Source: Actinomyces sp. zg-332 (GTDB taxonomy: Bacteria; Actinomycetota; Actinomycetes; Actinomycetales; Actinomycetaceae). From it: a stretch of DNA of 64,000 nt. The DNA is taken from assembly GCF_011751945.2 (NCBI RefSeq), contig NZ_CP064951.1, positions 1,426,001-1,490,000 of the forward strand, written 5' to 3'. This document shows, piece by piece, positions 1 to 64,000 of the stretch; the first letter of the stretch is position 1, and each line of letters starts with the position of its first letter. A model generated the notes under the pieces. It made no database searches and was not told where the DNA came from. It saw nothing but the letters and a program-made list of their open reading frames with translations. Made by a program: the position numbers and the translations under genes.

Positions 1-33
1 ATTTATTTCATATATGATACACAAGTATCTAGA

Positions 34-867
34 TTAGAATGCTGGTATCACTGAACCATCACTCCAAGTCTTCTTGATGTATTCACGTACCTGATCTGAG
101 TGTAGTAGTTCTTCTAGTTTTTCCCATAGCTTCAATTTTTCACCGCTCAAATCTGCACGACGAGCTAGAATATTTGCGTATGGATTGTTCTTAGCTTCTT
201 CAACTGCGACTGCATCTTTAGCTGGTGATAAGCCTGCTTCTAGTGCAAAGTTGCAGTTTACGACTGCTAAATCTACTGAATCTAGAGTACGTGGCAAAGC
301 TGCTGGATCTGCTTCAACAAATTCAATTTTCTTAGGGTTTTCAACAATACCTGTATGAATTGTGTATTCGTCAACATTTGGATCTAGCTTTAGCAAACCT
401 TGTGATTCAAGCAATAGAATTGCGCGGTGCTGGTTTGATGGGTCATTTGTGATACCAACTTTTGCACCTTCTTTAAGGTCAGCAACTTTCTTTACGCTCT
501 TTGAGTATAGAGCTAGTGGTTCAATATGAATACCTTTACCATGGCTTAGGTCATATCCACCATCTTTTTCGCTCTTTTCTAGGTAAGGAACGTGCTGATA
601 GTAGTTACCATCTAGGTCACCTTCAGCCAAAGCTGTATTTGGCTGTACGTAATCTGTGTACTGCTTGATTTCTAGCTTGAAACCAGCTTTTGGAGCTAAT
701 TCTTTAGCAACATATTCTAGAATCTTAGCGTGTGGAACTGGTGAAGCACCGATTAGTAGGGTGTCTTCTTTAGCATCTGATTTTGCTGCTGTGTTTGATG
801 AACAACCTGATAGAGCAAGAGCTGCTACGGCGAACAAACCTAGTGCTTTTTTGAAATTTTTGTTCAT
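34..867 (-). CDS. metQ: Methionine ABC transporter substrate-binding lipoprotein MetQ (NlpA family)
   Basis: Membrane-tethered receptor that captures D/L-methionine and hands it to MetNI. The N-terminus is a lipoprotein signal with Lys residues, a hydrophobic stretch and the lipobox LSGC, placing the lipidated Cys at about residue 22. The rest shows the NlpA pattern (DYVQPNTAL, YYQHVPYL, NDPSNQHRA, VVNCNFALEAG). I start at the ATG at 867 because GGAGG lies 8 bases before it; an in-frame start at 882 has no ribosome site. Third gene of metN-metI-metQ, separated from metI by about 190 bp that includes a hairpin, so its expression may be partly uncoupled from metNI. Family assignment is firm; methionine as the ligand is inferred from the neighbours. 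Confidence 0.95.
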   Translation of the reverse strand: MNKNFKKALGLFAVAALALSGCSSNTAAKSDAKEDTLLIGASPVPHAKILEYVAKELAPKAGFKLEIKQYTDYVQPNTALAEGDLDGNYYQHVPYLEKSEKDGGYDLSHGKGIHIEPLALYSKSVKKVADLKEGAKVGITNDPSNQHRAILLLESQGLLKLDPNVDEYTIHTGIVENPKKIEFVEADPAALPRTLDSVDLAVVNCNFALEAGLSPAKDAVAVEEAKNNPYANILARRADLSGEKLKLWEKLEELLHSDQVREYIKKTWSDGSVIPAF

Positions 868-1047
868 ATTGTTTTCCTCCAATACATGGATATTTTTGTA
901 TTTATTGTATTTTTATATATTTGTGTACTTATTGTTATCTATACTTCAAAAATTTATTGTGCGTTTAGTAGCGGTCGACGCACTTGTGCGCACAGCAAAC
1001 TGATGTCGTATTTTTCGAAAAGAATTTTTGCTAAGCGACTTTTTTAT

Positions 1048-1083
1048 CCGACTAGTAGAGCTTAGCGGTGATCTACTAGTCGG
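1048..1083 (-). other. Perfect 12-bp inverted repeat across the metI stop codon
   Basis: Arms CCGACTAGTAGA (1048-1059) and TCTACTAGTCGG (1072-1083) are perfectly complementary around a 12-nt loop. On the metI coding strand the hairpin contains the last codons and the stop. It is followed by A residues, not U, so it is not a standard intrinsic terminator. It may be a 3'-end stabilising or attenuating structure between metNI and metQ (inference). Confidence 0.6.
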
Positions 1084-1766
1084 CTTATCATATCGCCGAC
1101 CATTTGCACTATTTGTACAATCAAAACTATTATTACAACTGTAATGACCATAACATCGGTCATGAAACGTTGGTAACCGTAGTTGATAGCTAGGCTACCC
1201 AAACCGCCACCACCGATGGCGCCAGCCATTGCTGAGTAAGATATTAGAGTAATAACTAGTACTGTGATTGATTGAACAATTGCTGGCAAAGCTTCTAGTA
1301 CTAATACTCCTAAAATTTGACGCCTTGAAGCACCCATCATTTGTGTTGCTTCAACTTTTCCTTGATCTACACCAATTACAGCACTTTCAACTAGTCTAGC
1401 AAAGAATGGAATTGCCCCTACTGTCAAAGGCAATACAGCTGCTTGCCAACCTACAGAAGTACCTACAATTAGTTTTGTGAAAGGAATAATAGCAATCATC
1501 AAAATGATGAACGGTATTGAACGTCCTACGTTAATAATTATTGAAAGAACATTATTTATGAAAGCGTTAGGAACTAGTCCTTTTTTGGAAGTAGCCACAA
1601 CAGCTAAACCTAAAGGAATTCCAATCAACACAGTAAAGAATGCTGATATAAATGACATTTGCAATGTCTCTAATGTTGCATTCAAAAGTTCGTTCTTAAT
1701 AACTGGATTTGAGAACCAAGTTCCGTCTGTGGAATTTGTAAGTAGAGATGTAGCGTAAGTCAACAT
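1062..1766 (-). CDS. metI: Methionine ABC transporter permease MetI
   Basis: Inner-membrane permease of the methionine importer. At 234 residues it has the usual MetI length, with about five membrane segments and the BPD_transp_1 coupling loop (EATQMMGASRRQILGVLVLEALP) that contacts MetN. The ATG is preceded by GGAGG and overlaps the metN stop codon by one base (TAATG), indicating translational coupling with metN. The C-terminal codons are folded into a perfect inverted repeat. Neighbours and sequence agree, so the assignment is secure. Confidence 0.95.
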   Translation of the reverse strand: MLTYATSLLTNSTDGTWFSNPVIKNELLNATLETLQMSFISAFFTVLIGIPLGLAVVATSKKGLVPNAFINNVLSIIINVGRSIPFIILMIAIIPFTKLIVGTSVGWQAAVLPLTVGAIPFFARLVESAVIGVDQGKVEATQMMGASRRQILGVLVLEALPAIVQSITVLVITLISYSAMAGAIGGGGLGSLAINYGYQRFMTDVMVITVVIIVLIVQIVQMVGDMISRLVDHR

Positions 1767-2758
1767 TATCTCACCTCCACATATACGTGTTCTGATTCTA
1801 AAACATTTTTAGCTTCGCCAAACCTTGCACTTGGCAAAGCAATACATAAACGTCCAACCTGTACTGATCCAACAGATTCAAAAACCCCACCGGCTACGTC
1901 GCCTTCAAAAGAAGATATTAGGGAAAGAATCTTGGCGCCAGTTGGTTTACCTGGATGCGAAGTAAAGTATATATCTAGTAATAAGTCACGTTGCTCTGAT
2001 AATACATCAGCACTTTCAATAACTGGTGCTGGAACTAACTCATGTGCTAAGCGCGAATTTTCATTTGATAAAATTTGTTCAATGTCGCCACTCTCAATAA
2101 CGCTTCCTTTTTCTAGCAAGCTAACAGAGTCACAAATTTCACGTACAACACTCATTTCGTGAGTAATAATTACTACTGTAACGCCCAAACGCTCACGTAC
2201 ATCATAAATTAAGTTCAAAATTTGCTTTGTGGAATCAGTATCCAAAGCACTTGTAGGTTCATCGCAAAGTAAAACTTGTGGTTCATCAGCCAAAGCACGA
2301 GCAATACCCACACGTTGTTTTTGCCCGCCTGATAATTGCGATGGATATGAAGAGCCCCTATCGGCTAAACCAACTAATTCTAGTAATTCTTCAACTCGCT
2401 TATTTCTTTCTTCTTTTGATACACCTGCGAGTTTTAACGGATATGCAATATTTTCAGCTGTTGTTTTTGAATCTAATAATTCGCCGTGTTGGAAAACCAT
2501 TCCAATTTTTCGTCTTGCTTTTCTAAGTTCGGCAGAAGACAAAACCGATAAGTCTAAATTATCAACGTAAATATGTCCTGATGTAGGTTTTTCTAAAGCA
2601 GTAAGGCATCTAATTAGTGTTGATTTACCAGCACCTGACTGTCCTACAATTCCATGAATTTTACCCTTTTCAATGTTAAGGTTGATGTCATTGAGGGCTA
2701 CAACGTCATCACCGAGCTTACGCGAATAGCGTTTTGACACATTCTTCAGACTAATCAA
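1766..2758 (-). CDS. metN: Methionine ABC transporter ATP-binding protein MetN
   Basis: ATPase of the methionine importer. The nucleotide-binding domain has Walker A GQSGAGKST (residues 39-47), the signature LSGGQKQR near 145 and Walker B LLCDEP. Residues from about 255 to 330 form the C-terminal NIL/ACT-like domain that binds methionine and inhibits transport in MetN homologues. The start is TTG, with GGAGG five bases upstream and no nearby in-frame ATG. First gene of metNIQ; I see no SAM riboswitch upstream. Confidence 0.95.
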   Translation of the reverse strand: MISLKNVSKRYSRKLGDDVVALNDINLNIEKGKIHGIVGQSGAGKSTLIRCLTALEKPTSGHIYVDNLDLSVLSSAELRKARRKIGMVFQHGELLDSKTTAENIAYPLKLAGVSKEERNKRVEELLELVGLADRGSSYPSQLSGGQKQRVGIARALADEPQVLLCDEPTSALDTDSTKQILNLIYDVRERLGVTVVIITHEMSVVREICDSVSLLEKGSVIESGDIEQILSNENSRLAHELVPAPVIESADVLSEQRDLLLDIYFTSHPGKPTGAKILSLISSFEGDVAGGVFESVGSVQVGRLCIALPSARFGEAKNVLESEHVYVEVR

Positions 2759-2768
2759 TAGGGCCTCC

Positions 2769-3117
2769 TACTGTCAAAACACTTTTCGAACGGTTACAAC
2801 TTTAGCAAACAGTAAAATAAAAGTAAAGGGTTTCTGGAAAAATTTTACTTAATTTTATTAATGACTTTCAAAGTAGTAAAACTTTGAAATATCAACACTT
2901 TAATACATTCCACACAATAAGGTTATAAAATTTTTATCTGCAAAATAAGGCAAAAATAATTGGAAAAATAAAATAATTAAACTAACATAAGTAGAAAATA
3001 TTATGAAATATTTACCATTATGGCAGTGGTGAATATTCTAAACTAAATCCCCACAAGAGATTTATATGAATATTTTTAACTAACAAATATCTAATATTAG
3101 TTTTGATAACATATATG
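2769..3117. other. Intergenic region upstream of metN
   Basis: AT-rich, no convincing gene. It must contain the metN promoter; TTTACT and TAAAGT hexamers 17 bp apart (minus strand, about 2800-2830) are a weak candidate. No riboswitch-like structure was recognised. Confidence 0.4.
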
Positions 3118-3152
3118 GTTTTAGGGAATGTATAAAATGCATTCCCTAAAAC
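3118..3152 (-). terminator. Strong hairpin downstream of bceB
   Basis: Perfect 13-bp inverted repeat GTTTTAGGGAATG / CATTCCCTAAAAC with a 9-nt loop, about 45 bp beyond the stop of the minus-strand permease gene. The U-tract is partly inside the stem. Probable end of the bce operon, possibly bidirectional. Confidence 0.7.
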
Positions 3153-3198
3153 TATATTTTAATTCTTTTTATAAAATTTCTTGATATCTATATGAATT

Positions 3199-5175
3199 CT
3201 ACTTAACTACTCTATAAACTAATTTCGAGGTAACAGTGAAAACTATTAAGTACAATATCACGAAAGCAACAAGTACTATTCCCATGTAGTAAATAAATAC
3301 TCCATAGTTATTAACGCCAAATAGCACGAGTAGCTGACTCAATATTCTCGAAGCAACCAAACAATGGATACAAGCAACAACCAAAGGCATAAAGAATATC
3401 CAGAGAATCTGTTTCCTTGAAGTCTTTTTAATAAGCTTATCTTCTAAGCCTAATTTTTTCATAATCTGATATCTTTCCCTATCATCATAAGCCTCAGAAA
3501 TCCTCTTATAGTAAGTAATTAATATATTCCCAGTTATAAAGATTATCGAAATAATCAAACCAATTAGTAAAAATCCACCATTCAACTCATATATGTGTGG
3601 AATTTCTTTACTTTTCATAAGGAAATTAGCTTGGTCATCGCTATTAAATTCATCTTCAATTTTCTTAGCATCGACCTTACTATTTCCATTATTATCCCAA
3701 GAATATTTAATAGACAACCTACCAGCAAATCCACCTGTTTCATCATTATTGATTACAGTATTAATCTTTTGCAAATGTTCAAGTGTAGGTACAACTACAA
3801 GCATGGATTTGGGTATAGGGCTGCTAGTTCCTTTTTCAAGATAAACTTTTTCATAATTTTTACCTAATAGCTGAACTTTATCACTCTTTTTCAAATTAGA
3901 ATAAGGATCATGAATTCCAATTTGTCCATCCTTAAGCTTTAAATCAGTTTTATTGTAATTGTTGTAGCTTTCAAGATCCGAAAAGATAACAATAGTAGGA
4001 ATTTCAAATGAATTAATATCGCTTTCTTTCGGCTTATTAAGTACATTTCCTTTAATATTTATAGCTGACATAGCACTCACGAAAGAATGAAGTTCTCTTG
4101 CATTTGCTGAAGGCATTACTTTTTGAATACGTTCAATATATTCTTTTTGAGTCTTCTTTACTTCAGCTGAAGAAATCCCGTCTTTCAATTGTACATCTAA
4201 GTTATATTCTTTAGGATATGTACTGTTAAACATACTTTCAATTCCGTTATAGATGCTGGCAGTAGTACCGAGAGACAAAATAATGCTAGTTGAGAAAATA
4301 CAAATAGTTGCTAATCCGACAGCATTGCTCTTCATACGATAAAGCATTCCTGAAATAGATAAGAAATGTTTATCTTTATAGTAAAATTTCTTGTTTTTTC
4401 TAAGAAGTTTCAAAATAAATATACTAAAAGCCATAAACAAGAAGTATGTGCCAATAATAACTAGTATTGTTGCTATGAAAAAGTATAGTAATGATTTGAG
4501 CGCGCCATTAACAGTTAAAGCAATGCCGTATCCTGCTCCCAGAGTTGCAATACCTAAAAGCAAAATGATTATTTTAGTTTTAGGCTCTTTTTCATTTTTC
4601 TTACCATAGCTAAGCAATGCAATAGGGGTAATAGTTGTAATTCTAGTAATATTTATAATATATAAAACTATATAAATACAAGCAATTAGAGCACTTGTGT
4701 AAAACGCATGGCTAATCTCAAAAGGATAATTTGTAGATAAGGACGTTATCCTATCACCAAGTAGTTTAGATAGAGCAAGAAAAGTCAATTTTCCAAATAC
4801 ATATCCACCAAAAACACTCAATACCACAGTGACTAGGAACATGATTACTTTTTCGATAAATACGATTAAAGCAATATGCTTTTTCTCCAAGCCTAATATG
4901 GAGTATAAAGCAAATTCCTTTGAACGTTGCCTATCTAGAATATTATTACAATACAAAACGAATATAACAGCAAAAATAACTAAAAGTATTTCTCCAAAAT
5001 AAATTATTTTCACCAGTGCACTGTGGCGACTTATAACATATTCGTTAGTTACTAGCGAATTAACTACGTAAAACAGCATGAACATAAAACTGGATGACAA
5101 TACAAAAGGAGCTACTAATACCCTATTTGTTCTCAGATTTTTTCTAGCAAATTTCGAGAAAATCAATAAATTCAT
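3199..5175 (-). CDS. BceB-type ABC transporter permease (peptide antibiotic resistance)
   Basis: At 658 residues it has the length and architecture of BceB/VraG permeases: about ten membrane segments, FtsX-like folds at both ends and one large extracellular domain at roughly residues 310-530 between two hydrophobic segments. In this family the permease frees cell-wall lipid targets from bacitracin-like or lantibiotic peptides and signals to a partner histidine kinase. It starts one base after bceA, with AAAGG upstream, and is the last gene of the regulator-kinase-ATPase-permease module. The drug specificity cannot be read from the sequence. Confidence 0.88.
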   Translation of the reverse strand: MNLLIFSKFARKNLRTNRVLVAPFVLSSSFMFMLFYVVNSLVTNEYVISRHSALVKIIYFGEILLVIFAVIFVLYCNNILDRQRSKEFALYSILGLEKKHIALIVFIEKVIMFLVTVVLSVFGGYVFGKLTFLALSKLLGDRITSLSTNYPFEISHAFYTSALIACIYIVLYIINITRITTITPIALLSYGKKNEKEPKTKIIILLLGIATLGAGYGIALTVNGALKSLLYFFIATILVIIGTYFLFMAFSIFILKLLRKNKKFYYKDKHFLSISGMLYRMKSNAVGLATICIFSTSIILSLGTTASIYNGIESMFNSTYPKEYNLDVQLKDGISSAEVKKTQKEYIERIQKVMPSANARELHSFVSAMSAINIKGNVLNKPKESDINSFEIPTIVIFSDLESYNNYNKTDLKLKDGQIGIHDPYSNLKKSDKVQLLGKNYEKVYLEKGTSSPIPKSMLVVVPTLEHLQKINTVINNDETGGFAGRLSIKYSWDNNGNSKVDAKKIEDEFNSDDQANFLMKSKEIPHIYELNGGFLLIGLIISIIFITGNILITYYKRISEAYDDRERYQIMKKLGLEDKLIKKTSRKQILWIFFMPLVVACIHCLVASRILSQLLVLFGVNNYGVFIYYMGIVLVAFVILYLIVFTVTSKLVYRVVK

Positions 5176-5176
5176 T

Positions 5177-5932
5177 TTAGTTACCTTTCCTACTTAAGGC
5201 GATAACACTGTCATTGATTTTTTCCATAAATGCTTGAGATGACATATCTCCACGATAAATTTCATGGTATGCAATACCGTCTTTAATGAAAACTACTCTA
5301 CTAGCGTGAGACGCAGCTTTCAAAGAGTGAGTAACCATAATTACAGTCATACCACTTTGTTGAAGATCCTCAAAAATACGTAAAATCATATCAGAAGAAC
5401 TAGAATCTAAAGCACCTGTAGGTTCATCAGCCAAAACAAGTGCTGGGTTTGTAATAACAGCACGAGCAATAGCAACTCTTTGCTTTTGACCACCTGAAAT
5501 TTCGTAAGGATACTTATCAAGCAAATCAGCAATACCAAGCTTTGGAGCTATAACGCTAAGTCTCTTTTCCATTTCCTCAGGTGAAAGCCCAGATAGAACT
5601 AGAGGTAAGAATATATTGTCTTTGTTGTTGAATGTGTCAAGCAAATTGAAATCTTGAAAAACGAACCCTAATTCATTACGTCTAAAAGATGAAACTTCAC
5701 TAGATTTAATAGAATCAATATTTTTACCGTTAATAAAAATATTACCTTCAGTTGGTTTATCTAGTGTAGCAATAATATTCAAAAGAGTAGTTTTACCAGA
5801 ACCGCTTTCACCCATTATTGCAACAAATTCACCTTTGTTAACTTCAAAAGATACATTGCTAAGAGCTTCAGTTTTAGCACCACCTTTGGCGCCATAAATT
5901 TTTTTCAAACCTTGAACTTGTAATATAGACAT
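5177..5932 (-). CDS. BceA-type ABC transporter ATP-binding protein
   Basis: ATPase partner of the adjacent permease, of the MacB/LolD/BceA group. Walker A GESGSGKTT is at residues 41-49, followed by the Q-loop FQDFNLLD, the signature ISGGQKQR and Walker B LVLADEPTGALD. GGAGAGG four bases before the ATG is a strong ribosome site. The 139-bp gap to the kinase gene holds a BceR-like operator, so the transporter genes probably have their own inducible promoter. Confidence 0.92.
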   Translation of the reverse strand: MSILQVQGLKKIYGAKGGAKTEALSNVSFEVNKGEFVAIMGESGSGKTTLLNIIATLDKPTEGNIFINGKNIDSIKSSEVSSFRRNELGFVFQDFNLLDTFNNKDNIFLPLVLSGLSPEEMEKRLSVIAPKLGIADLLDKYPYEISGGQKQRVAIARAVITNPALVLADEPTGALDSSSSDMILRIFEDLQQSGMTVIMVTHSLKAASHASRVVFIKDGIAYHEIYRGDMSSQAFMEKINDSVIALSRKGN

Positions 5933-6016
5933 TTTCCTCTCCTAACTTTATGTATCAATTTTATTTATTTAAAAAACGACTAGCTTTTATTCAAAATTAC
6001 AATTCTAAGCCTCAAG

Positions 6017-6031
6017 TTAACAAAAATGTAA
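6017..6031 (-). promoter_or_regulatory. Candidate BceR-type operator before bceAB
   Basis: On the minus strand the site reads TTACATTTTTGTTAA. The published BceR-group consensus is TNACA-N4-TGTAA, so it matches at all but one position. It lies about 85 bp upstream of the ATPase start, followed by TTGAGG and an AT-rich hexamer 17 bp further on, a plausible regulated promoter. The match was made by eye. Confidence 0.55.
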
Positions 6032-6071
6032 TCTACGTATTCTAAACTGTTTATGTGAACAACAAAAGATA

Positions 6072-7118
6072 TTATTTAGCGGTATAGTTTTCGTTCGAAG
6101 GAATATATAAGAATATCGTAGTACCCTGTCCGTATTCTGATTGAACAGCAATATCTATTCCCAGTTTATAAGCAACCTTTTTGACAATAAATAGTCCTAC
6201 CCCAGTAGATTTCTGACTCAAACGCCCATTGAAGGCGCTATAACCTTTGTCAAATACTTTAGGAAGATCTTCGCTTTTTATACCTATGCCTGTATCTTCA
6301 ATCACAAGAACACTTTTGCTGTAATTACCACCTAATAACAAGCTATTTAATTCTTCAATCCCCATTGAGTTATCTATAACAATACCCTTTTTAGATTGGT
6401 TGATTTTAGAAGTAAATTCAGAATCAATACTATCACTTGGGTAAAAAGAAATCCTAACATCTTTATCTTTTGCATATTTAGTAGCATTAGATATAAGTTG
6501 TTCAAGCAAAACGCTAAGCCAAGTAAAATCACTGATAACTTGGTATTCTGGTAAATTATACGTAAGTTTAATATTATTGTTTATAAACAAAGTTGAGTAA
6601 GATCTAATTATTGGGAATATCACGTCGTTGATGTTTACTTTAGTGAAATTCATGTTTCTTTCGCTATCAATCAATTTCACAAAGTTTAGAGCGTTATTCG
6701 TATAATTTTCGATATGTACAAGCTCGTTCTTCATCTGTAAAACATCTTTAGAATCGTTATCAAACATGAGTTTTAAAACGGTTATCGGAGTTTTAATTTG
6801 ATGAACCCAAGTCAAAAAGTAATCGTTCAGTTCGTAACGCTCTTTTTCAGTTTTATTTTTTAAATCGTTCAACTCTTGTAACAAACGTTTATTTTCATAC
6901 GTATCTTTAGTTTTTCGATGTATTTTCCCCCATAACATAAGCAAATACACCAAGTAATACAAAAGACTTATCTGAAATATTAATATTGCAAACTCATAGT
7001 TATAATCAGCCAAAATATGCATAAAGTAAATAAGAGAATTTATCACTAAAAGCGTCACTAATACAGAAAGACTATCTTTTAAAACTTGTTTAGCTTTATG
7101 AAAAAAATTCCCCATCAT
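6072..7118 (-). CDS. BceS-type intramembrane-sensing histidine kinase
   Basis: Two membrane segments (about residues 15-35 and 43-63) separated by only a few residues leave no sensor domain outside the cell, typical of kinases that sense through their ABC transporter. The phospho-acceptor His is about residue 106 (TWVHQIKTP), followed by the N-box (LEQLISNATKYA) and G-boxes (EDTGIGI, GVGLFIVKK). It starts six bases after the response regulator gene, with AGGG upstream. Partner of the adjacent regulator and transporter. Confidence 0.92.
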   Translation of the reverse strand: MMGNFFHKAKQVLKDSLSVLVTLLVINSLIYFMHILADYNYEFAILIFQISLLYYLVYLLMLWGKIHRKTKDTYENKRLLQELNDLKNKTEKERYELNDYFLTWVHQIKTPITVLKLMFDNDSKDVLQMKNELVHIENYTNNALNFVKLIDSERNMNFTKVNINDVIFPIIRSYSTLFINNNIKLTYNLPEYQVISDFTWLSVLLEQLISNATKYAKDKDVRISFYPSDSIDSEFTSKINQSKKGIVIDNSMGIEELNSLLLGGNYSKSVLVIEDTGIGIKSEDLPKVFDKGYSAFNGRLSQKSTGVGLFIVKKVAYKLGIDIAVQSEYGQGTTIFLYIPSNENYTAK

Positions 7119-7123
7119 TTTCC

Positions 7124-7828
7124 CTATTTACCAGCATTTTCGCAGTGATTATCTGATAACTTATGCAGAGCGTATCCATACCCTTTTTTAGTCTCTATAT
7201 ATACGCAAGTACCTAAATTCTCTATTTTTTTACGTATCCTGTTGATATTCACAGCTAAAGTGCTATCTGAAATAAAATCATCACTCTTCCAGCACAGCTC
7301 TATGAGTTTTTCTCTAGATACAAATGCTCCTTTTTCTTTGAATAAACCGAGCATAATTTGTGCCTCAGTTTTAGTTAAATCAACTTTTTTATCAGCATAA
7401 GCCAAAACCATATTCTTTATATCAAAGTTTAAAGTTTCAAAGGTCAAATTCGCCAACTCATTGGAAAAATCATAGGTTCTACGCAAAACAGCTTGTACTT
7501 TAGCCAGCAGAACAGACATATCAAAAGGTTTCGTAATATAGTCGTCAGCACCAAATTGCATACCCATAACTATATCCATATTTTCTGAGCGAGAGGAGAG
7601 AAAAATTATTGGAACATTTGATATTTTGCGTATCTCTTGACACCAGTGATATCCATTGTGAATAGGTAAAAACAAGTCAAGCAATATAAGGTTTGGCTTT
7701 TCAATTTCATAAGATTCAATTATCGTATCAAAATCTTTTACTACGAAAGTTTCGTAACCATACCTTTGAAGCCCAGACTGAACAGAAAGAGCGATGTTTT
7801 CTTCATCTTCAACAATCATTACTTTCAT
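7124..7828 (-). CDS. BceR-type OmpR-family response regulator
   Basis: Receiver domain with acidic pair EDEE, phospho-acceptor Asp at about residue 51 (LILLDLFLP) and the conserved Lys in DDYITKPFD. A winged-helix domain follows (DSTLAVNINRIRKKIE, GYGYAL). First gene of the four-gene module. The ATG at 7828 is preferred over an in-frame GTG at 7840, though neither has a strong ribosome site. Expected to activate bceAB through the site at 6017-6031. Confidence 0.92.
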   Translation of the reverse strand: MKVMIVEDEENIALSVQSGLQRYGYETFVVKDFDTIIESYEIEKPNLILLDLFLPIHNGYHWCQEIRKISNVPIIFLSSRSENMDIVMGMQFGADDYITKPFDMSVLLAKVQAVLRRTYDFSNELANLTFETLNFDIKNMVLAYADKKVDLTKTEAQIMLGLFKEKGAFVSREKLIELCWKSDDFISDSTLAVNINRIRKKIENLGTCVYIETKKGYGYALHKLSDNHCENAGK

Positions 7829-7840
7829 TTTGTCTCTCAC

Positions 7841-8180
7841 ATTCAGCCATTTAAAAGGTAAAATTTCTGTTAGCAGACTTATAGCTACTATATTAATAAT
7901 TATAAGTAAGATTCACAAATAACGTATATAAGAACAGAATTTCACTCTAGTAATGTTAACATTTTAATATAAAATACATAAATTCTAGAATACTTTAGTC
8001 ATGCTGATATTTTTATTCCTACCAAAAAAGTTAGGAAATAGGTTTGCTTTTTCAGTTACTCTAAGTAAGATTTTATTTTTATATGGCACATTTTTAAAAG
8101 TTTTACTTAGAAAAGTAGCTAATTTGTGTAGTTAAAATTTAGGTTTCTTTTATTTAGGAACAAGTTGTAGAAGTAGTTAA
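7841..8180. other. Intergenic region upstream of bceR
   Basis: No gene seen. It contains a perfect 12-bp palindrome AATGTTAACATT (7952-7963) about 125 bp before the regulator, which could be an operator, and a weak 8-bp hairpin CTAAGTAA/TTACTTAG between about 8060 and 8115. Confidence 0.4.
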
Positions 8181-8181
8181 A

Positions 8182-8211
8182 ACAAAAAAGAACTACTGTA
8201 AGTAGTCCTTT
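8182..8211 (-). terminator. Intrinsic terminator of the tRNA cluster
   Basis: On the minus strand AAGGACTACT pairs with AGTAGTTCTT (one G-U pair) around a short TAC-type loop and is followed directly by TTTTTTG and TTTT. It lies eight bases after tRNA-Arg, ending a likely Ser-Ser-Arg tRNA transcript. Confidence 0.85.
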
Positions 8212-8218
8212 TGATTTG

Positions 8219-8291
8219 TGCGCCCGAAGGGACTCGAACCCCCAACCTTCTGATCCGTAGTCAGATGCTCTATCCATTGAGCTACGGACGC
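8219..8291 (-). tRNA. tRNA-Arg (anticodon ACG)
   Basis: A complete cloverleaf of 73 nt. Acceptor GCGTCCG pairs with CGGGCGC, the anticodon loop is CTACGGA in stem TCTGA/TCAGA and the T-arm contains GGTTCGAGTCC. The 3' CCA is not encoded. The A34 of ACG implies deamination to inosine for reading CGN codons. Confidence 0.96.
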
Positions 8292-8378
8292 AATATTACT
8301 GAGTAACAGTAAAACATTGTATCATCATAAAATAAATATGACAATAAGTTTTCCAAAATTCAAATTTTCATTTGAACG

Positions 8379-8466
8379 CGGAGGCGGTGGGATTTGAACC
8401 CACGGAGGGACAGGATCCCTCACGGCCTTAGCAGGGCCGCGCACTAGGCCACTATGCGACGCCTCC
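8379..8466 (-). tRNA. tRNA-Ser (anticodon GCT)
   Basis: An 88-nt tRNA with the long variable arm typical of tRNA-Ser. Acceptor GGAGGCG pairs with CGCCTCC, the discriminator is G, and the anticodon loop CTGCTAA in stem CGGCC/GGCCG reads AGY codons. CCA is not encoded. Confidence 0.96.
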
Positions 8467-8508
8467 AAGAGCCTTTAAAAATAAAAGCTACAACTCATAT
8501 AATGAGAG

Positions 8509-8596
8509 CGGAGAGTGTGGGATTTGAACCCACGGTACGGGGTTACCGTACAACGGTTTTCAAGACCGTCTCATTCGGCCGCTCTGACAACTCTCC
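8509..8596 (-). tRNA. tRNA-Ser (anticodon TGA)
   Basis: An 88-nt tRNA with a long variable arm. Acceptor GGAGAGT pairs with ACTCTCC, the discriminator is G, and the anticodon loop CTTGAAA lies in stem ACGGT/ACCGT. It is first in the minus-strand tRNA group, 42 bp upstream of tRNA-Ser(GCT). CCA is not encoded. Confidence 0.96.
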
Positions 8597-8739
8597 ATAT
8601 TGCGCAAACGCACAACAACATCAAATATTATAACCACATTTTTTCCAAAATGCACACCTTTATTTGAAAAATATTTTAATATATTTATTCTTCAAATAAG
8701 AAAACGCCTATTTCTCAACATAAATCACTAAATAAAAAC

Positions 8740-8748
8740 TTATCCACA
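8740..8748 (+). promoter_or_regulatory. DnaA box (extended motif)
   Basis: A perfect TTATCCACA in the context CTTATCCACAATTTTA, about 145 bp upstream of the wall-protein gene at 8892. One of five exact copies in the window that share flanking bases. The 8597-8891 region otherwise shows no gene. Confidence 0.55.
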
Positions 8749-8891
8749 ATTTTAAAAAATTCAATTTTTAATATTTAAAATACTGATATTTTACTTATAA
8801 GACGATTATAAAAAATAGAAAATATAACTCCAAATTATTCACAGTAAGTCCAATAAAATTCAAAACCTATAAATATTTTGAAAGGACAAAA

Positions 8892-11800
8892 GTGCATACA
8901 AAAAATTCTCATATAATAAATATTTGCATAATAAATCTAATAATACTAAGTGTAATTTTCATAATGGGTTTATCAACTTCGACACATGCTTCCCCTCCAA
9001 ATACAATGCTAGAAGGAGAAGAATATGAAGATAATTGGATTCGTCCACAAAGTTGTCTACACAACGAAACTTTAATAAAAACTCGTATACAAGGGCATGA
9101 TTATAGCGAAACTATGCGAGCGTTTATTAATAATATTCAAAGAAATAATGAGTTAGGAATTGGCAAACCAATTAAGGATTTAATACATTACAACCTTGAT
9201 GATACTGATCCTCAAGCTTTCCACCATGCAACTTCAGTTTTGATGAATTTAGCTCTACAACATATAAGAAATAAAATAGAAAAATCTGTAGGTATTTATA
9301 GCGACGGAACTATACATAACAAATTTGGTTTTCCTTTGGAAACAATTTCTTATGAAGGCCACATTAAAGACCCCAGATATGTTTATGGTGCTTCAAAATA
9401 CCCTTCAACATATCCAGATGTAGCTTGGACTCCAGCTCAAAATATACGTGTTATAAACCCTAAAACTTCAAATGAAAGTGAGGAAATTTTAGCAAAAAAC
9501 TTAGCAGATGTACTGCCTAACTCAACTTTAGAAAAAGTCATTCCAGCTGACGCCTACCCGAAACCATCTGATGACGGAACAATAGTTGTAAATATCCCTC
9601 AAGGAACAAACAATTTTGAGCACATTTCAATAACTGCGCCAGATAAAGGGATAAATCTATTAGCAGTAAACTATGCTTTAAGGTACAAAGCTCCTTATAT
9701 ACATATAAATAAACTAACCGAATATGTTAATAATAATCGTGTTTATATAAAAAAGATTATATTTCCATCACAAAATGCTTATGAAGTAAAAGAAGAGATT
9801 GCAAAAATATTAAAAACTGAAAACGAAAAAATACAAATACCAGCTCCATATAGAAATAACACTCTCAGTAATGTAAATCCAAGTGATGCAAGCTCAATAA
9901 TTCTAAACGATATATACCCCACTGCAAGTAGTGATACCTACAATGCACTAGATACGTTATTTGTCACAAAACAACCTTATAATAACGAAAATCGTGAATC
10001 GTTAGCTTGGGAAAGTGATTTTCTAGCAGCTCTTTCATTAGCAGTTAACAAACCAAGTGACAGACAAGCAATAGTATTAGTAAAGTCTGTTAATGAAAGC
10101 TCACAACCGCTAACTGCTGATTTAAAAAATACTGTGAAAAAACTAGCACCAGGTAATATTTTTATTTCTGGTGGCCCTAGAGCTATTACAATGCCACAAA
10201 CAGAAGAAATATTAGCTACCCTATCTCGCTCTGAAAAACCTAATTGGTTAGATACTACTTCTGCTGAATGTAGACACGACAATCCTAAGTTAGTCATAAA
10301 GAAAACAATATTAAAAGACTCCAATATGAGCGAAACAGGAAAAGTAGATATAAATCAAGAAGTAAACTACCAAATTCAAGTTACAAACAAAGCAGAAAGC
10401 GGTATTGCTAGAAATGTAAAAGTCGTAGAAAAAGGTTTAGATGGACTAGAGCTAAAAAGTTACGTAATAAATCAGCATAGCTATCAAATTAGTAACAATA
10501 AAAGTGAAATTGCATTACAAGATATTGAACCACAAGAAACAAAAACGATATTAGTCAAAGGGGTTACTAAACGCTCAGATAAGTATAAAACAGCCAATTT
10601 GTCTTATATAGCTAAAAATGATGACGATAAAGATGAATGTAATGCTGAAGACAAAACTTGTTCTATGGCCATTACTGAACAAAAGCTTCCAAATTTAAAG
10701 ATATCAAAAACTTTAACTAACAAAGACAAGAGCAATAATGTAGACATTGGTGAAAACGTAGAATATGAAATTACTGTGACAAACACGGGAGATGGGAAAA
10801 CCGACGATGAAGTAAAAGTTTTTGATACTCCGATAATTGGTCTAGAAGATCTCAGTGTAAAAACTTTTAACTTAGGTGTTTTAGAATCAGGAGTAAGCAA
10901 AACTATAAAGCTAAAAGGAAAAATATTACCAAATTCACAGAAAATAACTGAAAACGTTGCAAATACTTGTTTTGGAGACAGCTGTAAACCTTTGAGTAAA
11001 TGTGAGGAAAATAGCCAAAATTGTAGCAAGCATACTCTAATTCATAATGTCCCCCAAATATATTTATCAAAAACCCACGATGAAAAAATGGGGGTACATG
11101 AAAACGACTATGTATATTTCGACATTACAGTATCAAACTCAAGCCAAACTTCTGCCAAAAATGTAGCTATAAAAGATTTACCTGTCTCAAACCTAAGTGA
11201 GATAGAATTTATTAAAATTCCTGTTGGAAAAATTGAAAATAATATCTGGAAAATACAAACACTTGCTCCTAACACCACCTATACAGGAAGAGTGCGAACA
11301 AAAGCCACATCTAATAATCAAGTTGAAAATAAGGCTTGTGTAAGTAGCGAATATATAGACGAAATTTGTGTAACAGATATACATAAAGATAATTCTTTTA
11401 TAACGGTAAATAAAAAACTACTAAATACAGATTCAAATAATCACACAGCTAAATATCAAATCACAGTATCTAATTCTGGAGAAACAAATAGCCGTAATAT
11501 TACTTTAGAAGACAAAATGAGCATAGAAAGTCCCAGTAAAAATTCAAGTTACAAACTAGTACCATATGGCGGAAAATATAAATTTACTAATATAGAACAA
11601 GGCGCAGTAAGTGAAAATGGACATCTATGGAATGTTGGTTCTGTAAAAGCAAATACATCGGTAAAAGCAATTGTAGAAGTATACGAAGCCACCGCAGACA
11701 TGGATGTAAATTCCAGAATAGTAAATGAAGTATTCCCCATCGACTATCCTAAATGTGATGTTGAAAAACATAAACAAGAGTGTTCTTCGATAAAACATAG

Positions 11801-12830
11801 TGGAGTAAAAGTAGTTAAAACAATAGATTCAAGCAGTATAAAAGATAATAAAATTCATGCTGGTCAAAAAATTATTTTCAATATCGAGTTAGAAAACACG
11901 AGTCAAAGCGATGCTTACAATGTGACTACAATCGATATAGGCGGAAAAAGTATTGAGAATCCAAGATTTATAACAGCGCAACTAGGCACAGTAGAAAATA
12001 ATAAATGGATAGTTGAAAAGCTACCTGCCGGAGAAAAAGTAAAAGCAACTCTTGAGGGAACTGTTAGTAATAACACTTATATAAATGAACAAGAACTAGA
12101 AAATACTGTTTTTACCTCATCACGCCTATTCTTCACTAAATCCCATACAACAAAACCATTTATCAGCTTAGATAGTGACAATAAAACAGAGGTAACATTT
12201 GAAAACTTTATATGTGAAAAAGACAATACTTATTGTTCTCAAGTTCAGTTAAAAGACAACTCTATTATAAAAATAAATAAAACTTTACTAGAAAAAGGAA
12301 TTAAAACATACGACGGAAAATATATTTGGAACATTGAAATCACAAACAAAGGAAGCACTACCGCAAACAACGTGAAAGTATACGAAATATTAACACCACA
12401 AGTTAAAGATGTAACTTGGATAGATAATCCTAATATTGACAAACTTGCCCCAAATGAATCTAAAAACATCAGAGTATCAACAACAATTTCAAATCCAAAT
12501 CTACTAGATGGTGTAATACAAAACATGGCAATAGTTGAAGCAGATAACTATAAGCCTTTAATTGACGATGAAATTGAAAATAGTTCGACAAACAACAGTA
12601 TTACATTGAATGAAAAAGATAAAGAAAAATTTATTTGCCAAGATAACGAAAATATAAATAATGACACAGATAGATGCGATATTGCTAAAGAAACTCAATA
12701 CACATTTACTGAAGAAAAACTAGCCAGCACTGGAACAAGTGGAAGCCTGACTGCTGTAATGGTACTAATATTTGTATTAAGCACAGGAGCAGTATGGTTT
12801 ATAAAAAAGAAAAGAAATAGCATATTCTAA
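8892..12830 (+). CDS. Cell-wall-anchored DUF11-repeat surface protein (LASTG sorting signal)
   Basis: A 1312-residue exported protein with a GTG start (AAAGGA seven bases upstream). The N-terminal hydrophobic signal segment ends near residue 33. The C-terminus has LASTG, a membrane segment and KKKRN, i.e. a sortase signal of the LAxTG type. Residues about 240-275 and 390-440 resemble alpha/beta cell-wall-binding repeats (AIVLVKSVN, then IFISGGPRAIT). Six DUF11-like Ig-fold repeats start near residues 463, 598, 720, 833, 969 and 1122, each with the pattern VxYxIxVTN and each trailed by a segment with paired cysteines. Possibly an adhesin or fibre-like stalk; the ligand is unknown. AT-rich like its surroundings. 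Confidence 0.85.
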   Translation: MHTKNSHIINICIINLIILSVIFIMGLSTSTHASPPNTMLEGEEYEDNWIRPQSCLHNETLIKTRIQGHDYSETMRAFINNIQRNNELGIGKPIKDLIHYNLDDTDPQAFHHATSVLMNLALQHIRNKIEKSVGIYSDGTIHNKFGFPLETISYEGHIKDPRYVYGASKYPSTYPDVAWTPAQNIRVINPKTSNESEEILAKNLADVLPNSTLEKVIPADAYPKPSDDGTIVVNIPQGTNNFEHISITAPDKGINLLAVNYALRYKAPYIHINKLTEYVNNNRVYIKKIIFPSQNAYEVKEEIAKILKTENEKIQIPAPYRNNTLSNVNPSDASSIILNDIYPTASSDTYNALDTLFVTKQPYNNENRESLAWESDFLAALSLAVNKPSDRQAIVLVKSVNESSQPLTADLKNTVKKLAPGNIFISGGPRAITMPQTEEILATLSRSEKPNWLDTTSAECRHDNPKLVIKKTILKDSNMSETGKVDINQEVNYQIQVTNKAESGIARNVKVVEKGLDGLELKSYVINQHSYQISNNKSEIALQDIEPQETKTILVKGVTKRSDKYKTANLSYIAKNDDDKDECNAEDKTCSMAITEQKLPNLKISKTLTNKDKSNNVDIGENVEYEITVTNTGDGKTDDEVKVFDTPIIGLEDLSVKTFNLGVLESGVSKTIKLKGKILPNSQKITENVANTCFGDSCKPLSKCEENSQNCSKHTLIHNVPQIYLSKTHDEKMGVHENDYVYFDITVSNSSQTSAKNVAIKDLPVSNLSEIEFIKIPVGKIENNIWKIQTLAPNTTYTGRVRTKATSNNQVENKACVSSEYIDEICVTDIHKDNSFITVNKKLLNTDSNNHTAKYQITVSNSGETNSRNITLEDKMSIESPSKNSSYKLVPYGGKYKFTNIEQGAVSENGHLWNVGSVKANTSVKAIVEVYEATADMDVNSRIVNEVFPIDYPKCDVEKHKQECSSIKHSGVKVVKTIDSSSIKDNKIHAGQKIIFNIELENTSQSDAYNVTTIDIGGKSIENPRFITAQLGTVENNKWIVEKLPAGEKVKATLEGTVSNNTYINEQELENTVFTSSRLFFTKSHTTKPFISLDSDNKTEVTFENFICEKDNTYCSQVQLKDNSIIKINKTLLEKGIKTYDGKYIWNIEITNKGSTTANNVKVYEILTPQVKDVTWIDNPNIDKLAPNESKNIRVSTTISNPNLLDGVIQNMAIVEADNYKPLIDDEIENSSTNNSITLNEKDKEKFICQDNENINNDTDRCDIAKETQYTFTEEKLASTGTSGSLTAVMVLIFVLSTGAVWFIKKKRNSIF

Positions 12831-12919
12831 CTAAGTAGATTGTAAAAAATAATAAACTAATATAGTGTAAAAGCAGTATGATAAATAATAAATAACCTGC
12901 TGGAAGGTATAAGATAAGC

Positions 12920-13999
12920 ATGAGTTTTAGCGAAAAAACTAAAAAAGCACTAGGCATAACTACTACAAATAATACTCAAAAGTACACTTATTCACTATTA
13001 CCTATAGCTTTCAAAGGTACTAGGTTCTGGAAACCTATAATAGCTGTATTTGTAGGAATAGTATTATCCACAATCTTACAAGCAGTAGTTTTAATCTTGA
13101 GTTACTACGGGCTCAATTTTGATAAATCACATACGTTTATAGCATACATAAATATGCTTACAGGACAAATAAACGGCACAAATTTACCCGTATTGTTTGT
13201 TATGTTTAGCTCAGTAGGAGTAATGCTACCAGCAGTTTTTATAACACTATTTATCTGCAGAATGGCACCTATAAGAATGATTTCTTCAGTAGAATTGAGA
13301 CTTCGCTGGAAATTTCTATTCAAATCATTACTAGTGTCGTTAAGCATAATATTAGTAGCAACACTAGGAATAACAGCACTAGATAACTCACTATTCGACT
13401 TATCTTTACCAAAAGAAGTAGCTAGCGGAAGTTTTTGGATACTGTTTATAATTCTAGTTTTTGTGTGTATACCGATACAATGTGCAGCTGAAGAGTATAT
13501 ATTCAGAGGATTTATAATGCAAACATTGGGAGCATGGTTTAAATCTCCTGTGCTTGCGATACTGATACCTAGCATAGCTTTTGCCTTTGCTCACTTGTAC
13601 CAAGCATGGGCATTCTTTGATGTACTAATTTTCGGACTTTTATCTGGATACCTAGCACATAAAACTGGTGGCCTTGAAGCCAGCATAGCTATACACACAG
13701 CTAATAACGTATTCTCAATATTATCAGTAATATTTATATATAAGAGCTATGATCCTAATGCTAGTGGATCATTTATAAGCTTACTAATTACTGTTGTTGA
13801 ATTATTAGCTATAACTTTTATTGTCCTATTTATGGCTAAAAAGGCTAACTTGCAAACCACTTTTAATGTGTCAGAAAATCTAAACAATAAGTATGTTTTA
13901 GCAAACACTTCAGAAAACGAACATCGAATTATTTTAAGTACAAAGTCAATAAACAATAACCCAGATACCAGTAATAAAAACTATTTTTCTAATCACTAA
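12920..13999 (+). CDS. CPBP-family intramembrane glutamic endopeptidase
   Basis: Membrane protease of the CAAX-protease/bacteriocin-processing (ABI) family. It has about eight membrane segments and the three family motifs: AAEEYIFRGF (EExxxR), FAFAHLY (FxxxH) and IHTANN (HxxxN). About 60 polar C-terminal residues follow the last membrane segment. GGAAGG lies about 12 bases before the ATG. It follows the surface-protein gene by 90 bp on the same strand, so processing of an exported substrate is conceivable, but no substrate can be named. Confidence 0.9.
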   Translation: MSFSEKTKKALGITTTNNTQKYTYSLLPIAFKGTRFWKPIIAVFVGIVLSTILQAVVLILSYYGLNFDKSHTFIAYINMLTGQINGTNLPVLFVMFSSVGVMLPAVFITLFICRMAPIRMISSVELRLRWKFLFKSLLVSLSIILVATLGITALDNSLFDLSLPKEVASGSFWILFIILVFVCIPIQCAAEEYIFRGFIMQTLGAWFKSPVLAILIPSIAFAFAHLYQAWAFFDVLIFGLLSGYLAHKTGGLEASIAIHTANNVFSILSVIFIYKSYDPNASGSFISLLITVVELLAITFIVLFMAKKANLQTTFNVSENLNNKYVLANTSENEHRIILSTKSINNNPDTSNKNYFSNH

Positions 14000-14045
14000 A
14001 ACTCTAATTACTAAAACAGTTCAAATAGAAACGACAACCAAAAGT

Positions 14046-14120
14046 AAGCACGCATAGGTATTTAGACAATATATTCGATTAACACATATTGGATGCAGTT
14101 TACCAATCTTATGCGTGCTT
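14046..14120. repeat. Nested inverted repeat
   Basis: Outer arms AAGCACGCATA (14046-14056) and TATGCGTGCTT (14110-14120) are perfectly complementary. Between them CAATAT and ATATTG can form an inner stem, giving a two-tier hairpin of 75 nt. It lies about 45 bp after the CPBP gene, so it could be its terminator, a small structured RNA or a remnant of a miniature element. Confidence 0.55.
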
Positions 14121-14532
14121 TAAATACTTATATTAGTTTTTTGTTCCACATTACCTCGCTATAAGTTTTAAAGAAAACTACATATAAACCAAAACAGTTA
14201 CTACTACGCAATAAGCTTTCTGCAAAACAGTAAATAAACCCGAAAGATACTTTATAAGAAATATATTCCATGATACTTAAAGTAAACTGAACTTGAAAAC
14301 TATAAAAATTCAAAACGCATAATAAACTCCTTACACTATTAGAATTTACGGTGTTAACAGGCACTATCAACAGAAAAATAACCTATAAACCTAAAAATCT
14401 ACATACATAAAATAACAAAATGTAGCTAATATTTAGAAAAGTAAGAAAGTTAATGTACGGTTTTACTTAAAAAGTAGATAACAGTTACAAAGAACTAATA
14501 AAAACAAACAATAGAGTTCAATAAAAATAGCT

Positions 14533-14590
14533 AGATGTTCGTAGTGACACAAACAAATATTACTCTAAACTACTTGGCTACGAAACATCT
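14533..14590. repeat. Inverted repeat with one-base bulge
   Basis: AGATGTTCGTAG (14533-14544) pairs with CTACGAAACATCT (14578-14590) apart from one bulged base, with a 33-nt loop. No U-tract follows on either strand. Confidence 0.45.
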
Positions 14591-14632
14591 ACGCAACTGA
14601 TAACACCCAGATTATATGAAGTATCAAGCAAT

Positions 14633-14671
14633 ATTGAAGTTTAGTTTCTATACAAATAACTAAACTTCAAT
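14633..14671 (-). terminator. Probable murT-gatD terminator hairpin
   Basis: Perfect 14-bp inverted repeat ATTGAAGTTTAGTT / AACTAAACTTCAAT with an 11-nt loop, 60 bp beyond the gatD stop. A clear U-tract is missing, so termination here is inferred from position and stem strength. Confidence 0.6.
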
Positions 14672-14730
14672 AACACAATATTTATTACTAAAACAGTTTC
14701 TAGAAGAAAGGTATATCCAAATGAAAATAC

Positions 14731-15540
14731 TTATATGAGAGTATTCCCAAAACGGTGACGGCGCATTTCTTCAACAGCTCCAAATTCAATACTTTCTAGC
14801 GGATACCCTAATGCTTTTGAAAGTAACCAGTCAGCTAATTCTGGGTTACGTGCAAGACAAGGTCCATGCATATATGTGCCGATAACATTGTTAGAAAAAG
14901 CTCCGTCGAAGTGGTTAAACACAACTTCAGCGTTAGTCTCCTCAGCATAGCTTTCCCAAGCTTTCATTGAGTTAAACGCAGGGTCAGTCAAAGTATCAAC
15001 GTTATAGCAATCCCCAGCATTGCCCTTACCAACGAGCACATGACCTAATGGTAAAGCGTCCTTACCAACGTTAGTAACACCAGCATGATTTTCAAAACCA
15101 GTAAGCAAATCTGATATACCTGGCAAGATTGGAACAGAAACTATTTCACCAATAAAACGCTTACCACGTGAAACTGTCTCGATATCAAGTACTTCAAGCC
15201 CCTCAACCTTACGCCCAAAGGAGTCAATATACCAGTTACCTAAAATTTGCATAGATGCTGACACAGCCAGCACCGGCTTACCAGAATCACAAGCATTACG
15301 AAAACCAGCAAACTTACGCAAATGGTCAGTAGCTAAGCTCTGAGCAGTATCTTCCCCACCACCTAAGACGTAAACATCTAAGGAACTAGGAATTTCATCA
15401 TTCAATGAACAATATACAATCTCAGCATCAATATCTCTAGCTAAAGCTCTCTCACGTAGCACAATGGCATTACCAGTATCACCATAAGTACCCAGTACGT
15501 CAGGTAATAGTAACCCAATCTGTAGCTTTTCAGACACCAT
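14731..15540 (-). CDS. gatD: GatD-like subunit of lipid II isoglutaminyl synthase, catalytic Cys replaced by Ser
   Basis: GatD normally hydrolyses glutamine and feeds ammonia to MurT for amidation of D-Glu in lipid II. The 269-residue protein has the class I amidotransferase fold (VYVLGGGEDTAQ, Arg128 in GKRFIG, His225 in GTYMHGPCLARNPELADWLL). The nucleophile elbow, normally AICGGYQ, reads AVSASMQ: Ser94 (codon TCA) stands where Cys94 is essential in S. aureus GatD. The usual ENHGGRT is ENHAGVT, and about 30 extra residues precede the catalytic His. AGGGG supports the start. Second gene after murT. Probably a weak or inactive glutaminase. Confidence 0.88.
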   Translation of the reverse strand: MVSEKLQIGLLLPDVLGTYGDTGNAIVLRERALARDIDAEIVYCSLNDEIPSSLDVYVLGGGEDTAQSLATDHLRKFAGFRNACDSGKPVLAVSASMQILGNWYIDSFGRKVEGLEVLDIETVSRGKRFIGEIVSVPILPGISDLLTGFENHAGVTNVGKDALPLGHVLVGKGNAGDCYNVDTLTDPAFNSMKAWESYAEETNAEVVFNHFDGAFSNNVIGTYMHGPCLARNPELADWLLSKALGYPLESIEFGAVEEMRRHRFGNTLI

Positions 15541-15582
15541 AACCCCTAAAACTAATCCTCATATTCTATTCTGTTACGAAAA

Positions 15583-16890
15583 TTACAAATACTTATATCC
15601 ACGTGCATTAATTTCATGCTTTACTTCGTGGAATGAAGTGTAGTTAGCAACCAATTCGACACGACCACTAGGAGATTTCAATATAGCTTCCATAGGATCA
15701 GTACATATCTCATAAGGTATACCAGCATAATCTAGGCGTACAGCCAAATCGTAGCTCCTCATACCACAAGCGTAAATTTTACAAGACGGGTTATTAGCAA
15801 CAATATCTTTGAGGGTTTTGAAATTAATATCCCATAGCCATGAAACATCAATGCCATCGCCAACCATATCGTTCACACCAATAACAATGCTCTTAGCTTG
15901 AGAGTCAAGCATTGAAATAGCTTGGTTCCAACCAGCAGGATTCTTAGCCAAAAGCATATGAACGTGCTTACCCTCAACATCTACAAGAGAGTACCTACCA
16001 GCAACATTACCAATCTTTCCAATAGCACTAACAGCTTTATCAACATCGGCCCCTAAACGAACAGCACAAGCCAAAGCTTGCATGGCGTTCATTCGGTTAG
16101 CCATTCCTGGCAACTTAACATCAACTTCAGTTATAACACCTATACCATAAAGTTTAGATTCACTGTCATAAAACCAATCAGCATTTGGTCGACTATAGTT
16201 TGTCTCTACACCATGTTCGTCAAGCCCAACCCATAACAAACCATCATATTTAACTACTCCACGAGTACGTGGGAAAACCAAACAATCTTGAGTATCACCT
16301 AAAGAACAGGCACACCATATACGTTCCTTTGCATCCCAAGCAGCACTAGCAACCATAGGGTCATCACAGTTAGCAACAACAAAAGCATTCTTAGAAACTT
16401 CAACACCTTCACGCACTTTTTTCTCTGTAGTGGCGATTTCTCCGACTCTATCTAATTGGTCAGCTGTGAGATTTAGCAGAATAATACCTGTCGGGTCTGT
16501 GCGTCTAGCTACTGACTCTAAATGCATTTCATCAACTTCTAAAACAACGTATGGAGCTTTAGGATTGTTCATCATAGCACTGACAACACCGTCATGCATA
16601 TTGTCACCTAAATCATTAGTTGTAACTTCACCAAGAGTACGCAAAGCAGCACATGTCATTTTAGTTGTAGTAGATTTGCCGTTTGTACCTGTTACTAGAA
16701 TAACTTTCCTACCATAAGCTAACTTTGACATGATTTGTGGATCTAATTTCAAAGCTATACGCCCACCAATCATACCTCCGTTTCCACGACCAGTCATTCT
16801 AGAAGCTTTCGCAGCCATTTTTCCCATAAATATCGCAAATTTACCACGCAAATTTAACTTTTTCATACGCATACCATCTTTTTGTGTCAT
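15583..16890 (-). CDS. murT: MurT-like ligase subunit of lipid II isoglutaminyl synthase
   Basis: Mur-ligase-fold subunit that activates the D-Glu carboxylate of lipid II with ATP and amidates it. The ATP-binding loop is VTGTNGKSTTTK, the central domain shows VVLEVDE and LLNLTADQLDR, and the C-terminal MurT domain shows LAKNPAGWN and DVSWLWDINF, which carry the family's catalytic residues. Length (435) is normal. Unusually, the Cys4 zinc ribbon expected at about residues 190-240 is degraded: the CPxCG part reads FPRTRG and the second Cys pair is absent (NYSRPNADW). GAGGAG precedes the ATG; gatD follows 42 bp later. Confidence 0.93.
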   Translation of the reverse strand: MTQKDGMRMKKLNLRGKFAIFMGKMAAKASRMTGRGNGGMIGGRIALKLDPQIMSKLAYGRKVILVTGTNGKSTTTKMTCAALRTLGEVTTNDLGDNMHDGVVSAMMNNPKAPYVVLEVDEMHLESVARRTDPTGIILLNLTADQLDRVGEIATTEKKVREGVEVSKNAFVVANCDDPMVASAAWDAKERIWCACSLGDTQDCLVFPRTRGVVKYDGLLWVGLDEHGVETNYSRPNADWFYDSESKLYGIGVITEVDVKLPGMANRMNAMQALACAVRLGADVDKAVSAIGKIGNVAGRYSLVDVEGKHVHMLLAKNPAGWNQAISMLDSQAKSIVIGVNDMVGDGIDVSWLWDINFKTLKDIVANNPSCKIYACGMRSYDLAVRLDYAGIPYEICTDPMEAILKSPSGRVELVANYTSFHEVKHEINARGYKYL

Positions 16891-17376
16891 TATCTCCTCA
16901 CCATCTCACACCTAAATTCGAGTAATCATTTATATCAAGTAGTAAACCACTATAATTCAGTGCTTAATACTAGCTCCCACAAGAATACTTTTAATTATTT
17001 AGCTAGTTATAAACTAACATTTTGGACAATAAAATGAACTCACCCTTATATTCATTTACTTTGTCACCATTGCTTTTGCTTTAGTTATTCACTCAAGGAT
17101 TTATATTTTCTCCTAAAATTACGTAACACTATCCGACACATCACTCATAATCTGTCAAAATATGCTATTTACAAGAGTTCCTCAAAGTAGATGAAATAAT
17201 TTACTATTACAATTCACCTTAATAACCAAACACCTAAACCAGCTACATTTCCATTTTCAATTCACATAATTCACACATTTGAATACTCTCTAAAAAATAA
17301 TTATAACGCATTAGCGGAACCAATCATGAAAATTAAACACGTGTATACCTTCCATAATTTAATTTCTTAAATTACT
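16891..17376. other. Intergenic region between murT and the AGE-family gene
   Basis: 486 bp, very AT-rich, with no reading frame, tRNA or strong hairpin that I could recognise. It must hold the murT promoter. Confidence 0.4.
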
Positions 17377-18777
17377 TTACAAGTCTTTAGTTAGAAAAAT
17401 ATTTTGATTCTTAGCAAACCACAACGCCTGATAAGCATGGTATATGTCAGGTCTACCACTCCAAATACTGCTCGAAAAGTTGTTATTTTCATCCAGCTGA
17501 TGATTCCATAAACCATCATCATTTATCACATACTTATCAGCATAACTTATAAACTTCAAATACCAATAGTCGTAGAAATCTAAGTACCCTATTTTTACCT
17601 CTGGAATGGAAGTTATATCCGCGTTTTCTGGCATAGTGAAATAATTTATTCCATAGCTAGTATCCATAAACTCTGCTGATATGCCTTTAGTATCAAGTAA
17701 GTTTTTAGCTTGCTTCAAAGCTACAGTTGCACCAATTGCTTCACATAAAACCCAATGCATACGGTCGCGCACAATTGGCTTGCCTTCAAAATCTGTTGTA
17801 TAAACAAATCCTTCTTTACCGTCTACACCCCAGCTTTGCAACGCGACATTATACAATCCGACACAGTCCTTTAGTAATGCCAAGTTCTCTTCACTAATAT
17901 GTCCTTGACGCTTGTAATATGACAATACTAGCTGTACACCCAATCTAGCCCATTCCATAGCGTGGCCAACCGTAGCACCATAAGGTCTGAATTGGTGTGC
18001 TTTATCATCGAAGTTATAGTCCCAAATAACATTCCAGTTTTCATCAAAATGCTCAGGAATCATATAGTTATTATTTCGTGCTGTTTCAAATACAAAATCT
18101 GTCAAATATTTAGCTCTTTCAAGCCAATCTGTCTCACTCAAATGTGAATTTTTATTAAGCATAGAGTCTACGTTTAGAAATGCTTCAACAGTATGCATTG
18201 CTGCATTTACTCCGCGGTATTTTTCACAGCCGCTCCAGTCTGCCTTATATGACTCAATTGTTTTCTTGGTTTCTTCGTCCCAAAAATATTTTTCTTCAAC
18301 TTTAACTATTAGTTCAAATAATTCTTCAGCACGGTCAATATTGGCATAAACTGCACTAGAAGCAGCAAGCAAAACAAAAGCGTGGGCATAGGCAACTTTA
18401 GTGTTTTCTTCGCTCGTTGGCTGAATCTCAAATTGCCCGTTCTCTTCATTTTTAATAACTTTTATAGCTTCGAAAAATCCACCATGCTCATGGTCTTGAA
18501 TGCTCTCAATTAAAGATTTCACACCATGAGTAGCGAGTTCTTTAGCTACCTCTAACTCCTTAGCAAACTGTGTCTCATGCTGATGATCAACTATAAACAT
18601 ACTGTATATATGAGTCATCCTGCACGTTATATAAGTCTGTATATTTTGTTCAGGATCAATCTGGCCATTTTCTTCTAAATACCCAAATCCACCGTAAGTT
18701 TTAGAGGAAATTCCGAAATTGAATAGAGTGTTAAGCCGATTATCTAACCAGTCTTTATGTAAAATATCTCTACTCAT
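17377..18777 (-). CDS. AGE-family sugar epimerase/isomerase
   Basis: A 466-residue (alpha/alpha)6-barrel protein of the N-acylglucosamine 2-epimerase / mannose isomerase / YihS superfamily. Typical motifs are GHAMEWARL, RMHWVLCEAIGA and, at the end, WSGRPDIYHAYQALWFA, which carry the conserved catalytic His residues. It probably interconverts an aldose and a ketose (mannose/fructose-like) or epimerises an amino sugar; the aldose-ketose isomerase branch seems closer, but the substrate cannot be decided. GGAGG lies four bases before the ATG. It stands alone, with long gaps on both sides. No signal peptide. Confidence 0.85.
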   Translation of the reverse strand: MSRDILHKDWLDNRLNTLFNFGISSKTYGGFGYLEENGQIDPEQNIQTYITCRMTHIYSMFIVDHQHETQFAKELEVAKELATHGVKSLIESIQDHEHGGFFEAIKVIKNEENGQFEIQPTSEENTKVAYAHAFVLLAASSAVYANIDRAEELFELIVKVEEKYFWDEETKKTIESYKADWSGCEKYRGVNAAMHTVEAFLNVDSMLNKNSHLSETDWLERAKYLTDFVFETARNNNYMIPEHFDENWNVIWDYNFDDKAHQFRPYGATVGHAMEWARLGVQLVLSYYKRQGHISEENLALLKDCVGLYNVALQSWGVDGKEGFVYTTDFEGKPIVRDRMHWVLCEAIGATVALKQAKNLLDTKGISAEFMDTSYGINYFTMPENADITSIPEVKIGYLDFYDYWYLKFISYADKYVINDDGLWNHQLDENNNFSSSIWSGRPDIYHAYQALWFAKNQNIFLTKDL

Positions 18778-19296
18778 TTTTCCTCCGTTTTATATAGTAA
18801 TTAGCAATCAGTACAATTATTTCATTAATTACTTACCACGCAAATTCTTTATTACTATTTACAGGCTTTAATTTATTAGTGAACTAGCTCATTAACTCAG
18901 TTACACGAACATTTATTCAACAAATCTCGACCAAAAAAGCCCATTTTTCAAAGTAATTCGTAATTCACAGCAAATTTTTATTACAATATAGAACTTCACA
19001 TAGACTAACCATTAACTAATAAAATCCATGTCCCTATGTCTACCTATTTTCAACACACTGTATTTATAAAACAATTCTAAGTGACAATTTCAAAATATAA
19101 GAAAAGTTATAAACTAAATTAGGCAATCTAATAGCTTACTCAGACTATGTTTTACCTATATTGACTAGCAATCAACCTAAAATCACGACATTCAGCCTAA
19201 AATATCGCCAAGCAATAAACACTAAATTGTAACTTTCCTTAATGCCAATACTCAAAACACGGCGACACTTACGTTAACAACACTAGTACTACTGTG
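18778..19296. other. Intergenic region between HAD and AGE genes
   Basis: 519 bp with no supportable gene and no strong inverted repeat noticed; no U-rich terminator was identified. Confidence 0.4.
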
Positions 19297-20226
19297 TTAC
19301 AAACTATTTGCCAAAGCTTTATTAACTAAGGCTTCAAAAACAGCAGCACAACCGTCATTATAAACATCGGCAGTCACAACTTTGGCACTCTCTTTGGCTT
19401 TATAATACCCATCTCCCATAGCCACTGAATGACCTGACCACTCAAACATTGTAATGTCATTATCTCCATCACCGATTGTTAGAGTGTTCTCAGGATTCAC
19501 ACCTAGTAGAGTAGCTAACTGTTCTAATCCTACTTTCTTTGTCATATTCTTAGGAGTTAAATCCATCCAAGCTGTTCTACCAAACGAATATTCAACATCT
19601 TCTAAATCAATGCTGTCAACTATTTCTCTCAGCTGTGCATTTGTATACTCAGGAACTGTAACAACTAGTCTAGGAGCTGGCATATTCTTTATTTCATCTA
19701 TAGTTTTTAGAGTTTGTTCACCAATCATTTTATTTTCTGGAAATAGCTTATCCATATAGAAACCTTTACCTACATTTTCTAAACAGAAATGAGCATTTGG
19801 AATCTTTTCGTATAGTTTTTCTATAGCATTTTTGAAAATAAAGTTAGTGCGAGTAAGTATTTTATACCCATCTTCAAATTCAGGGTTGAATTGCGCAACT
19901 ACTCCACCATTTGAGCAAACAGCATAACATTTATCTACCCCAGCTTTTTCCAAAGCAGATTTTACTGACATAACTCCACGCCCCGAAGCAATAGAAAAAA
20001 TAGCACCATTTTCTATAAGCCTACGCAAACTACTCTTCATTTGCTCAGATATTTCATTTGAAGCGTTAATCATAGTTCCATCAACATCTACACCAACTAA
20101 AGTTTTTGACAAATCTTTAGCTAAATTATCTGGTATAAATTTTTCTTGCTCTTTTACTAGTTCTTCAAAATTCATTCGCATACAATCCATTCGTTCATAA
20201 GTCCATCTATTCATCCACTCGAGCAT
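19297..20226 (-). CDS. Cof-type HAD-superfamily phosphatase
   Basis: Cytoplasmic HAD hydrolase of the Cof/YbdA type, acting on sugar phosphates or similar small phosphates. Motif I is VGVDVDGTM (nucleophile Asp), motif II SIASGRG, and motifs III/IV end in TIGDGDNDITMFEWSG. The start is uncertain: the first ATG has AAGG too close to it, and internal ATGs at 20214, 20181 and 20175 are possible; a start near 20175 would give the usual length of about 290. A parS site lies 10 bp upstream of the listed start. The substrate is unknown. Confidence 0.85.
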   Translation of the reverse strand: MLEWMNRWTYERMDCMRMNFEELVKEQEKFIPDNLAKDLSKTLVGVDVDGTMINASNEISEQMKSSLRRLIENGAIFSIASGRGVMSVKSALEKAGVDKCYAVCSNGGVVAQFNPEFEDGYKILTRTNFIFKNAIEKLYEKIPNAHFCLENVGKGFYMDKLFPENKMIGEQTLKTIDEIKNMPAPRLVVTVPEYTNAQLREIVDSIDLEDVEYSFGRTAWMDLTPKNMTKKVGLEQLATLLGVNPENTLTIGDGDNDITMFEWSGHSVAMGDGYYKAKESAKVVTADVYNDGCAAVFEALVNKALANSL

Positions 20227-20235
20227 ACCTTCAAG

Positions 20236-20249
20236 GTTTCACGTGAAAC
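20236..20249. other. parS centromere site
   Basis: GTTTCACGTGAAAC, a perfect 14-bp palindrome identical to the actinobacterial ParB-binding consensus. Chromosomal parS sites cluster around the replication origin, so the window is probably origin-proximal. It sits in the intergenic space between serS and the HAD gene. Confidence 0.88.
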
Positions 20250-20370
20250 ATATCTATAACATTCTTATAAGTATTTTCGTAATAATCAGCTATTACAAAC
20301 AATAAATAAATATTCAAAATCGCTAATTAGCACAAAGCCTATGCCCAACAGGAATACTCTCAATATAGAC

Positions 20371-20407
20371 TAAAAATAAAAAGTTTGCCCCACATTAGTG
20401 GGGCAAA
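20371..20407 (-). terminator. Intrinsic terminator of serS
   Basis: TTTGCCCCAC / GTGGGGCAAA, a perfect 10-bp GC-rich stem with a 4-base loop, followed on the minus strand by CTTTTTATTTTT. It lies just after the serS stop codon. Confidence 0.93.
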
Positions 20408-20410
20408 AGC

Positions 20411-21682
20411 TTAGTTTTCAGGGGTCAAGTACTCAACACCACCCAAGTATTTACGCAAACCTTTTGGAACATACACACTTCCATCAGCTTGCTGGTGGTT
20501 TTCAAGAATAGCAACCAACCAACGTGTAGTAGCTAAAGTACCGTTTAAAGTAGCAACAATATTTGTTCCATTTTCTGAGCGTTCACGTATATTCAAGCGA
20601 CGAGCTTGGAAAGTTGTACAGTTAGAGGTAGAAGTAACTTCCATCCAACGATTCTGGCTAGGCAACCATGCCTCACAGTCAAACTTGCGAGCTGCTGAAG
20701 TTCCCAAGTCACCAGCTGCTGTATCAATGACTCTATAAGGTAACTCAACCTTAGCAAGCATTTCTTCTTCCCATGCAAGCAAACGAGCGTGTTCGGCTTC
20801 AGCCTCATCAGGTGTACAGTAAGAGAACATCTCAATCTTATTGAACTGATGAACACGAATAATACCACGTGTATCTTTACCATGAGACCCAGCTTCACGA
20901 CGGTAGCAGGTTGACCAGCCAGCATAACGCTTCGGGCCTTGGCTCAAGTCAATAATCTCATCAGAGTGATATCCAGCCAAAGCAACTTCGCTTGTTCCTG
21001 TCAAATACAAGTCATCTGCTGGTAAATAGTAAATCTCACTACTGTGTTCACCCAAGAAACCAGTACCTGACATAATCTGTGGACTTACCAAAGTTGGTGT
21101 AATCATAGGTGTAAAGCCAGCTTCAATTGCTTGTTCGTAAGCTGCCATCAGCAACGCCAGCTCAAGCCTTGCGCCAATGCCAGTCAAATAGTAGAACCTA
21201 GCTCCTGATACTTTAGCACCACGCTTTACATCTACAGCTTTCAAACCTTCAGCTAAATCCAAGTGATCCTTGACCTGAACACCTTCAGCTTTGAAATCAC
21301 GTACTTGTCCAACATGACGTATAACAACATAATCGTCCTCGCCACCACTTGGAACACCATCAAGAATAACATTGGCAATGGAGGATAAGATTTTTGTAGC
21401 TTCTTCAGCTTTTTCATTAGCTTTAGCTTCAGCAACCTTAACTTCCTCAGCTAAGGCTTTAGCTTCAGCTAATACACTTTCACGCTCTTGCGGGGATACT
21501 TTACTGATACTTCGGGATAGTTCTTTCTGCTTCGCACGCTTTTCTTCAAAACTAGTCAAATACTTCTTACGTTCATCATCAGCTTGAATAGCTTTATCAA
21601 TCAAAGAAGGATCTGCACCACGAGCAATTTGACTTGCTTTAGCTATTTCAGGATTTTCGCGAACCTGACGTAAATCAATCAT
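20411..21682 (-). CDS. serS: Seryl-tRNA synthetase
   Basis: Charges tRNA-Ser (two tRNA-Ser genes lie at about 8.4-8.6 kb). An N-terminal coiled-coil arm (about residues 30-100, rich in Glu/Lys/Ala) precedes a class II catalytic core with [12 protein letters not shown], motif 2 ([31 protein letters not shown]) and motif 3 ([16 protein letters not shown]). 423 residues is the normal length. Last gene of a minus-strand run (DUF5926, GT2, lipid kinase, membrane protein, serS), 40 bp after its neighbour, ended by a clear terminator. GGGGG precedes the ATG by 11 bases. Confidence 0.98.
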
Positions 21683-21722
21683 TTTGTACCAACCCCCGTA
21701 CCAATAAGTTATGTATCATATC

Positions 21723-24206
21723 TTATCCTACTATAGACGAATTTTGCATTTTTATGTTTATCATCCACGTTAACCATATAGACAAACACATAGGAACTAT
21801 CAAGACAAGAGCATTGCCCGGAATGACAATACCTGAATCATTGACCGACCCACCAATGAATAACATCACAAATAAGCTCAAAATCATTGGTTTTAGAATC
21901 AATAAATCTTGATCCACGCTTTTATCTGTGTAATCACTTATCAACCATCTATAGGTATCAATGTTCTTGTTAACATTCTTCTTCATATGAGGAAAGAACA
22001 TTATATAAACTATCAAAAAGGCACCTGCAATAGCTATAACAATTAAAGGTGAAGTTAGCATATTAACGTTAGCGCCTAATTTCCTATATACGACTGGCCA
22101 TAGCCCTCCATCTAAAATAACTTGCATAAAGTTACCTAAATGAGTTCTTTGAGTAGCCGGTCTCATCCAGTCAAATAAGCATATACCTAAGACAATTATA
22201 CCAGTGAAAGCAAAAACTCCCACTATTCGTTTCCAACTTAATTTTACTTCCAAAAGTATTAAAATTAGGAAAACAAAACCTGGAATAATTGCTGGCGGAC
22301 CACCAAAATCAGCACCAAATTTTGGTAAACCATCAATTACTGTTGAATAAGCCATTAGTATAAATAGAGTAGCAAAAATCGCTAATTTAGATTTCCTGCG
22401 TACATATTTTTCACATAATGCTGCACCTAACATCAATGTGGCAGACGCAAATAACGCAAACATTATGTTGCCAAATCCATACATTCTAGCACCCAAAATT
22501 GACTGAGAACCTAGTACTGAGTCCAAAAGCATTTGGTTGCCAATTAAAGGATCTATGGTCAAAGCAACTACATGTATTAACGATACTAATATTAACGGAG
22601 CTACTAAACTATTTTTTAATTTACCTATAGAACATACACAAGCCACAATAACAGACATTAAAGTAGGTACAAGAATAGTTCCAATTTCCTGTCCACGATG
22701 CTGCCACCAAGGAAGTAAATTATAAATCAAGCCATTTATTGGAACACACGCAACCACTATTGAAACAAAACGTAATACTTTCCATGTACGAAGAGAAGTA
22801 GCAATTTCAGATAAATCTTTCTTAAAATAACGCTTAGCTAAGTTTATAAAACGCTTATTTAAAATAGCCCCAATACTAATAAATAGTATTGCTGTAATAG
22901 ATACCATATATAGTAAAAATGGCGGTGCTGTGCGCTTAATTCTATCTGCATGTACAGCTCTATCAATTAGCACATTTGCTTTAGAACCTACGTAGGCTTG
23001 AGGAGCATCTACTTTCAAATCTTCTTGCCTAAAAGTAGGAAGTTTTGAAGAGACCGTGCTTAGAACTTCTACATCTGACTCCCCAAGCAAACTGAGTATC
23101 TTCTTATAAATATCTTCATTTTGTATCAAACCAATATGACGAGTTGAAGACGATTTGATAAAACCTTTTTCTTTAAAAACAGGTCCTCTAAAAGCAACCA
23201 TTTGTAAATGAGGAATTGGGCCAGAGTCAGACAAAGAAGCCAAAACAATGTTTTGATTTTCACTCTGATAAGACAAAATAGTATCTAAACGTTTTAAAAG
23301 TTTGTAAGTATGTGTAGCTAAAGGTGTATCAGTATAATCTATCCCTCCACGTTTAAGCATTTTTTCTTGAGTGTATTGTCTACGTGAATTTGTTCCACGT
23401 TCTTTTGACATTGCGTAACTATCTACGCTATAAGCTCTAACATTAACGCGCTGATATGGTCTAATCTGACCAGCATCAGCAATAACGACTTTATTTTCTT
23501 TTATTTCTGAAGCAATTTGTTTAGCGAAAATATTATCATTAGAGTGAGCATGGCTGAAATCACGAATTTTACCATCAGATCCAGCTAACGCTACTGCAGC
23601 CCCAAGACCAATAGGTTTAACTTTGTATTTACTTAGAGCTTTTTTTAAGCTGCCTAGTTCTGCATGGTAATTATTCTCTGATTCACTTTGTTTATAAGCA
23701 TTCCAGTCGTGAATTCTGTTAGAGTCATAAGGACTAGCAAAGTTGGCGCATATACCAACTCCACCTCTATACGCGTCACCAAAACGTTTACCTGTGTTTA
23801 AGGCTAGCCAGCCATCAGCAGTACAAGTTGAGCTAGTTATTGATCGGACAATGTTATTAGCCAAAGCACTTTCTTCAATAAATTTTTTCAAATTATCAAG
23901 TTTGTAATATTTTAGTTGTGCATTGATATCTTCTAAACGTAGCCCACCGACACCGATTACTAATAAATTTTCATTTTTCTTTAGGACTTCAAAGTCTTTA
24001 GTTTGCGAGTTTTTATCATCATTTTGCCCAGTAATAGCATTAGTTTCATTTGTGTTGCTATCTTTAGGCGTCGAGATGCCATGTACGTTTTCTTTAATGC
24101 TTTGGCTACGAACAGGTGCACTTGCATATACAAGACTTGAACCCACTAGTGTAAAAATAAATAAAACTACTAATACTAACGCAACTATTCTGCTAAACCG
24201 ATTCAT
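21723..24206 (-). CDS. Polytopic membrane protein with extracytoplasmic alkaline-phosphatase-like domain
   Basis: 827 residues. A signal-anchor (residues 8-28) leads to an outside domain of about 390 residues that resembles the alkaline phosphatase/sulfatase superfamily (LLVIGVGGLRLED, then STCTADGWLALNTGKR where a nucleophilic Ser/Thr is expected, and later SLSDSGPIPH). The remainder, from about residue 430, is a bundle of roughly eleven membrane segments. Its start lies six bases after the lipid kinase stop, so the two are probably co-translated. The context (glycosyltransferase, lipid kinase) suggests a role in envelope lipid or glycolipid metabolism, but the function is unassigned. Confidence 0.75.
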   Translation of the reverse strand: MNRFSRIVALVLVVLFIFTLVGSSLVYASAPVRSQSIKENVHGISTPKDSNTNETNAITGQNDDKNSQTKDFEVLKKNENLLVIGVGGLRLEDINAQLKYYKLDNLKKFIEESALANNIVRSITSSTCTADGWLALNTGKRFGDAYRGGVGICANFASPYDSNRIHDWNAYKQSESENNYHAELGSLKKALSKYKVKPIGLGAAVALAGSDGKIRDFSHAHSNDNIFAKQIASEIKENKVVIADAGQIRPYQRVNVRAYSVDSYAMSKERGTNSRRQYTQEKMLKRGGIDYTDTPLATHTYKLLKRLDTILSYQSENQNIVLASLSDSGPIPHLQMVAFRGPVFKEKGFIKSSSTRHIGLIQNEDIYKKILSLLGESDVEVLSTVSSKLPTFRQEDLKVDAPQAYVGSKANVLIDRAVHADRIKRTAPPFLLYMVSITAILFISIGAILNKRFINLAKRYFKKDLSEIATSLRTWKVLRFVSIVVACVPINGLIYNLLPWWQHRGQEIGTILVPTLMSVIVACVCSIGKLKNSLVAPLILVSLIHVVALTIDPLIGNQMLLDSVLGSQSILGARMYGFGNIMFALFASATLMLGAALCEKYVRRKSKLAIFATLFILMAYSTVIDGLPKFGADFGGPPAIIPGFVFLILILLEVKLSWKRIVGVFAFTGIIVLGICLFDWMRPATQRTHLGNFMQVILDGGLWPVVYRKLGANVNMLTSPLIVIAIAGAFLIVYIMFFPHMKKNVNKNIDTYRWLISDYTDKSVDQDLLILKPMILSLFVMLFIGGSVNDSGIVIPGNALVLIVPMCLSIWLTWMINIKMQNSSIVG

Positions 24207-24212
24207 GATTGC

Positions 24213-25373
24213 CTACACTGTTCTAACTATTAAAGCCCCTGATTGTATACGGACTTTAAGTTCTTTAGCTTTGCCCATATACTCACCATCAATTTGTACA
24301 TTATATTTTTTATCAGTTGTTAAATGTGCTTTATGCGTCCTTAAAATGTCTAGTTTTCCAACAATTTTAGGAATTTTAGTTTTGATACCTATTCCTTGTA
24401 AAATTACTTTTATTGCAAGAGAAATCCAACCAAATATTTTAGATTTAATATCGATTACTGCTATTTCTAGCCACCCATCATCAATTTGTGCGTCTGGTAA
24501 AAGTAAAATATTATGAGGTAGTTGTCCACAATTAGCAAATAGAACACTACGAGCTAGAAATTCTGATGATTCTTGAGTTGAACCTATTGTTAGGTTAGCT
24601 CCCATTCTTTCACGTCGCAGATTTTTTAGTCCTGAAAATACATAAGCAAACCAGCCAACTCTGCTCTTCATTTTGCCTTCAACGCTTGCCATTATGTCAC
24701 CGTCAAACCCAATACCTGCCATTATTAGGAAAGCAGATTCTCCTGAATCTATGTCATCTCTACCTGTTAATTCCTTTAGGAAAGTACTATCTGGCACTAT
24801 TCCCTCAGAATATTCTCCGTTTATTATTTTCATCCATCCAATATCTATTTGACGGTTTCGTCCAGTTAAAGCTATTTGAATTGATTCGTCTAAGTTGTTA
24901 ATTGGAAGTCTTAAATTTCTGGCAAGCAAGTTAGTCGTACCTACTGGTAATATTCCCATCGGAATTCCAGATCCCGACAAAGCAGACGATACAGCCCTTA
25001 CTGTTCCATCTCCACCAGCTGTTATTACTACACCAGCATTAGCTTCTACTGCTTTTAAACCCATGCTATAGCCACTATCTTCACGCGTTGTAGCTAACCA
25101 AATTGGTTCTTCCATCCCAGTATTTGCAGCTATTGCTGAAATTTTAGTTTTTAAATTCTGAAAGTCAAATTTTTTACTTGGATTATATATAACATACACA
25201 CTTCCCCCTTTATTAGAAGGGGTTAGCTGGTGACTGTGTTTAGAAGTCTGCTGTACAACTAAAAGATAACGCAGTTTTCTCCAAGTTTCACCAGCTAAAG
25301 CTAAGGCAAGAATAGCAATTATTAAACTAACAAGACTGAACCAAAAGTACCAGTTTATGTAGTAAATTACCAT
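24213..25373 (-). CDS. Diacylglycerol kinase-family lipid kinase
   Basis: 386 residues: an N-terminal membrane segment (about residues 5-27), then the DAGK catalytic fold with YVIYNPSKKF, the nucleotide motif ITAGGDGTVR and PVGTTNLLARNL, then a YegS/LCB5-like C-terminal domain. Likely phosphorylates a lipid such as diacylglycerol, recycling it to phosphatidic acid or a glycolipid precursor at the inner face of the membrane. AAGGA precedes the ATG. It follows the glycosyltransferase by about 90 bp and precedes the phosphatase-like membrane protein. Exact lipid unknown. Confidence 0.9.
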   Translation of the reverse strand: MVIYYINWYFWFSLVSLIIAILALALAGETWRKLRYLLVVQQTSKHSHQLTPSNKGGSVYVIYNPSKKFDFQNLKTKISAIAANTGMEEPIWLATTREDSGYSMGLKAVEANAGVVITAGGDGTVRAVSSALSGSGIPMGILPVGTTNLLARNLRLPINNLDESIQIALTGRNRQIDIGWMKIINGEYSEGIVPDSTFLKELTGRDDIDSGESAFLIMAGIGFDGDIMASVEGKMKSRVGWFAYVFSGLKNLRRERMGANLTIGSTQESSEFLARSVLFANCGQLPHNILLLPDAQIDDGWLEIAVIDIKSKIFGWISLAIKVILQGIGIKTKIPKIVGKLDILRTHKAHLTTDKKYNVQIDGEYMGKAKELKVRIQSGALIVRTV

Positions 25374-25460
25374 TTCTTTCCTTACCGTATAAAACGTATA
25401 TATCCTAGACGACTTATTTGAAAATAATTAGATTAATTATAGTTCAATTTTAACGGCTCA

Positions 25461-26255
25461 CTATGATTCACGTGCTTTATAAGGCTTAGAAAATTCTTGA
25501 ACTCTACTATTCTTAATATAATCGTGATAATTAGCTTTTACGCCCTTCAAACGTCTAATCATAACAGCTAACCAAACACCTTTATACTGTTTAGCTCTGT
25601 GTAAGTATCCAGAAAAATCATTTTTAGTAACACGATGTGTTAAATTACAAGGAATTTCTTGTAAAGTATAGCCTTTTACTAACAAATCAATAGTCATACC
25701 AGTTTCTACACCCCAATCACTAGCTAATGGCATCGCTGCTTGCATAGCTTTCTTTGTCAGACATCTTTGTCCTGAAAGTGGCTGTCTAGGTGACCAGCCT
25801 GTGGCACGATAAATAGCTTTGCGGGCAAAACCAGTAACAATACCATGACCTCCAGCGTCTTTTTGAGGAGGGAAAACAGCTATACCACAGTCAATTTTTC
25901 CAGTCTGCACAGCTTCAACTATAGGTATACACTCGACTGCACTTTCCCCCAAATCAGCATCTATGAACAGTAATAATCGCCCTGGAGTTTCAGGGTAATC
26001 TCTCATAAAAGCAACTTTAGAGCCAGTTTCCATTGCCGCAGCTTTTCCTCTGTTCACGCTATGACGAACTACTACAGCACCAGCAGCCCTTGCCACGTGC
26101 TGTGTATCATCAACTGAACCATCGTCAACGACTATTATTAGGTCAACGTTTGGTATTCCTCTGCAGGCTCGAATGGTTGAAGCAACTCTTGTTTCCTCGT
26201 CTTTAGCTGGAATAATAACAGCAACTCCCGGGTACATATTGTCTTTCTCAACCAT
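25461..26255 (-). CDS. Family 2 glycosyltransferase
   Basis: 264-residue GT-A glycosyltransferase. Motifs are VIIPAKDEE, VVDDGSVDDT (nucleotide sugar), NRGKAAAMETG and FIDADLGES (DxD metal site), followed by SGQRCLTKKAM and an acceptor region with GYTLQEIPCNLTHR. It resembles dolichol-phosphate-mannose or glucosyl-phosphoglycerate synthase-like enzymes, but donor and acceptor cannot be fixed. No membrane segment. GGAGG lies four bases before the ATG. Member of the envelope-lipid gene run upstream of serS. Confidence 0.88.
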   Translation of the reverse strand: MVEKDNMYPGVAVIIPAKDEETRVASTIRACRGIPNVDLIIVVDDGSVDDTQHVARAAGAVVVRHSVNRGKAAAMETGSKVAFMRDYPETPGRLLLFIDADLGESAVECIPIVEAVQTGKIDCGIAVFPPQKDAGGHGIVTGFARKAIYRATGWSPRQPLSGQRCLTKKAMQAAMPLASDWGVETGMTIDLLVKGYTLQEIPCNLTHRVTKNDFSGYLHRAKQYKGVWLAVMIRRLKGVKANYHDYIKNSRVQEFSKPYKARES

Positions 26256-26394
26256 TTTTCCTCCATTGCATTCTCAATTGCTCTTATATATCAGTTGATT
26301 ACTAAGCATTTAGAAAGAGTAATATTTTAGCAACATAGTGTCAATCTAACATTAATATGTAAATCAACACTATGTTCACTGCTTATATAAAACT

Positions 26395-27264
26395 TTATCG
26401 TAAAGATACTTGCCTACTTACAAGACCAGCTCTAGCTCTTCTCTCTTCGTCAGTTAAAGAATCTTTATTAGGTAGCTCTTTCAGAACGTTTTCAGCAAGC
26501 TTTTGCATAGCTTTTTCAGCTTGAGCAAATTCCATATCTTCAGGAATTTCCCACACAGGAACGATTAGTCCGAGACCTCTAAATGCACCTGCAAATTTTG
26601 AACCTTCACCTAAGTCACATAATCCTTTTACTTTCAGACGTGCTAAAGCATTGTAAACGTCGTACTCATCCTCAGCCATTACCCAACGAATAAAATCTTT
26701 GTTAAATTGGCACCAATAAGCACTTTTAACATTTTCAACAGCTTTAGTTGGAATTATGTTCTCACGGCTATTTTCTACTGCTTGAGCAATTTGTTCGTTT
26801 TCTTCTTCAGTGTCAAACCAGAATGAGCAATCTTCATATACTTTCACTTCTGATTCGAAAGTATTATCAAGCATTTCTTGCAAACGAGGACCCTCGCAGC
26901 GAAGATCTACACCTGTGATAAGTTTTTCACCCTCAGATTCTAAAGCAATCTTCAAGATGAAACCTAAATCATGTGAAGCATCACCAGTATTAGTGTGAGT
27001 TTGTAGAGCAATCATGATTTTACCGTTAGAGTTAACTACTGCTTGAGCAAAATTTGGAAGCAAAGTAACAAAAGTAATTTCACGGTTACCATATTCTTCA
27101 TTTGTTTTTGCGGTAATTGTTCCAGCAGGAACTAGTTCACGCATAGCCACAAAATCAGTTTCGTATTTAAGCCCTTCAAATGGTCTAACAACGAAAGGAA
27201 CTTTAAATTTCTTTTCAACTAACTCTTGTGCTTTTTTATTTTGTTTACGATTTTTTTTACCCAT
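26395..27264 (-). CDS. DUF5926 family protein (actinobacterial conserved)
   Basis: 289-residue cytoplasmic protein starting with a basic segment (GKKNRKQNKKAQEL) and carrying the family pattern VPFVVRPFEGL and ALQTHTNTGDASHDLGF. The family is restricted to Actinobacteria and uncharacterised. The start appears leaderless: no ribosome site is seen, but a TAAAAT hexamer lies 7 bases before the ATG. First gene of the run that leads to serS, about 140 bp before the glycosyltransferase. Confidence 0.85.
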   Translation of the reverse strand: MGKKNRKQNKKAQELVEKKFKVPFVVRPFEGLKYETDFVAMRELVPAGTITAKTNEEYGNREITFVTLLPNFAQAVVNSNGKIMIALQTHTNTGDASHDLGFILKIALESEGEKLITGVDLRCEGPRLQEMLDNTFESEVKVYEDCSFWFDTEEENEQIAQAVENSRENIIPTKAVENVKSAYWCQFNKDFIRWVMAEDEYDVYNALARLKVKGLCDLGEGSKFAGAFRGLGLIVPVWEIPEDMEFAQAEKAMQKLAENVLKELPNKDSLTDEERRARAGLVSRQVSLR

Positions 27265-27692
27265 AAAAACGATTTTATCAATTTATTTGAAAGTAACTAT
27301 AATATTTAACCAAAATTGTAACAAAACCTTCGGTTATATCACTAAAACAATGAATTACAAATTATTAATTAATTTAACAAAGATAGTTTACACTTTCAAA
27401 GTATGGATAAAATATGTTGATTTTTCAACGACTGTAGCAGTTATAAATTTTATAATAGAAAATTATTAGAGCACTTTGAATCATAGTAAAATTTATATAA
27501 ATATTTTCAAGTATTTTATAAAAATTAATAAATATTACTTTCATGAGAATTATTAAAACAACATGTACTACTCTATAAATTAGTTATAATAAGGGATAAA
27601 AAGTATTTTAAATAACTATAAAGCTTAAAATTGATAGTATTTACTAATAAATCAATCTAGCGAACTACTATAAGATATAGGAATGTTAGAAA
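27265..27692. other. Divergent intergenic region before pgm
   Basis: 428 bp between DUF5926 (minus) and pgm (plus). TAAAAT at 27272-27277 (minus strand) is a probable -10 box for DUF5926; TATAAT at 27585-27590 is a weak candidate for pgm. A 60-codon frame here has no support. Confidence 0.5.
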
Positions 27693-29351
27693 ATGCACGA
27701 AAGAGCTGGCGAAATAGCACAAATACAAGATCTCATCAACGTAGATGAGCTATTAAATGCTTATTATGAAAATGAACCAGATATTAATATTCCAACACAA
27801 CTAGTTAGTTTTGGAACAAGTGGACATAGAGGTTGTAGCCTCGATTCTACTTTCAATGAAGCACATATTGTTGCAATAACTCAAGCAATTGTTGAATACC
27901 GCAAAAATAACAATATAACAGGTCCTCTATTTTTGGGTAGGGATACTCATCCTTTATCAGAGCCTGCTTTTATAACTGCTTTGCAAGTATTACTGAGTAA
28001 CGATGTAAAAGTAATTATAGATAAAAGCTCAGCTTTCACTCCAACTCCTGTTATATCTCACGCTATATTGCGAGCAAATACTGATGAATCTGAAAATGTA
28101 GATTTCTCAAAACCTGACCTAGCTGACGGTATAGTCATTACTCCTTCTCACAATCCTCCAAAAGATGGCGGTTTCAAATATAATCCTCCTCATGGCGGTC
28201 CAGCAGATGGAACTATAACTAAAGTAATAGCTGAAAGAGCAAATGAAATATTGCGTTCTGGCTGGAAATCCGTAGAAAAACTACCTGAAAGCCAAGTAAT
28301 TACACACTCTAATTTAGGAAAATCTGATTTACGTGGCGATTATATATCTGACCTTGGAAACATAATTGATTTTAATATTATTCGTGAAAAAAATATTAAA
28401 ATAGGTGTACATCCCCTCGGAGGGGCTAGTGTAGAGTACTGGGAAGAAATAGCTAAATACTATAACATAAACCTAACAGTAATCGACCCTGTTATAGACC
28501 CTACTTGGGCGTTCATGCCTTTGGACTGGGACGGGGCTATACGAATGGACTGTTCTTCTCCTTACGCTATGCGTACACTGACTGATACTGTGAAAAAAGA
28601 AAACTACGATATTGGTGTGGGCAACGATGCTGACGCCGATAGACATGGCATTGTTACAGTTGACGGTTTGATGAACCCTAATCACTACTTAGCAGTGGCT
28701 GTTGAATACTTATCTAATAACCGTCCACTTTGGAAAGCTGAAAGTAAAATCGGAAAAACCCTAGTGTCGTCAAGCCTAATAGATAGAGTATGTGAAAAAT
28801 CTGGAAAAGAGCTTTTTGAAGTTCCTGTTGGCTTCAAATACTTCACTAATGGTTTGCTAGATGGATCAATTATTTTCTGTGGTGAAGAATCTGCTGGAGC
28901 AACTTTCTTACGTCACAATGGAAAAATATGGACTACTGATAAAGACGGCTTGATTATGGGTCTTTTGGCAGCTGAGATTATGGCTAAAACTGGACTTACT
29001 CCTTCTCAGTTCCACAAAGAGCAGACTAGAAAATACGGTGAAACAAACTATGCTCGTATTGATGAAAAAATATCCAAAGAGGGCAAAGTAAAGCTTCTAA
29101 ATTTAGTACCAGACAATGTAAAAAGTACTACTTTAGGTTCAGATGAGATTAAGCATATACTGGTCAAAGCTCCAGGTGACAATCAGCCAATTGGAGGGCT
29201 AAAAATCACTACTGAGAATGCTTGGATAACAATTCGTCCATCAGGTACTGAAGATGTTTACAAGATTTATGCTGAGTCTTTTAAAGGTGCAGAACATTTG
29301 AAGGAAATTCAAGCCGAAGCTAAAGAAATAGTAGATTCGATTTTGGGTTAG
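27693..29351 (+). CDS. pgm: Phosphoglucomutase (alpha-D-glucose-1,6-bisphosphate-dependent)
   Basis: Interconverts glucose-1-phosphate and glucose-6-phosphate, feeding UDP-glucose, glycogen and envelope sugars. The phospho-Ser is about residue 152 in TPSHNPPKDGG, the metal loop is GNDADADRHG near 310, sugar recognition is GEESAGA, and the phosphate loop is RPSGTEDVYK at the end. 552 residues fits the Pgm group of the phosphohexomutases. AGGAA lies before the ATG. Monocistronic, ended by a bidirectional terminator. Confidence 0.95.
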   Translation: MHERAGEIAQIQDLINVDELLNAYYENEPDINIPTQLVSFGTSGHRGCSLDSTFNEAHIVAITQAIVEYRKNNNITGPLFLGRDTHPLSEPAFITALQVLLSNDVKVIIDKSSAFTPTPVISHAILRANTDESENVDFSKPDLADGIVITPSHNPPKDGGFKYNPPHGGPADGTITKVIAERANEILRSGWKSVEKLPESQVITHSNLGKSDLRGDYISDLGNIIDFNIIREKNIKIGVHPLGGASVEYWEEIAKYYNINLTVIDPVIDPTWAFMPLDWDGAIRMDCSSPYAMRTLTDTVKKENYDIGVGNDADADRHGIVTVDGLMNPNHYLAVAVEYLSNNRPLWKAESKIGKTLVSSSLIDRVCEKSGKELFEVPVGFKYFTNGLLDGSIIFCGEESAGATFLRHNGKIWTTDKDGLIMGLLAAEIMAKTGLTPSQFHKEQTRKYGETNYARIDEKISKEGKVKLLNLVPDNVKSTTLGSDEIKHILVKAPGDNQPIGGLKITTENAWITIRPSGTEDVYKIYAESFKGAEHLKEIQAEAKEIVDSILG

Positions 29352-29365
29352 ACAACTTAAACGAC

Positions 29366-29410
29366 AAAGGTATTTGTTACTGTGAACTATGTTTAGTAGC
29401 AAATACCTTT
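29366..29410. terminator. Bidirectional terminator between pgm and MFS gene
   Basis: AAAGGTATTTGTTACT pairs with AGTAGCAAATACCTTT over 16 bp with one G-U/A-C difference and a 13-nt loop. It lies between convergent genes, with A/T-rich ends that give a U-tract in either direction. Confidence 0.85.
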
Positions 29411-29443
29411 AAAAGCTTATACTAGATAGAGCATTAGGATAGT

Positions 29444-30655
29444 TTAGTCATTAGACAATGTATGATTCTCACTTGCTTTACGTAAAATAGGTAGCACTAA
29501 GAAACCTATTACAACCATAATCCAAGCAAATATAACAGTGGCTATAAATCCTAAGTCACTTCCTCCAAAGTCAACTAGGTATCCACCAGCAAACGCTCCT
29601 GAAGAAACCCCTATGTTTATAGAAGTACTCATCCAGCTAAACCCTTCAGTCAAGCGATTCTTAGGAACAACTCGCTCAACCATATTATTCACATTTGTCA
29701 TAGTTGGAGCAATAGTAAAACCAGTAATAAACATGGCAAAACTCAAAATGATTAGGTTATCAGCAAATATAAAGGTACTAACCCCAAATCCTAAAAGAAC
29801 AATACCGACAATCAATAATTTCCATATAGGCTGCGCCCAGTGTCTTGCACCATAAATTAAAGCCCCAAGCATTGATCCGCAAGCAAAAATAGCTAAAACA
29901 ATACCTGAGTAGCTCTTTGCCCCTAGTTCTTCAGCAAAAGCAACAACTACCACATCGCACAATCCGAACATTGTACCAGCACACAAATATATTATGGCTA
30001 GAGCTGAAATAGCTTTAATACGTAATAGAGATTTTTGTTTAACTCCTTTTTCAAGCTTCACTAATTTAGGCTCAGTGCTTTTTTGTGAAAATAGCCATAT
30101 TCCACCAGTAATATTGAAAAATACTGCAACTACAAGTCCTGCTGGTGGATATACTGAAGTAGTTAAAACTGTTGCAATAATTGGACCTATAACGTAAACA
30201 ACTTCATCAACAGCTGATTCTAGGGCATAGGCTGTGTGTAATTGCTTAGGGTTTTGGACAGTCTTAGCCCATCTAGAACGAATTAACGCTCCAATTGATC
30301 CAGAAGATGCACCAGCTATTGCACTAAATAAATTCAGAACCCAAGGAGATAGTAAAAACATAGCGCTGAATGCTAGTAATAAAAGATTAAGCGAGCTAAT
30401 AAGTATGGCTGGCAGCATAACTTTTCTTTGACCATATCTATCGACTAAACGTGATAGCCAAGGAACAAAAATAGCGTATGCAACAGTTGTAACAGCAGCT
30501 ACTTGCCCAGCAATACTATAAGATTTATACAAGGTAGAAATTAATAAAATAATAGAAATATTTACCATTGACATAGGAAAACGAGTAATAAAACCCGCTA
30601 AAGAGAATTTCCACGCTCCTGGTAGTTTTAAAACATCACTATATACTTTTAACAT
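29444..30655 (-). CDS. Major facilitator superfamily transporter
   Basis: About 400 residues with twelve hydrophobic segments and the MFS loop motif between segments 2 and 3 (SRLVDRYGQRKVM). Closest in style to small drug or sugar efflux permeases, substrate unknown. I start at the ATG at 30655, which has AAGGA four bases upstream; a TTG at 30667 is possible. It lies 44 bp after the hydrolase-fold gene and may be co-transcribed with it. Confidence 0.88.
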   Translation of the reverse strand: MLKVYSDVLKLPGAWKFSLAGFITRFPMSMVNISIILLISTLYKSYSIAGQVAAVTTVAYAIFVPWLSRLVDRYGQRKVMLPAILISSLNLLLLAFSAMFLLSPWVLNLFSAIAGASSGSIGALIRSRWAKTVQNPKQLHTAYALESAVDEVVYVIGPIIATVLTTSVYPPAGLVVAVFFNITGGIWLFSQKSTEPKLVKLEKGVKQKSLLRIKAISALAIIYLCAGTMFGLCDVVVVAFAEELGAKSYSGIVLAIFACGSMLGALIYGARHWAQPIWKLLIVGIVLLGFGVSTFIFADNLIILSFAMFITGFTIAPTMTNVNNMVERVVPKNRLTEGFSWMSTSINIGVSSGAFAGGYLVDFGGSDLGFIATVIFAWIMVVIGFLVLPILRKASENHTLSND

Positions 30656-30699
30656 TTCATCCTTCAAAATAACAATATCTCAAAAGATAATTATATTAG

Positions 30700-31473
30700 T
30701 TAAGAGATGTTTTTGGAACGCAATTCACACCAAGATATAGATGCTTCAGCAAGCATATTACTTAAGTTCTTTAAGTTATTACTTTCATCTCTAATGACAT
30801 CAACTTTAGATCCATCAGATAGTTTTGAAAAATATTTTCCTGTAAATTCAATTAATATGTCATTATAGTTTTCATAGTCAGTAACTAGAATCAGAATAGG
30901 ACATTTAACTTCTTCAAGTGCGTTCTCAATATTAGTTAGTGATAAATCAGCCAGAGTTTGCTTTGAAATGATGAAGTATTTACGGCTAGTTGGAGAGTCA
31001 TCGAAAACCCTCATAACTCCGTCTTTATCTAATTTTTCAAGTTGCTCAGCAGGAAAAATACTTTCCCATTCATAATGCACAGAAGTAATCATAGGGTCAA
31101 TCAGAATAATACTTTTAACTTTGTCTAAATCAGATGATAAAGCAACTAGCGATCCAAAAGCTGTAGCAACAACAAATTGTTTACTATAGCCTTGTTCATT
31201 AGCCCAAGCACACACTGACCGTAAATCTTCGATTGAACCAGCCAATGTTATAACGTCGTCTTCAGATTCACCAACACCCGAGAAATCAAATTGCAAAGTG
31301 GTATAACCAGCACGCCTAAAAGCAGCTGCCATAATATCGTAACGATATCCACCGGAACGTTCTGACAAAAAATCGTGAACGAATATTACGATTGAACCGT
31401 TAGAATCTACTGGAGCATTTATAGTTCCAGATAGTCTTATACCTCTAGGAGTTGTTATAGTTATTTCAGACAT
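30700..31473 (-). CDS. Alpha/beta-hydrolase-fold protein lacking the catalytic Ser
   Basis: 257 residues with the fold pattern of small lipase/peptidase-like hydrolases: oxyanion region VIFVHDFLSERSGG, then FDFSGVGESEDD. The nucleophile elbow, expected as GxSxG, reads ATAFG with Ala (codon GCT) in the Ser position, and no convincing catalytic His is present near the C-terminus (VIRDESNN). The acid residue may remain (LVTDYENY). Probably not a hydrolase in the normal sense; could be a binding or regulatory pseudoenzyme. Upstream of the MFS gene on the same strand. Confidence 0.82.
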   Translation of the reverse strand: MSEITITTPRGIRLSGTINAPVDSNGSIVIFVHDFLSERSGGYRYDIMAAAFRRAGYTTLQFDFSGVGESEDDVITLAGSIEDLRSVCAWANEQGYSKQFVVATAFGSLVALSSDLDKVKSIILIDPMITSVHYEWESIFPAEQLEKLDKDGVMRVFDDSPTSRKYFIISKQTLADLSLTNIENALEEVKCPILILVTDYENYNDILIEFTGKYFSKLSDGSKVDVIRDESNNLKNLSNMLAEASISWCELRSKNIS

Positions 31474-31723
31474 AGTTTAATTATCTCGAGAAATAAATAT
31501 TATGAACATGATTTAACTGAATAATTAACAAATATCATACTTAAGTATTATAAAAATCTGTATTTTTGGTTTATCTAATAGCGAATAGGTAACTATAAAA
31601 TAAAAACATTACATTGGCTTTACTAATCAAGAAAATAACAAGTAAAATTTTTAGTAGTAAGATAAGCAGTTACTACATAGAATTATTGTATTAAGTTATA
31701 AAATATCGAGATTGGGGATAACA

Positions 31724-32074
31724 TTGAAAAAATTATTCACGCTAGCCATATTTTTCACAGGGTATGTACTAGGAAGCAAAGCTGGAAAAGGTCGCTATGA
31801 GCAAATCAAAAAATATTCAAATAAGGTATATAAAGCACCAGTTGTCTCAAAAACTATAGATAAAGTATCAAAGAAAACTGAAACTTTCGTTAAAAACCAG
31901 GGCGAAAAGATTACTGACAAAGTTGCTGAAGTTGTAAAAAATAACCTATTTACAGTAAAAGTTACCAAACCTGAATCTAAAAATAATCAATCTGCAACTA
32001 ACGAAGAGACAACAACTAATACAAATTCTAACTATTCGACTATAGATACCACTAATTTACCTGACTCAAAATAA
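31724..32074 (+). CDS. YtxH-like small membrane-anchored protein
   Basis: About 116 residues. A short hydrophobic N-terminus with the motif GYVLGSKAGKGRYEQI, seen in actinobacterial YtxH-like proteins, then a Lys-rich amphipathic middle and a Ser/Thr/Asn-rich tail. The start is probably TTG at 31724 because GGGGA lies five bases before it; the in-frame TTG at 31712 lies within that site. Function unknown; YtxH relatives are stress proteins in Firmicutes. No operon partner. Confidence 0.7.
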   Translation: MKKLFTLAIFFTGYVLGSKAGKGRYEQIKKYSNKVYKAPVVSKTIDKVSKKTETFVKNQGEKITDKVAEVVKNNLFTVKVTKPESKNNQSATNEETTTNTNSNYSTIDTTNLPDSK

Positions 32075-32435
32075 TAAAATTAATGTTCAATTTTATTACA
32101 GTTTTACAAATAAGTGACCTGCGTAACTTTTGCTTTGAAACTTTTACATTAGGTAAATTACAATCTACAAAGTAAACTATATAAGGGTTGAATATGAGGT
32201 AATGTTGGTAAGGAAAACTGAAGAAAAACTGTTACAAATTAGCCGAGTAATTATATTGAATTCACTTTTTGATAACAGTAATAAGTTAAAAATCATTGCA
32301 CTTACCTTACAAACTTACAAAGAATCCAAAGAAACTTATTAGTATATTCTAATCAGTTTAAAACCACAGGAAACTGTTATAGAACTGAAATAAACTGCAA
32401 AGTTTGAAATAAAGAGTCTAAAAAGGCACCACATA
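32075..32435. other. Intergenic region before the ferritin-VIT gene
   Basis: 361 bp without a gene. An AT-only 9-bp inverted repeat (AATAAAATT/AATTTTATT, about 32070-32096) may end the YtxH-like gene. No iron-box-like palindrome was recognised. Confidence 0.4.
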
Positions 32436-33506
32436 ATGAGCATTGAGAATCCTACTAAAAAGCAAATACAAACTTGGCGTAACTATCTTGCTGACGAATA
32501 CATGGAAGCAATGATTTATGAGAAATTAGCAAATAAAAAAGACGACGAAGAAAAACGTATACTACTAGAATTAGCAGAAGCTGAAAAACGCCACGCAGCT
32601 CATTGGCTAGATTTACTTGGAGAGTATGCTCATCCACTCCCGAAACCAAAACTAAAATCTCGTATACTAGCAAAACTAACTTCAATGTTTGGCTCTATTT
32701 TCATACTTGCAATCATGCAAAGAGCTGAGGAACGCGCGAAATACACTTCCGAATCATACGCTACACCTCAGATGTTCGCTGATGAACAAGTACACTCAGA
32801 AGTAGTCAAAGCCCTCGTTTCTAAAGCTCGTAATAAAATGTCTGGAAACTTCAGAGCTGCAATTTTTGGTATGAATGACGGCATAGTATCCAACTTAGCT
32901 CTAATTCTAGGTGTTGCTACTACTGGAATACAAAATACTTACGTGTTGCTTACTGGTCTAGCAGGCTCTTTAGCTGGTGCATTATCTATGGCAGCTGGAG
33001 AATATGTTTCAGTAAAATCACAAATAGAGCTAATACAATCAAGTGAACCTAATTCTTACACTGATAAAGTAATTGCTAATCTTGATGTGAATCAAAACGA
33101 ATTATCATTAATTTTTAGAGCACGAGGAGATAGCGAAGAAGAAGCCAGCAGAAAAGCCCATGAGTTATTAAAATCAATAAACACTAAAGCACCAAAACGT
33201 ATAACAGATTTAGGTAAAGAAACCGAAGATATGGGCAATGCACTATCTGTAGCATTCTCTTCATTCGTGTGTTTTGCATTAGGATCACTGATACCAGTGT
33301 TACCATATGCTATTGGAATTACAAGTTTTACTGCAATGCTTGTCGCTTCTATATTATCTGGACTAGCTTTAATATTAACCGGAGCTATTGTAGGTATATT
33401 ATCTGGCGTAAATCCAATATGGCCATCTTTGCGTCAATTATTTATCGGTTACGGAGCAGCAACTGTTACAGTATTACTCGGCACAATTTTTAGAGTGAGT
33501 TTGTAA
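32436..33506 (+). CDS. Ferritin-like / VIT1-CCC1 fusion, MbfA-type iron exporter
   Basis: 356 residues in two parts. Residues 1-140 are a ferritin-like diiron four-helix domain with Glu and ExxH ligands (EYMEAMIYEKL, EAEKRHAAHW, DEQVHSEVV). Residues 150-356 are a VIT1/CCC1 membrane domain with about five segments (GMNDGIVSNLALILGV, GALSMAAGEYVSVKSQ). In alphaproteobacterial MbfA this arrangement exports iron and resists iron or peroxide stress. The stop overlaps the next gene's ATG by one base, so the two are translationally coupled. Manganese as substrate is possible. Confidence 0.9.
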   Translation: MSIENPTKKQIQTWRNYLADEYMEAMIYEKLANKKDDEEKRILLELAEAEKRHAAHWLDLLGEYAHPLPKPKLKSRILAKLTSMFGSIFILAIMQRAEERAKYTSESYATPQMFADEQVHSEVVKALVSKARNKMSGNFRAAIFGMNDGIVSNLALILGVATTGIQNTYVLLTGLAGSLAGALSMAAGEYVSVKSQIELIQSSEPNSYTDKVIANLDVNQNELSLIFRARGDSEEEASRKAHELLKSINTKAPKRITDLGKETEDMGNALSVAFSSFVCFALGSLIPVLPYAIGITSFTAMLVASILSGLALILTGAIVGILSGVNPIWPSLRQLFIGYGAATVTVLLGTIFRVSL

Positions 33507-34201
33507 TGTTGGAGCAAATAAATCAACAACTATCAGAAATATTCGTAGTAATTGATCTAATAGGTGTTTTGCTGAACGGAATACTAGGCGGACGTTTAGC
33601 TAGGGCAAAGGGTTTCGATTTTGTTGGCTTTTGTATTCTAGCAATAATGTGTGCTTTAGCTGGAGGTATGTTACGTGACCTTATTCTAGATTCTGGTCCT
33701 CCTATTGCAATTACTAACAAATACTATTTAATAACTGCAATTACAGGAGCAGCTATAGCCTGGATAGTTCCTTTAAACAGTAAATGGTCTAATCGTGTCC
33801 TGATACTATTTGATGGCATAATATTGGGCTGTTGGTCTGCCACCGGAGCCGCTAAAACATTAGGTTTAGGGTTTGGTATAGTACCAGCTATCATGCTTGG
33901 AATGATGACTTCTATCGGTGGAGGAATGATTCGCGATATTGCTGCTGGTAATGTTCCAACTGTTTTTGGTGGAAATAACCTATATGCAACACCAGCTTTT
34001 GTTTCTGCTGGGGTAATGGTCCTGTTTTTCAAGTTTGATTTAATGATGATTGGTATGTTAGTTGCTACTATAGTTGGTTCTTCTTTCACGGTTCTAGCTC
34101 ATTGGCGTAAATGGCAACTACCTCAAAATCAGTGGAATATAACTATGAGTTCTTCACAGCTACGTGCTTTGCTAAGAGCTAAAGGGCAATCTGATAAATA
34201 A
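33506..34201 (+). CDS. TRIC/UPF0126 family membrane protein
   Basis: 231 residues with two similar halves of three membrane segments plus a seventh, each with the Gly-rich kinked motif (GGMLRDLIL and GGMIRDIAAGNVPTVF). Prokaryotic TRIC channels of this type conduct monovalent cations and form trimers. Starts inside the stop of the iron exporter gene (TAATG), suggesting a two-gene operon; a charge-balancing role during metal export is only a guess. Confidence 0.88.
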   Translation: MLEQINQQLSEIFVVIDLIGVLLNGILGGRLARAKGFDFVGFCILAIMCALAGGMLRDLILDSGPPIAITNKYYLITAITGAAIAWIVPLNSKWSNRVLILFDGIILGCWSATGAAKTLGLGFGIVPAIMLGMMTSIGGGMIRDIAAGNVPTVFGGNNLYATPAFVSAGVMVLFFKFDLMMIGMLVATIVGSSFTVLAHWRKWQLPQNQWNITMSSSQLRALLRAKGQSDK

Positions 34202-34251
34202 TTTATGCAATTATTAAGCTTTAGAATTATTTGTCAGTGCGTAAATTTAGC

Positions 34252-34283
34252 GTGTGAAGTGCGGGTCGATGTCTAGTTCACAC
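34252..34283 (+). terminator. Weak hairpin after the TRIC gene
   Basis: GTGTGAA pairs with TTCACAC across an 18-nt loop, followed by CTCTATTT. Short stem; possible terminator only. Confidence 0.35.
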
Positions 34284-34337
34284 TCTATTTACATAAAGTT
34301 CATTGAAGTTTGAGCTTTTAAATAAGATACGCAAAAG

Positions 34338-34346
34338 TTATCCACA
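34338..34346 (+). promoter_or_regulatory. DnaA box (extended motif)
   Basis: Perfect TTATCCACA within AAGTTATCCACATTTTAAAA, 90 bp upstream of the HNH nuclease gene. Same flanks as the copies at 49193 and 53856. Confidence 0.6.
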
Positions 34347-34435
34347 TTTTAAAAACATTAAATGAACTTTGTCGTGTTCAAAATTATAATTTAAATAGTA
34401 ATATTCATCGTAATAAGAGGAAAAGCAATTAATAA

Positions 34436-35197
34436 ATGTTCATAGACCCAAAGCATAGTCCTAAGTCTGAAAGGTACTATAGCAGAAAACGTGGAATTAT
34501 TTTGGTAACAAACATACTAATTTTACTATGCCTGTTAGCAATACTTTTACCACAGTTAATAAAGGTTTTTAACAATAACTTTTCCTCTGTTTCTTCACCT
34601 AGTGGTAGTGAAAAATATTGCTCTGAAAATTATACAGATACCCATCAGCAAAAGTTATGTAGCCTAAGTTCAAGTGGAGCAAATGTTAATGAAATATCTA
34701 ATTCTAATATCCCTAAATATGGTAGAAAAAAATTTGGTAAAGCGTGGCTAGATATAGATAATAACGGTTGTGATACTAGAAACGATATTTTAAATCGTGA
34801 TTTAAAAAAGATTAGAAAAATAAATTGCACTGTTTTGTTGGGAGAACTAGATGATCCTTACACTGGGAAAAATATAAAGTTCCAAAGAGGTAAAAACTCA
34901 AGTGTTATTCAAATAGATCATATAGTTGCTTTACAAAATGCTTGGATAAATGGGGCTTGGGAATGGAATAAGAGGAAGCGTGAAGAATTTGCCAATGACC
35001 CTTTAAATTTGATAGCAGTAGATGGAAAAAGTAACCAAGAAAAAGGAAGTAAAGATTTCGCTAATTGGACACCTAGAAACAAAACTTCTTTATGCTCGTA
35101 TGCGAAACGACAAATCACTGTTAAGTCAAAATATGGTTTAAAAGTAACAGATGAAGAAAAAACAGCATTAATGAATACACTGCAAGAATGTGAATAA
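34436..35197 (+). CDS. Membrane-anchored/exported HNH nuclease (DUF1524 type)
   Basis: 253 residues. One hydrophobic segment near residues 18-40 exports or anchors the protein. The rest is the GmrSD C-terminal-like HNH domain: GKAWLDIDNNGCDTRNDIL, QIDHIVALQNAW (catalytic His) and NDPLNLIAVDGKSNQEKGSKDFANWTP (Asn and Lys ligands). Four cysteines in the exported part may form disulfides. Actinobacteria use such enzymes as extracellular nucleases, for nutrition or DNA degradation. AGAGG is 14 bases from the ATG, a long spacing, so the start is less sure. Confidence 0.85.
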   Translation: MFIDPKHSPKSERYYSRKRGIILVTNILILLCLLAILLPQLIKVFNNNFSSVSSPSGSEKYCSENYTDTHQQKLCSLSSSGANVNEISNSNIPKYGRKKFGKAWLDIDNNGCDTRNDILNRDLKKIRKINCTVLLGELDDPYTGKNIKFQRGKNSSVIQIDHIVALQNAWINGAWEWNKRKREEFANDPLNLIAVDGKSNQEKGSKDFANWTPRNKTSLCSYAKRQITVKSKYGLKVTDEEKTALMNTLQECE

Positions 35198-35238
35198 TAT
35201 TTGGAATTATCTCTATAAATATAGCGGTATTTTCAAAA

Positions 35239-36012
35239 CTATTCTGTAAAGAAACGTACAGGCTCAATTCTCATTGTTTTTTTGTCGTATACGACTTCAA
35301 TTGGGTGCTGATAGACTGATGATAAGACTTCAGATGTAAATACTTCCTCAAACGAACCACTGCTAACTAATTTACCTTCTTGAAGTAAAACTACCTTATT
35401 ACAGTAAGCTGCAGCTAAATTCAAATCATGCAGTACAACAACTACAGCATAGCCTTTTTCAGTCAAATTTTTCGCAATACGCATTGTTGATTCTTGGTGT
35501 TTTATATCGAGGGAAGCTGTGGGTTCGTCAAGCAGAACAACTGGACAATCTTGAGCCAGCACTCTAGCCAAAGCCACTCTAGCTTTTTCTCCCCCCGATA
35601 AAGCGGATATTTTACGGTATCGCAATTCTTGAATATCAGCTTTTTCTAAGCATTCTTCAATAAACTTTTCTTCTTCTTGTAGTGGTAATTTATTTTCAAC
35701 ACAAGAACGTCCCATCAAAATAACATCATGGACTAAGTATTCAAAAGATACCTCTGTGTTTTGTTCCATGACACTACGTATACGAGAAAGTTCTAAAATA
35801 GAATAATCTTTAATGGATTTCGAGAAGAAGTTAATCTCACCTTCGTATGAACGGTAATTACCCGCAATACATTTAAGTAAAGTTGATTTCCCAGCCCCGT
35901 TTGGTCCTACTAATGCTATAAAATCGCCTTTTTCTATATCTAAAGATATATCAGACAAGCAAGGATTATTACCATAGGAAAAAGATAGATTCTTTACACT
36001 AACAGAAGTCAT
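35239..36012 (-). CDS. hmuV: Haem ABC transporter ATP-binding protein HmuV
   Basis: ATPase of a FecCD/BtuCD-type importer, about 258 residues: Walker A GPNGAGKST, signature LSGGEKARVALAR and Walker B PVVLLDEPTASLD. I start at the ATG at 36012, which has AAGG nine bases upstream and lies one base after the hmuU stop; a TTG at 36021 is the alternative. Assigned to haem, not siderophore or B12, because of the adjacent HtaA-domain protein and HmuT. Last gene of the minus-strand locus. Confidence 0.9.
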   Translation of the reverse strand: MTSVSVKNLSFSYGNNPCLSDISLDIEKGDFIALVGPNGAGKSTLLKCIAGNYRSYEGEINFFSKSIKDYSILELSRIRSVMEQNTEVSFEYLVHDVILMGRSCVENKLPLQEEEKFIEECLEKADIQELRYRKISALSGGEKARVALARVLAQDCPVVLLDEPTASLDIKHQESTMRIAKNLTEKGYAVVVVLHDLNLAAAYCNKVVLLQEGKLVSSGSFEEVFTSEVLSSVYQHPIEVVYDKKTMRIEPVRFFTE

Positions 36013-36013
36013 A

Positions 36014-37096
36014 TTATCCAACCTTCAACATATTTTGTTTCATAACAATGAAGAATACAACTGAACCAATTATGGCTGTAAAAATACCGATAGGAAGGTC
36101 AGCATAAGACATAGCTGTGCGAGCAATCAAGTCAGCACTTCCAACGAGAATTATGCCCCCAACAGCAGATAGAGGAATCAACCAGCTATTCATAGGACCA
36201 ATAATTAGGCGTAATAAATGTGGAACAATTAAGCCGACAAAAGTAATAATACCAGCAAAAGAAACAGCACCGGCAGTCAGCAAAGCAGTCATACATATAG
36301 CTGTGAAACGTAAACGTGGAACATTCAAGCCAAGATATTTAGCAGTATCTTCACCCAAGGCTAGTAAATCTAGTTTTGGAGCAATATAGAAAGAAACTAT
36401 TAGCCCAAAAATCACTATTGGTGTAACTACAATTATGTGTTGCCAATTAGCCCCGTTTAATGACCCCATTTGCCAGAAAACTATTTGGTTACGAGCTGTA
36501 GTAGGAGCAGCATAGGTGAAGAACGCTATCATGGCACCACATAGAGCGTTTACAGCTATTCCCGTTAAGATGAGAGTTATTACCCTAGCTTTGCCACCAG
36601 ATTTTGACATTTGGTAAATAGCAAAAGTAACTATTATTCCAGTTACAAAAGCTGAAATTGGGACTGTAAGCAAGCTTAGGAATGTCCAGTTCATAACAAT
36701 TGCTATACTTGCCCCGACGGCACAGCCAGATGAAACACCAATGATTCCAGGTTCAGCCAGCGGATTAGCAAATATCGCTTGCATTATGGCTCCACCAACT
36801 CCTAGGGAAGCTCCAACGAGCATTACCATTACTATTCTAGGCATACGTATGAACCAAAAAACTTGGTATTCTTGAGAAGATGGATCACCAATATTGAATA
36901 AAAATTTATATACTTCTGAAGTATTTATATGGAACTGTCCTAGCGAAGCTGAAGCAATAAACAATGCACACAAAATGAATAGCATTACTATTAGGGTACT
37001 TAAGCGTAAAACTTTTCTTTGTTTCAAAGCATTATTTTGTTTAGTACTGTTGCTTATTTTTTTATTTGTATTGGTTTTAGTAGATACTTGTTCCAT
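36014..37096 (-). CDS. hmuU: Haem ABC transporter permease HmuU (FecCD family)
   Basis: 360 residues with about ten membrane segments and FecCD hallmarks: MPRIVMVMLVGASLGVGGAI, NPLAEPGIIGVSSG and the coupling loop with GIITFVGLIVPHLLR. A polar N-terminal stretch of about 30 residues (Lys/Asn/Thr-rich) precedes the first membrane segment and is longer than usual. Forms the channel with HmuV. No ribosome site is visible before the ATG. Separated from hmuT by 716 bp, so it probably has a separate promoter. Confidence 0.9.
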   Translation of the reverse strand: MEQVSTKTNTNKKISNSTKQNNALKQRKVLRLSTLIVMLFILCALFIASASLGQFHINTSEVYKFLFNIGDPSSQEYQVFWFIRMPRIVMVMLVGASLGVGGAIMQAIFANPLAEPGIIGVSSGCAVGASIAIVMNWTFLSLLTVPISAFVTGIIVTFAIYQMSKSGGKARVITLILTGIAVNALCGAMIAFFTYAAPTTARNQIVFWQMGSLNGANWQHIIVVTPIVIFGLIVSFYIAPKLDLLALGEDTAKYLGLNVPRLRFTAICMTALLTAGAVSFAGIITFVGLIVPHLLRLIIGPMNSWLIPLSAVGGIILVGSADLIARTAMSYADLPIGIFTAIIGSVVFFIVMKQNMLKVG

Positions 37097-37812
37097 AGTT
37101 ATTATTATTTCATATTTTTAAATACTTTTTATATTTTGCTAATATATCTATACTCAATTATCAGTTGTCTGATAAATAATATTTCAAATAGTTATTAAAT
37201 AGCTTTTATTTAGTTATTAAACAATTTTCATTCCAGTATAGATTTTTTATTATCGTAATGTGTTGTTACTTTTTACCTTATCCAATACTCCCTTCCCCTT
37301 GTTGCCAAAATTAACTGTTTATATAAACAATAATCGTTAGGTTATTTGTACATAGTTTTACTTAGTACATGTCACGTTTGGTGACTTTACCTATCTGTAA
37401 CTTTATGTAATTTTAACTTCTTGTAATTTATTACTATGAATTTATTATTTACTCTTTAAATTTGTGGTAGTTTAAGCAGAAGTTTCTTTATCTATCTTCT
37501 AATACCTTAGTTTGTAAAATCGCAGTTATATTATTGCCGTTCCAAAGAGATAATAAAAGCATTAAGTTTAGTTTTTTGAAAGCTCTGCTATTTGCTTGCC
37601 AGTTTACATAACTCGCTTAAGAGTTTATGTATATGGGTATAAGTTCTAAGTAAGTTTTGCTATTGGTTGGTTAGTCAGTATTGTTTCTTAGCTGGCTAAT
37701 TAGTTGGTCAGTTACTTAGCTAGTTAGTCAACTAGTTATTCGCAACGGTTAGCTTTACAATTCTTTATATAAATGCAACCTATTATTTATTAGCAATACA
37801 CAATATAAAGTT
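37097..37812. other. 716-bp gap between hmuT and hmuU with low-complexity repeats
   Basis: No gene. Contains a 14-bp palindrome TGTTTATATAAACA (37316-37329), a half iron-box-like TTAGGTTA at about 37338, and a stretch at about 37660-37740 built from degenerate TTAGCTAGTTAGTC-like units. Any hmuUV promoter would be here. Confidence 0.5.
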
Positions 37813-38883
37813 TTACTTTCCCTCACCTAAGTATAATGCTTTAGCAACTTTACTTAGAACTTCACCTGTTTGTGGACCAAAGGATAAAGCCAATCCATCA
37901 GGAATAGCAACCACTCGCTTATTTTTACCAGCAGTAGTTTGTGCTACACCCGGTCTTTCAAGCAGACCTTCGACTCCATTAGCAGATTCGAGCCCTTTAC
38001 TCATGACGAAGAATACATCAGGGTTAATTGAAGCTATGGATTCAGCAGTTGCTGGAGATATCCCTTCTATTCCAGCTCTACTAGCAGTGTCATGAGCATA
38101 TACGTTTTCGATTAGCTCGTCACTCCCCTCACCTTTACCCAAAATGAAGAATATTCCGCCATTTCCACGCACATATAAGAAAGCTACTTTTAGTGGTTCT
38201 TTATTATCTCCTACTAAGGTTTTAATTTCTTCTTTAGCTTTTTTTATCTCAGATTCTGTACGTTCAGCAAGTTTCTTTCCAAGCTCAGTAACACCCATGA
38301 TTTCAGCAACCTGCTGAATTTGTTTCCCTACTCTTTCAATCGATCTCTTACTATCAATTTTTACTATAGTTGTTCCTGTAGCTTTTAATGATTCTAATAC
38401 TTCTGGTGGCCCTACAGAATCGTCAGTGATTATCAAAGTTGGTTTCAAAGAAGCTATTGCTTCACCATTTAGAGCATGACCATCTTGAGTAACTACTGGT
38501 AGGTTTTCTAAGCTTTTTTCAGTATCAGATACTGTTCTACCAACTAAGTTTTTTTCAAACCCTAAACTTATTAGTGTTCGAGAAATAGTTCCATAAATAT
38601 CTAAAGCTAGTATTCTGGAAGTATCTTTAACCGTAACTTTGTTACCAGAACTATCTGTAACTGTAACTGGCAGCTGCTGTTTTGGATTAACTTTGCCAAT
38701 CAGTTTAGGATCAGATATATCTTGTACTTGTGTAACGCCTTGGATTTTGTGTGGATCTATATTAGTGTTTTGCGTAGATTTTGTATTTGATTCAGGAGTC
38801 TGTGCTTGAGAACAAGCTGTTATACCACTTATGAAAGATAAACTAATCAAACAAACAACAATTTTTTTCATTTTTATTCGCAT
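37813..38883 (-). CDS. hmuT: Haem-binding lipoprotein HmuT
   Basis: 356-residue periplasmic-binding-type lipoprotein (class III, ChuT/FepB fold). The signal has a lipobox ending at ITAC, lipidated Cys near residue 24. The mature part shows RILALDIYGTISRTLISLGFE, VVTQDGHALNGEAIASLKPTLIITDD, an alpha-helical backbone with Lys/Glu, and ISPATAESIASINPDVFFVM. Receives haem from HtaA-type wall proteins and passes it to HmuUV. Upstream of it is the htaA terminator, so it needs its own promoter or read-through. Confidence 0.92.
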   Translation of the reverse strand: MRIKMKKIVVCLISLSFISGITACSQAQTPESNTKSTQNTNIDPHKIQGVTQVQDISDPKLIGKVNPKQQLPVTVTDSSGNKVTVKDTSRILALDIYGTISRTLISLGFEKNLVGRTVSDTEKSLENLPVVTQDGHALNGEAIASLKPTLIITDDSVGPPEVLESLKATGTTIVKIDSKRSIERVGKQIQQVAEIMGVTELGKKLAERTESEIKKAKEEIKTLVGDNKEPLKVAFLYVRGNGGIFFILGKGEGSDELIENVYAHDTASRAGIEGISPATAESIASINPDVFFVMSKGLESANGVEGLLERPGVAQTTAGKNKRVVAIPDGLALSFGPQTGEVLSKVAKALYLGEGK

Positions 38884-39060
38884 TTTAAATCCAACCTATC
38901 GTGTACGTCACAAACTCTCTACCAAAACATCTATCTTATTTTATTAAAATTACCCTGGTATATAAATTTATTAGTCATATAAAACGATTTTACGTAACTA
39001 TTTATAAGCCAGTAAGTTATGATCCATCAAACAATATTTATTATTACTGTTTAAGCATAA

Positions 39061-39098
39061 AAATTGGTCTTACGAGATTTTACTCGTAAGACCAATTT
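39061..39098 (-). terminator. Terminator of htaA
   Basis: Perfect 16-bp inverted repeat AAATTGGTCTTACGAG / CTCGTAAGACCAATTT with a six-base loop, starting a few bases after the htaA stop. T residues follow on the minus strand (TTTTTATG). Separates htaA from hmuT transcriptionally. Confidence 0.88.
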
Positions 39099-39100
39099 AA

Positions 39101-40888
39101 TTATTTAGCCATCTTACGAGAAATGGTTATACCGAATACACCAATTAGTGATAGCAAAGCTATTGTTGTTAGTGCGTATTCACCATTTGCACCTGTTGAA
39201 GATAGTACTGGGTTACCATTTGCATCATAACAAGTAACTTTATCGCTTAGTTTAACATTTACTGTTAGGTTATCTAGTTGTTTACCAGCTTTATAGAAAC
39301 CAGCAAATGCTTTAGCACCTTGTTCAGTTAGTACAACTGAAGAAGTTGTTGCATTAAAACTATCTTTAGTAAAGTTTGCATTAGCGAAAGTTACGTCAGC
39401 AAAACGAATGCGACCTGGAATAACTGGTTTTCCTGTCATATCAGTTGAGGAAACTGATAGCTCTAGATAACCAGTAGTTGGGCTTGTAACTACTAAAGTT
39501 GGGTTAGACAATGTCAAGTTCAAGACACCACTGTGCTTGTAGAAGTTGAAGTTACCACCGAAGTTTATACGACCTGTCTTCTTACCAACATTTATCATTG
39601 AACCTGGATGGGTTGCTGGATATATGAAAGTGCCGTTATTCAAGGTAGCACCTGCGCGTGGTGTAATTACTCCACGACCACTACTTCCAATGCTTGAAAG
39701 AATATAGCTGTAGAATGAACGACTGAATGTCCAGTTCAATCCACCATTTACAACACCACGTACCTGTGGGTCAGCGACACAGCGTGGTTCGTCTGACTGT
39801 TGAGGCTTTTCAGGTGCTGCAGGTGCTGGAGCTATTTCTGGGCGTCCAGGTGTTGGAGGTGCTGGAGGCTTTGGTGGTTGCACTGTCGAAGCAACAACAT
39901 CGAATTCAGCTTCAGCAACAGTCTTAGTTTCACCTTTATAAGCTACTAATACTTTATGCTTACCTGCAGACAAACTTGATGGTAATGGGGCAGTAAATGT
40001 AGCCCTACCATCAGCTCCTACAGCAACACTACCCATCTTTGTTGATAATGAATCAAGGAATAAATCAACTTCTTTATTAGCTACAAGATTTTCAAGTGTT
40101 GTTGTAATATTCTCACTAGCTTTGTATGATTTCTTATCAATTTGTAATGTAGGAGTTGCTGGCTGAGAATCATCAGGAGTGACCGAAATAGTTTTTTGCA
40201 ATTCTAGTGTAAATGAGACAGGGTCACCTGGTTTATTACCATATACTGTGCGACCACCAACAATATCAGCACCTGCTTCTGTGATGGTTGTAGGAGCATT
40301 AGTTACTGTTATTGTTGAAGCTGTGTAATCAATTGGGCTTGCTGACAAATCTACAGTTGCAATTTCAACATTTTGTGTTGTAGTGATTGGAACTAGTGCC
40401 ATTGGGTTATCCATTGATGCACCCTTACGGTATGTGAGATCAGCCACTAATGTTGCGCTTGTAGGGTTATCAATACGTAAACGTAAGTTATTGATTGTTG
40501 AGTCTACCAAGTAATCTGTGCTTGGAGGAATCTTGTACTTTTGATACTGCAATCCACCTGGGAAAGCAATTGAGTTTGCTGCATTTGGATTGATAGTTGT
40601 TGCAGCATCAGTATGCCAACCATATCCATAATCAGGTGCTTTACGAGTATCAGCATTAGGGTCCACGGACACACCATTATGTCCTGTTGTAACGCCTGGT
40701 GCTCCCATAATAGGCATCTCCATGTGGCTACGCCATCTTTGGATAAATCCCCATTTTAAATCACCTGAAGTGACTTTAATTGTTTCTGTGCCGGTAGCAT
40801 TTGCAGTAGATAGGGCTGTAAATCCTATTAAGCTAAATACTAGGCCCAACACTGCTGTTACTGCGGACACTCTCTTTGGAATGCTCAT
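39101..40888 (-). CDS. htaA: Wall-anchored haem-binding protein with two HtaA domains
   Basis: About 595 residues. Signal peptide ends near AANA/TANATG (about residue 32). First HtaA domain (about 35-235) begins GDLKWGFIQRWRSHME and has YGYGWHT; then an Ig-like/haemoglobin-receptor-type segment (250-340), a Pro-rich linker (about 345-375), and a second HtaA domain (GGLNWTFSRSFYSYI). The C-terminus is LSSTG, a membrane segment and RKMAK, a sortase signal. In corynebacteria HtaA domains bind haem through Tyr/His and hand it to HmuT. Start at ATG 40888 preceded by AGAAAG. A DtxR-like palindrome lies upstream. Confidence 0.92.
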   Translation of the reverse strand: MSIPKRVSAVTAVLGLVFSLIGFTALSTANATGTETIKVTSGDLKWGFIQRWRSHMEMPIMGAPGVTTGHNGVSVDPNADTRKAPDYGYGWHTDAATTINPNAANSIAFPGGLQYQKYKIPPSTDYLVDSTINNLRLRIDNPTSATLVADLTYRKGASMDNPMALVPITTTQNVEIATVDLSASPIDYTASTITVTNAPTTITEAGADIVGGRTVYGNKPGDPVSFTLELQKTISVTPDDSQPATPTLQIDKKSYKASENITTTLENLVANKEVDLFLDSLSTKMGSVAVGADGRATFTAPLPSSLSAGKHKVLVAYKGETKTVAEAEFDVVASTVQPPKPPAPPTPGRPEIAPAPAAPEKPQQSDEPRCVADPQVRGVVNGGLNWTFSRSFYSYILSSIGSSGRGVITPRAGATLNNGTFIYPATHPGSMINVGKKTGRINFGGNFNFYKHSGVLNLTLSNPTLVVTSPTTGYLELSVSSTDMTGKPVIPGRIRFADVTFANANFTKDSFNATTSSVVLTEQGAKAFAGFYKAGKQLDNLTVNVKLSDKVTCYDANGNPVLSSTGANGEYALTTIALLSLIGVFGITISRKMAK

Positions 40889-40933
40889 ATTCTTATCTTT
40901 CTGTGCGTCTCTACACAAAACTGCGTAACTAAA

Positions 40934-40947
40934 TAAGGTTAACCTAA
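40934..40947. promoter_or_regulatory. Candidate iron-box (DtxR/IdeR-like) palindrome before htaA
   Basis: TAAGGTTAACCTAA, a near-perfect palindrome with core AGGTTAACCT made of the DtxR half-sites AGGTTA and TAACCT. In classical iron boxes the half-sites are further apart, so this is a DtxR-family guess. Position, about 46 bp before the start codon, suits an operator. Confidence 0.4.
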
Positions 40948-41063
40948 TTTTATATCAAGTAGTCCTATATACAAAGTAAAAATGCTTTTTTATAAATTCG
41001 AATTAACTAATAACCTTACATAAACAAGGTAATCACAATTCTTGATTTAATCAATGAAAATTA

Positions 41064-41100
41064 ACAAAAAATGGGGAAGTGTAATCTAACTCCCCCATTT
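41064..41100 (-). terminator. Intrinsic terminator of hisS
   Basis: On the minus strand AAATGGGGGAGT pairs with ACTTCCCCATTT (one G-U pair), loop about 8 nt, followed by TTTTG and more T residues. Starts a few bases after the hisS stop. Confidence 0.9.
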
Positions 41101-41112
41101 AATATACATATG

Positions 41113-42390
41113 TTACCTAGATAGTTCTTTGAAAGAGATTTTTCCAACAGAATCTGAATCTGTAAAATCAAATTCACGGATATCTAAAACCAATTTACAC
41201 CCTTCAGATGTCAAACGTTCAAAGAAATTAGCGTTCAATTTTCTAGGCGGTTTAACAAATACAGGAATAATACTATCTTGCATAACAATTTCACGAATTT
41301 TAAACATATCTTTATAAGAAATATTGTCGCTATACAAGACTGCACATTTTTCAGCTGACTCATCGTTTAAATCAACTAAATCGATGATTCTTTCAAATCC
41401 TATTGAAAAACCACAAGCTGGAACATCTTTTCCTAGCCATTTTCCAATCATTTTATCGTAGCGACCTCCACCAGCTACTGATGAAGAAAAATCGTCATGT
41501 ACTACCTCAAAAATTGGACCTGTGTAATATCCCATACCGCGTACTAAACTAATATCAAAAACAATTTTAGCTTGCGGTAAAACTTCATTTACTGTCTCTA
41601 CAATTTTTGGTAAATCATATAAGTTTATACTCTTACCGTTAAAGGTAATTTCATCTTTACCAACAATGTTTGTAGTATTTCTTAGCTCTTCTACAGCATC
41701 TACTAAAAGCGTACACTGAGTTTGAGAAAGTAGCTCTTTAGAAACTATTTCTTCAGAAACGCCATCCCTACCAATCTTATCCCATTTATCTAGGCTAATT
41801 AAAACATCGCCACACTTTTGTTCTTCAACATCAAATGCAAGCAATAGGTCACGAAGTATGCGTCTGTCATTCAAATGCAAAGTAACTTTGTTTTCCATTT
41901 TCAAAGCTTTAAAAGCAGACAAAGTTGCAATTATCAGTTCAATCTCAGCAAGAACAGACTCTTCACCTAAAATATCAATATCACATTGACGGAATTGACG
42001 ATACCTACCTTTTTGTGGACGCTCAGCACGCCAAACAGGGCCAGTTTGTAATACTCTAAAAACTTTCGGCAATTCACTAGCATGTGAACTATAAAAACGG
42101 CTCAAAGGCAAAGTTAAGTCGTACCTTAAACCTAAATCTGCAGCTTCTGAAACTCTTATATCTGCGTCCTTATCAAGACCTCGCTTCATGATTTCAAATA
42201 GCATTGACTCATTGTCGCCACCTTGATTTGACTTTAAACGAGTAATTATTTCAACTGCAGGTGTTTCAATCTCATCGAATCCAAATTTCTTATATGTATT
42301 TTTGATTATATTTAATACATATTCGCGTTTTGCTTGTTCTTGAGGAAGAATATCACGCATTCCTCTTGCGGGTGATACTGTATTAGCCAT
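41113..42390 (-). CDS. hisS: Histidyl-tRNA synthetase
   Basis: Class II synthetase of 425 residues. N-terminal ARGMRDILPQE, motif 2 (VWRAERPQKGRYRQFRQCDIDILG), the His-binding loop VRGMGYYTGPIFEV and motif 3 ACGFSIGFERI are all present, then the anticodon-binding domain. No ribosome site is visible; TAAAAT (42397-42402, minus strand) stands six bases before the ATG, which suggests a leaderless mRNA. Single gene with its own terminator. Confidence 0.97.
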   Translation of the reverse strand: MANTVSPARGMRDILPQEQAKREYVLNIIKNTYKKFGFDEIETPAVEIITRLKSNQGGDNESMLFEIMKRGLDKDADIRVSEAADLGLRYDLTLPLSRFYSSHASELPKVFRVLQTGPVWRAERPQKGRYRQFRQCDIDILGEESVLAEIELIIATLSAFKALKMENKVTLHLNDRRILRDLLLAFDVEEQKCGDVLISLDKWDKIGRDGVSEEIVSKELLSQTQCTLLVDAVEELRNTTNIVGKDEITFNGKSINLYDLPKIVETVNEVLPQAKIVFDISLVRGMGYYTGPIFEVVHDDFSSSVAGGGRYDKMIGKWLGKDVPACGFSIGFERIIDLVDLNDESAEKCAVLYSDNISYKDMFKIREIVMQDSIIPVFVKPPRKLNANFFERLTSEGCKLVLDIREFDFTDSDSVGKISFKELSR

Positions 42391-42396
42391 GCTAAA

Positions 42397-42402
42397 ATTT
42401 TA
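42397..42402 (-). promoter_or_regulatory. Candidate -10 box for leaderless hisS
   Basis: TAAAAT on the minus strand, six bases before the ATG, with no Shine-Dalgarno sequence. The distance puts transcription start at or next to the A of ATG. DUF5926 shows the same arrangement. Confidence 0.45.
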
Positions 42403-42453
42403 TCAAAATTATGCGAATTTTTAAAAGTCTTATAAAACAGTAGCACTAAGGTA

Positions 42454-42490
42454 ACTACTATATTTTCTCCTCAACAGCAAATATAGTAGT
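42454..42490 (-). terminator. Hairpin in the 42.4-42.7 kb gap after holB
   Basis: ACTACTATATTT / AAATATAGTAGT, a perfect 12-bp stem with a 13-nt loop, followed by TAGTAGTAAC repeats. It lies 250 bp after holB, without a U-tract. The rest of the 348-bp gap shows no gene. Confidence 0.4.
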
Positions 42491-42738
42491 AGTAACAATA
42501 ACTGCTGGTAGTAGTTTGGCAGTACTATAAAATACGGTTACCTAACCTGTTCGTTTAATTAGTCTATGTATAACAAAACAAATTTTGTTTTACCATCATA
42601 TAGAAACAGCTAATTTATGCAATTACGTTATTTAACAGATTCCTTATGTATCTACTCGTAAAGTAAGCTTTAAAATATTAGATAATCGTAAAAATCTCAT
42701 AAATCTTCAAAGCAAAGTCAGTAAAAGTTATAGTTAGT

Positions 42739-43941
42739 TTATTCTTCAAATGCTTGTGGTCTCAAAGAAACTACTAATGATTCTATAACTAAAAGCGGGC
42801 TAACATTAGACTGTAGTCTAAGTCTGGCTTTCGAGATACTTTCCATACGCGCAAGCGTTTGCTCAAAACTACTTTCGGCTGCAATGCTTTCAATATCCAC
42901 TTTTAAATCAATATTTATTATATTTACATTTGATTTAAGCTGACATACTAATACATCACGGTACAGACCTAGTAAATCTATAAAAATCCTATCTAAATTA
43001 TCTCTTATAGATCTAGTCATACGACGCTTTTGTTCTTCTTCTAGCTGTTTAATCTGAGCATTAAGCTTTAGTGGAACTTTTTCTCCATCTTCAAGGCCCA
43101 TAGCTTTCAGTAAAGCTGTTTTTTCAGCTATGTTTCTTTCTTCATTTCTTTCGTTAGCGTCTTTTGTGGCTAATTCAAGCAAATCTGCAGCTATAAATAC
43201 AGCATCCACCACATTTCGAACTTTGATTGGAGAAATAATTAGTTCTCTCCTATTAGCTCGAGCTTGAGGATTTTTAGCGAGGTATCTTGCCATTCCTATG
43301 TGTGATTGTGCACATATAACAGCTTGTTTTGCTATGTCGTAATCTATCGAGTCTTTTTCACATAAGAATTTAGTAACAGCTTCAACACTTGGAGTTTTTA
43401 AATTCAGGTTTCTACACCTAGATCGAATAGTTACTATTACATCGTTTGGGGTTGGTGAGCATAAAATCCACACTGTTTTAGCCGGAGGTTCTTCTATAGA
43501 TTTCAGTAGGACATTTGATGTAATTTCAGTCATTCTATCAGCATCTTCAACTATTATAATTCTCCATCTACCTTGGATTGGAGCTTGAGATGCTATAGAT
43601 ACAAGTTCTTGGACCTCTTCCCTATTAATAATTACTTTTTCAGTAGCCATTTGTGTAACGTCTGGATGTGTATTTTTCAGCACCGAAATACACGCTTTAC
43701 ATTCCCCGCAACCATATTCTAACTCTTGATTTTGGTTGTTCATTTGCGGATTTTCACACTGCAAAGCACAAGCAAAGTATTTCGCAGCATTGGATCTGCC
43801 AGACCCCGGAGGTCCTGTTATCAGCCATGCATGTGTCATCGATTGCACAGCTTCAGGGTTATTACTATTGGCTGATTTTACAGCTTTTCTAAGAATATTT
43901 ACTGCATTGTCTTGATCTATAAGATTGTCCCAAATACTCAT
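42739..43941 (-). CDS. holB: DNA polymerase III delta-prime subunit
   Basis: Clamp-loader subunit of 400 residues. AAA+ domain with P-loop GPPGSGRSNAAK, a four-Cys zinc module (Cys residues in ALQCENPQ and GCGECKAC), RIIIVEDADRMTE as Walker B region and the sensor SRCRNLNL. Actinobacterial delta-prime is longer at the C-terminus than in E. coli and this matches. Its ATG overlaps the tmk stop by four bases (ATGA), so topA-tmk-holB is a tight operon. Confidence 0.93.
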   Translation of the reverse strand: MSIWDNLIDQDNAVNILRKAVKSANSNNPEAVQSMTHAWLITGPPGSGRSNAAKYFACALQCENPQMNNQNQELEYGCGECKACISVLKNTHPDVTQMATEKVIINREEVQELVSIASQAPIQGRWRIIIVEDADRMTEITSNVLLKSIEEPPAKTVWILCSPTPNDVIVTIRSRCRNLNLKTPSVEAVTKFLCEKDSIDYDIAKQAVICAQSHIGMARYLAKNPQARANRRELIISPIKVRNVVDAVFIAADLLELATKDANERNEERNIAEKTALLKAMGLEDGEKVPLKLNAQIKQLEEEQKRRMTRSIRDNLDRIFIDLLGLYRDVLVCQLKSNVNIINIDLKVDIESIAAESSFEQTLARMESISKARLRLQSNVSPLLVIESLVVSLRPQAFEE

Positions 43942-44558
43942 TTTAGTCGCTCTTGTACTATTGATATTATTTTTGCGTGTATAGATTCAATTGTATCTTT
44001 AGCGTCAATTACTACATAGTTTGAACTATTTTTAGCTTTTCTTATGAAAAAGTTTCTAACTTGCTTGTGAAATTCTATAGGTTGGTTTTCTATATTATCC
44101 TTTTTACCTTTAATCATATTTTCTTCTGGAATAATATCTAAAACTATTACTAAGTCAGGTTTTAAATTATCAGTTGCCCATACATTTAAATCTTCTATTA
44201 CTCGTTCACGTAGGTTTCTACCATATCCTTGATAAGCAATTGAGGAATCAATATATCTATCAGATATTACAATCTGACCATTTTCTAAAGCTGGCCTTAT
44301 TTTTGTGTTTACATGATGTGCTCTATCCGCCGCATATAGTAATGCTTCTGTCTTTGGATTTATATACTCGCCATGTAATATAATTTCACGTATCTGAGCA
44401 CCTAGTTGTGTGCCTCCAGGTTCTCTGGTTAGTACTACGTCACGTCCTTGTTTTGTTAACCAATTTTTCAACAATTCCGCTTGAGTGGTCTTACCTGCCC
44501 CATCTCCTCCCTCTATAACTATAAAAAGAGAAGAAAATTTATTTTCCTGCTCATTCAC
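43938..44558 (-). CDS. tmk: Thymidylate kinase
   Basis: Phosphorylates dTMP to dTDP for DNA synthesis. 206 residues with P-loop IEGGDGAGKTTQ, TREPGGTQLGAQIR, ISDRYIDSSIAYQGYGR (DRY motif) and the Asp-rich LVIVLDI. GGTGA precedes the ATG. Lies 41 bp after topA and overlaps holB by 4 bp, joining dNTP supply with the replisome genes. Confidence 0.96.
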   Translation of the reverse strand: MNEQENKFSSLFIVIEGGDGAGKTTQAELLKNWLTKQGRDVVLTREPGGTQLGAQIREIILHGEYINPKTEALLYAADRAHHVNTKIRPALENGQIVISDRYIDSSIAYQGYGRNLRERVIEDLNVWATDNLKPDLVIVLDIIPEENMIKGKKDNIENQPIEFHKQVRNFFIRKAKNSSNYVVIDAKDTIESIHAKIISIVQERLK

Positions 44559-44599
44559 CAGATTATCTTTCGTCCGCGAATTTTCTAATAATTTGCAAT

Positions 44600-47266
44600 T
44601 TATTTTTTAGCTGTTGTTTTCTTAGATGTTTTCGCCGTTTTCGTTGTCTTGGCTGTTTTTGCTGTCTTAGTCGACTTAGCTTTAGTTGCCCTAGTTGCTT
44701 TTTTCTTCACTGTCCCTTTAGCTCTTTTATCAGCTAACAACTCATAAGCGCGTTCTGGAGTTATACCTTCTATTGTTTCTGTCTTAGGCACAGTAACATT
44801 TGTAGTTCCATCGGTAATGTATGGGCCAAAACGACCATCTTTGATTTTAACAGGTTTTTCACTAGCAGGATCTGTTCCTAATTCTTTTAATACTGAGACA
44901 CTTGTTCTTCTCTTTGAAACCTTAGGTTGTTCTAGCAAAGTTAAAGCTTCCTCTAGAGTAAGAGTAAATATTTGCTCTTCAGTTTCTAGAGTACGAGTAT
45001 CAGATCCACATTTAATGTACGGACCAAAACGACCATTTTGAGCAGTAATTACTTCCTTATCAGAATCCCTTACCCCTATTTCTCTTGGTAGTTTTAGCAA
45101 ATTCACAGCTTGTTCTAAAGTAATAGTATCTAAAGTCATGCTCTTGAATAATGATGCTATGCGTGGTTTTTCTTTACTTTCTTCTGGCAATACTTCCGTA
45201 ACGTAAGCACCGAAACGACCATTTTTAGCTATAATTTCCAGATTAGTTTCTGGGTCAACACCTAATGTTTTGCCATCTTGCGCTGACATTTCAAATAGTT
45301 CTTTAGCTTTTTCTTCGGTAAGTTCATCTGGAGCAATATTTTCAGGTACAGATGCTCGTTTTTCTTCGTTGTTTACTTCTTGAATATATGGACCGAAACG
45401 ACCGACACGCAATTCTATATCACTACTTATTTTTACAGTATTTATTTCTCTAGCGTCAATGTCACCTAGATTTTCAACACTGGTATGTAAACCATGCTTA
45501 CTACCATCGCCATAATAGAAGTCTTTCAGCCATGATGTTCCAATTTGTTCACCTTGCGCGATTTTATCTAAATCATTTTCCATTTGTGCAGTGAAATCAT
45601 AATCGACCATTTCGGCAAGATTCTCTTCAAGAAGTTTAACTACTGAAAAAGCCAACCAGCTAGGAACTAAAGCCTGAGCTTTTTTGAAAACGTAACCTCT
45701 GTCTATGATTACGGAAATGATTGAAGCATATGTTGATGGACGACCAATTCCATGTTCTTCTAAAGTTTTAACTAGTGAAGCTTCTGTGTATCTTGGTGCT
45801 GGAGTTGTAGTGTGCGTTAATACGTTTACATCAAGTATCTCCAAGACATCATTGATATTTAATGCAGGCAACTCACTTAGATCATTGTCAGATCCATATC
45901 TTGCTGCATCTTTGCCTTCTTCATAAGCATTCAAGAAGCCTTTTTGGTGTATAACAGTACCTGAAACTGTAGATATACATTGTTTATCAGCAACATCAGT
46001 CGATAATACCAAGGTATTAGTAGTACCTTTTACATCTACCATTTGTGAAGCTATTGTTCGCTTCCAAATTAAATCATATAGGGCATACTGTTGTTTCTCT
46101 AGTACACCTTCTAGTTCTTGTGGAGTTCTGAAATATTCACCAGCTGGACGTATAGCCTCGTGAGCCTCTTGAGCTCCTTTAGTTTTTTTAGTATATACTC
46201 TTGGAGTTTTTGAAACGTTTTCAGATCCATACAACTCTTTTGCTTGTATTCTTGCAGCCTTAACAGCCTGCTCCGATAAAGCTGTTGAATCAGTACGCAT
46301 ATAGGTAATGTAACCATTTTCGTATAGCGACTGCGCTACTCGCATTGCTTCTCGTGAGTTCATATGCAGTTTACGTGAAGCTTCTTGTTGTAAAGTCGAT
46401 GTGGTAAATGGAGCAGCTGGGTGTCTAGTGTATGGTTTAGTCTCTATATCTTCGACTTTAGTAGGCTTATTTTTTAGCTGTTCAGCTAAATCTTCAGCTT
46501 GCTCTTGATTTAATACTAGAACATTATTTTTCTCAGCAGCACTAGTCAAAGTACCTTGATCGGTAAAATCACGACCTGTAGCTATCTTCTGTTCATTTAC
46601 TTTTACTAGTTTAGTTTTAAAACCAATGTTGTTATTTTCAAAACTTATCTCAATACCGGAATAATTCATTGGTTTGAAAACCATACGTTCACGTTCACGT
46701 TCAACAATTAAACGTGTTGCAACTGATTGCACACGGCCTGCTGACATTCCTGGTTTAATTTTTCGCCAAAGCAGAGGGGAAACTTCATACCCTACTAGAC
46801 GATCTAAAATTCTACGCGTTTCTTGAGCATCAACTAAGTTCTCATTAATTTGTCGAGTATTTTCTAAAGCATAAGCTATAGCTTCTTTTGTAATTTCGTG
46901 AAATACCATTCGGTAAACAGGAATTTTAGGTTTCAGCACTTCTAATAAGTGCCAAGCAATTGCTTCACCTTCACGGTCCTCATCAGTTGCCAGATATAGT
47001 TCTTTGGCTTCTTTCAAAGCTTTTTTAAGCTCTGCAACTTTCTTTTTCTTATCCGAATCTACAACATAATAGGGTTCAAAAGTTTCAATGTTAACAGCAA
47101 ATTTTCCGTATGGACCTTTTTTCATCTCATCAGGTAATGAAGATGGCTGTGGTAAGTCTCGTATATGTCCGATAGAAGCTTCGACTCTGTACTCTGCACC
47201 TAAGTATGACGATATTGTGCGAGCTTTAGCAGGAGACTCTACTATGACCAATTTTGTTTCGGACAA
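44600..47266 (-). CDS. topA: DNA topoisomerase I
   Basis: Relaxes negative supercoils. TOPRIM domain (LVIVESPAKARTI, ATDEDREGEAIAWH), active-site Tyr at about residue 322 (YITYMRTDST), and a C-terminal region with four TOPRIM_C repeats marked by GRFGPYI-like motifs in place of zinc fingers, ending in a Lys/Thr/Ala-rich tail of about 40 residues. This is the actinobacterial architecture. I choose the TTG at 47266, which has GGTGG five bases upstream; a TTG at 47302 lacks a ribosome site. First gene of topA-tmk-holB. Confidence 0.95.
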   Translation of the reverse strand: MSETKLVIVESPAKARTISSYLGAEYRVEASIGHIRDLPQPSSLPDEMKKGPYGKFAVNIETFEPYYVVDSDKKKKVAELKKALKEAKELYLATDEDREGEAIAWHLLEVLKPKIPVYRMVFHEITKEAIAYALENTRQINENLVDAQETRRILDRLVGYEVSPLLWRKIKPGMSAGRVQSVATRLIVERERERMVFKPMNYSGIEISFENNNIGFKTKLVKVNEQKIATGRDFTDQGTLTSAAEKNNVLVLNQEQAEDLAEQLKNKPTKVEDIETKPYTRHPAAPFTTSTLQQEASRKLHMNSREAMRVAQSLYENGYITYMRTDSTALSEQAVKAARIQAKELYGSENVSKTPRVYTKKTKGAQEAHEAIRPAGEYFRTPQELEGVLEKQQYALYDLIWKRTIASQMVDVKGTTNTLVLSTDVADKQCISTVSGTVIHQKGFLNAYEEGKDAARYGSDNDLSELPALNINDVLEILDVNVLTHTTTPAPRYTEASLVKTLEEHGIGRPSTYASIISVIIDRGYVFKKAQALVPSWLAFSVVKLLEENLAEMVDYDFTAQMENDLDKIAQGEQIGTSWLKDFYYGDGSKHGLHTSVENLGDIDAREINTVKISSDIELRVGRFGPYIQEVNNEEKRASVPENIAPDELTEEKAKELFEMSAQDGKTLGVDPETNLEIIAKNGRFGAYVTEVLPEESKEKPRIASLFKSMTLDTITLEQAVNLLKLPREIGVRDSDKEVITAQNGRFGPYIKCGSDTRTLETEEQIFTLTLEEALTLLEQPKVSKRRTSVSVLKELGTDPASEKPVKIKDGRFGPYITDGTTNVTVPKTETIEGITPERAYELLADKRAKGTVKKKATRATKAKSTKTAKTAKTTKTAKTSKKTTAKK

Positions 47267-47425
47267 TTCTACCACCCGTTTATGTTTCTCAATTTGTTCC
47301 AAGTTTATTGTATGTTATTTATGTTTTTGCGTGAAGTAAATACAACATACTTTGCTATAAACAATATTTATGCGTATATCTTTCTTTATAACACAAAATT
47401 AAAGTTATTGAAAAACTATTACTAT

Positions 47426-49093
47426 TTAAATAACTTCTAAAAATCCTTCTATTAGTGAAGTCTCTATGAAGTTTGCTATTTCTTCTATTATTCCATTAAG
47501 GATATTTTCTTTTTCTGTATCTGCATTGAATTGACTATCATCACTCTCATTATTATTTTGTGTAACTAATAGATACGCTATTGCTTCACATATTTGGCTT
47601 GCAGTTAATTCTCCGTCACAAGCTCCAATAAATGCAGCTTCCAAAGAAGTTAACTGTTTTTTCCTACCTAGACTTCCACCTTGCACCATGTATATCGAAT
47701 GTGGGTCACTTTGCCCTGGAATATAATATCTTTCTTCCGTAACATGAGATGGTCTTAGATATTTGTAATCAAATATGTCACGGCTTGAGTTTTTCCTTAT
47801 TTTGAATAAATTTTCTTTTGCTACCAGAGTTTTTAGAACTACTTCACCAGTAGGCTGATGTAAGTATTGGATTCCATTCTCTATTTTTTTCCAAACAGTT
47901 TCAGTGCCCTTAGATTTTTGTAATATGAAATACCCAAAAGATATATTCTCAATATTTCGATTTTTGAAATCTTCTAGCCACAAACAATACTTATTTTCGT
48001 ATTCTTCTTTCGAATTTTTCAAACTTTGAGCGTCATCCATCCATAATTTAACATATTCTTCAGGTGTTTGTTCTTGACGTTTAATAACCCATATATCTGT
48101 ATTATTAGGTATAGCTTTTAGTAGCTTATTTTCGTGTTTATCATCAAACTTAGGTAAATCATATCTTTCTTCCCAATTTCCCAAGAATGTAGCTATACCC
48201 TTTTCTTTTAGAAATGCTGACACATTACTGATAAAGTGCATTAATAAGTCATCATTTTTCATTCCACCGTCACGGTAAGTGTACTTATTATTTTTACGCA
48301 CTTGCTCAGCAGTTATTACAAAAGGCGGATTAGAAACTATTAAATCAAATTTACAATCCAAGTTCTCAAGTGGTTCAAACAAAGACCCGCAAATTGTTGT
48401 AATTTCAACATCATTTAAAACAGCATTATAATTCGTATACATTAGTGCTTTTTCACTAATATCCGTAGCATAAGTTTCATAACCTAGCTTAGCCAGTATC
48501 AATGCTTGTATACCGCTTCCACATCCGATGTCTACTGCTGTGGGGTTATCTATATTTTCGTCAAAATACTGCCTAAAAGCGTTATCTTTGATAATCATTT
48601 TCGCCAAACTTTTACTAGCTCCACCTATACTCATAACATATTCGTTATCAATATTGCTATTAGTAGATATGCGTTTTAAATCTGATATTACATAAATTGG
48701 AACTGTATCTTTGTTATTTTCAAGATTGTAACAACTAATATTTATTTTTGGAGAAAAGTAAACACTGTCTTGTAAATTACCATCTAAATCTAGATTCTTA
48801 TCTGAAACATCAAAATACTCTATAAAGTTATGTTCAAGTAAAGCAACAAAAATAGTTTCACCTAATAAATTCTGTAACTCACTAGCAGTAGTTTCTTTAC
48901 CGAGTAAGAAAAACTTATAAAAGATATTTTCGGAAGAAGAATTTTCAGACAATTTCATTAGAGCTGGAATACGATTCTCTAGAACATACTGATTGTAAGC
49001 ATTCATACCCACAATACTTTTAAAGTGAAAGTCGCTTATTTCCAGTTCTCTTAATCTATTACCTAATTGCCTAAACAATTCAAGATTTTCCAT
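47426..49093 (-). CDS. Class I SAM-dependent methyltransferase (DUF7059-like N-terminus)
   Basis: 555 residues in three parts: an N-terminal winged-helix-like region (1-150), a methyltransferase core with SAM loop DIGCGSGIQALILA and catalytic VSNPPFVIT near residue 255, and a C-terminal domain (370-555) with Ser/Asn-rich segments. The NPPF motif indicates N-methylation of an amide or base, as in HemK/RsmC-like enzymes. Its neighbour is topA, as in several actinobacteria. Target unknown. Confidence 0.82.
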   Translation of the reverse strand: MENLELFRQLGNRLRELEISDFHFKSIVGMNAYNQYVLENRIPALMKLSENSSSENIFYKFFLLGKETTASELQNLLGETIFVALLEHNFIEYFDVSDKNLDLDGNLQDSVYFSPKINISCYNLENNKDTVPIYVISDLKRISTNSNIDNEYVMSIGGASKSLAKMIIKDNAFRQYFDENIDNPTAVDIGCGSGIQALILAKLGYETYATDISEKALMYTNYNAVLNDVEITTICGSLFEPLENLDCKFDLIVSNPPFVITAEQVRKNNKYTYRDGGMKNDDLLMHFISNVSAFLKEKGIATFLGNWEERYDLPKFDDKHENKLLKAIPNNTDIWVIKRQEQTPEEYVKLWMDDAQSLKNSKEEYENKYCLWLEDFKNRNIENISFGYFILQKSKGTETVWKKIENGIQYLHQPTGEVVLKTLVAKENLFKIRKNSSRDIFDYKYLRPSHVTEERYYIPGQSDPHSIYMVQGGSLGRKKQLTSLEAAFIGACDGELTASQICEAIAYLLVTQNNNESDDSQFNADTEKENILNGIIEEIANFIETSLIEGFLEVI

Positions 49094-49192
49094 AACTACC
49101 CTTTACCTTACTTAACTCCAAATTTTCGTGTGTACTAACTTGTATTTTATTCTAACAATATGAGTTTAGACATAAAAAATTACTTTTAAAAA

Positions 49193-49201
49193 TGTGGATA
49201 A
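49193..49201 (-). promoter_or_regulatory. DnaA box (extended motif, minus strand)
   Basis: TTATCCACA on the minus strand in the context AAGTTATCCACATTTTTAAA, about 100 bp upstream of the methyltransferase gene and in its orientation. Confidence 0.6.
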
Positions 49202-49252
49202 CTTAGAACAAAATGAAAAACCCTTAGAAATACAACAAATATCTACACTTAG

Positions 49253-49261
49253 TTATACACA
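49253..49261 (+). promoter_or_regulatory. DnaA box variant
   Basis: TTATACACA, matching the TTATNCACA consensus, 60 bp from the box at 49193 on the opposite strand and 17 bp from the parS-like site. Confidence 0.5.
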
Positions 49262-49277
49262 AGTTTAAAAACCCAGT

Positions 49278-49291
49278 GTTTCACATGAAAC
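49278..49291. other. parS-like site (one mismatch)
   Basis: GTTTCACATGAAAC differs from the parS consensus GTTTCACGTGAAAC at one central base. Intergenic, like the perfect copy at 20236. Probably bound by ParB, perhaps more weakly. Confidence 0.72.
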
Positions 49292-49325
49292 ATAGCAATA
49301 AAGCAAGGTAGTATTATCCGAAATT

Positions 49326-49592
49326 TTAGCTCTTAATAGACTTAGATAATGCTATTATCACAACGCCTAATAGGATAGAAATTGAGACGAATTGTAAGCT
49401 AAACAAACCCATTAATTGTTCAGATAAGAAAGAGATGACCAAAGCTAAAGGCTTTGAAGAACCCGTCTGAAATTCTGCCCAAGATATAATATATGGACTT
49501 GCTATTTGAAAAGCAAAATGTAATAAATAAGCGATAACACCAAATATAACTACTCTTTTGCCAACTTTTTCTACAACATCTTTATCAAACAT
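49326..49592 (-). CDS. Small two-segment membrane protein
   Basis: 88 residues with two hydrophobic segments (about 13-35 and 60-82) and a short charged N-terminus (FDKDVVEKVGKR). Start at ATG 49592 because GGAGG lies four bases before it; an upstream in-frame ATG at 49610 lacks a ribosome site. Not recognised; monocistronic between nrdG and the parS/DnaA-box region. Confidence 0.72.
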   Translation of the reverse strand: MFDKDVVEKVGKRVVIFGVIAYLLHFAFQIASPYIISWAEFQTGSSKPLALVISFLSEQLMGLFSLQFVSISILLGVVIIALSKSIKS

Positions 49593-49757
49593 ATTTCCTC
49601 CTTGAAACATATTTTCACAATAACTTTAATTATAGAACACTTCCTAAAATAACCTCACACAAAAATGTTATTTTCCAAAAACTTAACTACTTACAATTTA
49701 AAACTAAATAAACACATATTCATTAAACATAAGTTAAGTTTCAGCCAGCTTTCCCAA

Positions 49758-50639
49758 CTAACTCGCACGTAAATGAAAAACGTCAAACGGCAAACTCTCA
49801 ACTTGCTTACCTATCTCTAAAAACTCTTCATCCCAACCAACAGCACTTGCCACAAAATCTTCAGGAGCCCCTTCTTGACGGGCTTGTTGTAAAGCAAAGT
49901 TTCTAACACCCATCTCTGAACATTTTTTAGCTATATCAAAAGCTGTAGAACTAGTAATAGAATTAGGAAAAACTGTCAGCCTAACTTCGTAATCAACATT
50001 AGAATCTAACACAATTTTCAAACTCTCATAAGCTTTCAAACCAGCATTAGCTCTACCTACTACCTCAGAATAATCCTGAGGCAAAGCTTTTACATCTATC
50101 CCTACCCAATCAACATATTCAACCAGTTTTGCTAATTTTTTAGGATAAGCTCCAGCCGTATGCAGCCCCACACTAAAGCCCATATTTTTTACTTCTTTTA
50201 TTGCGCAAAGCAAAGATTCTTGTCTAGTAGCCTCACCGCCAGAAAAAACTACCCCATCAAGCAAACCATTTCGTTTTTCCAGCAACTGTAATACATCACC
50301 AAAGGGAATTTGCCCCGGTTTTCTAGGGTCCAAAATATCAAAATTATGACAGTAAACACACCGCCAAGGGCAACCCTGTAAAAACAAGGTGCAACATATT
50401 TTCCCTGGCCAATCAACAGTAGACATAGGGACCATACCTGCTATAGATAAAGAATATGAGCTATCTATACCCGCAGTATCTTCTGATAAAACTTTTGAAG
50501 TTTCACCTAAACTTTTAAAAGAAAGAGAGTTTAACAAATCTTTATCACCTATATAATTGGTAGAATTTGCAGCATTCTCAACACCTACCACGCTCTCTTT
50601 TCTAACAAATATATTACTACTTGATAAAAATTTCTTCAT
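49758..50639 (-). CDS. nrdG: Anaerobic ribonucleotide reductase activating protein NrdG (radical SAM)
   Basis: Installs the glycyl radical in NrdD using S-adenosylmethionine and a 4Fe-4S cluster. The cluster motif is CPWRCVYCH (CxxxCxxC), followed by GVVFSGGEATRQ and DWVGIDVKALP. At 293 residues it is longer than usual: about 65 Ser/Asn-rich residues precede the core, and the listed ATG has no ribosome site. A start at an internal Met just before the core (SIAGMVPMSTVDWPGK) would give a normal length of about 225. Follows nrdD, separated by a hairpin. Confidence 0.88.
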   Translation of the reverse strand: MKKFLSSSNIFVRKESVVGVENAANSTNYIGDKDLLNSLSFKSLGETSKVLSEDTAGIDSSYSLSIAGMVPMSTVDWPGKICCTLFLQGCPWRCVYCHNFDILDPRKPGQIPFGDVLQLLEKRNGLLDGVVFSGGEATRQESLLCAIKEVKNMGFSVGLHTAGAYPKKLAKLVEYVDWVGIDVKALPQDYSEVVGRANAGLKAYESLKIVLDSNVDYEVRLTVFPNSITSSTAFDIAKKCSEMGVRNFALQQARQEGAPEDFVASAVGWDEEFLEIGKQVESLPFDVFHLRAS

Positions 50640-50721
50640 AATGACAATATTCTTATTCGAACAGTAAAAAATGAGTTTAAACTTTAGACAAACTGAAATA
50701 ATCTATTATTTACACCTACGT

Positions 50722-50757
50722 AAAAACAAAGAATTGGGGCCAAACACTGACCCCAAT
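50722..50757 (-). terminator. Hairpin between nrdD and nrdG
   Basis: On the minus strand ATTGGGGTC pairs with GGCCCCAAT (small mismatch) and is followed by TCTTTGTTTTT, a terminator-like arrangement a few bases after the nrdD stop. It probably lowers nrdG expression relative to nrdD. Confidence 0.7.
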
Positions 50758-50762
50758 CGACA

Positions 50763-52598
50763 TTAACTAACCAAAGCTTCACGAGCCTTTTCTTCAACAA
50801 ACATTTGTCTTTCGGCGTATTCACCCTTCTTACCAATATTGAATGAAGATACTGGTCTGAAGTAACCCATAACACGCGTCCAAACTTCGCACTCCCTAAC
50901 GTTATTAGGATCATTTGCCGCACATTTAGCACAAGTCTTATGTTCACCAGCCAAATATCCATGAACAGGACACACTGAAAACGTTGGAGTAATAGTGATA
51001 TATGGTATACGGAAATTAGTCAAAGCTCTTTTCACAATTTCCTTACAAACCGCACTTTCACTGATTCTTTCACCCATATACAAATGCAAAACTGTGCCAC
51101 CTGTGTATTTCGTCTGTAGTTCCTCTTGTCTACTTAAAGCCTCAAATGGATCTTGAGTAAAAGCAACTGGCAGTTGTGAGGAGTTCGTATAGTATGGTTG
51201 ATCGGATGTTCCTGCTTGAATAATGTTAGGGAACCTCTTCTTGTCTTCCTTAGCAAAACGGTAAGTAGTACCTTCAGCTGGGGTTGCTTCTAAATTATAC
51301 AAGTGCCCCGTTTCTTCTTGGAAATCAACCATTTTTTCACGTATATGATCTAGAATACGTACACACATTTTATGACCATATTCATCTGTAATATCATATT
51401 CACCCAAAGTAAAGTTACGTACCATTTCATTCATGCCGTTAACACCAATAGTGGAAAAATGGTTATCTAATGTACCTAAATAACGTTGTGTAAATGGGAA
51501 TAGACCACTATCAATGTGTTCTTGAATTACAACACGCTTCTTTTCTAAGGTACTTTTTGCTAATTCCAATAAATAGTCAAGTTTTTCAATTAAAGCTTTT
51601 TCGTCATGTGCGTGAATATATCCGAGTCTTGCCATATTTACAGTTACGACACCAACCGATCCTGTTTGTTCAGCTGACCCAAATAGTCCATTGCCACGTT
51701 TTAACAATTCACGTAAATCTAGTTGCAGACGACAACACATTGAACGGATCATGCCTGGTTCTAACTCTGAGTTAATGAAATTTTGGAAATATGGAAGTCC
51801 GTATTTTGCCGTCATCTCAAAGAGCAAATCAGTATTTTCATGTTCCCAGTTAAAGTCTTTAGTAATGTTGTATGTAGGGATTGGGAATGTAAAAACTCTA
51901 CCCTCAGCGTCTCCCTGTGTCATTACTTCCATGTAAGCCCTATTAATCATATCCATTTCTTCTTGGAGATCACCATAGGTAAAGTCACACATCTTACCGC
52001 CAATAAACGGCTTTTCATCTTTCAAATCCTCAGGGCATACCCAGTCGAAAGTCAAGTTAGTGAATGGTGTTTGAGTTCCCCATCTGCTTGGAACGTTCAA
52101 ATTGTAAATCAACTCTTGTATTGCTTGTAAAACTTCTTTATATCCAAGATTATCTAGCCTAATATATGGTGCCATATATGTGTCAAACGAAGAAAATGCT
52201 TGCGCACCAGCCCATTCATTTTGCAAAGTACCTAAGAAATTGACAATTTGTCCAACTGCAGATGATAAGTGCTTTGGAGGATTAGCCGCAATCGCTCCAG
52301 AAACTCCATTAAATCCTTGTTGTAACAAAGTTTTTAGCGACCAGCCAGCACAGTAACCTGCAAACATATCCAAGTCATGTATATGGTAATCAGCGTTTCT
52401 GTGAGCCATTCCTTCTTCAGGTGTATAAATATGAGACAACCAGTAATTTGCTATCATTTTTCCAGAAGTATTTAGCATTAATCCACCAAGTGAGTATCCT
52501 TGGTTAGCGTTAGCGTTGACTCTCCAGTCGCTTCTATCTAAATATTCTTCAATTGCCTCTATCGGATTTACAAAAGGTTTGTTGCCATCGGTGTTCAT
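50763..52598 (-). CDS. nrdD: Anaerobic ribonucleoside-triphosphate reductase NrdD without ATP-cone
   Basis: Class III reductase making dNTPs without oxygen. The radical Gly is about residue 577 in TRVMGYFRPVS; the thiyl Cys is about 288 in RSMCCRL, another conserved Cys about 80 (AGYCAGWSL); HIHDLD lies nearby. A zinc site near the end is CPVH plus CAKC. 612 residues is shorter than E. coli NrdD (712): the N-terminal ATP-cone is absent, as in phage T4 NrdD. Start at ATG 52598 with GGGGA upstream; a TTG at 52604 is less likely. Two NrdR boxes stand upstream. Confidence 0.95.
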   Translation of the reverse strand: MNTDGNKPFVNPIEAIEEYLDRSDWRVNANANQGYSLGGLMLNTSGKMIANYWLSHIYTPEEGMAHRNADYHIHDLDMFAGYCAGWSLKTLLQQGFNGVSGAIAANPPKHLSSAVGQIVNFLGTLQNEWAGAQAFSSFDTYMAPYIRLDNLGYKEVLQAIQELIYNLNVPSRWGTQTPFTNLTFDWVCPEDLKDEKPFIGGKMCDFTYGDLQEEMDMINRAYMEVMTQGDAEGRVFTFPIPTYNITKDFNWEHENTDLLFEMTAKYGLPYFQNFINSELEPGMIRSMCCRLQLDLRELLKRGNGLFGSAEQTGSVGVVTVNMARLGYIHAHDEKALIEKLDYLLELAKSTLEKKRVVIQEHIDSGLFPFTQRYLGTLDNHFSTIGVNGMNEMVRNFTLGEYDITDEYGHKMCVRILDHIREKMVDFQEETGHLYNLEATPAEGTTYRFAKEDKKRFPNIIQAGTSDQPYYTNSSQLPVAFTQDPFEALSRQEELQTKYTGGTVLHLYMGERISESAVCKEIVKRALTNFRIPYITITPTFSVCPVHGYLAGEHKTCAKCAANDPNNVRECEVWTRVMGYFRPVSSFNIGKKGEYAERQMFVEEKAREALVS

Positions 52599-52632
52599 TT
52601 TCAATTTTCCCCATATAAATTTTTATTTTCAC

Positions 52633-52644
52633 TTAGTGCACTAA
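52633..52644. promoter_or_regulatory. 12-bp palindrome in the nrdD leader
   Basis: TTAGTGCACTAA, perfect palindrome about 35 bp before the nrdD start. Possible operator of an unidentified regulator. Confidence 0.3.
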
Positions 52645-52676
52645 TCAAATACTTTATACCTTTTTAAAGTTTTTTC

Positions 52677-52691
52677 AACTATATATTGGGG
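52677..52691 (-). promoter_or_regulatory. NrdR box (start-proximal)
   Basis: Core CTATATATTG (plus strand) matches the NrdR box core CWATATATWG exactly. It lies 31 bp from the second box at 52709, about three helical turns, the spacing seen at NrdR-controlled promoters. Confidence 0.75.
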
Positions 52692-52708
52692 TTATTTTTA
52701 AAAGAAGT

Positions 52709-52723
52709 ACCATATATTGGGGG
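52709..52723 (-). promoter_or_regulatory. NrdR box (start-distal)
   Basis: Core CCATATATTG matches the NrdR core with one mismatch and shares the flank TTGGGG with the other copy. The remaining 237 bp up to 52960 show no gene. Confidence 0.7.
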
Positions 52724-52960
52724 AGTTCTGTTTTGCAACTCTAAAACCCTTATGTTTTCAATGTTTAAGTTTTAAGAAACTTTTTTGTGACATTTTTCAT
52801 TCTTGCGTGTCAAAATAAACTAAAACCAGGTATTTTAAAAGAAACAAAATATTCCATAAAATTAGTAAAACAAAAATTACTTAAATAATAAACATTTAAA
52901 AGTAAACAATACAACTCAAATATTTTCTTATACAAATAACGACAAAATCTAAAAAAATAA

Positions 52961-53839
52961 TTACTTCAAAACAACACTTTTCAAAAGTAAATTCGTATTA
53001 AATATAGACACCCCAAGTACTACAAATAATTTGACTAAAACAGACAATACTGTAAAGGAAGAAGTTGAAACTAGCTTCATAAAACGTAGGGGATCATCAG
53101 CAAGATTATACAAACTGGAGTAAAACATAAAGTACAAAATAGCTAAAACAAATACGCTTAATCCTAAAAGAATCCAAGTAAATGTCCATTGCGTTCGTAA
53201 GGAAACAAAATTAGTTTTCTCATTGAAATCAGACAGAAATACATATTGATTCTTAGAAAAAAGTTGTCGCACAAATACAACAAACATAAATATTGAAGTT
53301 GTCAGCAAAATAGATCCCACAACATCAGATAGTCTATGCCACTGCGCCACACAAACAGCCATGCCAAAAAACACCATGAATACAACAGCGAAAATCTTAA
53401 AAAGTTTCTTGAAAGCTACGGGAACTATAAGCATAAATCCTAGCATCACCGAGGTTACAAGAGTCATATGTCCTGAGGGATACGAGTTTTTGAAGACATA
53501 CAAAACAGCATAATCTGGACGTTGCAAAATATAGTGTTTAAATATTTGAGTAGCCACGTTTGAGAAAATAATTGCAGTTACAATATAAGCAACATCTACA
53601 TATTTTTTCTTTGCAACACCAACGATAACTATAAGAATTATTGTGACTATTACAACAAACTCAGTAGTTTCAGTAAGTAAAAAGTACGAGAAATTTTTGA
53701 TGTAATTAGAATAGTCAACTTTGGTATATAAAATTCCTAAGTCAATAACTTGCCCAGGTTTTGTCAAAACTGCTAACCAATATATGAACAAAAAGCACAA
53801 AAACAACGATATCGACATTAATAAATTTTTTATACGCAT
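52961..53839 (-). CDS. PAP2-family membrane phosphatase
   Basis: About 292 residues with roughly eight membrane segments. The three PAP2 motifs are present: KHYILQRPDY (KxxxxxxRP), SYPSGHMTL (PSGH) and AQWHRLSDVVGS (catalytic His, with Gln in place of the usual Ser of SRxxxxxHxxxD). Likely dephosphorylates a lipid phosphate or pyrophosphate such as undecaprenyl-PP or phosphatidic acid outside the cell. Start at ATG 53839, with GGGAAG just upstream; a start at 53893 is less likely because a DnaA box lies within that stretch. Divergent from the Tad operon. Confidence 0.87.
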   Translation of the reverse strand: MRIKNLLMSISLFLCFLFIYWLAVLTKPGQVIDLGILYTKVDYSNYIKNFSYFLLTETTEFVVIVTIILIVIVGVAKKKYVDVAYIVTAIIFSNVATQIFKHYILQRPDYAVLYVFKNSYPSGHMTLVTSVMLGFMLIVPVAFKKLFKIFAVVFMVFFGMAVCVAQWHRLSDVVGSILLTTSIFMFVVFVRQLFSKNQYVFLSDFNEKTNFVSLRTQWTFTWILLGLSVFVLAILYFMFYSSLYNLADDPLRFMKLVSTSSFTVLSVLVKLFVVLGVSIFNTNLLLKSVVLK

Positions 53840-53855
53840 ACACTTCCCATAAAAG

Positions 53856-53864
53856 TTATCCACA
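53856..53864 (+). promoter_or_regulatory. DnaA box (extended motif) between PAP2 and tad genes
   Basis: TTATCCACA within AAAGTTATCCACATTTTTAG, between the PAP2 start and the tadZ start, so it could affect both. Confidence 0.6.
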
Positions 53865-53925
53865 TTTTTAGAAAATAATAATTTTTTTCTCAAATAGTAG
53901 CAGAAAATATGTACATAAATTATAT

Positions 53926-55233
53926 ATGAAAGTAGGTATATTTTTGAGCAAAACAGACGAAAAATTTAATATTGGAGTACTGTGCAAGCCGTGTAATGCT
54001 TGCGATCACATAAAAACTCTATGTTTATTATTAGGTATAACGATAAAAAATATTACAGATAGAAGAAGTTATAAAAACTCAAATAACAAATGTAATTATG
54101 AAACATTCTCAAAAAGTAATTTCCAAGCAATATTGTACCCTTTTCAATCAGGTAAAAATATTTTTTGGAAAATAACTGTAAATAGAAACGAATTATTAAA
54201 TAAAAACAATATCTATGAGTGTTCTCAAAGCTTTTTCTTACCTAAACACGACAAAGAGCTATTACTATTCATAACTGAGTTAAAGAACGCTTACTATAAA
54301 AATAAAATCTCAAATAATTCTTCAAGCTATATAGGAAAGCTAAATTTACTGAAAGCTAACTATAAAGAAAATATAATATTTTTTAGTTCAACAAACACTA
54401 GCCTAACAAATAGTTTTCTTTGCTTAGAAGTAGCTAAATTTTTAGCAGATTACGATAAAAGAGTTTGTTTATTAGATCTAACAGTTAGTAATGAAATTGC
54501 TTCACTACTGGGAGTAAAATACAAGTTCTCACTATCTGACTTAATAGACGAATATGCGATAATTGACTTTGAAAATTTCTTCCACACAAGCATAAAATAT
54601 ACGTCTGACAAATCTGATAAAGGGGAAATTTATATTGTAGGAAATAACAATATTTGTGATAACTCAATTCAAAACATAAACGCAACAAATAAAAATTTCT
54701 TCACAAGACTTTACGAGTATGTAGATTACGTTTTAGTAAATACTGGAATATATGATACTACTATCTCAATTTTATCAAAACAACATAAAGTTATATTATC
54801 TGTTAGTGATGAATTTCTAAGCATATCTCATACAGAGCAGATTTTATCTGATACAGAAAATAACAGTTTTTCTCTTTTCGTTTCTTATGCCAAAGAGAAC
54901 AAAAGTAGTAATCTTTTAAAGATTTTAAGTAAAACAGTTAATAAACCTCTTATATGTTTTGAAGCAACAAACATGGAAAAGTGGAAATTTACAGAAAATA
55001 TACCTGATAAAAAGTTACACAATACAATGTACTTAAAATTTCATAAATCCATCAAATACTGTAACGAAAAAACATCTAAGAACACTCTTAACTGTAATAA
55101 AACCTTACTTCTAAAGAAAATATATAACTATACAAACGATTTAAGTAAGCAATATAAATGCACAGACCCTTTCATAAATGAAAATAGGTTTTCGAAAAAA
55201 GAAAAACTATATGCACAAATATGCAACTTATGA
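53926..55233 (+). CDS. TadZ/CpaE/Ssd-like ATPase-fold protein with degenerate P-loop
   Basis: 435 residues. N-terminal half diverged, with cysteines (CKPCNACDH); C-terminal half has a MinD/ParA-like fold (FLCLEVAKFLADYDKRVCLLDL, SLSDLIDEY, YVDYVLVNTG). The P-loop, normally KGGxGKT, reads SSTNTSLTNS and lacks Lys and Gly, so nucleotide binding is doubtful. Actinobacterial homologues (Ssd, Rv3660c) sit just upstream of tadA as here, and TadZ recruits the pilus apparatus to the pole. No ribosome site visible; possibly leaderless. Identity rests on context and weak similarity. Confidence 0.72.
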   Translation: MKVGIFLSKTDEKFNIGVLCKPCNACDHIKTLCLLLGITIKNITDRRSYKNSNNKCNYETFSKSNFQAILYPFQSGKNIFWKITVNRNELLNKNNIYECSQSFFLPKHDKELLLFITELKNAYYKNKISNNSSSYIGKLNLLKANYKENIIFFSSTNTSLTNSFLCLEVAKFLADYDKRVCLLDLTVSNEIASLLGVKYKFSLSDLIDEYAIIDFENFFHTSIKYTSDKSDKGEIYIVGNNNICDNSIQNINATNKNFFTRLYEYVDYVLVNTGIYDTTISILSKQHKVILSVSDEFLSISHTEQILSDTENNSFSLFVSYAKENKSSNLLKILSKTVNKPLICFEATNMEKWKFTENIPDKKLHNTMYLKFHKSIKYCNEKTSKNTLNCNKTLLLKKIYNYTNDLSKQYKCTDPFINENRFSKKEKLYAQICNL

Positions 55234-55236
55234 AAG

Positions 55237-55245
55237 TTATCCACA
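55237..55245 (+). promoter_or_regulatory. DnaA box (extended motif) before tadA
   Basis: TTATCCACA in AAAGTTATCCACAATTTTTC, 4 bp after the tadZ stop and 40 bp before tadA. Confidence 0.5.
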
Positions 55246-55276
55246 ATTTTTCATTTTAAACACTAAGGGTAAAAAT

Positions 55277-56449
55277 ATGAGTATAAAATTTTTAACAGAT
55301 ACTCAAAAAGATAATTTTAAGAAAATAGCTGAAAATATAGCTAAAGGACAATCAATTTCTGAAGCTATTAACAATACGCAAAATACACAAGTAAATATAT
55401 TAAATAAATATAGCTTATATAAATATTCAAAAGATAGCATAGCTGGAATAGAGTACATATCTGATTTTTTACAAGATGAGTCAGTTACAGACATCATGAT
55501 AAATAACGATGGAAAGATATGGATTGATTGTGATACAGGGATAAAGATGACTGGAAAAACTTTATCAACTACTCAAGTAAAAGAAATTGCCATAAAACTT
55601 GCAACAATATGTAATAAGCGATTAGATGAATCTTGCCCGATAGTTGATGGAACTTTACCAAACGGAATACGTTTTAATGCGATTCTAGATCCCATAAGCA
55701 CAAACGGAACATCTATAAGTCTTAGGATCAAACCAAAAACTGTATTGCCATTTGATGAAGTGTTCTCAATAGACGCTCCACATTTTCAACTAAAAAAGAT
55801 ACTAAGACAAATAGTGAAATCTAAAATTTCTTTTATTGTCAGTGGTGGAACTGGAACAGGTAAAACTACATTAGTATCTACTCTAAGCGAACTATTCGAT
55901 GAAAAAGAAAGAGTGCTATTTATCGAAGAAGTAAGCGAGCTACTTACAAACCACAAAAATAGCGTATTCTTACAAGCTCGTGCTAAGAATATCGAAGATA
56001 AAGGAGAGATTTCACTTTCACAATTAGTCCATACAGCTATGAGAATGAGACCTGACAGAATTATTCTCGGCGAATGCAGAGGAAAAGAAATAGCTGACTT
56101 GTTAAATGCTTTCAACACAGGTCATGAAGGAGGAATATGCACAATACACGCTAATAGTGTAAAAGAACTTCCTTCACGAATACTATCTCTAGGAATCTTA
56201 GCTAAATTAGATGTTGAAACAATAACTCAGCAAAGTTTAAGTGCAATAAAAATAGCTATACATTTAAGTAGAAAAGAAAAAGAAAATAAAATTCACCGTT
56301 GGATTAGCGAAATTGGAGTGTTTAGCATAGAAAATAATAGACTAATTTGCTCTCCGTGCATAAATATTTCACAGGAAGGAAAAGTTACTTTCACCAATGA
56401 TTGGAAAAAGTTAAAAGAACTAATTAATTATGCTGAAAATAACGATTAG
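55277..56449 (+). CDS. tadA: Tad secretion ATPase TadA (CpaF-like)
   Basis: Hexameric ATPase that powers Flp pilus assembly. About 390 residues: Walker A SGGTGTGKTTLVS, Asp box LFIEEVSEL, Walker B MRPDRIILGECRGKE and the His box NTGHEGGICTIHANS. Start at ATG 55277 with AAGGG seven bases upstream; an in-frame ATG at 55178 would overlap tadZ by 56 bp and seems wrong. Overlaps tadB by 20 bp. Confidence 0.93.
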   Translation: MSIKFLTDTQKDNFKKIAENIAKGQSISEAINNTQNTQVNILNKYSLYKYSKDSIAGIEYISDFLQDESVTDIMINNDGKIWIDCDTGIKMTGKTLSTTQVKEIAIKLATICNKRLDESCPIVDGTLPNGIRFNAILDPISTNGTSISLRIKPKTVLPFDEVFSIDAPHFQLKKILRQIVKSKISFIVSGGTGTGKTTLVSTLSELFDEKERVLFIEEVSELLTNHKNSVFLQARAKNIEDKGEISLSQLVHTAMRMRPDRIILGECRGKEIADLLNAFNTGHEGGICTIHANSVKELPSRILSLGILAKLDVETITQQSLSAIKIAIHLSRKEKENKIHRWISEIGVFSIENNRLICSPCINISQEGKVTFTNDWKKLKELINYAENND

Positions 56450-57086
56450 CATACTGTGTTTAGCAGTAATATACACAAAACTAACACAGCTCAAAAAATA
56501 CCCTAAAAGTAGTAGAAAAATACTAGAAAATATAGCAAATCAATACGAAAAAATCCTTTATAAGGACTTACTTAAAAGAGTTGTAAAAAATACTATATCA
56601 ACTACTAATTACAAGAATCACTCAGCAATTTTTATATCAGAGCTAATTAGTCGCATTGAATCTGGGGAATTTTTAGAAAAAGCGTGGAATGAGACTCTTA
56701 AAAATTTCATATCTAATGGATTTGCAAATAACTCTGAAAAAATAGTAAGTGAGCTACACACTATATGTTGTTTTTGCTCAATTTTAGGGACAAATACGGT
56801 AAAAATTCTTTCAGATATTTCAAAGACAATTGAGAAGAAAGAAAAATTAGAAATAAATAAACAAATAGCTATAACTCCAGCAAAAACTACAATAAAAGTA
56901 TTGTCGTTCCTACCAATATTAGCAATAACTCTAACTTTGTTATTAGGAGTGAATCCTTTTGAAATACTACTTTTCAGTAAGAGTGGAAATATATGCTTAT
57001 TGCTCGGAGTTGTGTTCTACGTATTTGGACAAATATGGACTAAAAAGTTACTAAAAAACACCATAGTTGATATAAATACGTGGTAG
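56430..57086 (+). CDS. tadB: Tad pilus inner-membrane protein TadB
   Basis: 218 residues, T2SSF-domain membrane protein of the Flp pilus platform. It has one N-terminal hydrophobic segment, an alpha-helical cytoplasmic domain with GEFLEKAWN and a pair of membrane segments at the end (SFLPILAITLTLLLG, CLLLGVVFYVFG). It overlaps the tadA 3' end by 20 bp. Shorter than proteobacterial TadB, normal for actinobacteria. Confidence 0.85.
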   Translation: MLKITISILCLAVIYTKLTQLKKYPKSSRKILENIANQYEKILYKDLLKRVVKNTISTTNYKNHSAIFISELISRIESGEFLEKAWNETLKNFISNGFANNSEKIVSELHTICCFCSILGTNTVKILSDISKTIEKKEKLEINKQIAITPAKTTIKVLSFLPILAITLTLLLGVNPFEILLFSKSGNICLLLGVVFYVFGQIWTKKLLKNTIVDINTW

Positions 57087-57138
57087 CTATATCACTAAAC
57101 AGCTTTATTCAACAAATACCTTGACCAGAAAGAATTAC

Positions 57139-57639
57139 ATGAAACTAATGGTATTTATTAGAAAACATATAAATAAGTTTCACAATTCAGACAATACAAA
57201 CAACAGTATTTCGCTTAATCCAGCATTATTTATAGATTTAATTATAGCTGGATTATCGGCAGGAGGATCAATTACAAATATTTTACAAACACTATCAAAA
57301 GTAACTAATAATGATGACTTCAGAAAAATAGCGAGAAAAATATTATTAGGATTAGAATGGAAAGATGCTTATAAAAATACTTTTGTAGACTCCAACAAAC
57401 ATTATAAGCGCATACTTGCAACTTTAGAAAATGCTTGGAAAAAAGGGATTTCTCCTACCCAAATGTTAGAAAAAATCAGAGAAGAAATAATAGTATCTGA
57501 AGAAAAATCATTACAAGAAAATATTGCAAAACTAAGTACAAAAATTACTCTACCTTTGGGAGTTTGTTACCTACCATCTTTTATATTCTTAGGGCTACTT
57601 CCAATAATCATATCAAGTGGTGGAAACATACAATTTTGA
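57139..57639 (+). CDS. tadC: Tad pilus inner-membrane protein TadC
   Basis: About 167 residues, second T2SSF-domain platform protein: LIIAGLSAGGSITNILQTLS, then the helical LLGLEWKDAY and a C-terminal membrane segment (GVCYLPSFIFLGLLPIIIS). Start at ATG 57139, preceded by AGAAAG; TTG at 57121 is possible. Partner of TadB. Confidence 0.82.
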   Translation: MKLMVFIRKHINKFHNSDNTNNSISLNPALFIDLIIAGLSAGGSITNILQTLSKVTNNDDFRKIARKILLGLEWKDAYKNTFVDSNKHYKRILATLENAWKKGISPTQMLEKIREEIIVSEEKSLQENIAKLSTKITLPLGVCYLPSFIFLGLLPIIISSGGNIQF

Positions 57640-57657
57640 AAATATAGAAAGGAAAAT

Positions 57658-57894
57658 ATGTATAGTAACAACTTTTTAAAATCCATAAGGAAATATAAAA
57701 ATAAAGTAGTGGAAAAAATAAATATTCTAAAAAATATAAATTTTCACGATGAATCAGGATCTGCGACGGCAGAATACGCAATTATAGCACTGTGTGCTGT
57801 GGCTTTCGCAGGCACACTTTTATCTGTAATTAAAGGGGGTGGAGTTCAAGATATGCTACTGTCAATTATCACTAAAGCATTAGAAATAGTGTGA
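57658..57894 (+). CDS. Flp-type pilin (DUF4244)
   Basis: 78 residues. A basic leader of about 30 residues, then the prepilin segment SGSATAEYAIIALCAVAFAG: cleavage after Gly and the Glu-Tyr pair at +5/+6 are the Flp hallmarks, followed by a hydrophobic helix. AGAAAGGA precedes the ATG. Major structural subunit of the pilus, inferred from motif and position. The prepilin peptidase is not in the window. Confidence 0.88.
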   Translation: MYSNNFLKSIRKYKNKVVEKINILKNINFHDESGSATAEYAIIALCAVAFAGTLLSVIKGGGVQDMLLSIITKALEIV

Positions 57895-57895
57895 T

Positions 57896-58330
57896 ATGAA
57901 TAAAGTAATTTCTTGTGTAGTTAAGAAAAACTATTTATTCGTTTACAAAATAAAACTCTTTATAAAAAGACACTTGAAAGCATTTTCAAAAGCTAATTAT
58001 GCCCATGAAAAAGGTAGCATCACTTTAGAGTCAGCTTTAGTTATGCCAGTAGTAGTTCTAGCTATATGCATAATATTACTTGCAATAAATATTTCAATAA
58101 ATTATTTGAAAATCCAGGATATGGCGCATTCTTGTGCAACTATCATAAAAAATAATACACCAATACATGAATGCTTAAAATTACCTAAGTCATTCGGAGA
58201 TGAACAAGTAAAAATTCAAACAAATTCTAAGAATCAATATACTGAGATACTCGTTTCGAAAAAAATATTTTTATTTCCCAACATATCTCCAATAAATTTA
58301 CGTACAAAATCAATTGTTTATAAAGAATAA
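57896..58330 (+). CDS. TadE-like pseudopilin
   Basis: 144 residues with a charged N-terminus and the TadE motif KGSITLESALVMPVVVLAI (Gly then Glu, hydrophobic helix), then an extracytoplasmic domain with two Cys (CATIIKNN and HECLKL). Starts 1 bp after the pilin gene's end (TGATATG), suggesting coupling. Confidence 0.85.
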   Translation: MNKVISCVVKKNYLFVYKIKLFIKRHLKAFSKANYAHEKGSITLESALVMPVVVLAICIILLAINISINYLKIQDMAHSCATIIKNNTPIHECLKLPKSFGDEQVKIQTNSKNQYTEILVSKKIFLFPNISPINLRTKSIVYKE

Positions 58331-58341
58331 GGTAATCTTTG

Positions 58342-58716
58342 ATGAGTAGAATGAAAAAATTTAAAACAGAAGATGGATTTACTACTATACAAAGCGCTTA
58401 CATGCTACTTTTTTGCACAATTATATTTGTGCTAATAATTGCTTTAGCTAGTTTTTATTATCAAAAACATGAATTAGAAAATAATGTAGAACTAATTAGC
58501 CTAAAAGTAGCTAATTTAACAATTAACCAACAAAAAGAATGTGCCAAAGCGCTAAAAGATGCTTTAAAAGAACATAATGCAAGTTTTAAAAACAATATTC
58601 AAATTGCTCAATATAAATGTACAGACACATGGGTACAAATAGAAGGCAAGATAACCACTCAAATTTTACAGTTACCCATAACTATAAATGCTACTTCTAG
58701 AGCTGGAACTAACTAA
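58342..58716 (+). CDS. Second TadE/TadF-like pseudopilin
   Basis: About 124 residues. Leader DGFTTIQSAYMLLFCTIIFVLII with a Gln replacing the usual Glu, then a helix and an exported domain with two Cys. Start at ATG 58342 with AAGG nine bases upstream. Last gene of the Tad operon, followed by a strong terminator. Confidence 0.78.
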   Translation: MSRMKKFKTEDGFTTIQSAYMLLFCTIIFVLIIALASFYYQKHELENNVELISLKVANLTINQQKECAKALKDALKEHNASFKNNIQIAQYKCTDTWVQIEGKITTQILQLPITINATSRAGTN

Positions 58717-58717
58717 T

Positions 58718-58751
58718 ATGGGTGTACTTCTAGTAGTAGAAGTACACCCAT
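58718..58751. terminator. Bidirectional terminator between the Tad operon and adh
   Basis: ATGGGTGTACTTCTA / TAGAAGTACACCCAT, perfect 15-bp stem with loop GTAG, between convergent genes. Confidence 0.88.
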
Positions 58752-58772
58752 ACAAATACAGATAGTGTAATG

Positions 58773-59822
58773 TTACTTTTCAAAAGTTGATGTATCAATT
58801 ACGAAACGGAACATTACATCCCCACTAACTACACGCTCATAAGCTTCATCAACATAATCTACATCTATTTTTTCGATCATAGCTTTTAAGTTATGCTTAG
58901 CACAAAAATCTAGCATCTCTTGTGTCTGAGGAATACCACCGATATTAGAACCAGCAATAATTCTGTTACCACCAATAATGGAACCGAAACTAATTTTCTG
59001 TGATTCACTAGGCAAAGCAACAACACACATAACACCTTCTACACGTAGAAGACGCAAATACGCATCTAAATCAATATTTGCACTAACAGTATTCAAAATG
59101 AAATCGAACTCATTCTTGTACTTATCGAAAAAGCCTTCTTCAGTAGTTGATAGTGTACGTTTTGCTCCAAGTTTTTCAGCCAATTCAGCTTTTCTTAGTG
59201 AACGTGACAAAACAGTAACTTCTGCACCCATTGCTGCAGCTATTTGCACAGCCATATGACCTAGACCACCCAAGCCCATAACAGCAACTTTATCCCCTGG
59301 CTTTATATTCCAGTTAGAAAGTGGAGAGTAAGTCGTGATACCTGCACATAGCAAAGGTGCAGCATCTTCAAAAGACATATTGTCAGGCAAACGCAAAACT
59401 GAACGCTCGTTCACTACGATACCCTGTGAATATCCACCTTGAGTAATAGTTCCATCAATATCAACAGAATCGTAAGTTCCAACACGGCTTACATTACAGA
59501 ACTGCTCACGTCCACTTTCACAGAATTCACAGCTGCCACAACCGTATACTAAGCAACCTACACCTACACGATCGCCAACTTTGAAACGAGTAACTTTAGA
59601 ACCTACTTGTGTTACTACACCAGCAATTTCATGTCCAACTGTCAAAGGAAAATGTGCTTCTCCCCATTCGTTTCTAATAGTGTGAATATCGCTATGACAA
59701 ATGCCAGCAGCTTTAATATCAATATAAACATCATCTTCACGAAGATCACGACGCTGCAAATCACCTACATAAAACTTTTCATGTGGGCCATCTTTCATCA
59801 AAGCTTTAACTGTAATACTCAT
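58773..59822 (-). CDS. Zinc-dependent alcohol dehydrogenase (YahK/cinnamyl-alcohol type)
   Basis: 349-residue medium-chain dehydrogenase. Catalytic zinc ligands are in CHSDIHT and GHEIAGVV; structural zinc cysteines are in GCGSCEFCESGREQFC; the coenzyme fold is GLGGLGHMAVQIA. The absence of an acidic residue right after the Rossmann strand (VTVLSRS) favours NADP(H). Reduces aldehydes to alcohols; physiological substrate unknown. AAAGGA precedes the ATG. Monocistronic. Confidence 0.9.
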   Translation of the reverse strand: MSITVKALMKDGPHEKFYVGDLQRRDLREDDVYIDIKAAGICHSDIHTIRNEWGEAHFPLTVGHEIAGVVTQVGSKVTRFKVGDRVGVGCLVYGCGSCEFCESGREQFCNVSRVGTYDSVDIDGTITQGGYSQGIVVNERSVLRLPDNMSFEDAAPLLCAGITTYSPLSNWNIKPGDKVAVMGLGGLGHMAVQIAAAMGAEVTVLSRSLRKAELAEKLGAKRTLSTTEEGFFDKYKNEFDFILNTVSANIDLDAYLRLLRVEGVMCVVALPSESQKISFGSIIGGNRIIAGSNIGGIPQTQEMLDFCAKHNLKAMIEKIDVDYVDEAYERVVSGDVMFRFVIDTSTFEK

Positions 59823-60166
59823 GTTTATCCTTTCGACGCATACGCTTTCATATTATCAGAGCAAAATGTTTTCATTATGCACTTTGATATGATAAGTTCC
59901 AGATAAAGTGATATTTTTCACATCTATTTCCTAAAAACCTACACTAATATAAAAATTGTTTCAAACCCATTAATATACTTAACCATTTTTTACCACATTT
60001 ATTGCAATATTAAAGCTAAATATCACTTAGATAACAAAATTGTAGCATTATAAAATACTTCAAGAAATTTATTCAATTCATAAAACCTAAAAATGACAAC
60101 AATCTTAATTACAAAAATAACAAATAAAGAACTATAAATATCCAAAAAATAATCTTTGAAAATACG
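59823..60166. other. Intergenic region upstream of adh
   Basis: 344 bp, AT-rich. CATATTATCA and ATATGATAAG repeats just upstream of adh (59850-59905) might be a regulator site. Nothing else recognised. Confidence 0.35.
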
Positions 60167-60240
<74 letters not shown>

Positions 60241-60305
60241 TACAAATGCAGACAAAGAAAGTATAAACCTTAAATCAAATACTTTCCACTCATAATACAA
60301 ATAAA

Positions 60306-61337
60306 CTATCTAGAGGGTAATAAACGAATAATGGACACTTCTGGTGCACATGAAAAACGCAATGGAATCATAGGAGATGTTCCTAAACCAGCACTTATAC
60401 TAGCATATCCCTTTAAATCATTTACAGACTTAACATTATTAGAAACTACTTCAGAAATATTCTTCCCAGTAACACCAGTTACATAACTGAAAATTTCTTT
60501 CAAAGAAAATACTCCACTAGCATATACAGGAGGTAAATCACAATTAGATACCAGAGCTCCAAATAATGGAACGCATAGCTGTCCTCCATGAGTGTGACCA
60601 AAACATGACAAGTTACACTCTAAACGCTCAAATTCAGATAACACATTCAAGTACGGAGCGTGCGCTAAACCTATGCGAACAATAGGCTTATCATCATTGG
60701 AATCTTCCTCGAAATCTGGATATTCTTCGCTAAACATTCCTCTACCTATGTGAGGATCATCTATTCCTATAAGCTCAATCTTTCCTTGAGGTATAGATAA
60801 TGTTCCACTAGCATTATTCAAATTAATCCATCCAGCTTCCACAAAGGAGTCTGCTAATCCTTTAGAATCTAGCAAAATATTTTTTTCATTTTCCACTTTT
60901 TCAACAGGGCTTTTTATAAAGAAATATTTCAAAGGATTTTTTTTCTTAGGAGCATAATAATCATTAGAACCAAATACAAATGCTCCTGGTAGTTTTAGGA
61001 AACGGGACAAAGCAGAAAGAACCTCATCATTAACTTTTTCTGCACCTAAGTTATCTCCAGTAGATAAAACCAAATCTACATCGAATAAATCTATATTATT
61101 CAGCCACCTAGCAAGCCATCGAGATTTTTTACCTCGAAAATGTAAATCTGAGATATGCAGTATGTTTACTGCTTCTGATTCTTTAGGCAATATTTTAAGA
61201 TCATAGTATCTTATTTTTGGATGTCGTGTTTCGTAAAAAGACCACGCAAGACAAGATAAACCAGCTATAACTCCAGTTCCTAATACTTTACCCAAAGTTT
61301 TAGTTACTTTTGAACCATTGTTACTGGCACTAGTCAT
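60306..61337 (-). CDS. Membrane-anchored metallophosphoesterase
   Basis: 343 residues with an N-terminal hydrophobic segment (about 18-35) and a calcineurin-like domain: NILHISDLHFRG, LVLSTGDNLG, FGSNDYY (Asn then Asp where GNHD is usual), GLAHAP and CFGHTHGGQLCVP. Similar to YkuE-type enzymes that act at the membrane. GAGGTTG precedes the ATG. Lies 110 bp downstream of the PBP gene on the same strand, a pairing common in actinobacteria. Confidence 0.9.
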   Translation of the reverse strand: MTSASNNGSKVTKTLGKVLGTGVIAGLSCLAWSFYETRHPKIRYYDLKILPKESEAVNILHISDLHFRGKKSRWLARWLNNIDLFDVDLVLSTGDNLGAEKVNDEVLSALSRFLKLPGAFVFGSNDYYAPKKKNPLKYFFIKSPVEKVENEKNILLDSKGLADSFVEAGWINLNNASGTLSIPQGKIELIGIDDPHIGRGMFSEEYPDFEEDSNDDKPIVRIGLAHAPYLNVLSEFERLECNLSCFGHTHGGQLCVPLFGALVSNCDLPPVYASGVFSLKEIFSYVTGVTGKNISEVVSNNVKSVNDLKGYASISAGLGTSPMIPLRFSCAPEVSIIRLLPSR

Positions 61338-61448
61338 GGCAACCTCAAATCATTCCATTTCATATATACAAAGATAGTAAATTTACTGCAATAATTACTA
61401 GTAGTGAGTGATTTTACTTAAATTTTATAACTAGTAATATCACAAAAA

Positions 61449-63617
61449 TTACTCGTCCACATACACGTATTCATAACCTGGAGGTGGAGGAGGAAGATCC
61501 GAGAAATCATTCTTCTTCTCTTCGTCTTTCTTTTCCTCGTCCTTATCCTCATCATCCTTATCATCATCACTGTTAGTTTTACCGATATCTGCAGATACAA
61601 ATCCCGTATTTGGCAAATCTTTCACAATTTGGTTCATATATCCGCTCCATATCCTAGCGCCTAGGGTCTCACCATAGACAACAGGATAGAATCTTCCACC
61701 AATAGTAACGTTTATTAGAGGAACATCCCCTTCAGAGTGACCTATCCAAATACCAGTAGCCAGATTAGGTGTATATCCAATAAACCAAAGATTAGTGTTA
61801 TTATCCGTACTACCTGTTTTAGCAGCAGCTTGACGACCAGCTAAAGGAGCAGAGTAGTTCGCCCATGTCTTATTCAAAACAACATTAGCTTTATCAATTA
61901 CATTTTCATCGATAACTTGCTTACACGATTGATCAGATAAACGAACTTTTTCACCATCGTGTTTAATGACCTCAACAATAGCTTTTGGCTTGCAATACTT
62001 ACCTCTAGCAGCAAAAGATGCAAAAGCATTTGTCATATAAAGTGGAGGAACTTCGTTGGAACCTAAAATTGCTGAAGGGTTTGTGCTTATAGGCTTATTA
62101 TTTCCATGTTTTACACCCATTTTTCCAGCTAAATCTGTAATATTACATAAGTTCATTTTCTGAGCCATAGCCATATACACAGAGTTCAAAGATTGCTTTG
62201 TACCTTCAACCACGCTTGTGGCACCATTTGCTCTACCATTAAAGTCTTTAAACGAGTAGTTAGCAGCACTTCCTGGTGCACAAGGAATATTCCAAGCACT
62301 AGCAGGATATGAGTATTTTCCACCTACTTTGTCATATCCACCGAAGCCATTATTAAACCACTCAGCTAAACTAAACACCTTGAAAGTAGAACCAGTTTGC
62401 TTTCCATATCCACCTCCGTGTGACTGGTCAGCAGCGAAGGAAACCTCCGTAGCAGTAGGGTTTTCTTCAGTCGGACTACCCCAAACAGTATTTTGAGTCA
62501 TAGCTAATATTTTTCCAGTGCCAGGCTCTACTGATGTAACTGAAACTTTTACATTGGATTTGTCGTTAACTGGCACGACTTTTCTCATTGACTCGAATGC
62601 TTCTTCCTGTTTCTTAGGATCTAGCGTAGTTTTGATAGTCAAACCACCGCGTAACAACAATTTACGGCGTTCACCTTCAGTTTTACCCAGCTCCTTAAGC
62701 TTTTCAACTTCGTTCACAACGTAAGAACAGAAATATGCCGAATTTCCAGCAGTCGCACAACCTTGCTGGTTATCATGTATGTTTAGCAAATCTTTAACTG
62801 GGGTATTTTTTATGCGGTCATAGTCTTCATGAGTTATTTTCTTCTGCTGCAACATGACGCTTGCCACTGTTATTTGTCTAGCTTTAGCATTCTCAGGATT
62901 TACGACAGGGTCAAGAGTAACTGGAGATTGCGTTATACCAGCCAATAGAGTGCTTTCGTCCAAAGTCAACTTTTCAGCTGAATGTCCGAAATAGTATTGA
63001 CTCGCAGCCTCTACACCGTAAACTTTAGCACCGAATGAAGCTATATTTAGATAGCCTTGAAGAATTTCTTTTTTCTTCAGTTTCTTTTCCAAAGCTACCG
63101 CATATTTAGCTTCTCTCAACTTTCGTGAAATTGTTGGTTCTACAGCTTTTTTAGCCGCTCTCTCATCACCCTTTTGTATAGCAGTATCTAACAAAGCATT
63201 TTTCACATACTGTTGAGTAAGCGTTGATGCACCTTCTAATGACTGTCCTAACAAGTTTCTTACAAAAGCTCGACCCATTCCTTCTATATCCACACCTTTG
63301 TGTTCATAGAATCTTTTATCTTCAATAGCCACTATTGCATCTTGAATGTGTTTTGACATTTTACTTATAGGAATAACAATTCTATTTTGAGCATAAAAAG
63401 TCGCAATTGTACTTCCATCTGCAGCCAATATAACCGATTGTTGACTTGGAGGCAGAGTTTCTAATTCGGATGGTAGATCTTCAAATACTTCGCTACCTAA
63501 TTTTACTCCAATTCCCATTGTGGCTAATAAAGGAAAAATTAGCACTAGGAATGATAACCCTAACAATACAGATGTAGTAACAAACTTCATCCATATCGTA
63601 CTTTTCTGTTCACTCAT
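61449..63617 (-). CDS. Class A penicillin-binding protein (glycosyltransferase/transpeptidase)
   Basis: 722 residues. Membrane anchor near residues 12-35, glycosyltransferase domain with EDKRFYEHKGVD (catalytic Glu) and EGASTLTQQYVKN, then transpeptidase with GSTFK (catalytic Ser), a YSF-type region and KTGSTDNN (KTG box). No PASTA domains. The C-terminus has about 30 Asp/Glu/Lys residues, then PPPPPGYEYVYVDE. Polymerises and crosslinks peptidoglycan. AGGAA precedes the ATG. Position beside DUF4177 and RidA genes matches the ponA2 region of mycobacteria. Confidence 0.95.
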   Translation of the reverse strand: MSEQKSTIWMKFVTTSVLLGLSFLVLIFPLLATMGIGVKLGSEVFEDLPSELETLPPSQQSVILAADGSTIATFYAQNRIVIPISKMSKHIQDAIVAIEDKRFYEHKGVDIEGMGRAFVRNLLGQSLEGASTLTQQYVKNALLDTAIQKGDERAAKKAVEPTISRKLREAKYAVALEKKLKKKEILQGYLNIASFGAKVYGVEAASQYYFGHSAEKLTLDESTLLAGITQSPVTLDPVVNPENAKARQITVASVMLQQKKITHEDYDRIKNTPVKDLLNIHDNQQGCATAGNSAYFCSYVVNEVEKLKELGKTEGERRKLLLRGGLTIKTTLDPKKQEEAFESMRKVVPVNDKSNVKVSVTSVEPGTGKILAMTQNTVWGSPTEENPTATEVSFAADQSHGGGYGKQTGSTFKVFSLAEWFNNGFGGYDKVGGKYSYPASAWNIPCAPGSAANYSFKDFNGRANGATSVVEGTKQSLNSVYMAMAQKMNLCNITDLAGKMGVKHGNNKPISTNPSAILGSNEVPPLYMTNAFASFAARGKYCKPKAIVEVIKHDGEKVRLSDQSCKQVIDENVIDKANVVLNKTWANYSAPLAGRQAAAKTGSTDNNTNLWFIGYTPNLATGIWIGHSEGDVPLINVTIGGRFYPVVYGETLGARIWSGYMNQIVKDLPNTGFVSADIGKTNSDDDKDDEDKDEEKKDEEKKNDFSDLPPPPPGYEYVYVDE

Positions 63618-63744
63618 TTAGTTCCTACGATTTATTTGGCAGAATTCGTACCAAAATATACTCATGCTATATAAAGATTATACTATAACTAGAATTTGAA
63701 GAAATTTTCTATCTTTTTTTATAATGATTTTGTATGATTTTCTC

Positions 63745-63912
63745 ATGAAGAAATGGGAATATGTTACTGTACCGTTGCTAATTCATGCAACGAAAGCAAT
63801 ACTCGATCAGTGGGGTGAAGAAGGTTTCGAACTTGTCCAAGTGGTACCAGGCCCTGCCGGTTCTGATAATTTAATCGCATACATGAAAAGGGAAAAATCT
63901 GATGAGCTGTAA
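63745..63912 (+). CDS. DUF4177 family small protein
   Basis: 55-62 residues. KKWEYVTVPLLIHATKAILDQWGEEGFELVQVV is the DUF4177 pattern found next to RidA genes and PBPs in actinobacteria. The start is at 63745 or at an in-frame ATG at 63724; neither has a clear ribosome site. Overlaps the next gene by 11 bp. Function unknown. Confidence 0.82.
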   Translation: MKKWEYVTVPLLIHATKAILDQWGEEGFELVQVVPGPAGSDNLIAYMKREKSDEL

Positions 63913-64000
63913 AAATGGCGAATCCTGTGGCTGCAAATCTAAAGCACAAACTCAGGTTTCTTTAACTCAGCGTTTACAAGAAATGGGATATGAACTTCCT
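63902..64000 (+). CDS. Start of a RidA-like protein (runs off the window)
   Basis: ATG at 63902 followed by an open frame to the window edge (33 codons). The part TQRLQEMGYELP resembles the N-terminus of actinobacterial RidA/YjgF proteins (usual: RLAELGYELP), which deaminate reactive enamines. A Cys-rich leader (CKNGESCGCKS) precedes it and is unusual. Identity depends on unseen sequence. Confidence 0.65.
   Translation, partial: MSCKNGESCGCKSKAQTQVSLTQRLQEMGYELP

Follow-up and report, generated by a model that had tools for sequence, protein, structure and literature searches.

A MurT/GatD pair of Actinomyces sp. zg-332 with serine at the GatD nucleophile site and alanine in place of the MurT gate arginine

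How would a lipid II isoglutaminyl synthase obtain its nitrogen if its glutaminase subunit had no catalytic cysteine? In S. aureus this enzyme consists of MurT and GatD, neither of which works alone, and its donor at neutral pH is glutamine (PMC3266927). The question is raised by a gatD homologue in the DNA analyzed here, a stretch of 64,000 nucleotides of the Actinomyces sp. zg-332 genome (contig NZ_CP064951.1, positions 1,426,001 to 1,490,000; “the window” below). A sequence-only reading of this gene had pointed to serine at the nucleophile position. Its features, in window coordinates, are as follows.

14731 to 15540, minus strand: gatD homologue, 269 amino acids from an ATG start; lipid II isoglutaminyl synthase subunit of the glutamine amidotransferase type, Ser94 replacing the catalytic Cys
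15478 to 15486, minus strand: Tyr19-Gly20-Asp21, kept; counterpart of the Tyr30 plug and Asp32 of S. pneumoniae GatD (PMC6085368)
15259 to 15261, minus strand: Ser94 codon TCA, the nucleophile site by alignment on S. aureus Cys94
15157 to 15159, minus strand: Arg128, kept; essential to S. aureus glutaminase activity (PMC5871853)
14914 to 15012, minus strand: variable insert, residues 177 to 209 approximately, ahead of the His motif; low model confidence
14866 to 14868, minus strand: His225, kept; corresponds to the catalytic residue His189 in S. aureus GatD

The nucleophile elbow reads A92-V93-S94-A95-S96-M97-Q98 (codons GCT GTG TCA GCA TCT ATG CAA), and both the open reading frame and the alignment on S. 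aureus Cys94 confirmed the serine that the sequence-only reading had placed at residue 94. The alignment also bore out the accompanying statement that the catalytic Cys is gone while Arg128 and His225 are kept; the oxyanion residues Gly60 and Gly61 are kept as well. In S. aureus, mutants of C94, H189, and R128 had no glutaminase activity (PMC5871853). The window GatD has four cysteines, at residues 44, 84, 178, and 228. None is in the elbow, and the alignment revealed no other Cys there that might have overturned the reading. One candidate for a displaced nucleophile was Cys228 (in HGPCLARNP); we ruled it out, as the same Cys is found in two relatives (L124 and L126) whose elbow Cys is normal. 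Sequencing error is also unlikely: TCA is two bases away from both Cys codons (TGT and TGC), as had been argued before, and MurT has a change of its own (see below).

Two other peculiarities that had been remarked upon in this protein are real but not specific to it. The change to ENHAGVT is present, but Ala153 is shared by two of the 62 other family rows, L032 and L160, whose sequences are identical. Similarly, there is an insert ahead of the His, but 11 of the 62 other rows have at least the window’s 47 residues at this place (median 23).

Assignment of the protein to the GatD family rested on profiles, fold, and gene neighborhood. PF07685 (CobB/CobQ-like GATase) matched window GatD with 98.6 bits against a cut-off of 27. 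The NCBIfam equivalog cut-offs were missed for GatD (NF045636, 117 bits vs. 400; NF052463, 129 bits vs. 450) and for MurT (NF045635, 172.8 bits vs. 800). However, four Cys-bearing GatD relatives (111 to 129 bits) and two MurT relatives (163.7 and 141.8 bits) fell short as well, so these misses are uninformative on the window pair. The AlphaFold2 model of GatD (pLDDT 89) was most similar to S. pyogenes GatD (9sq9_C; Z 29.7, rmsd 2.4, 231 residues aligned); six GatD chains headed its matches with Z of 28.1 to 29.7, and the next row had Z 18.9. Ser94 lies in this model between strand 90-93 and helix 95-99, the arrangement of a nucleophile elbow. Descent, neighbor, and fold make the protein a GatD homologue, and its elbow predicts that it is not a working GatD glutaminase.

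To judge how rare this serine is, we compared the elbow with those of relatives. The aligned residue was Cys in all 109 other loci (29 from family genomes and 80 from GTDB contigs). A family alignment of 63 rows had Cys in 61, Ser in the window, and Gly in one locus that we call L131b. A motif search, collapsed by sequence context, gave 151 distinct elbows outside the window; Cys was present in 150 of them, the exception again being the Gly of L131b. A further 20 family loci (from 19 new genomes), mostly of a more distant GatD type, all had Cys. Besides the source genome, 127 family genomes gave a match, and in 83 of these the elbow was read; the remaining matches include weak ones that may belong to proteins other than GatD. 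The sequence-only reading had named, as evidence against its proposal, relatives with the same elbow Ser that show glutaminase activity or full amidation from glutamine; no relative with this Ser was found among the comparison loci, drawn from a set in which the source genome is the one genome of its genus. Likewise, no report of a natural Cys-less GatD was found among the literature matches listed, and a literature search for a Cys-to-Ser change in carbamoyl phosphate synthetase gave no match.

The partner gene lies immediately upstream, with 42 bases between the murT stop and the gatD start.

15583 to 16890, minus strand: murT homologue, 435 amino acids, synthetase subunit resembling Mur ligases; the first gene of the two-gene unit
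16438 to 16473, minus strand: MurT loop N140-E151 (N-L-T-A-D-Q-L-D-R-V-G-E), its strictly invariant residues kept besides Arg143
16462 to 16464, minus strand: MurT Ala143 codon GCT, counterpart of S. pneumoniae MurT Arg135
15847 to 15849, minus strand: MurT Asp348, kept; counterpart of S. aureus Asp349, the third residue of a proposed triad (PMC6113224)

The protein matched PF08353 (MurT_C, 83.5 bits) and PF08245 (Mur ligase middle domain, 51.2 bits), and its model (pLDDT 93) best matched MurT 9sqj_AAA (Z 31.6, rmsd 3.4, 363 residues aligned). It has a second change, absent from the sequence-only reading: R143A. Position 143 is Arg in 135 of 135 other MurT rows with a residue there (138 rows including the window, two with gaps, one best row per locus). 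A motif that allows any residue at 143 but fixes its neighbors found 149 other distinct loop contexts, all of them with Arg; since the neighbors are fixed, the L131b loop is uncounted. Arg was also present in all 19 of the 20 further family loci in which the MurT loop was covered. Numbering was transferred through the S. pneumoniae chain with an offset of 18, which agrees with residues D112, E113, D136, D139, R140, and E143 of the published structure (PMC6085368). In that work Arg135 is called conserved; it flanks a negatively charged opening toward GatD, bridges Glu201, and closes a gate in one of two models (PMC6085368). In window MurT, Asp202 stands at the Glu201 position. Alanine mutants of the same loop retained 10% (Asp136) and 13% (Arg140) of activity (PMC6085368), but the mutant table has no entry for Arg135, and what Ala143 does can only be guessed. 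Passage of ammonia from GatD to MurT has itself been modeled so far, not seen, in the structural reports (PMC6085368, PMC6113224).

We also considered the zinc ribbon of MurT. Its four cysteines (Cys4) are missing from window MurT and from the family rows printed, and only some Actinobacteria have the ribbon (PMC6085368), so its absence is not diagnostic. Zinc-ribbon loss and the GatD insert were both ruled out as part of the story, being traits common to relatives.

Are these two residues the only conserved ones that have been lost? Our strict test was limited to columns with a residue in 90% of rows or more; each locus contributed its best row, and the degenerate L131b was outside the sets. 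Twenty-two GatD columns were invariant in 140 other rows and 30 MurT columns in 137 other rows; the window departs at one of each, C94S and R143A, respectively. Lowering the threshold to 95% conservation added just one departure, MurT V355I. Lone departures at strict columns were also seen in GatD rows L110 (three), L105, and L132 and in six other MurT rows. By this measure one strict departure is not unusual in itself; what is unusual is which residues were hit. The MurT residues for ATP and acceptor are kept (N70-G71-K72, N97, E118, D120, E121, K316-N317-P318, D345, D348, and W351), as are the counterparts of the interface pair Trp353 and Gly23. Mapped in this way, the losses are on the putative glutaminase and its predicted coupling to MurT, and the ligase is spared.

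The codons suggest an order of events. If changes occurred one base at a time, TGY would have reached TCA by way of TCY, because TGA is a stop codon, and the silent change would then have followed the Cys-to-Ser replacement. On the same condition, CGN to GCT at MurT 143 takes two successive replacements. These paths argue that neither change would be brand new.

One possibility is that Ser94 itself is the nucleophile, making GatD a serine glutaminase, perhaps a slow one, that feeds MurT from glutamine. His225, Asp21, Arg128, the oxyanion glycines, and MurT Asp348 are all in place for such a reaction, and serine nucleophiles occur in related folds, for example in peptidase E and cyanophycinase. 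However, loss of MurT Arg143 would be left unexplained, and the same substitution has been engineered: S. aureus GatD-C94S had no activity in vitro while its fold and melting temperature were unchanged (PMC6113224). We therefore consider a serine glutaminase unlikely.

It is more probable that the pair runs on free ammonia or is idle. Between these, and among the outcomes offered in the sequence-only reading (no amidation, free ammonia, or another role), we favor ammonia, since the kept synthetase and interface residues, together with the lost gate Arg, would point to it; our preferred explanation, at a probability of roughly 0.45, is that GatD is a pseudo-glutaminase scaffold and that MurT amidates lipid II with free ammonia. 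The organism’s only detected MurT/GatD pair for lipid II amidation would then have turned ammonia-fed. GatD would still fold and dock on MurT as the structural partner that MurT needs, but with Ser as nucleophile it would have lost glutamine hydrolysis, as S. aureus C94S did. MurT would activate the alpha-carboxyl of the stem-peptide D-Glu with ATP and take free ammonia, by analogy with S. aureus C94G, which lost glutamine use while its use of ammonia at pH 8.5 was unaffected (PMC3266927). Loss of the gate Arg beside the GatD-facing opening may leave the path from the glutaminase site less tightly sealed, so that ammonia could enter from solvent. Some points speak against this explanation. At pH 7.5 neither the wild type nor C94G of S. 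aureus used ammonia (PMC3266927), which by analogy would leave use at cytoplasmic pH unproven. In addition, the retention of Arg128, His225, and Gly60-Gly61 would not be expected if the glutaminase were long gone, as these residues should have eroded.

A looser test bears on how fast the pair is evolving. At 97% conservation within the family (59 rows, with L131b, L161b, L132, L145, and L150 dropped), the window has more GatD departures than any other row, 4 of 62 columns (G36D, C94S, L158V, and G217N). In MurT it departs at 7 of 98 columns, a number exceeded by L161 alone. These departures fit a fast-evolving lineage and would weigh against an ammonia-fed enzyme. In both trees the window is among the long end branches (GatD, 1.25 vs. 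a median of 0.2; MurT, 1.54 vs. 0.28). We saw no clear sign that gatD alone is decaying faster: measured against its own tree, GatD has no clear excess of divergence over MurT. The GatD tree puts the window beside genomes G028, G056, and G033 (support 87/84), a placement that is uncertain because the window is a long branch; in the MurT tree, a quick version, it meets another long branch.

The distribution of the genes in the family is patchy. GatD matches were found in 128 of 213 family genomes and in 17 of 36 genera, leaving 85 genomes and 19 genera with none; the MurT/GatD operon has been called universally present in Actinobacteria (PMC6085368). Outright loss is thus common, which is a further point against the ammonia-fed explanation. 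In genome G033 there is a second murT/gatD pair (L131:3448-5849, our L131b) whose frames are open and whose catalytic residues are lost in both subunits, with Gly94, His19, Val64, Arg67, and Pro128 in GatD. The normal pair of this genome lies 2.2 kb downstream, with cation-efflux-like and TetR-like ORFs (named by eye) in between. Both Cys-less GatD proteins, that of the window and that of L131b, are paired with a MurT without the gate Arg, although these are two cases and one of them is degenerate throughout. In another genome (G152, L183:499-1217), gatD is interrupted near residue 71, by a frameshift or a sequencing error, and continues in a second frame; the adjoining murT match is unbroken.

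These observations bear on the main rival to the ammonia-fed reading, a recent loss of function: the pair would be on its way out, with the glutaminase lost first, lipid II hardly or no longer amidated, and the genes persisting because the loss is recent. The 85 genomes without a match indicate that the pair is dispensable in the family. The degenerate copy in G033 and the split gatD of L183 provide examples of decay, and the long end branches and the number of GatD departures would be accounted for. The genome is also small (1.54 Mb) and AT-rich; GC content is 34% in the window as compared to 44-69% in six loci of relatives. On the other hand, 21 of 22 GatD and 29 of 30 MurT strictly invariant positions have been kept along a long branch, both frames are open, and no clear excess of divergence in GatD over MurT is seen against their trees. 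In addition, each replaced codon differs from the usual codons by two bases or more. We regard decay as less probable, and an ammonia-fed pair remains our preferred explanation.

Could other genes of this genome make up for the loss? Each of MurT and GatD has one match in the genome, which argues against a second copy of either that covers the loss. A general loss of glutamine use is unsupported: the genome has two matches to glutamine synthetase (PF00120), and the elbow Cys is intact in all three of its PF00117 proteins, which by eye are GuaA, PyrG, and an orphan GATase. These other class I GATases therefore do not share the loss. No ammonium transporter match (PF00909) was found in the genome, and this too speaks against the ammonia-fed explanation. 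With regard to the third residue of the stem peptide, a MurE match just reached one DAP-type cut-off (373.1 vs. 373) and lacks the DNPR motif. There was one partial FemAB-like match (27.5 bits vs. a cut-off of 24).

It could be speculated that another small amine such as glycine is coupled, or that a different glutaminase feeds MurT in trans, so that the D-Glu alpha-carboxyl would not carry a plain GatD-derived amide. Loss of the nucleophile and the gate Arg alters the donor side and leaves the acceptor side intact, and glycine or other substituents are found on the D-Glu alpha-carboxyl in some actinobacteria. The orphan class I GATase, with its Cys, could serve as a source in trans. However, GatD retains its Tyr19 plug, no sequence feature singles out a donor, and nothing ties the orphan GATase to MurT. 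We consider this quite improbable. A broader proposal, which we put forward as a tentative possibility, is that the double change reflects a new nitrogen donor: the pair would be either an ammonia-dependent lipid II amidase, able to work at cytoplasmic pH through loss of the gate Arg, or a ligase that joins some other small amine to the alpha-carboxyl of D-Glu.

Several other loci were noted in the course of this survey. L114 (G000:C1:535883-536320) encodes a class I GATase with an intact elbow Cys, and it reached no NCBIfam cut-off among the matches listed. Within the window, an ORF of 827 amino acids (21723-24206, minus strand) had no Pfam match at E 0.001 and lies between the genes for seryl-tRNA synthetase and a diacylglycerol-kinase-like protein. 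A surface-like protein of 1312 amino acids (8892-12830, plus strand) has six DUF11 stretches and a C-terminal hydrophobic tail, and its gene is followed by one for a CPBP-type protease (12920-13999). A FecCD-type permease near an HtaA-domain protein (36014-40918, minus strand) likely belongs to an iron or heme uptake cluster, and an anaerobic ribonucleotide reductase (NRDD; 50763-52604, minus strand) is consistent with anaerobic life.

A natural pair minus its nucleophile and a gate residue, with the rest of the invariant positions in place, provides a ready means of testing which residues in MurT keep the ammonia path sealed. If the pair is ammonia-fed, it would be a bacterial parallel to the ammonia-only carbamoyl phosphate synthetase I (CPS I) of land vertebrates. 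If it is idle, it would show D-Glu amidation in the course of being lost; within the family, 85 of the 213 genomes have no gatD match. If there is a new donor, this would be stem-peptide chemistry new for MurT/GatD, as far as the literature covered goes.

Compared to the MurT/GatD enzymes of S. aureus and S. pneumoniae, the window pair has the same two-gene unit, folds, synthetase motifs, triad His and Asp, Arg128, and interface Trp353 and Gly23; it differs in having Ser for the nucleophile Cys, Ala for the gate Arg, and no zinc-ribbon cysteines. The engineered S. aureus mutants C94S and C94G affect the same residue, and C94S is the same substitution. In contrast to these, the change in the window is natural and is accompanied by Arg143 to Ala in MurT. 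The L131b pair of G033 resembles it in having a GatD elbow without Cys (Gly there) and a MurT without the gate Arg (His there). Unlike in the window, the synthetase residues of L131b MurT have been lost (N70S, N97P, E118G, D144G, R148D, K316R, D345T, and D348A). The CPS I of terrestrial vertebrates is described as having a class I glutaminase domain without the catalytic Cys and as using free ammonia only, with the exception of bullfrog CPS I, which has kept its triad (PMC7657897). Window GatD likewise is a class I glutaminase domain minus its catalytic Cys, and ammonia as donor, established for CPS I, is proposed for the window pair. The synthetase of CPS I is unrelated and eukaryotic, however, and the glutamine-binding residues that are usually changed in CPS I are kept in the window.
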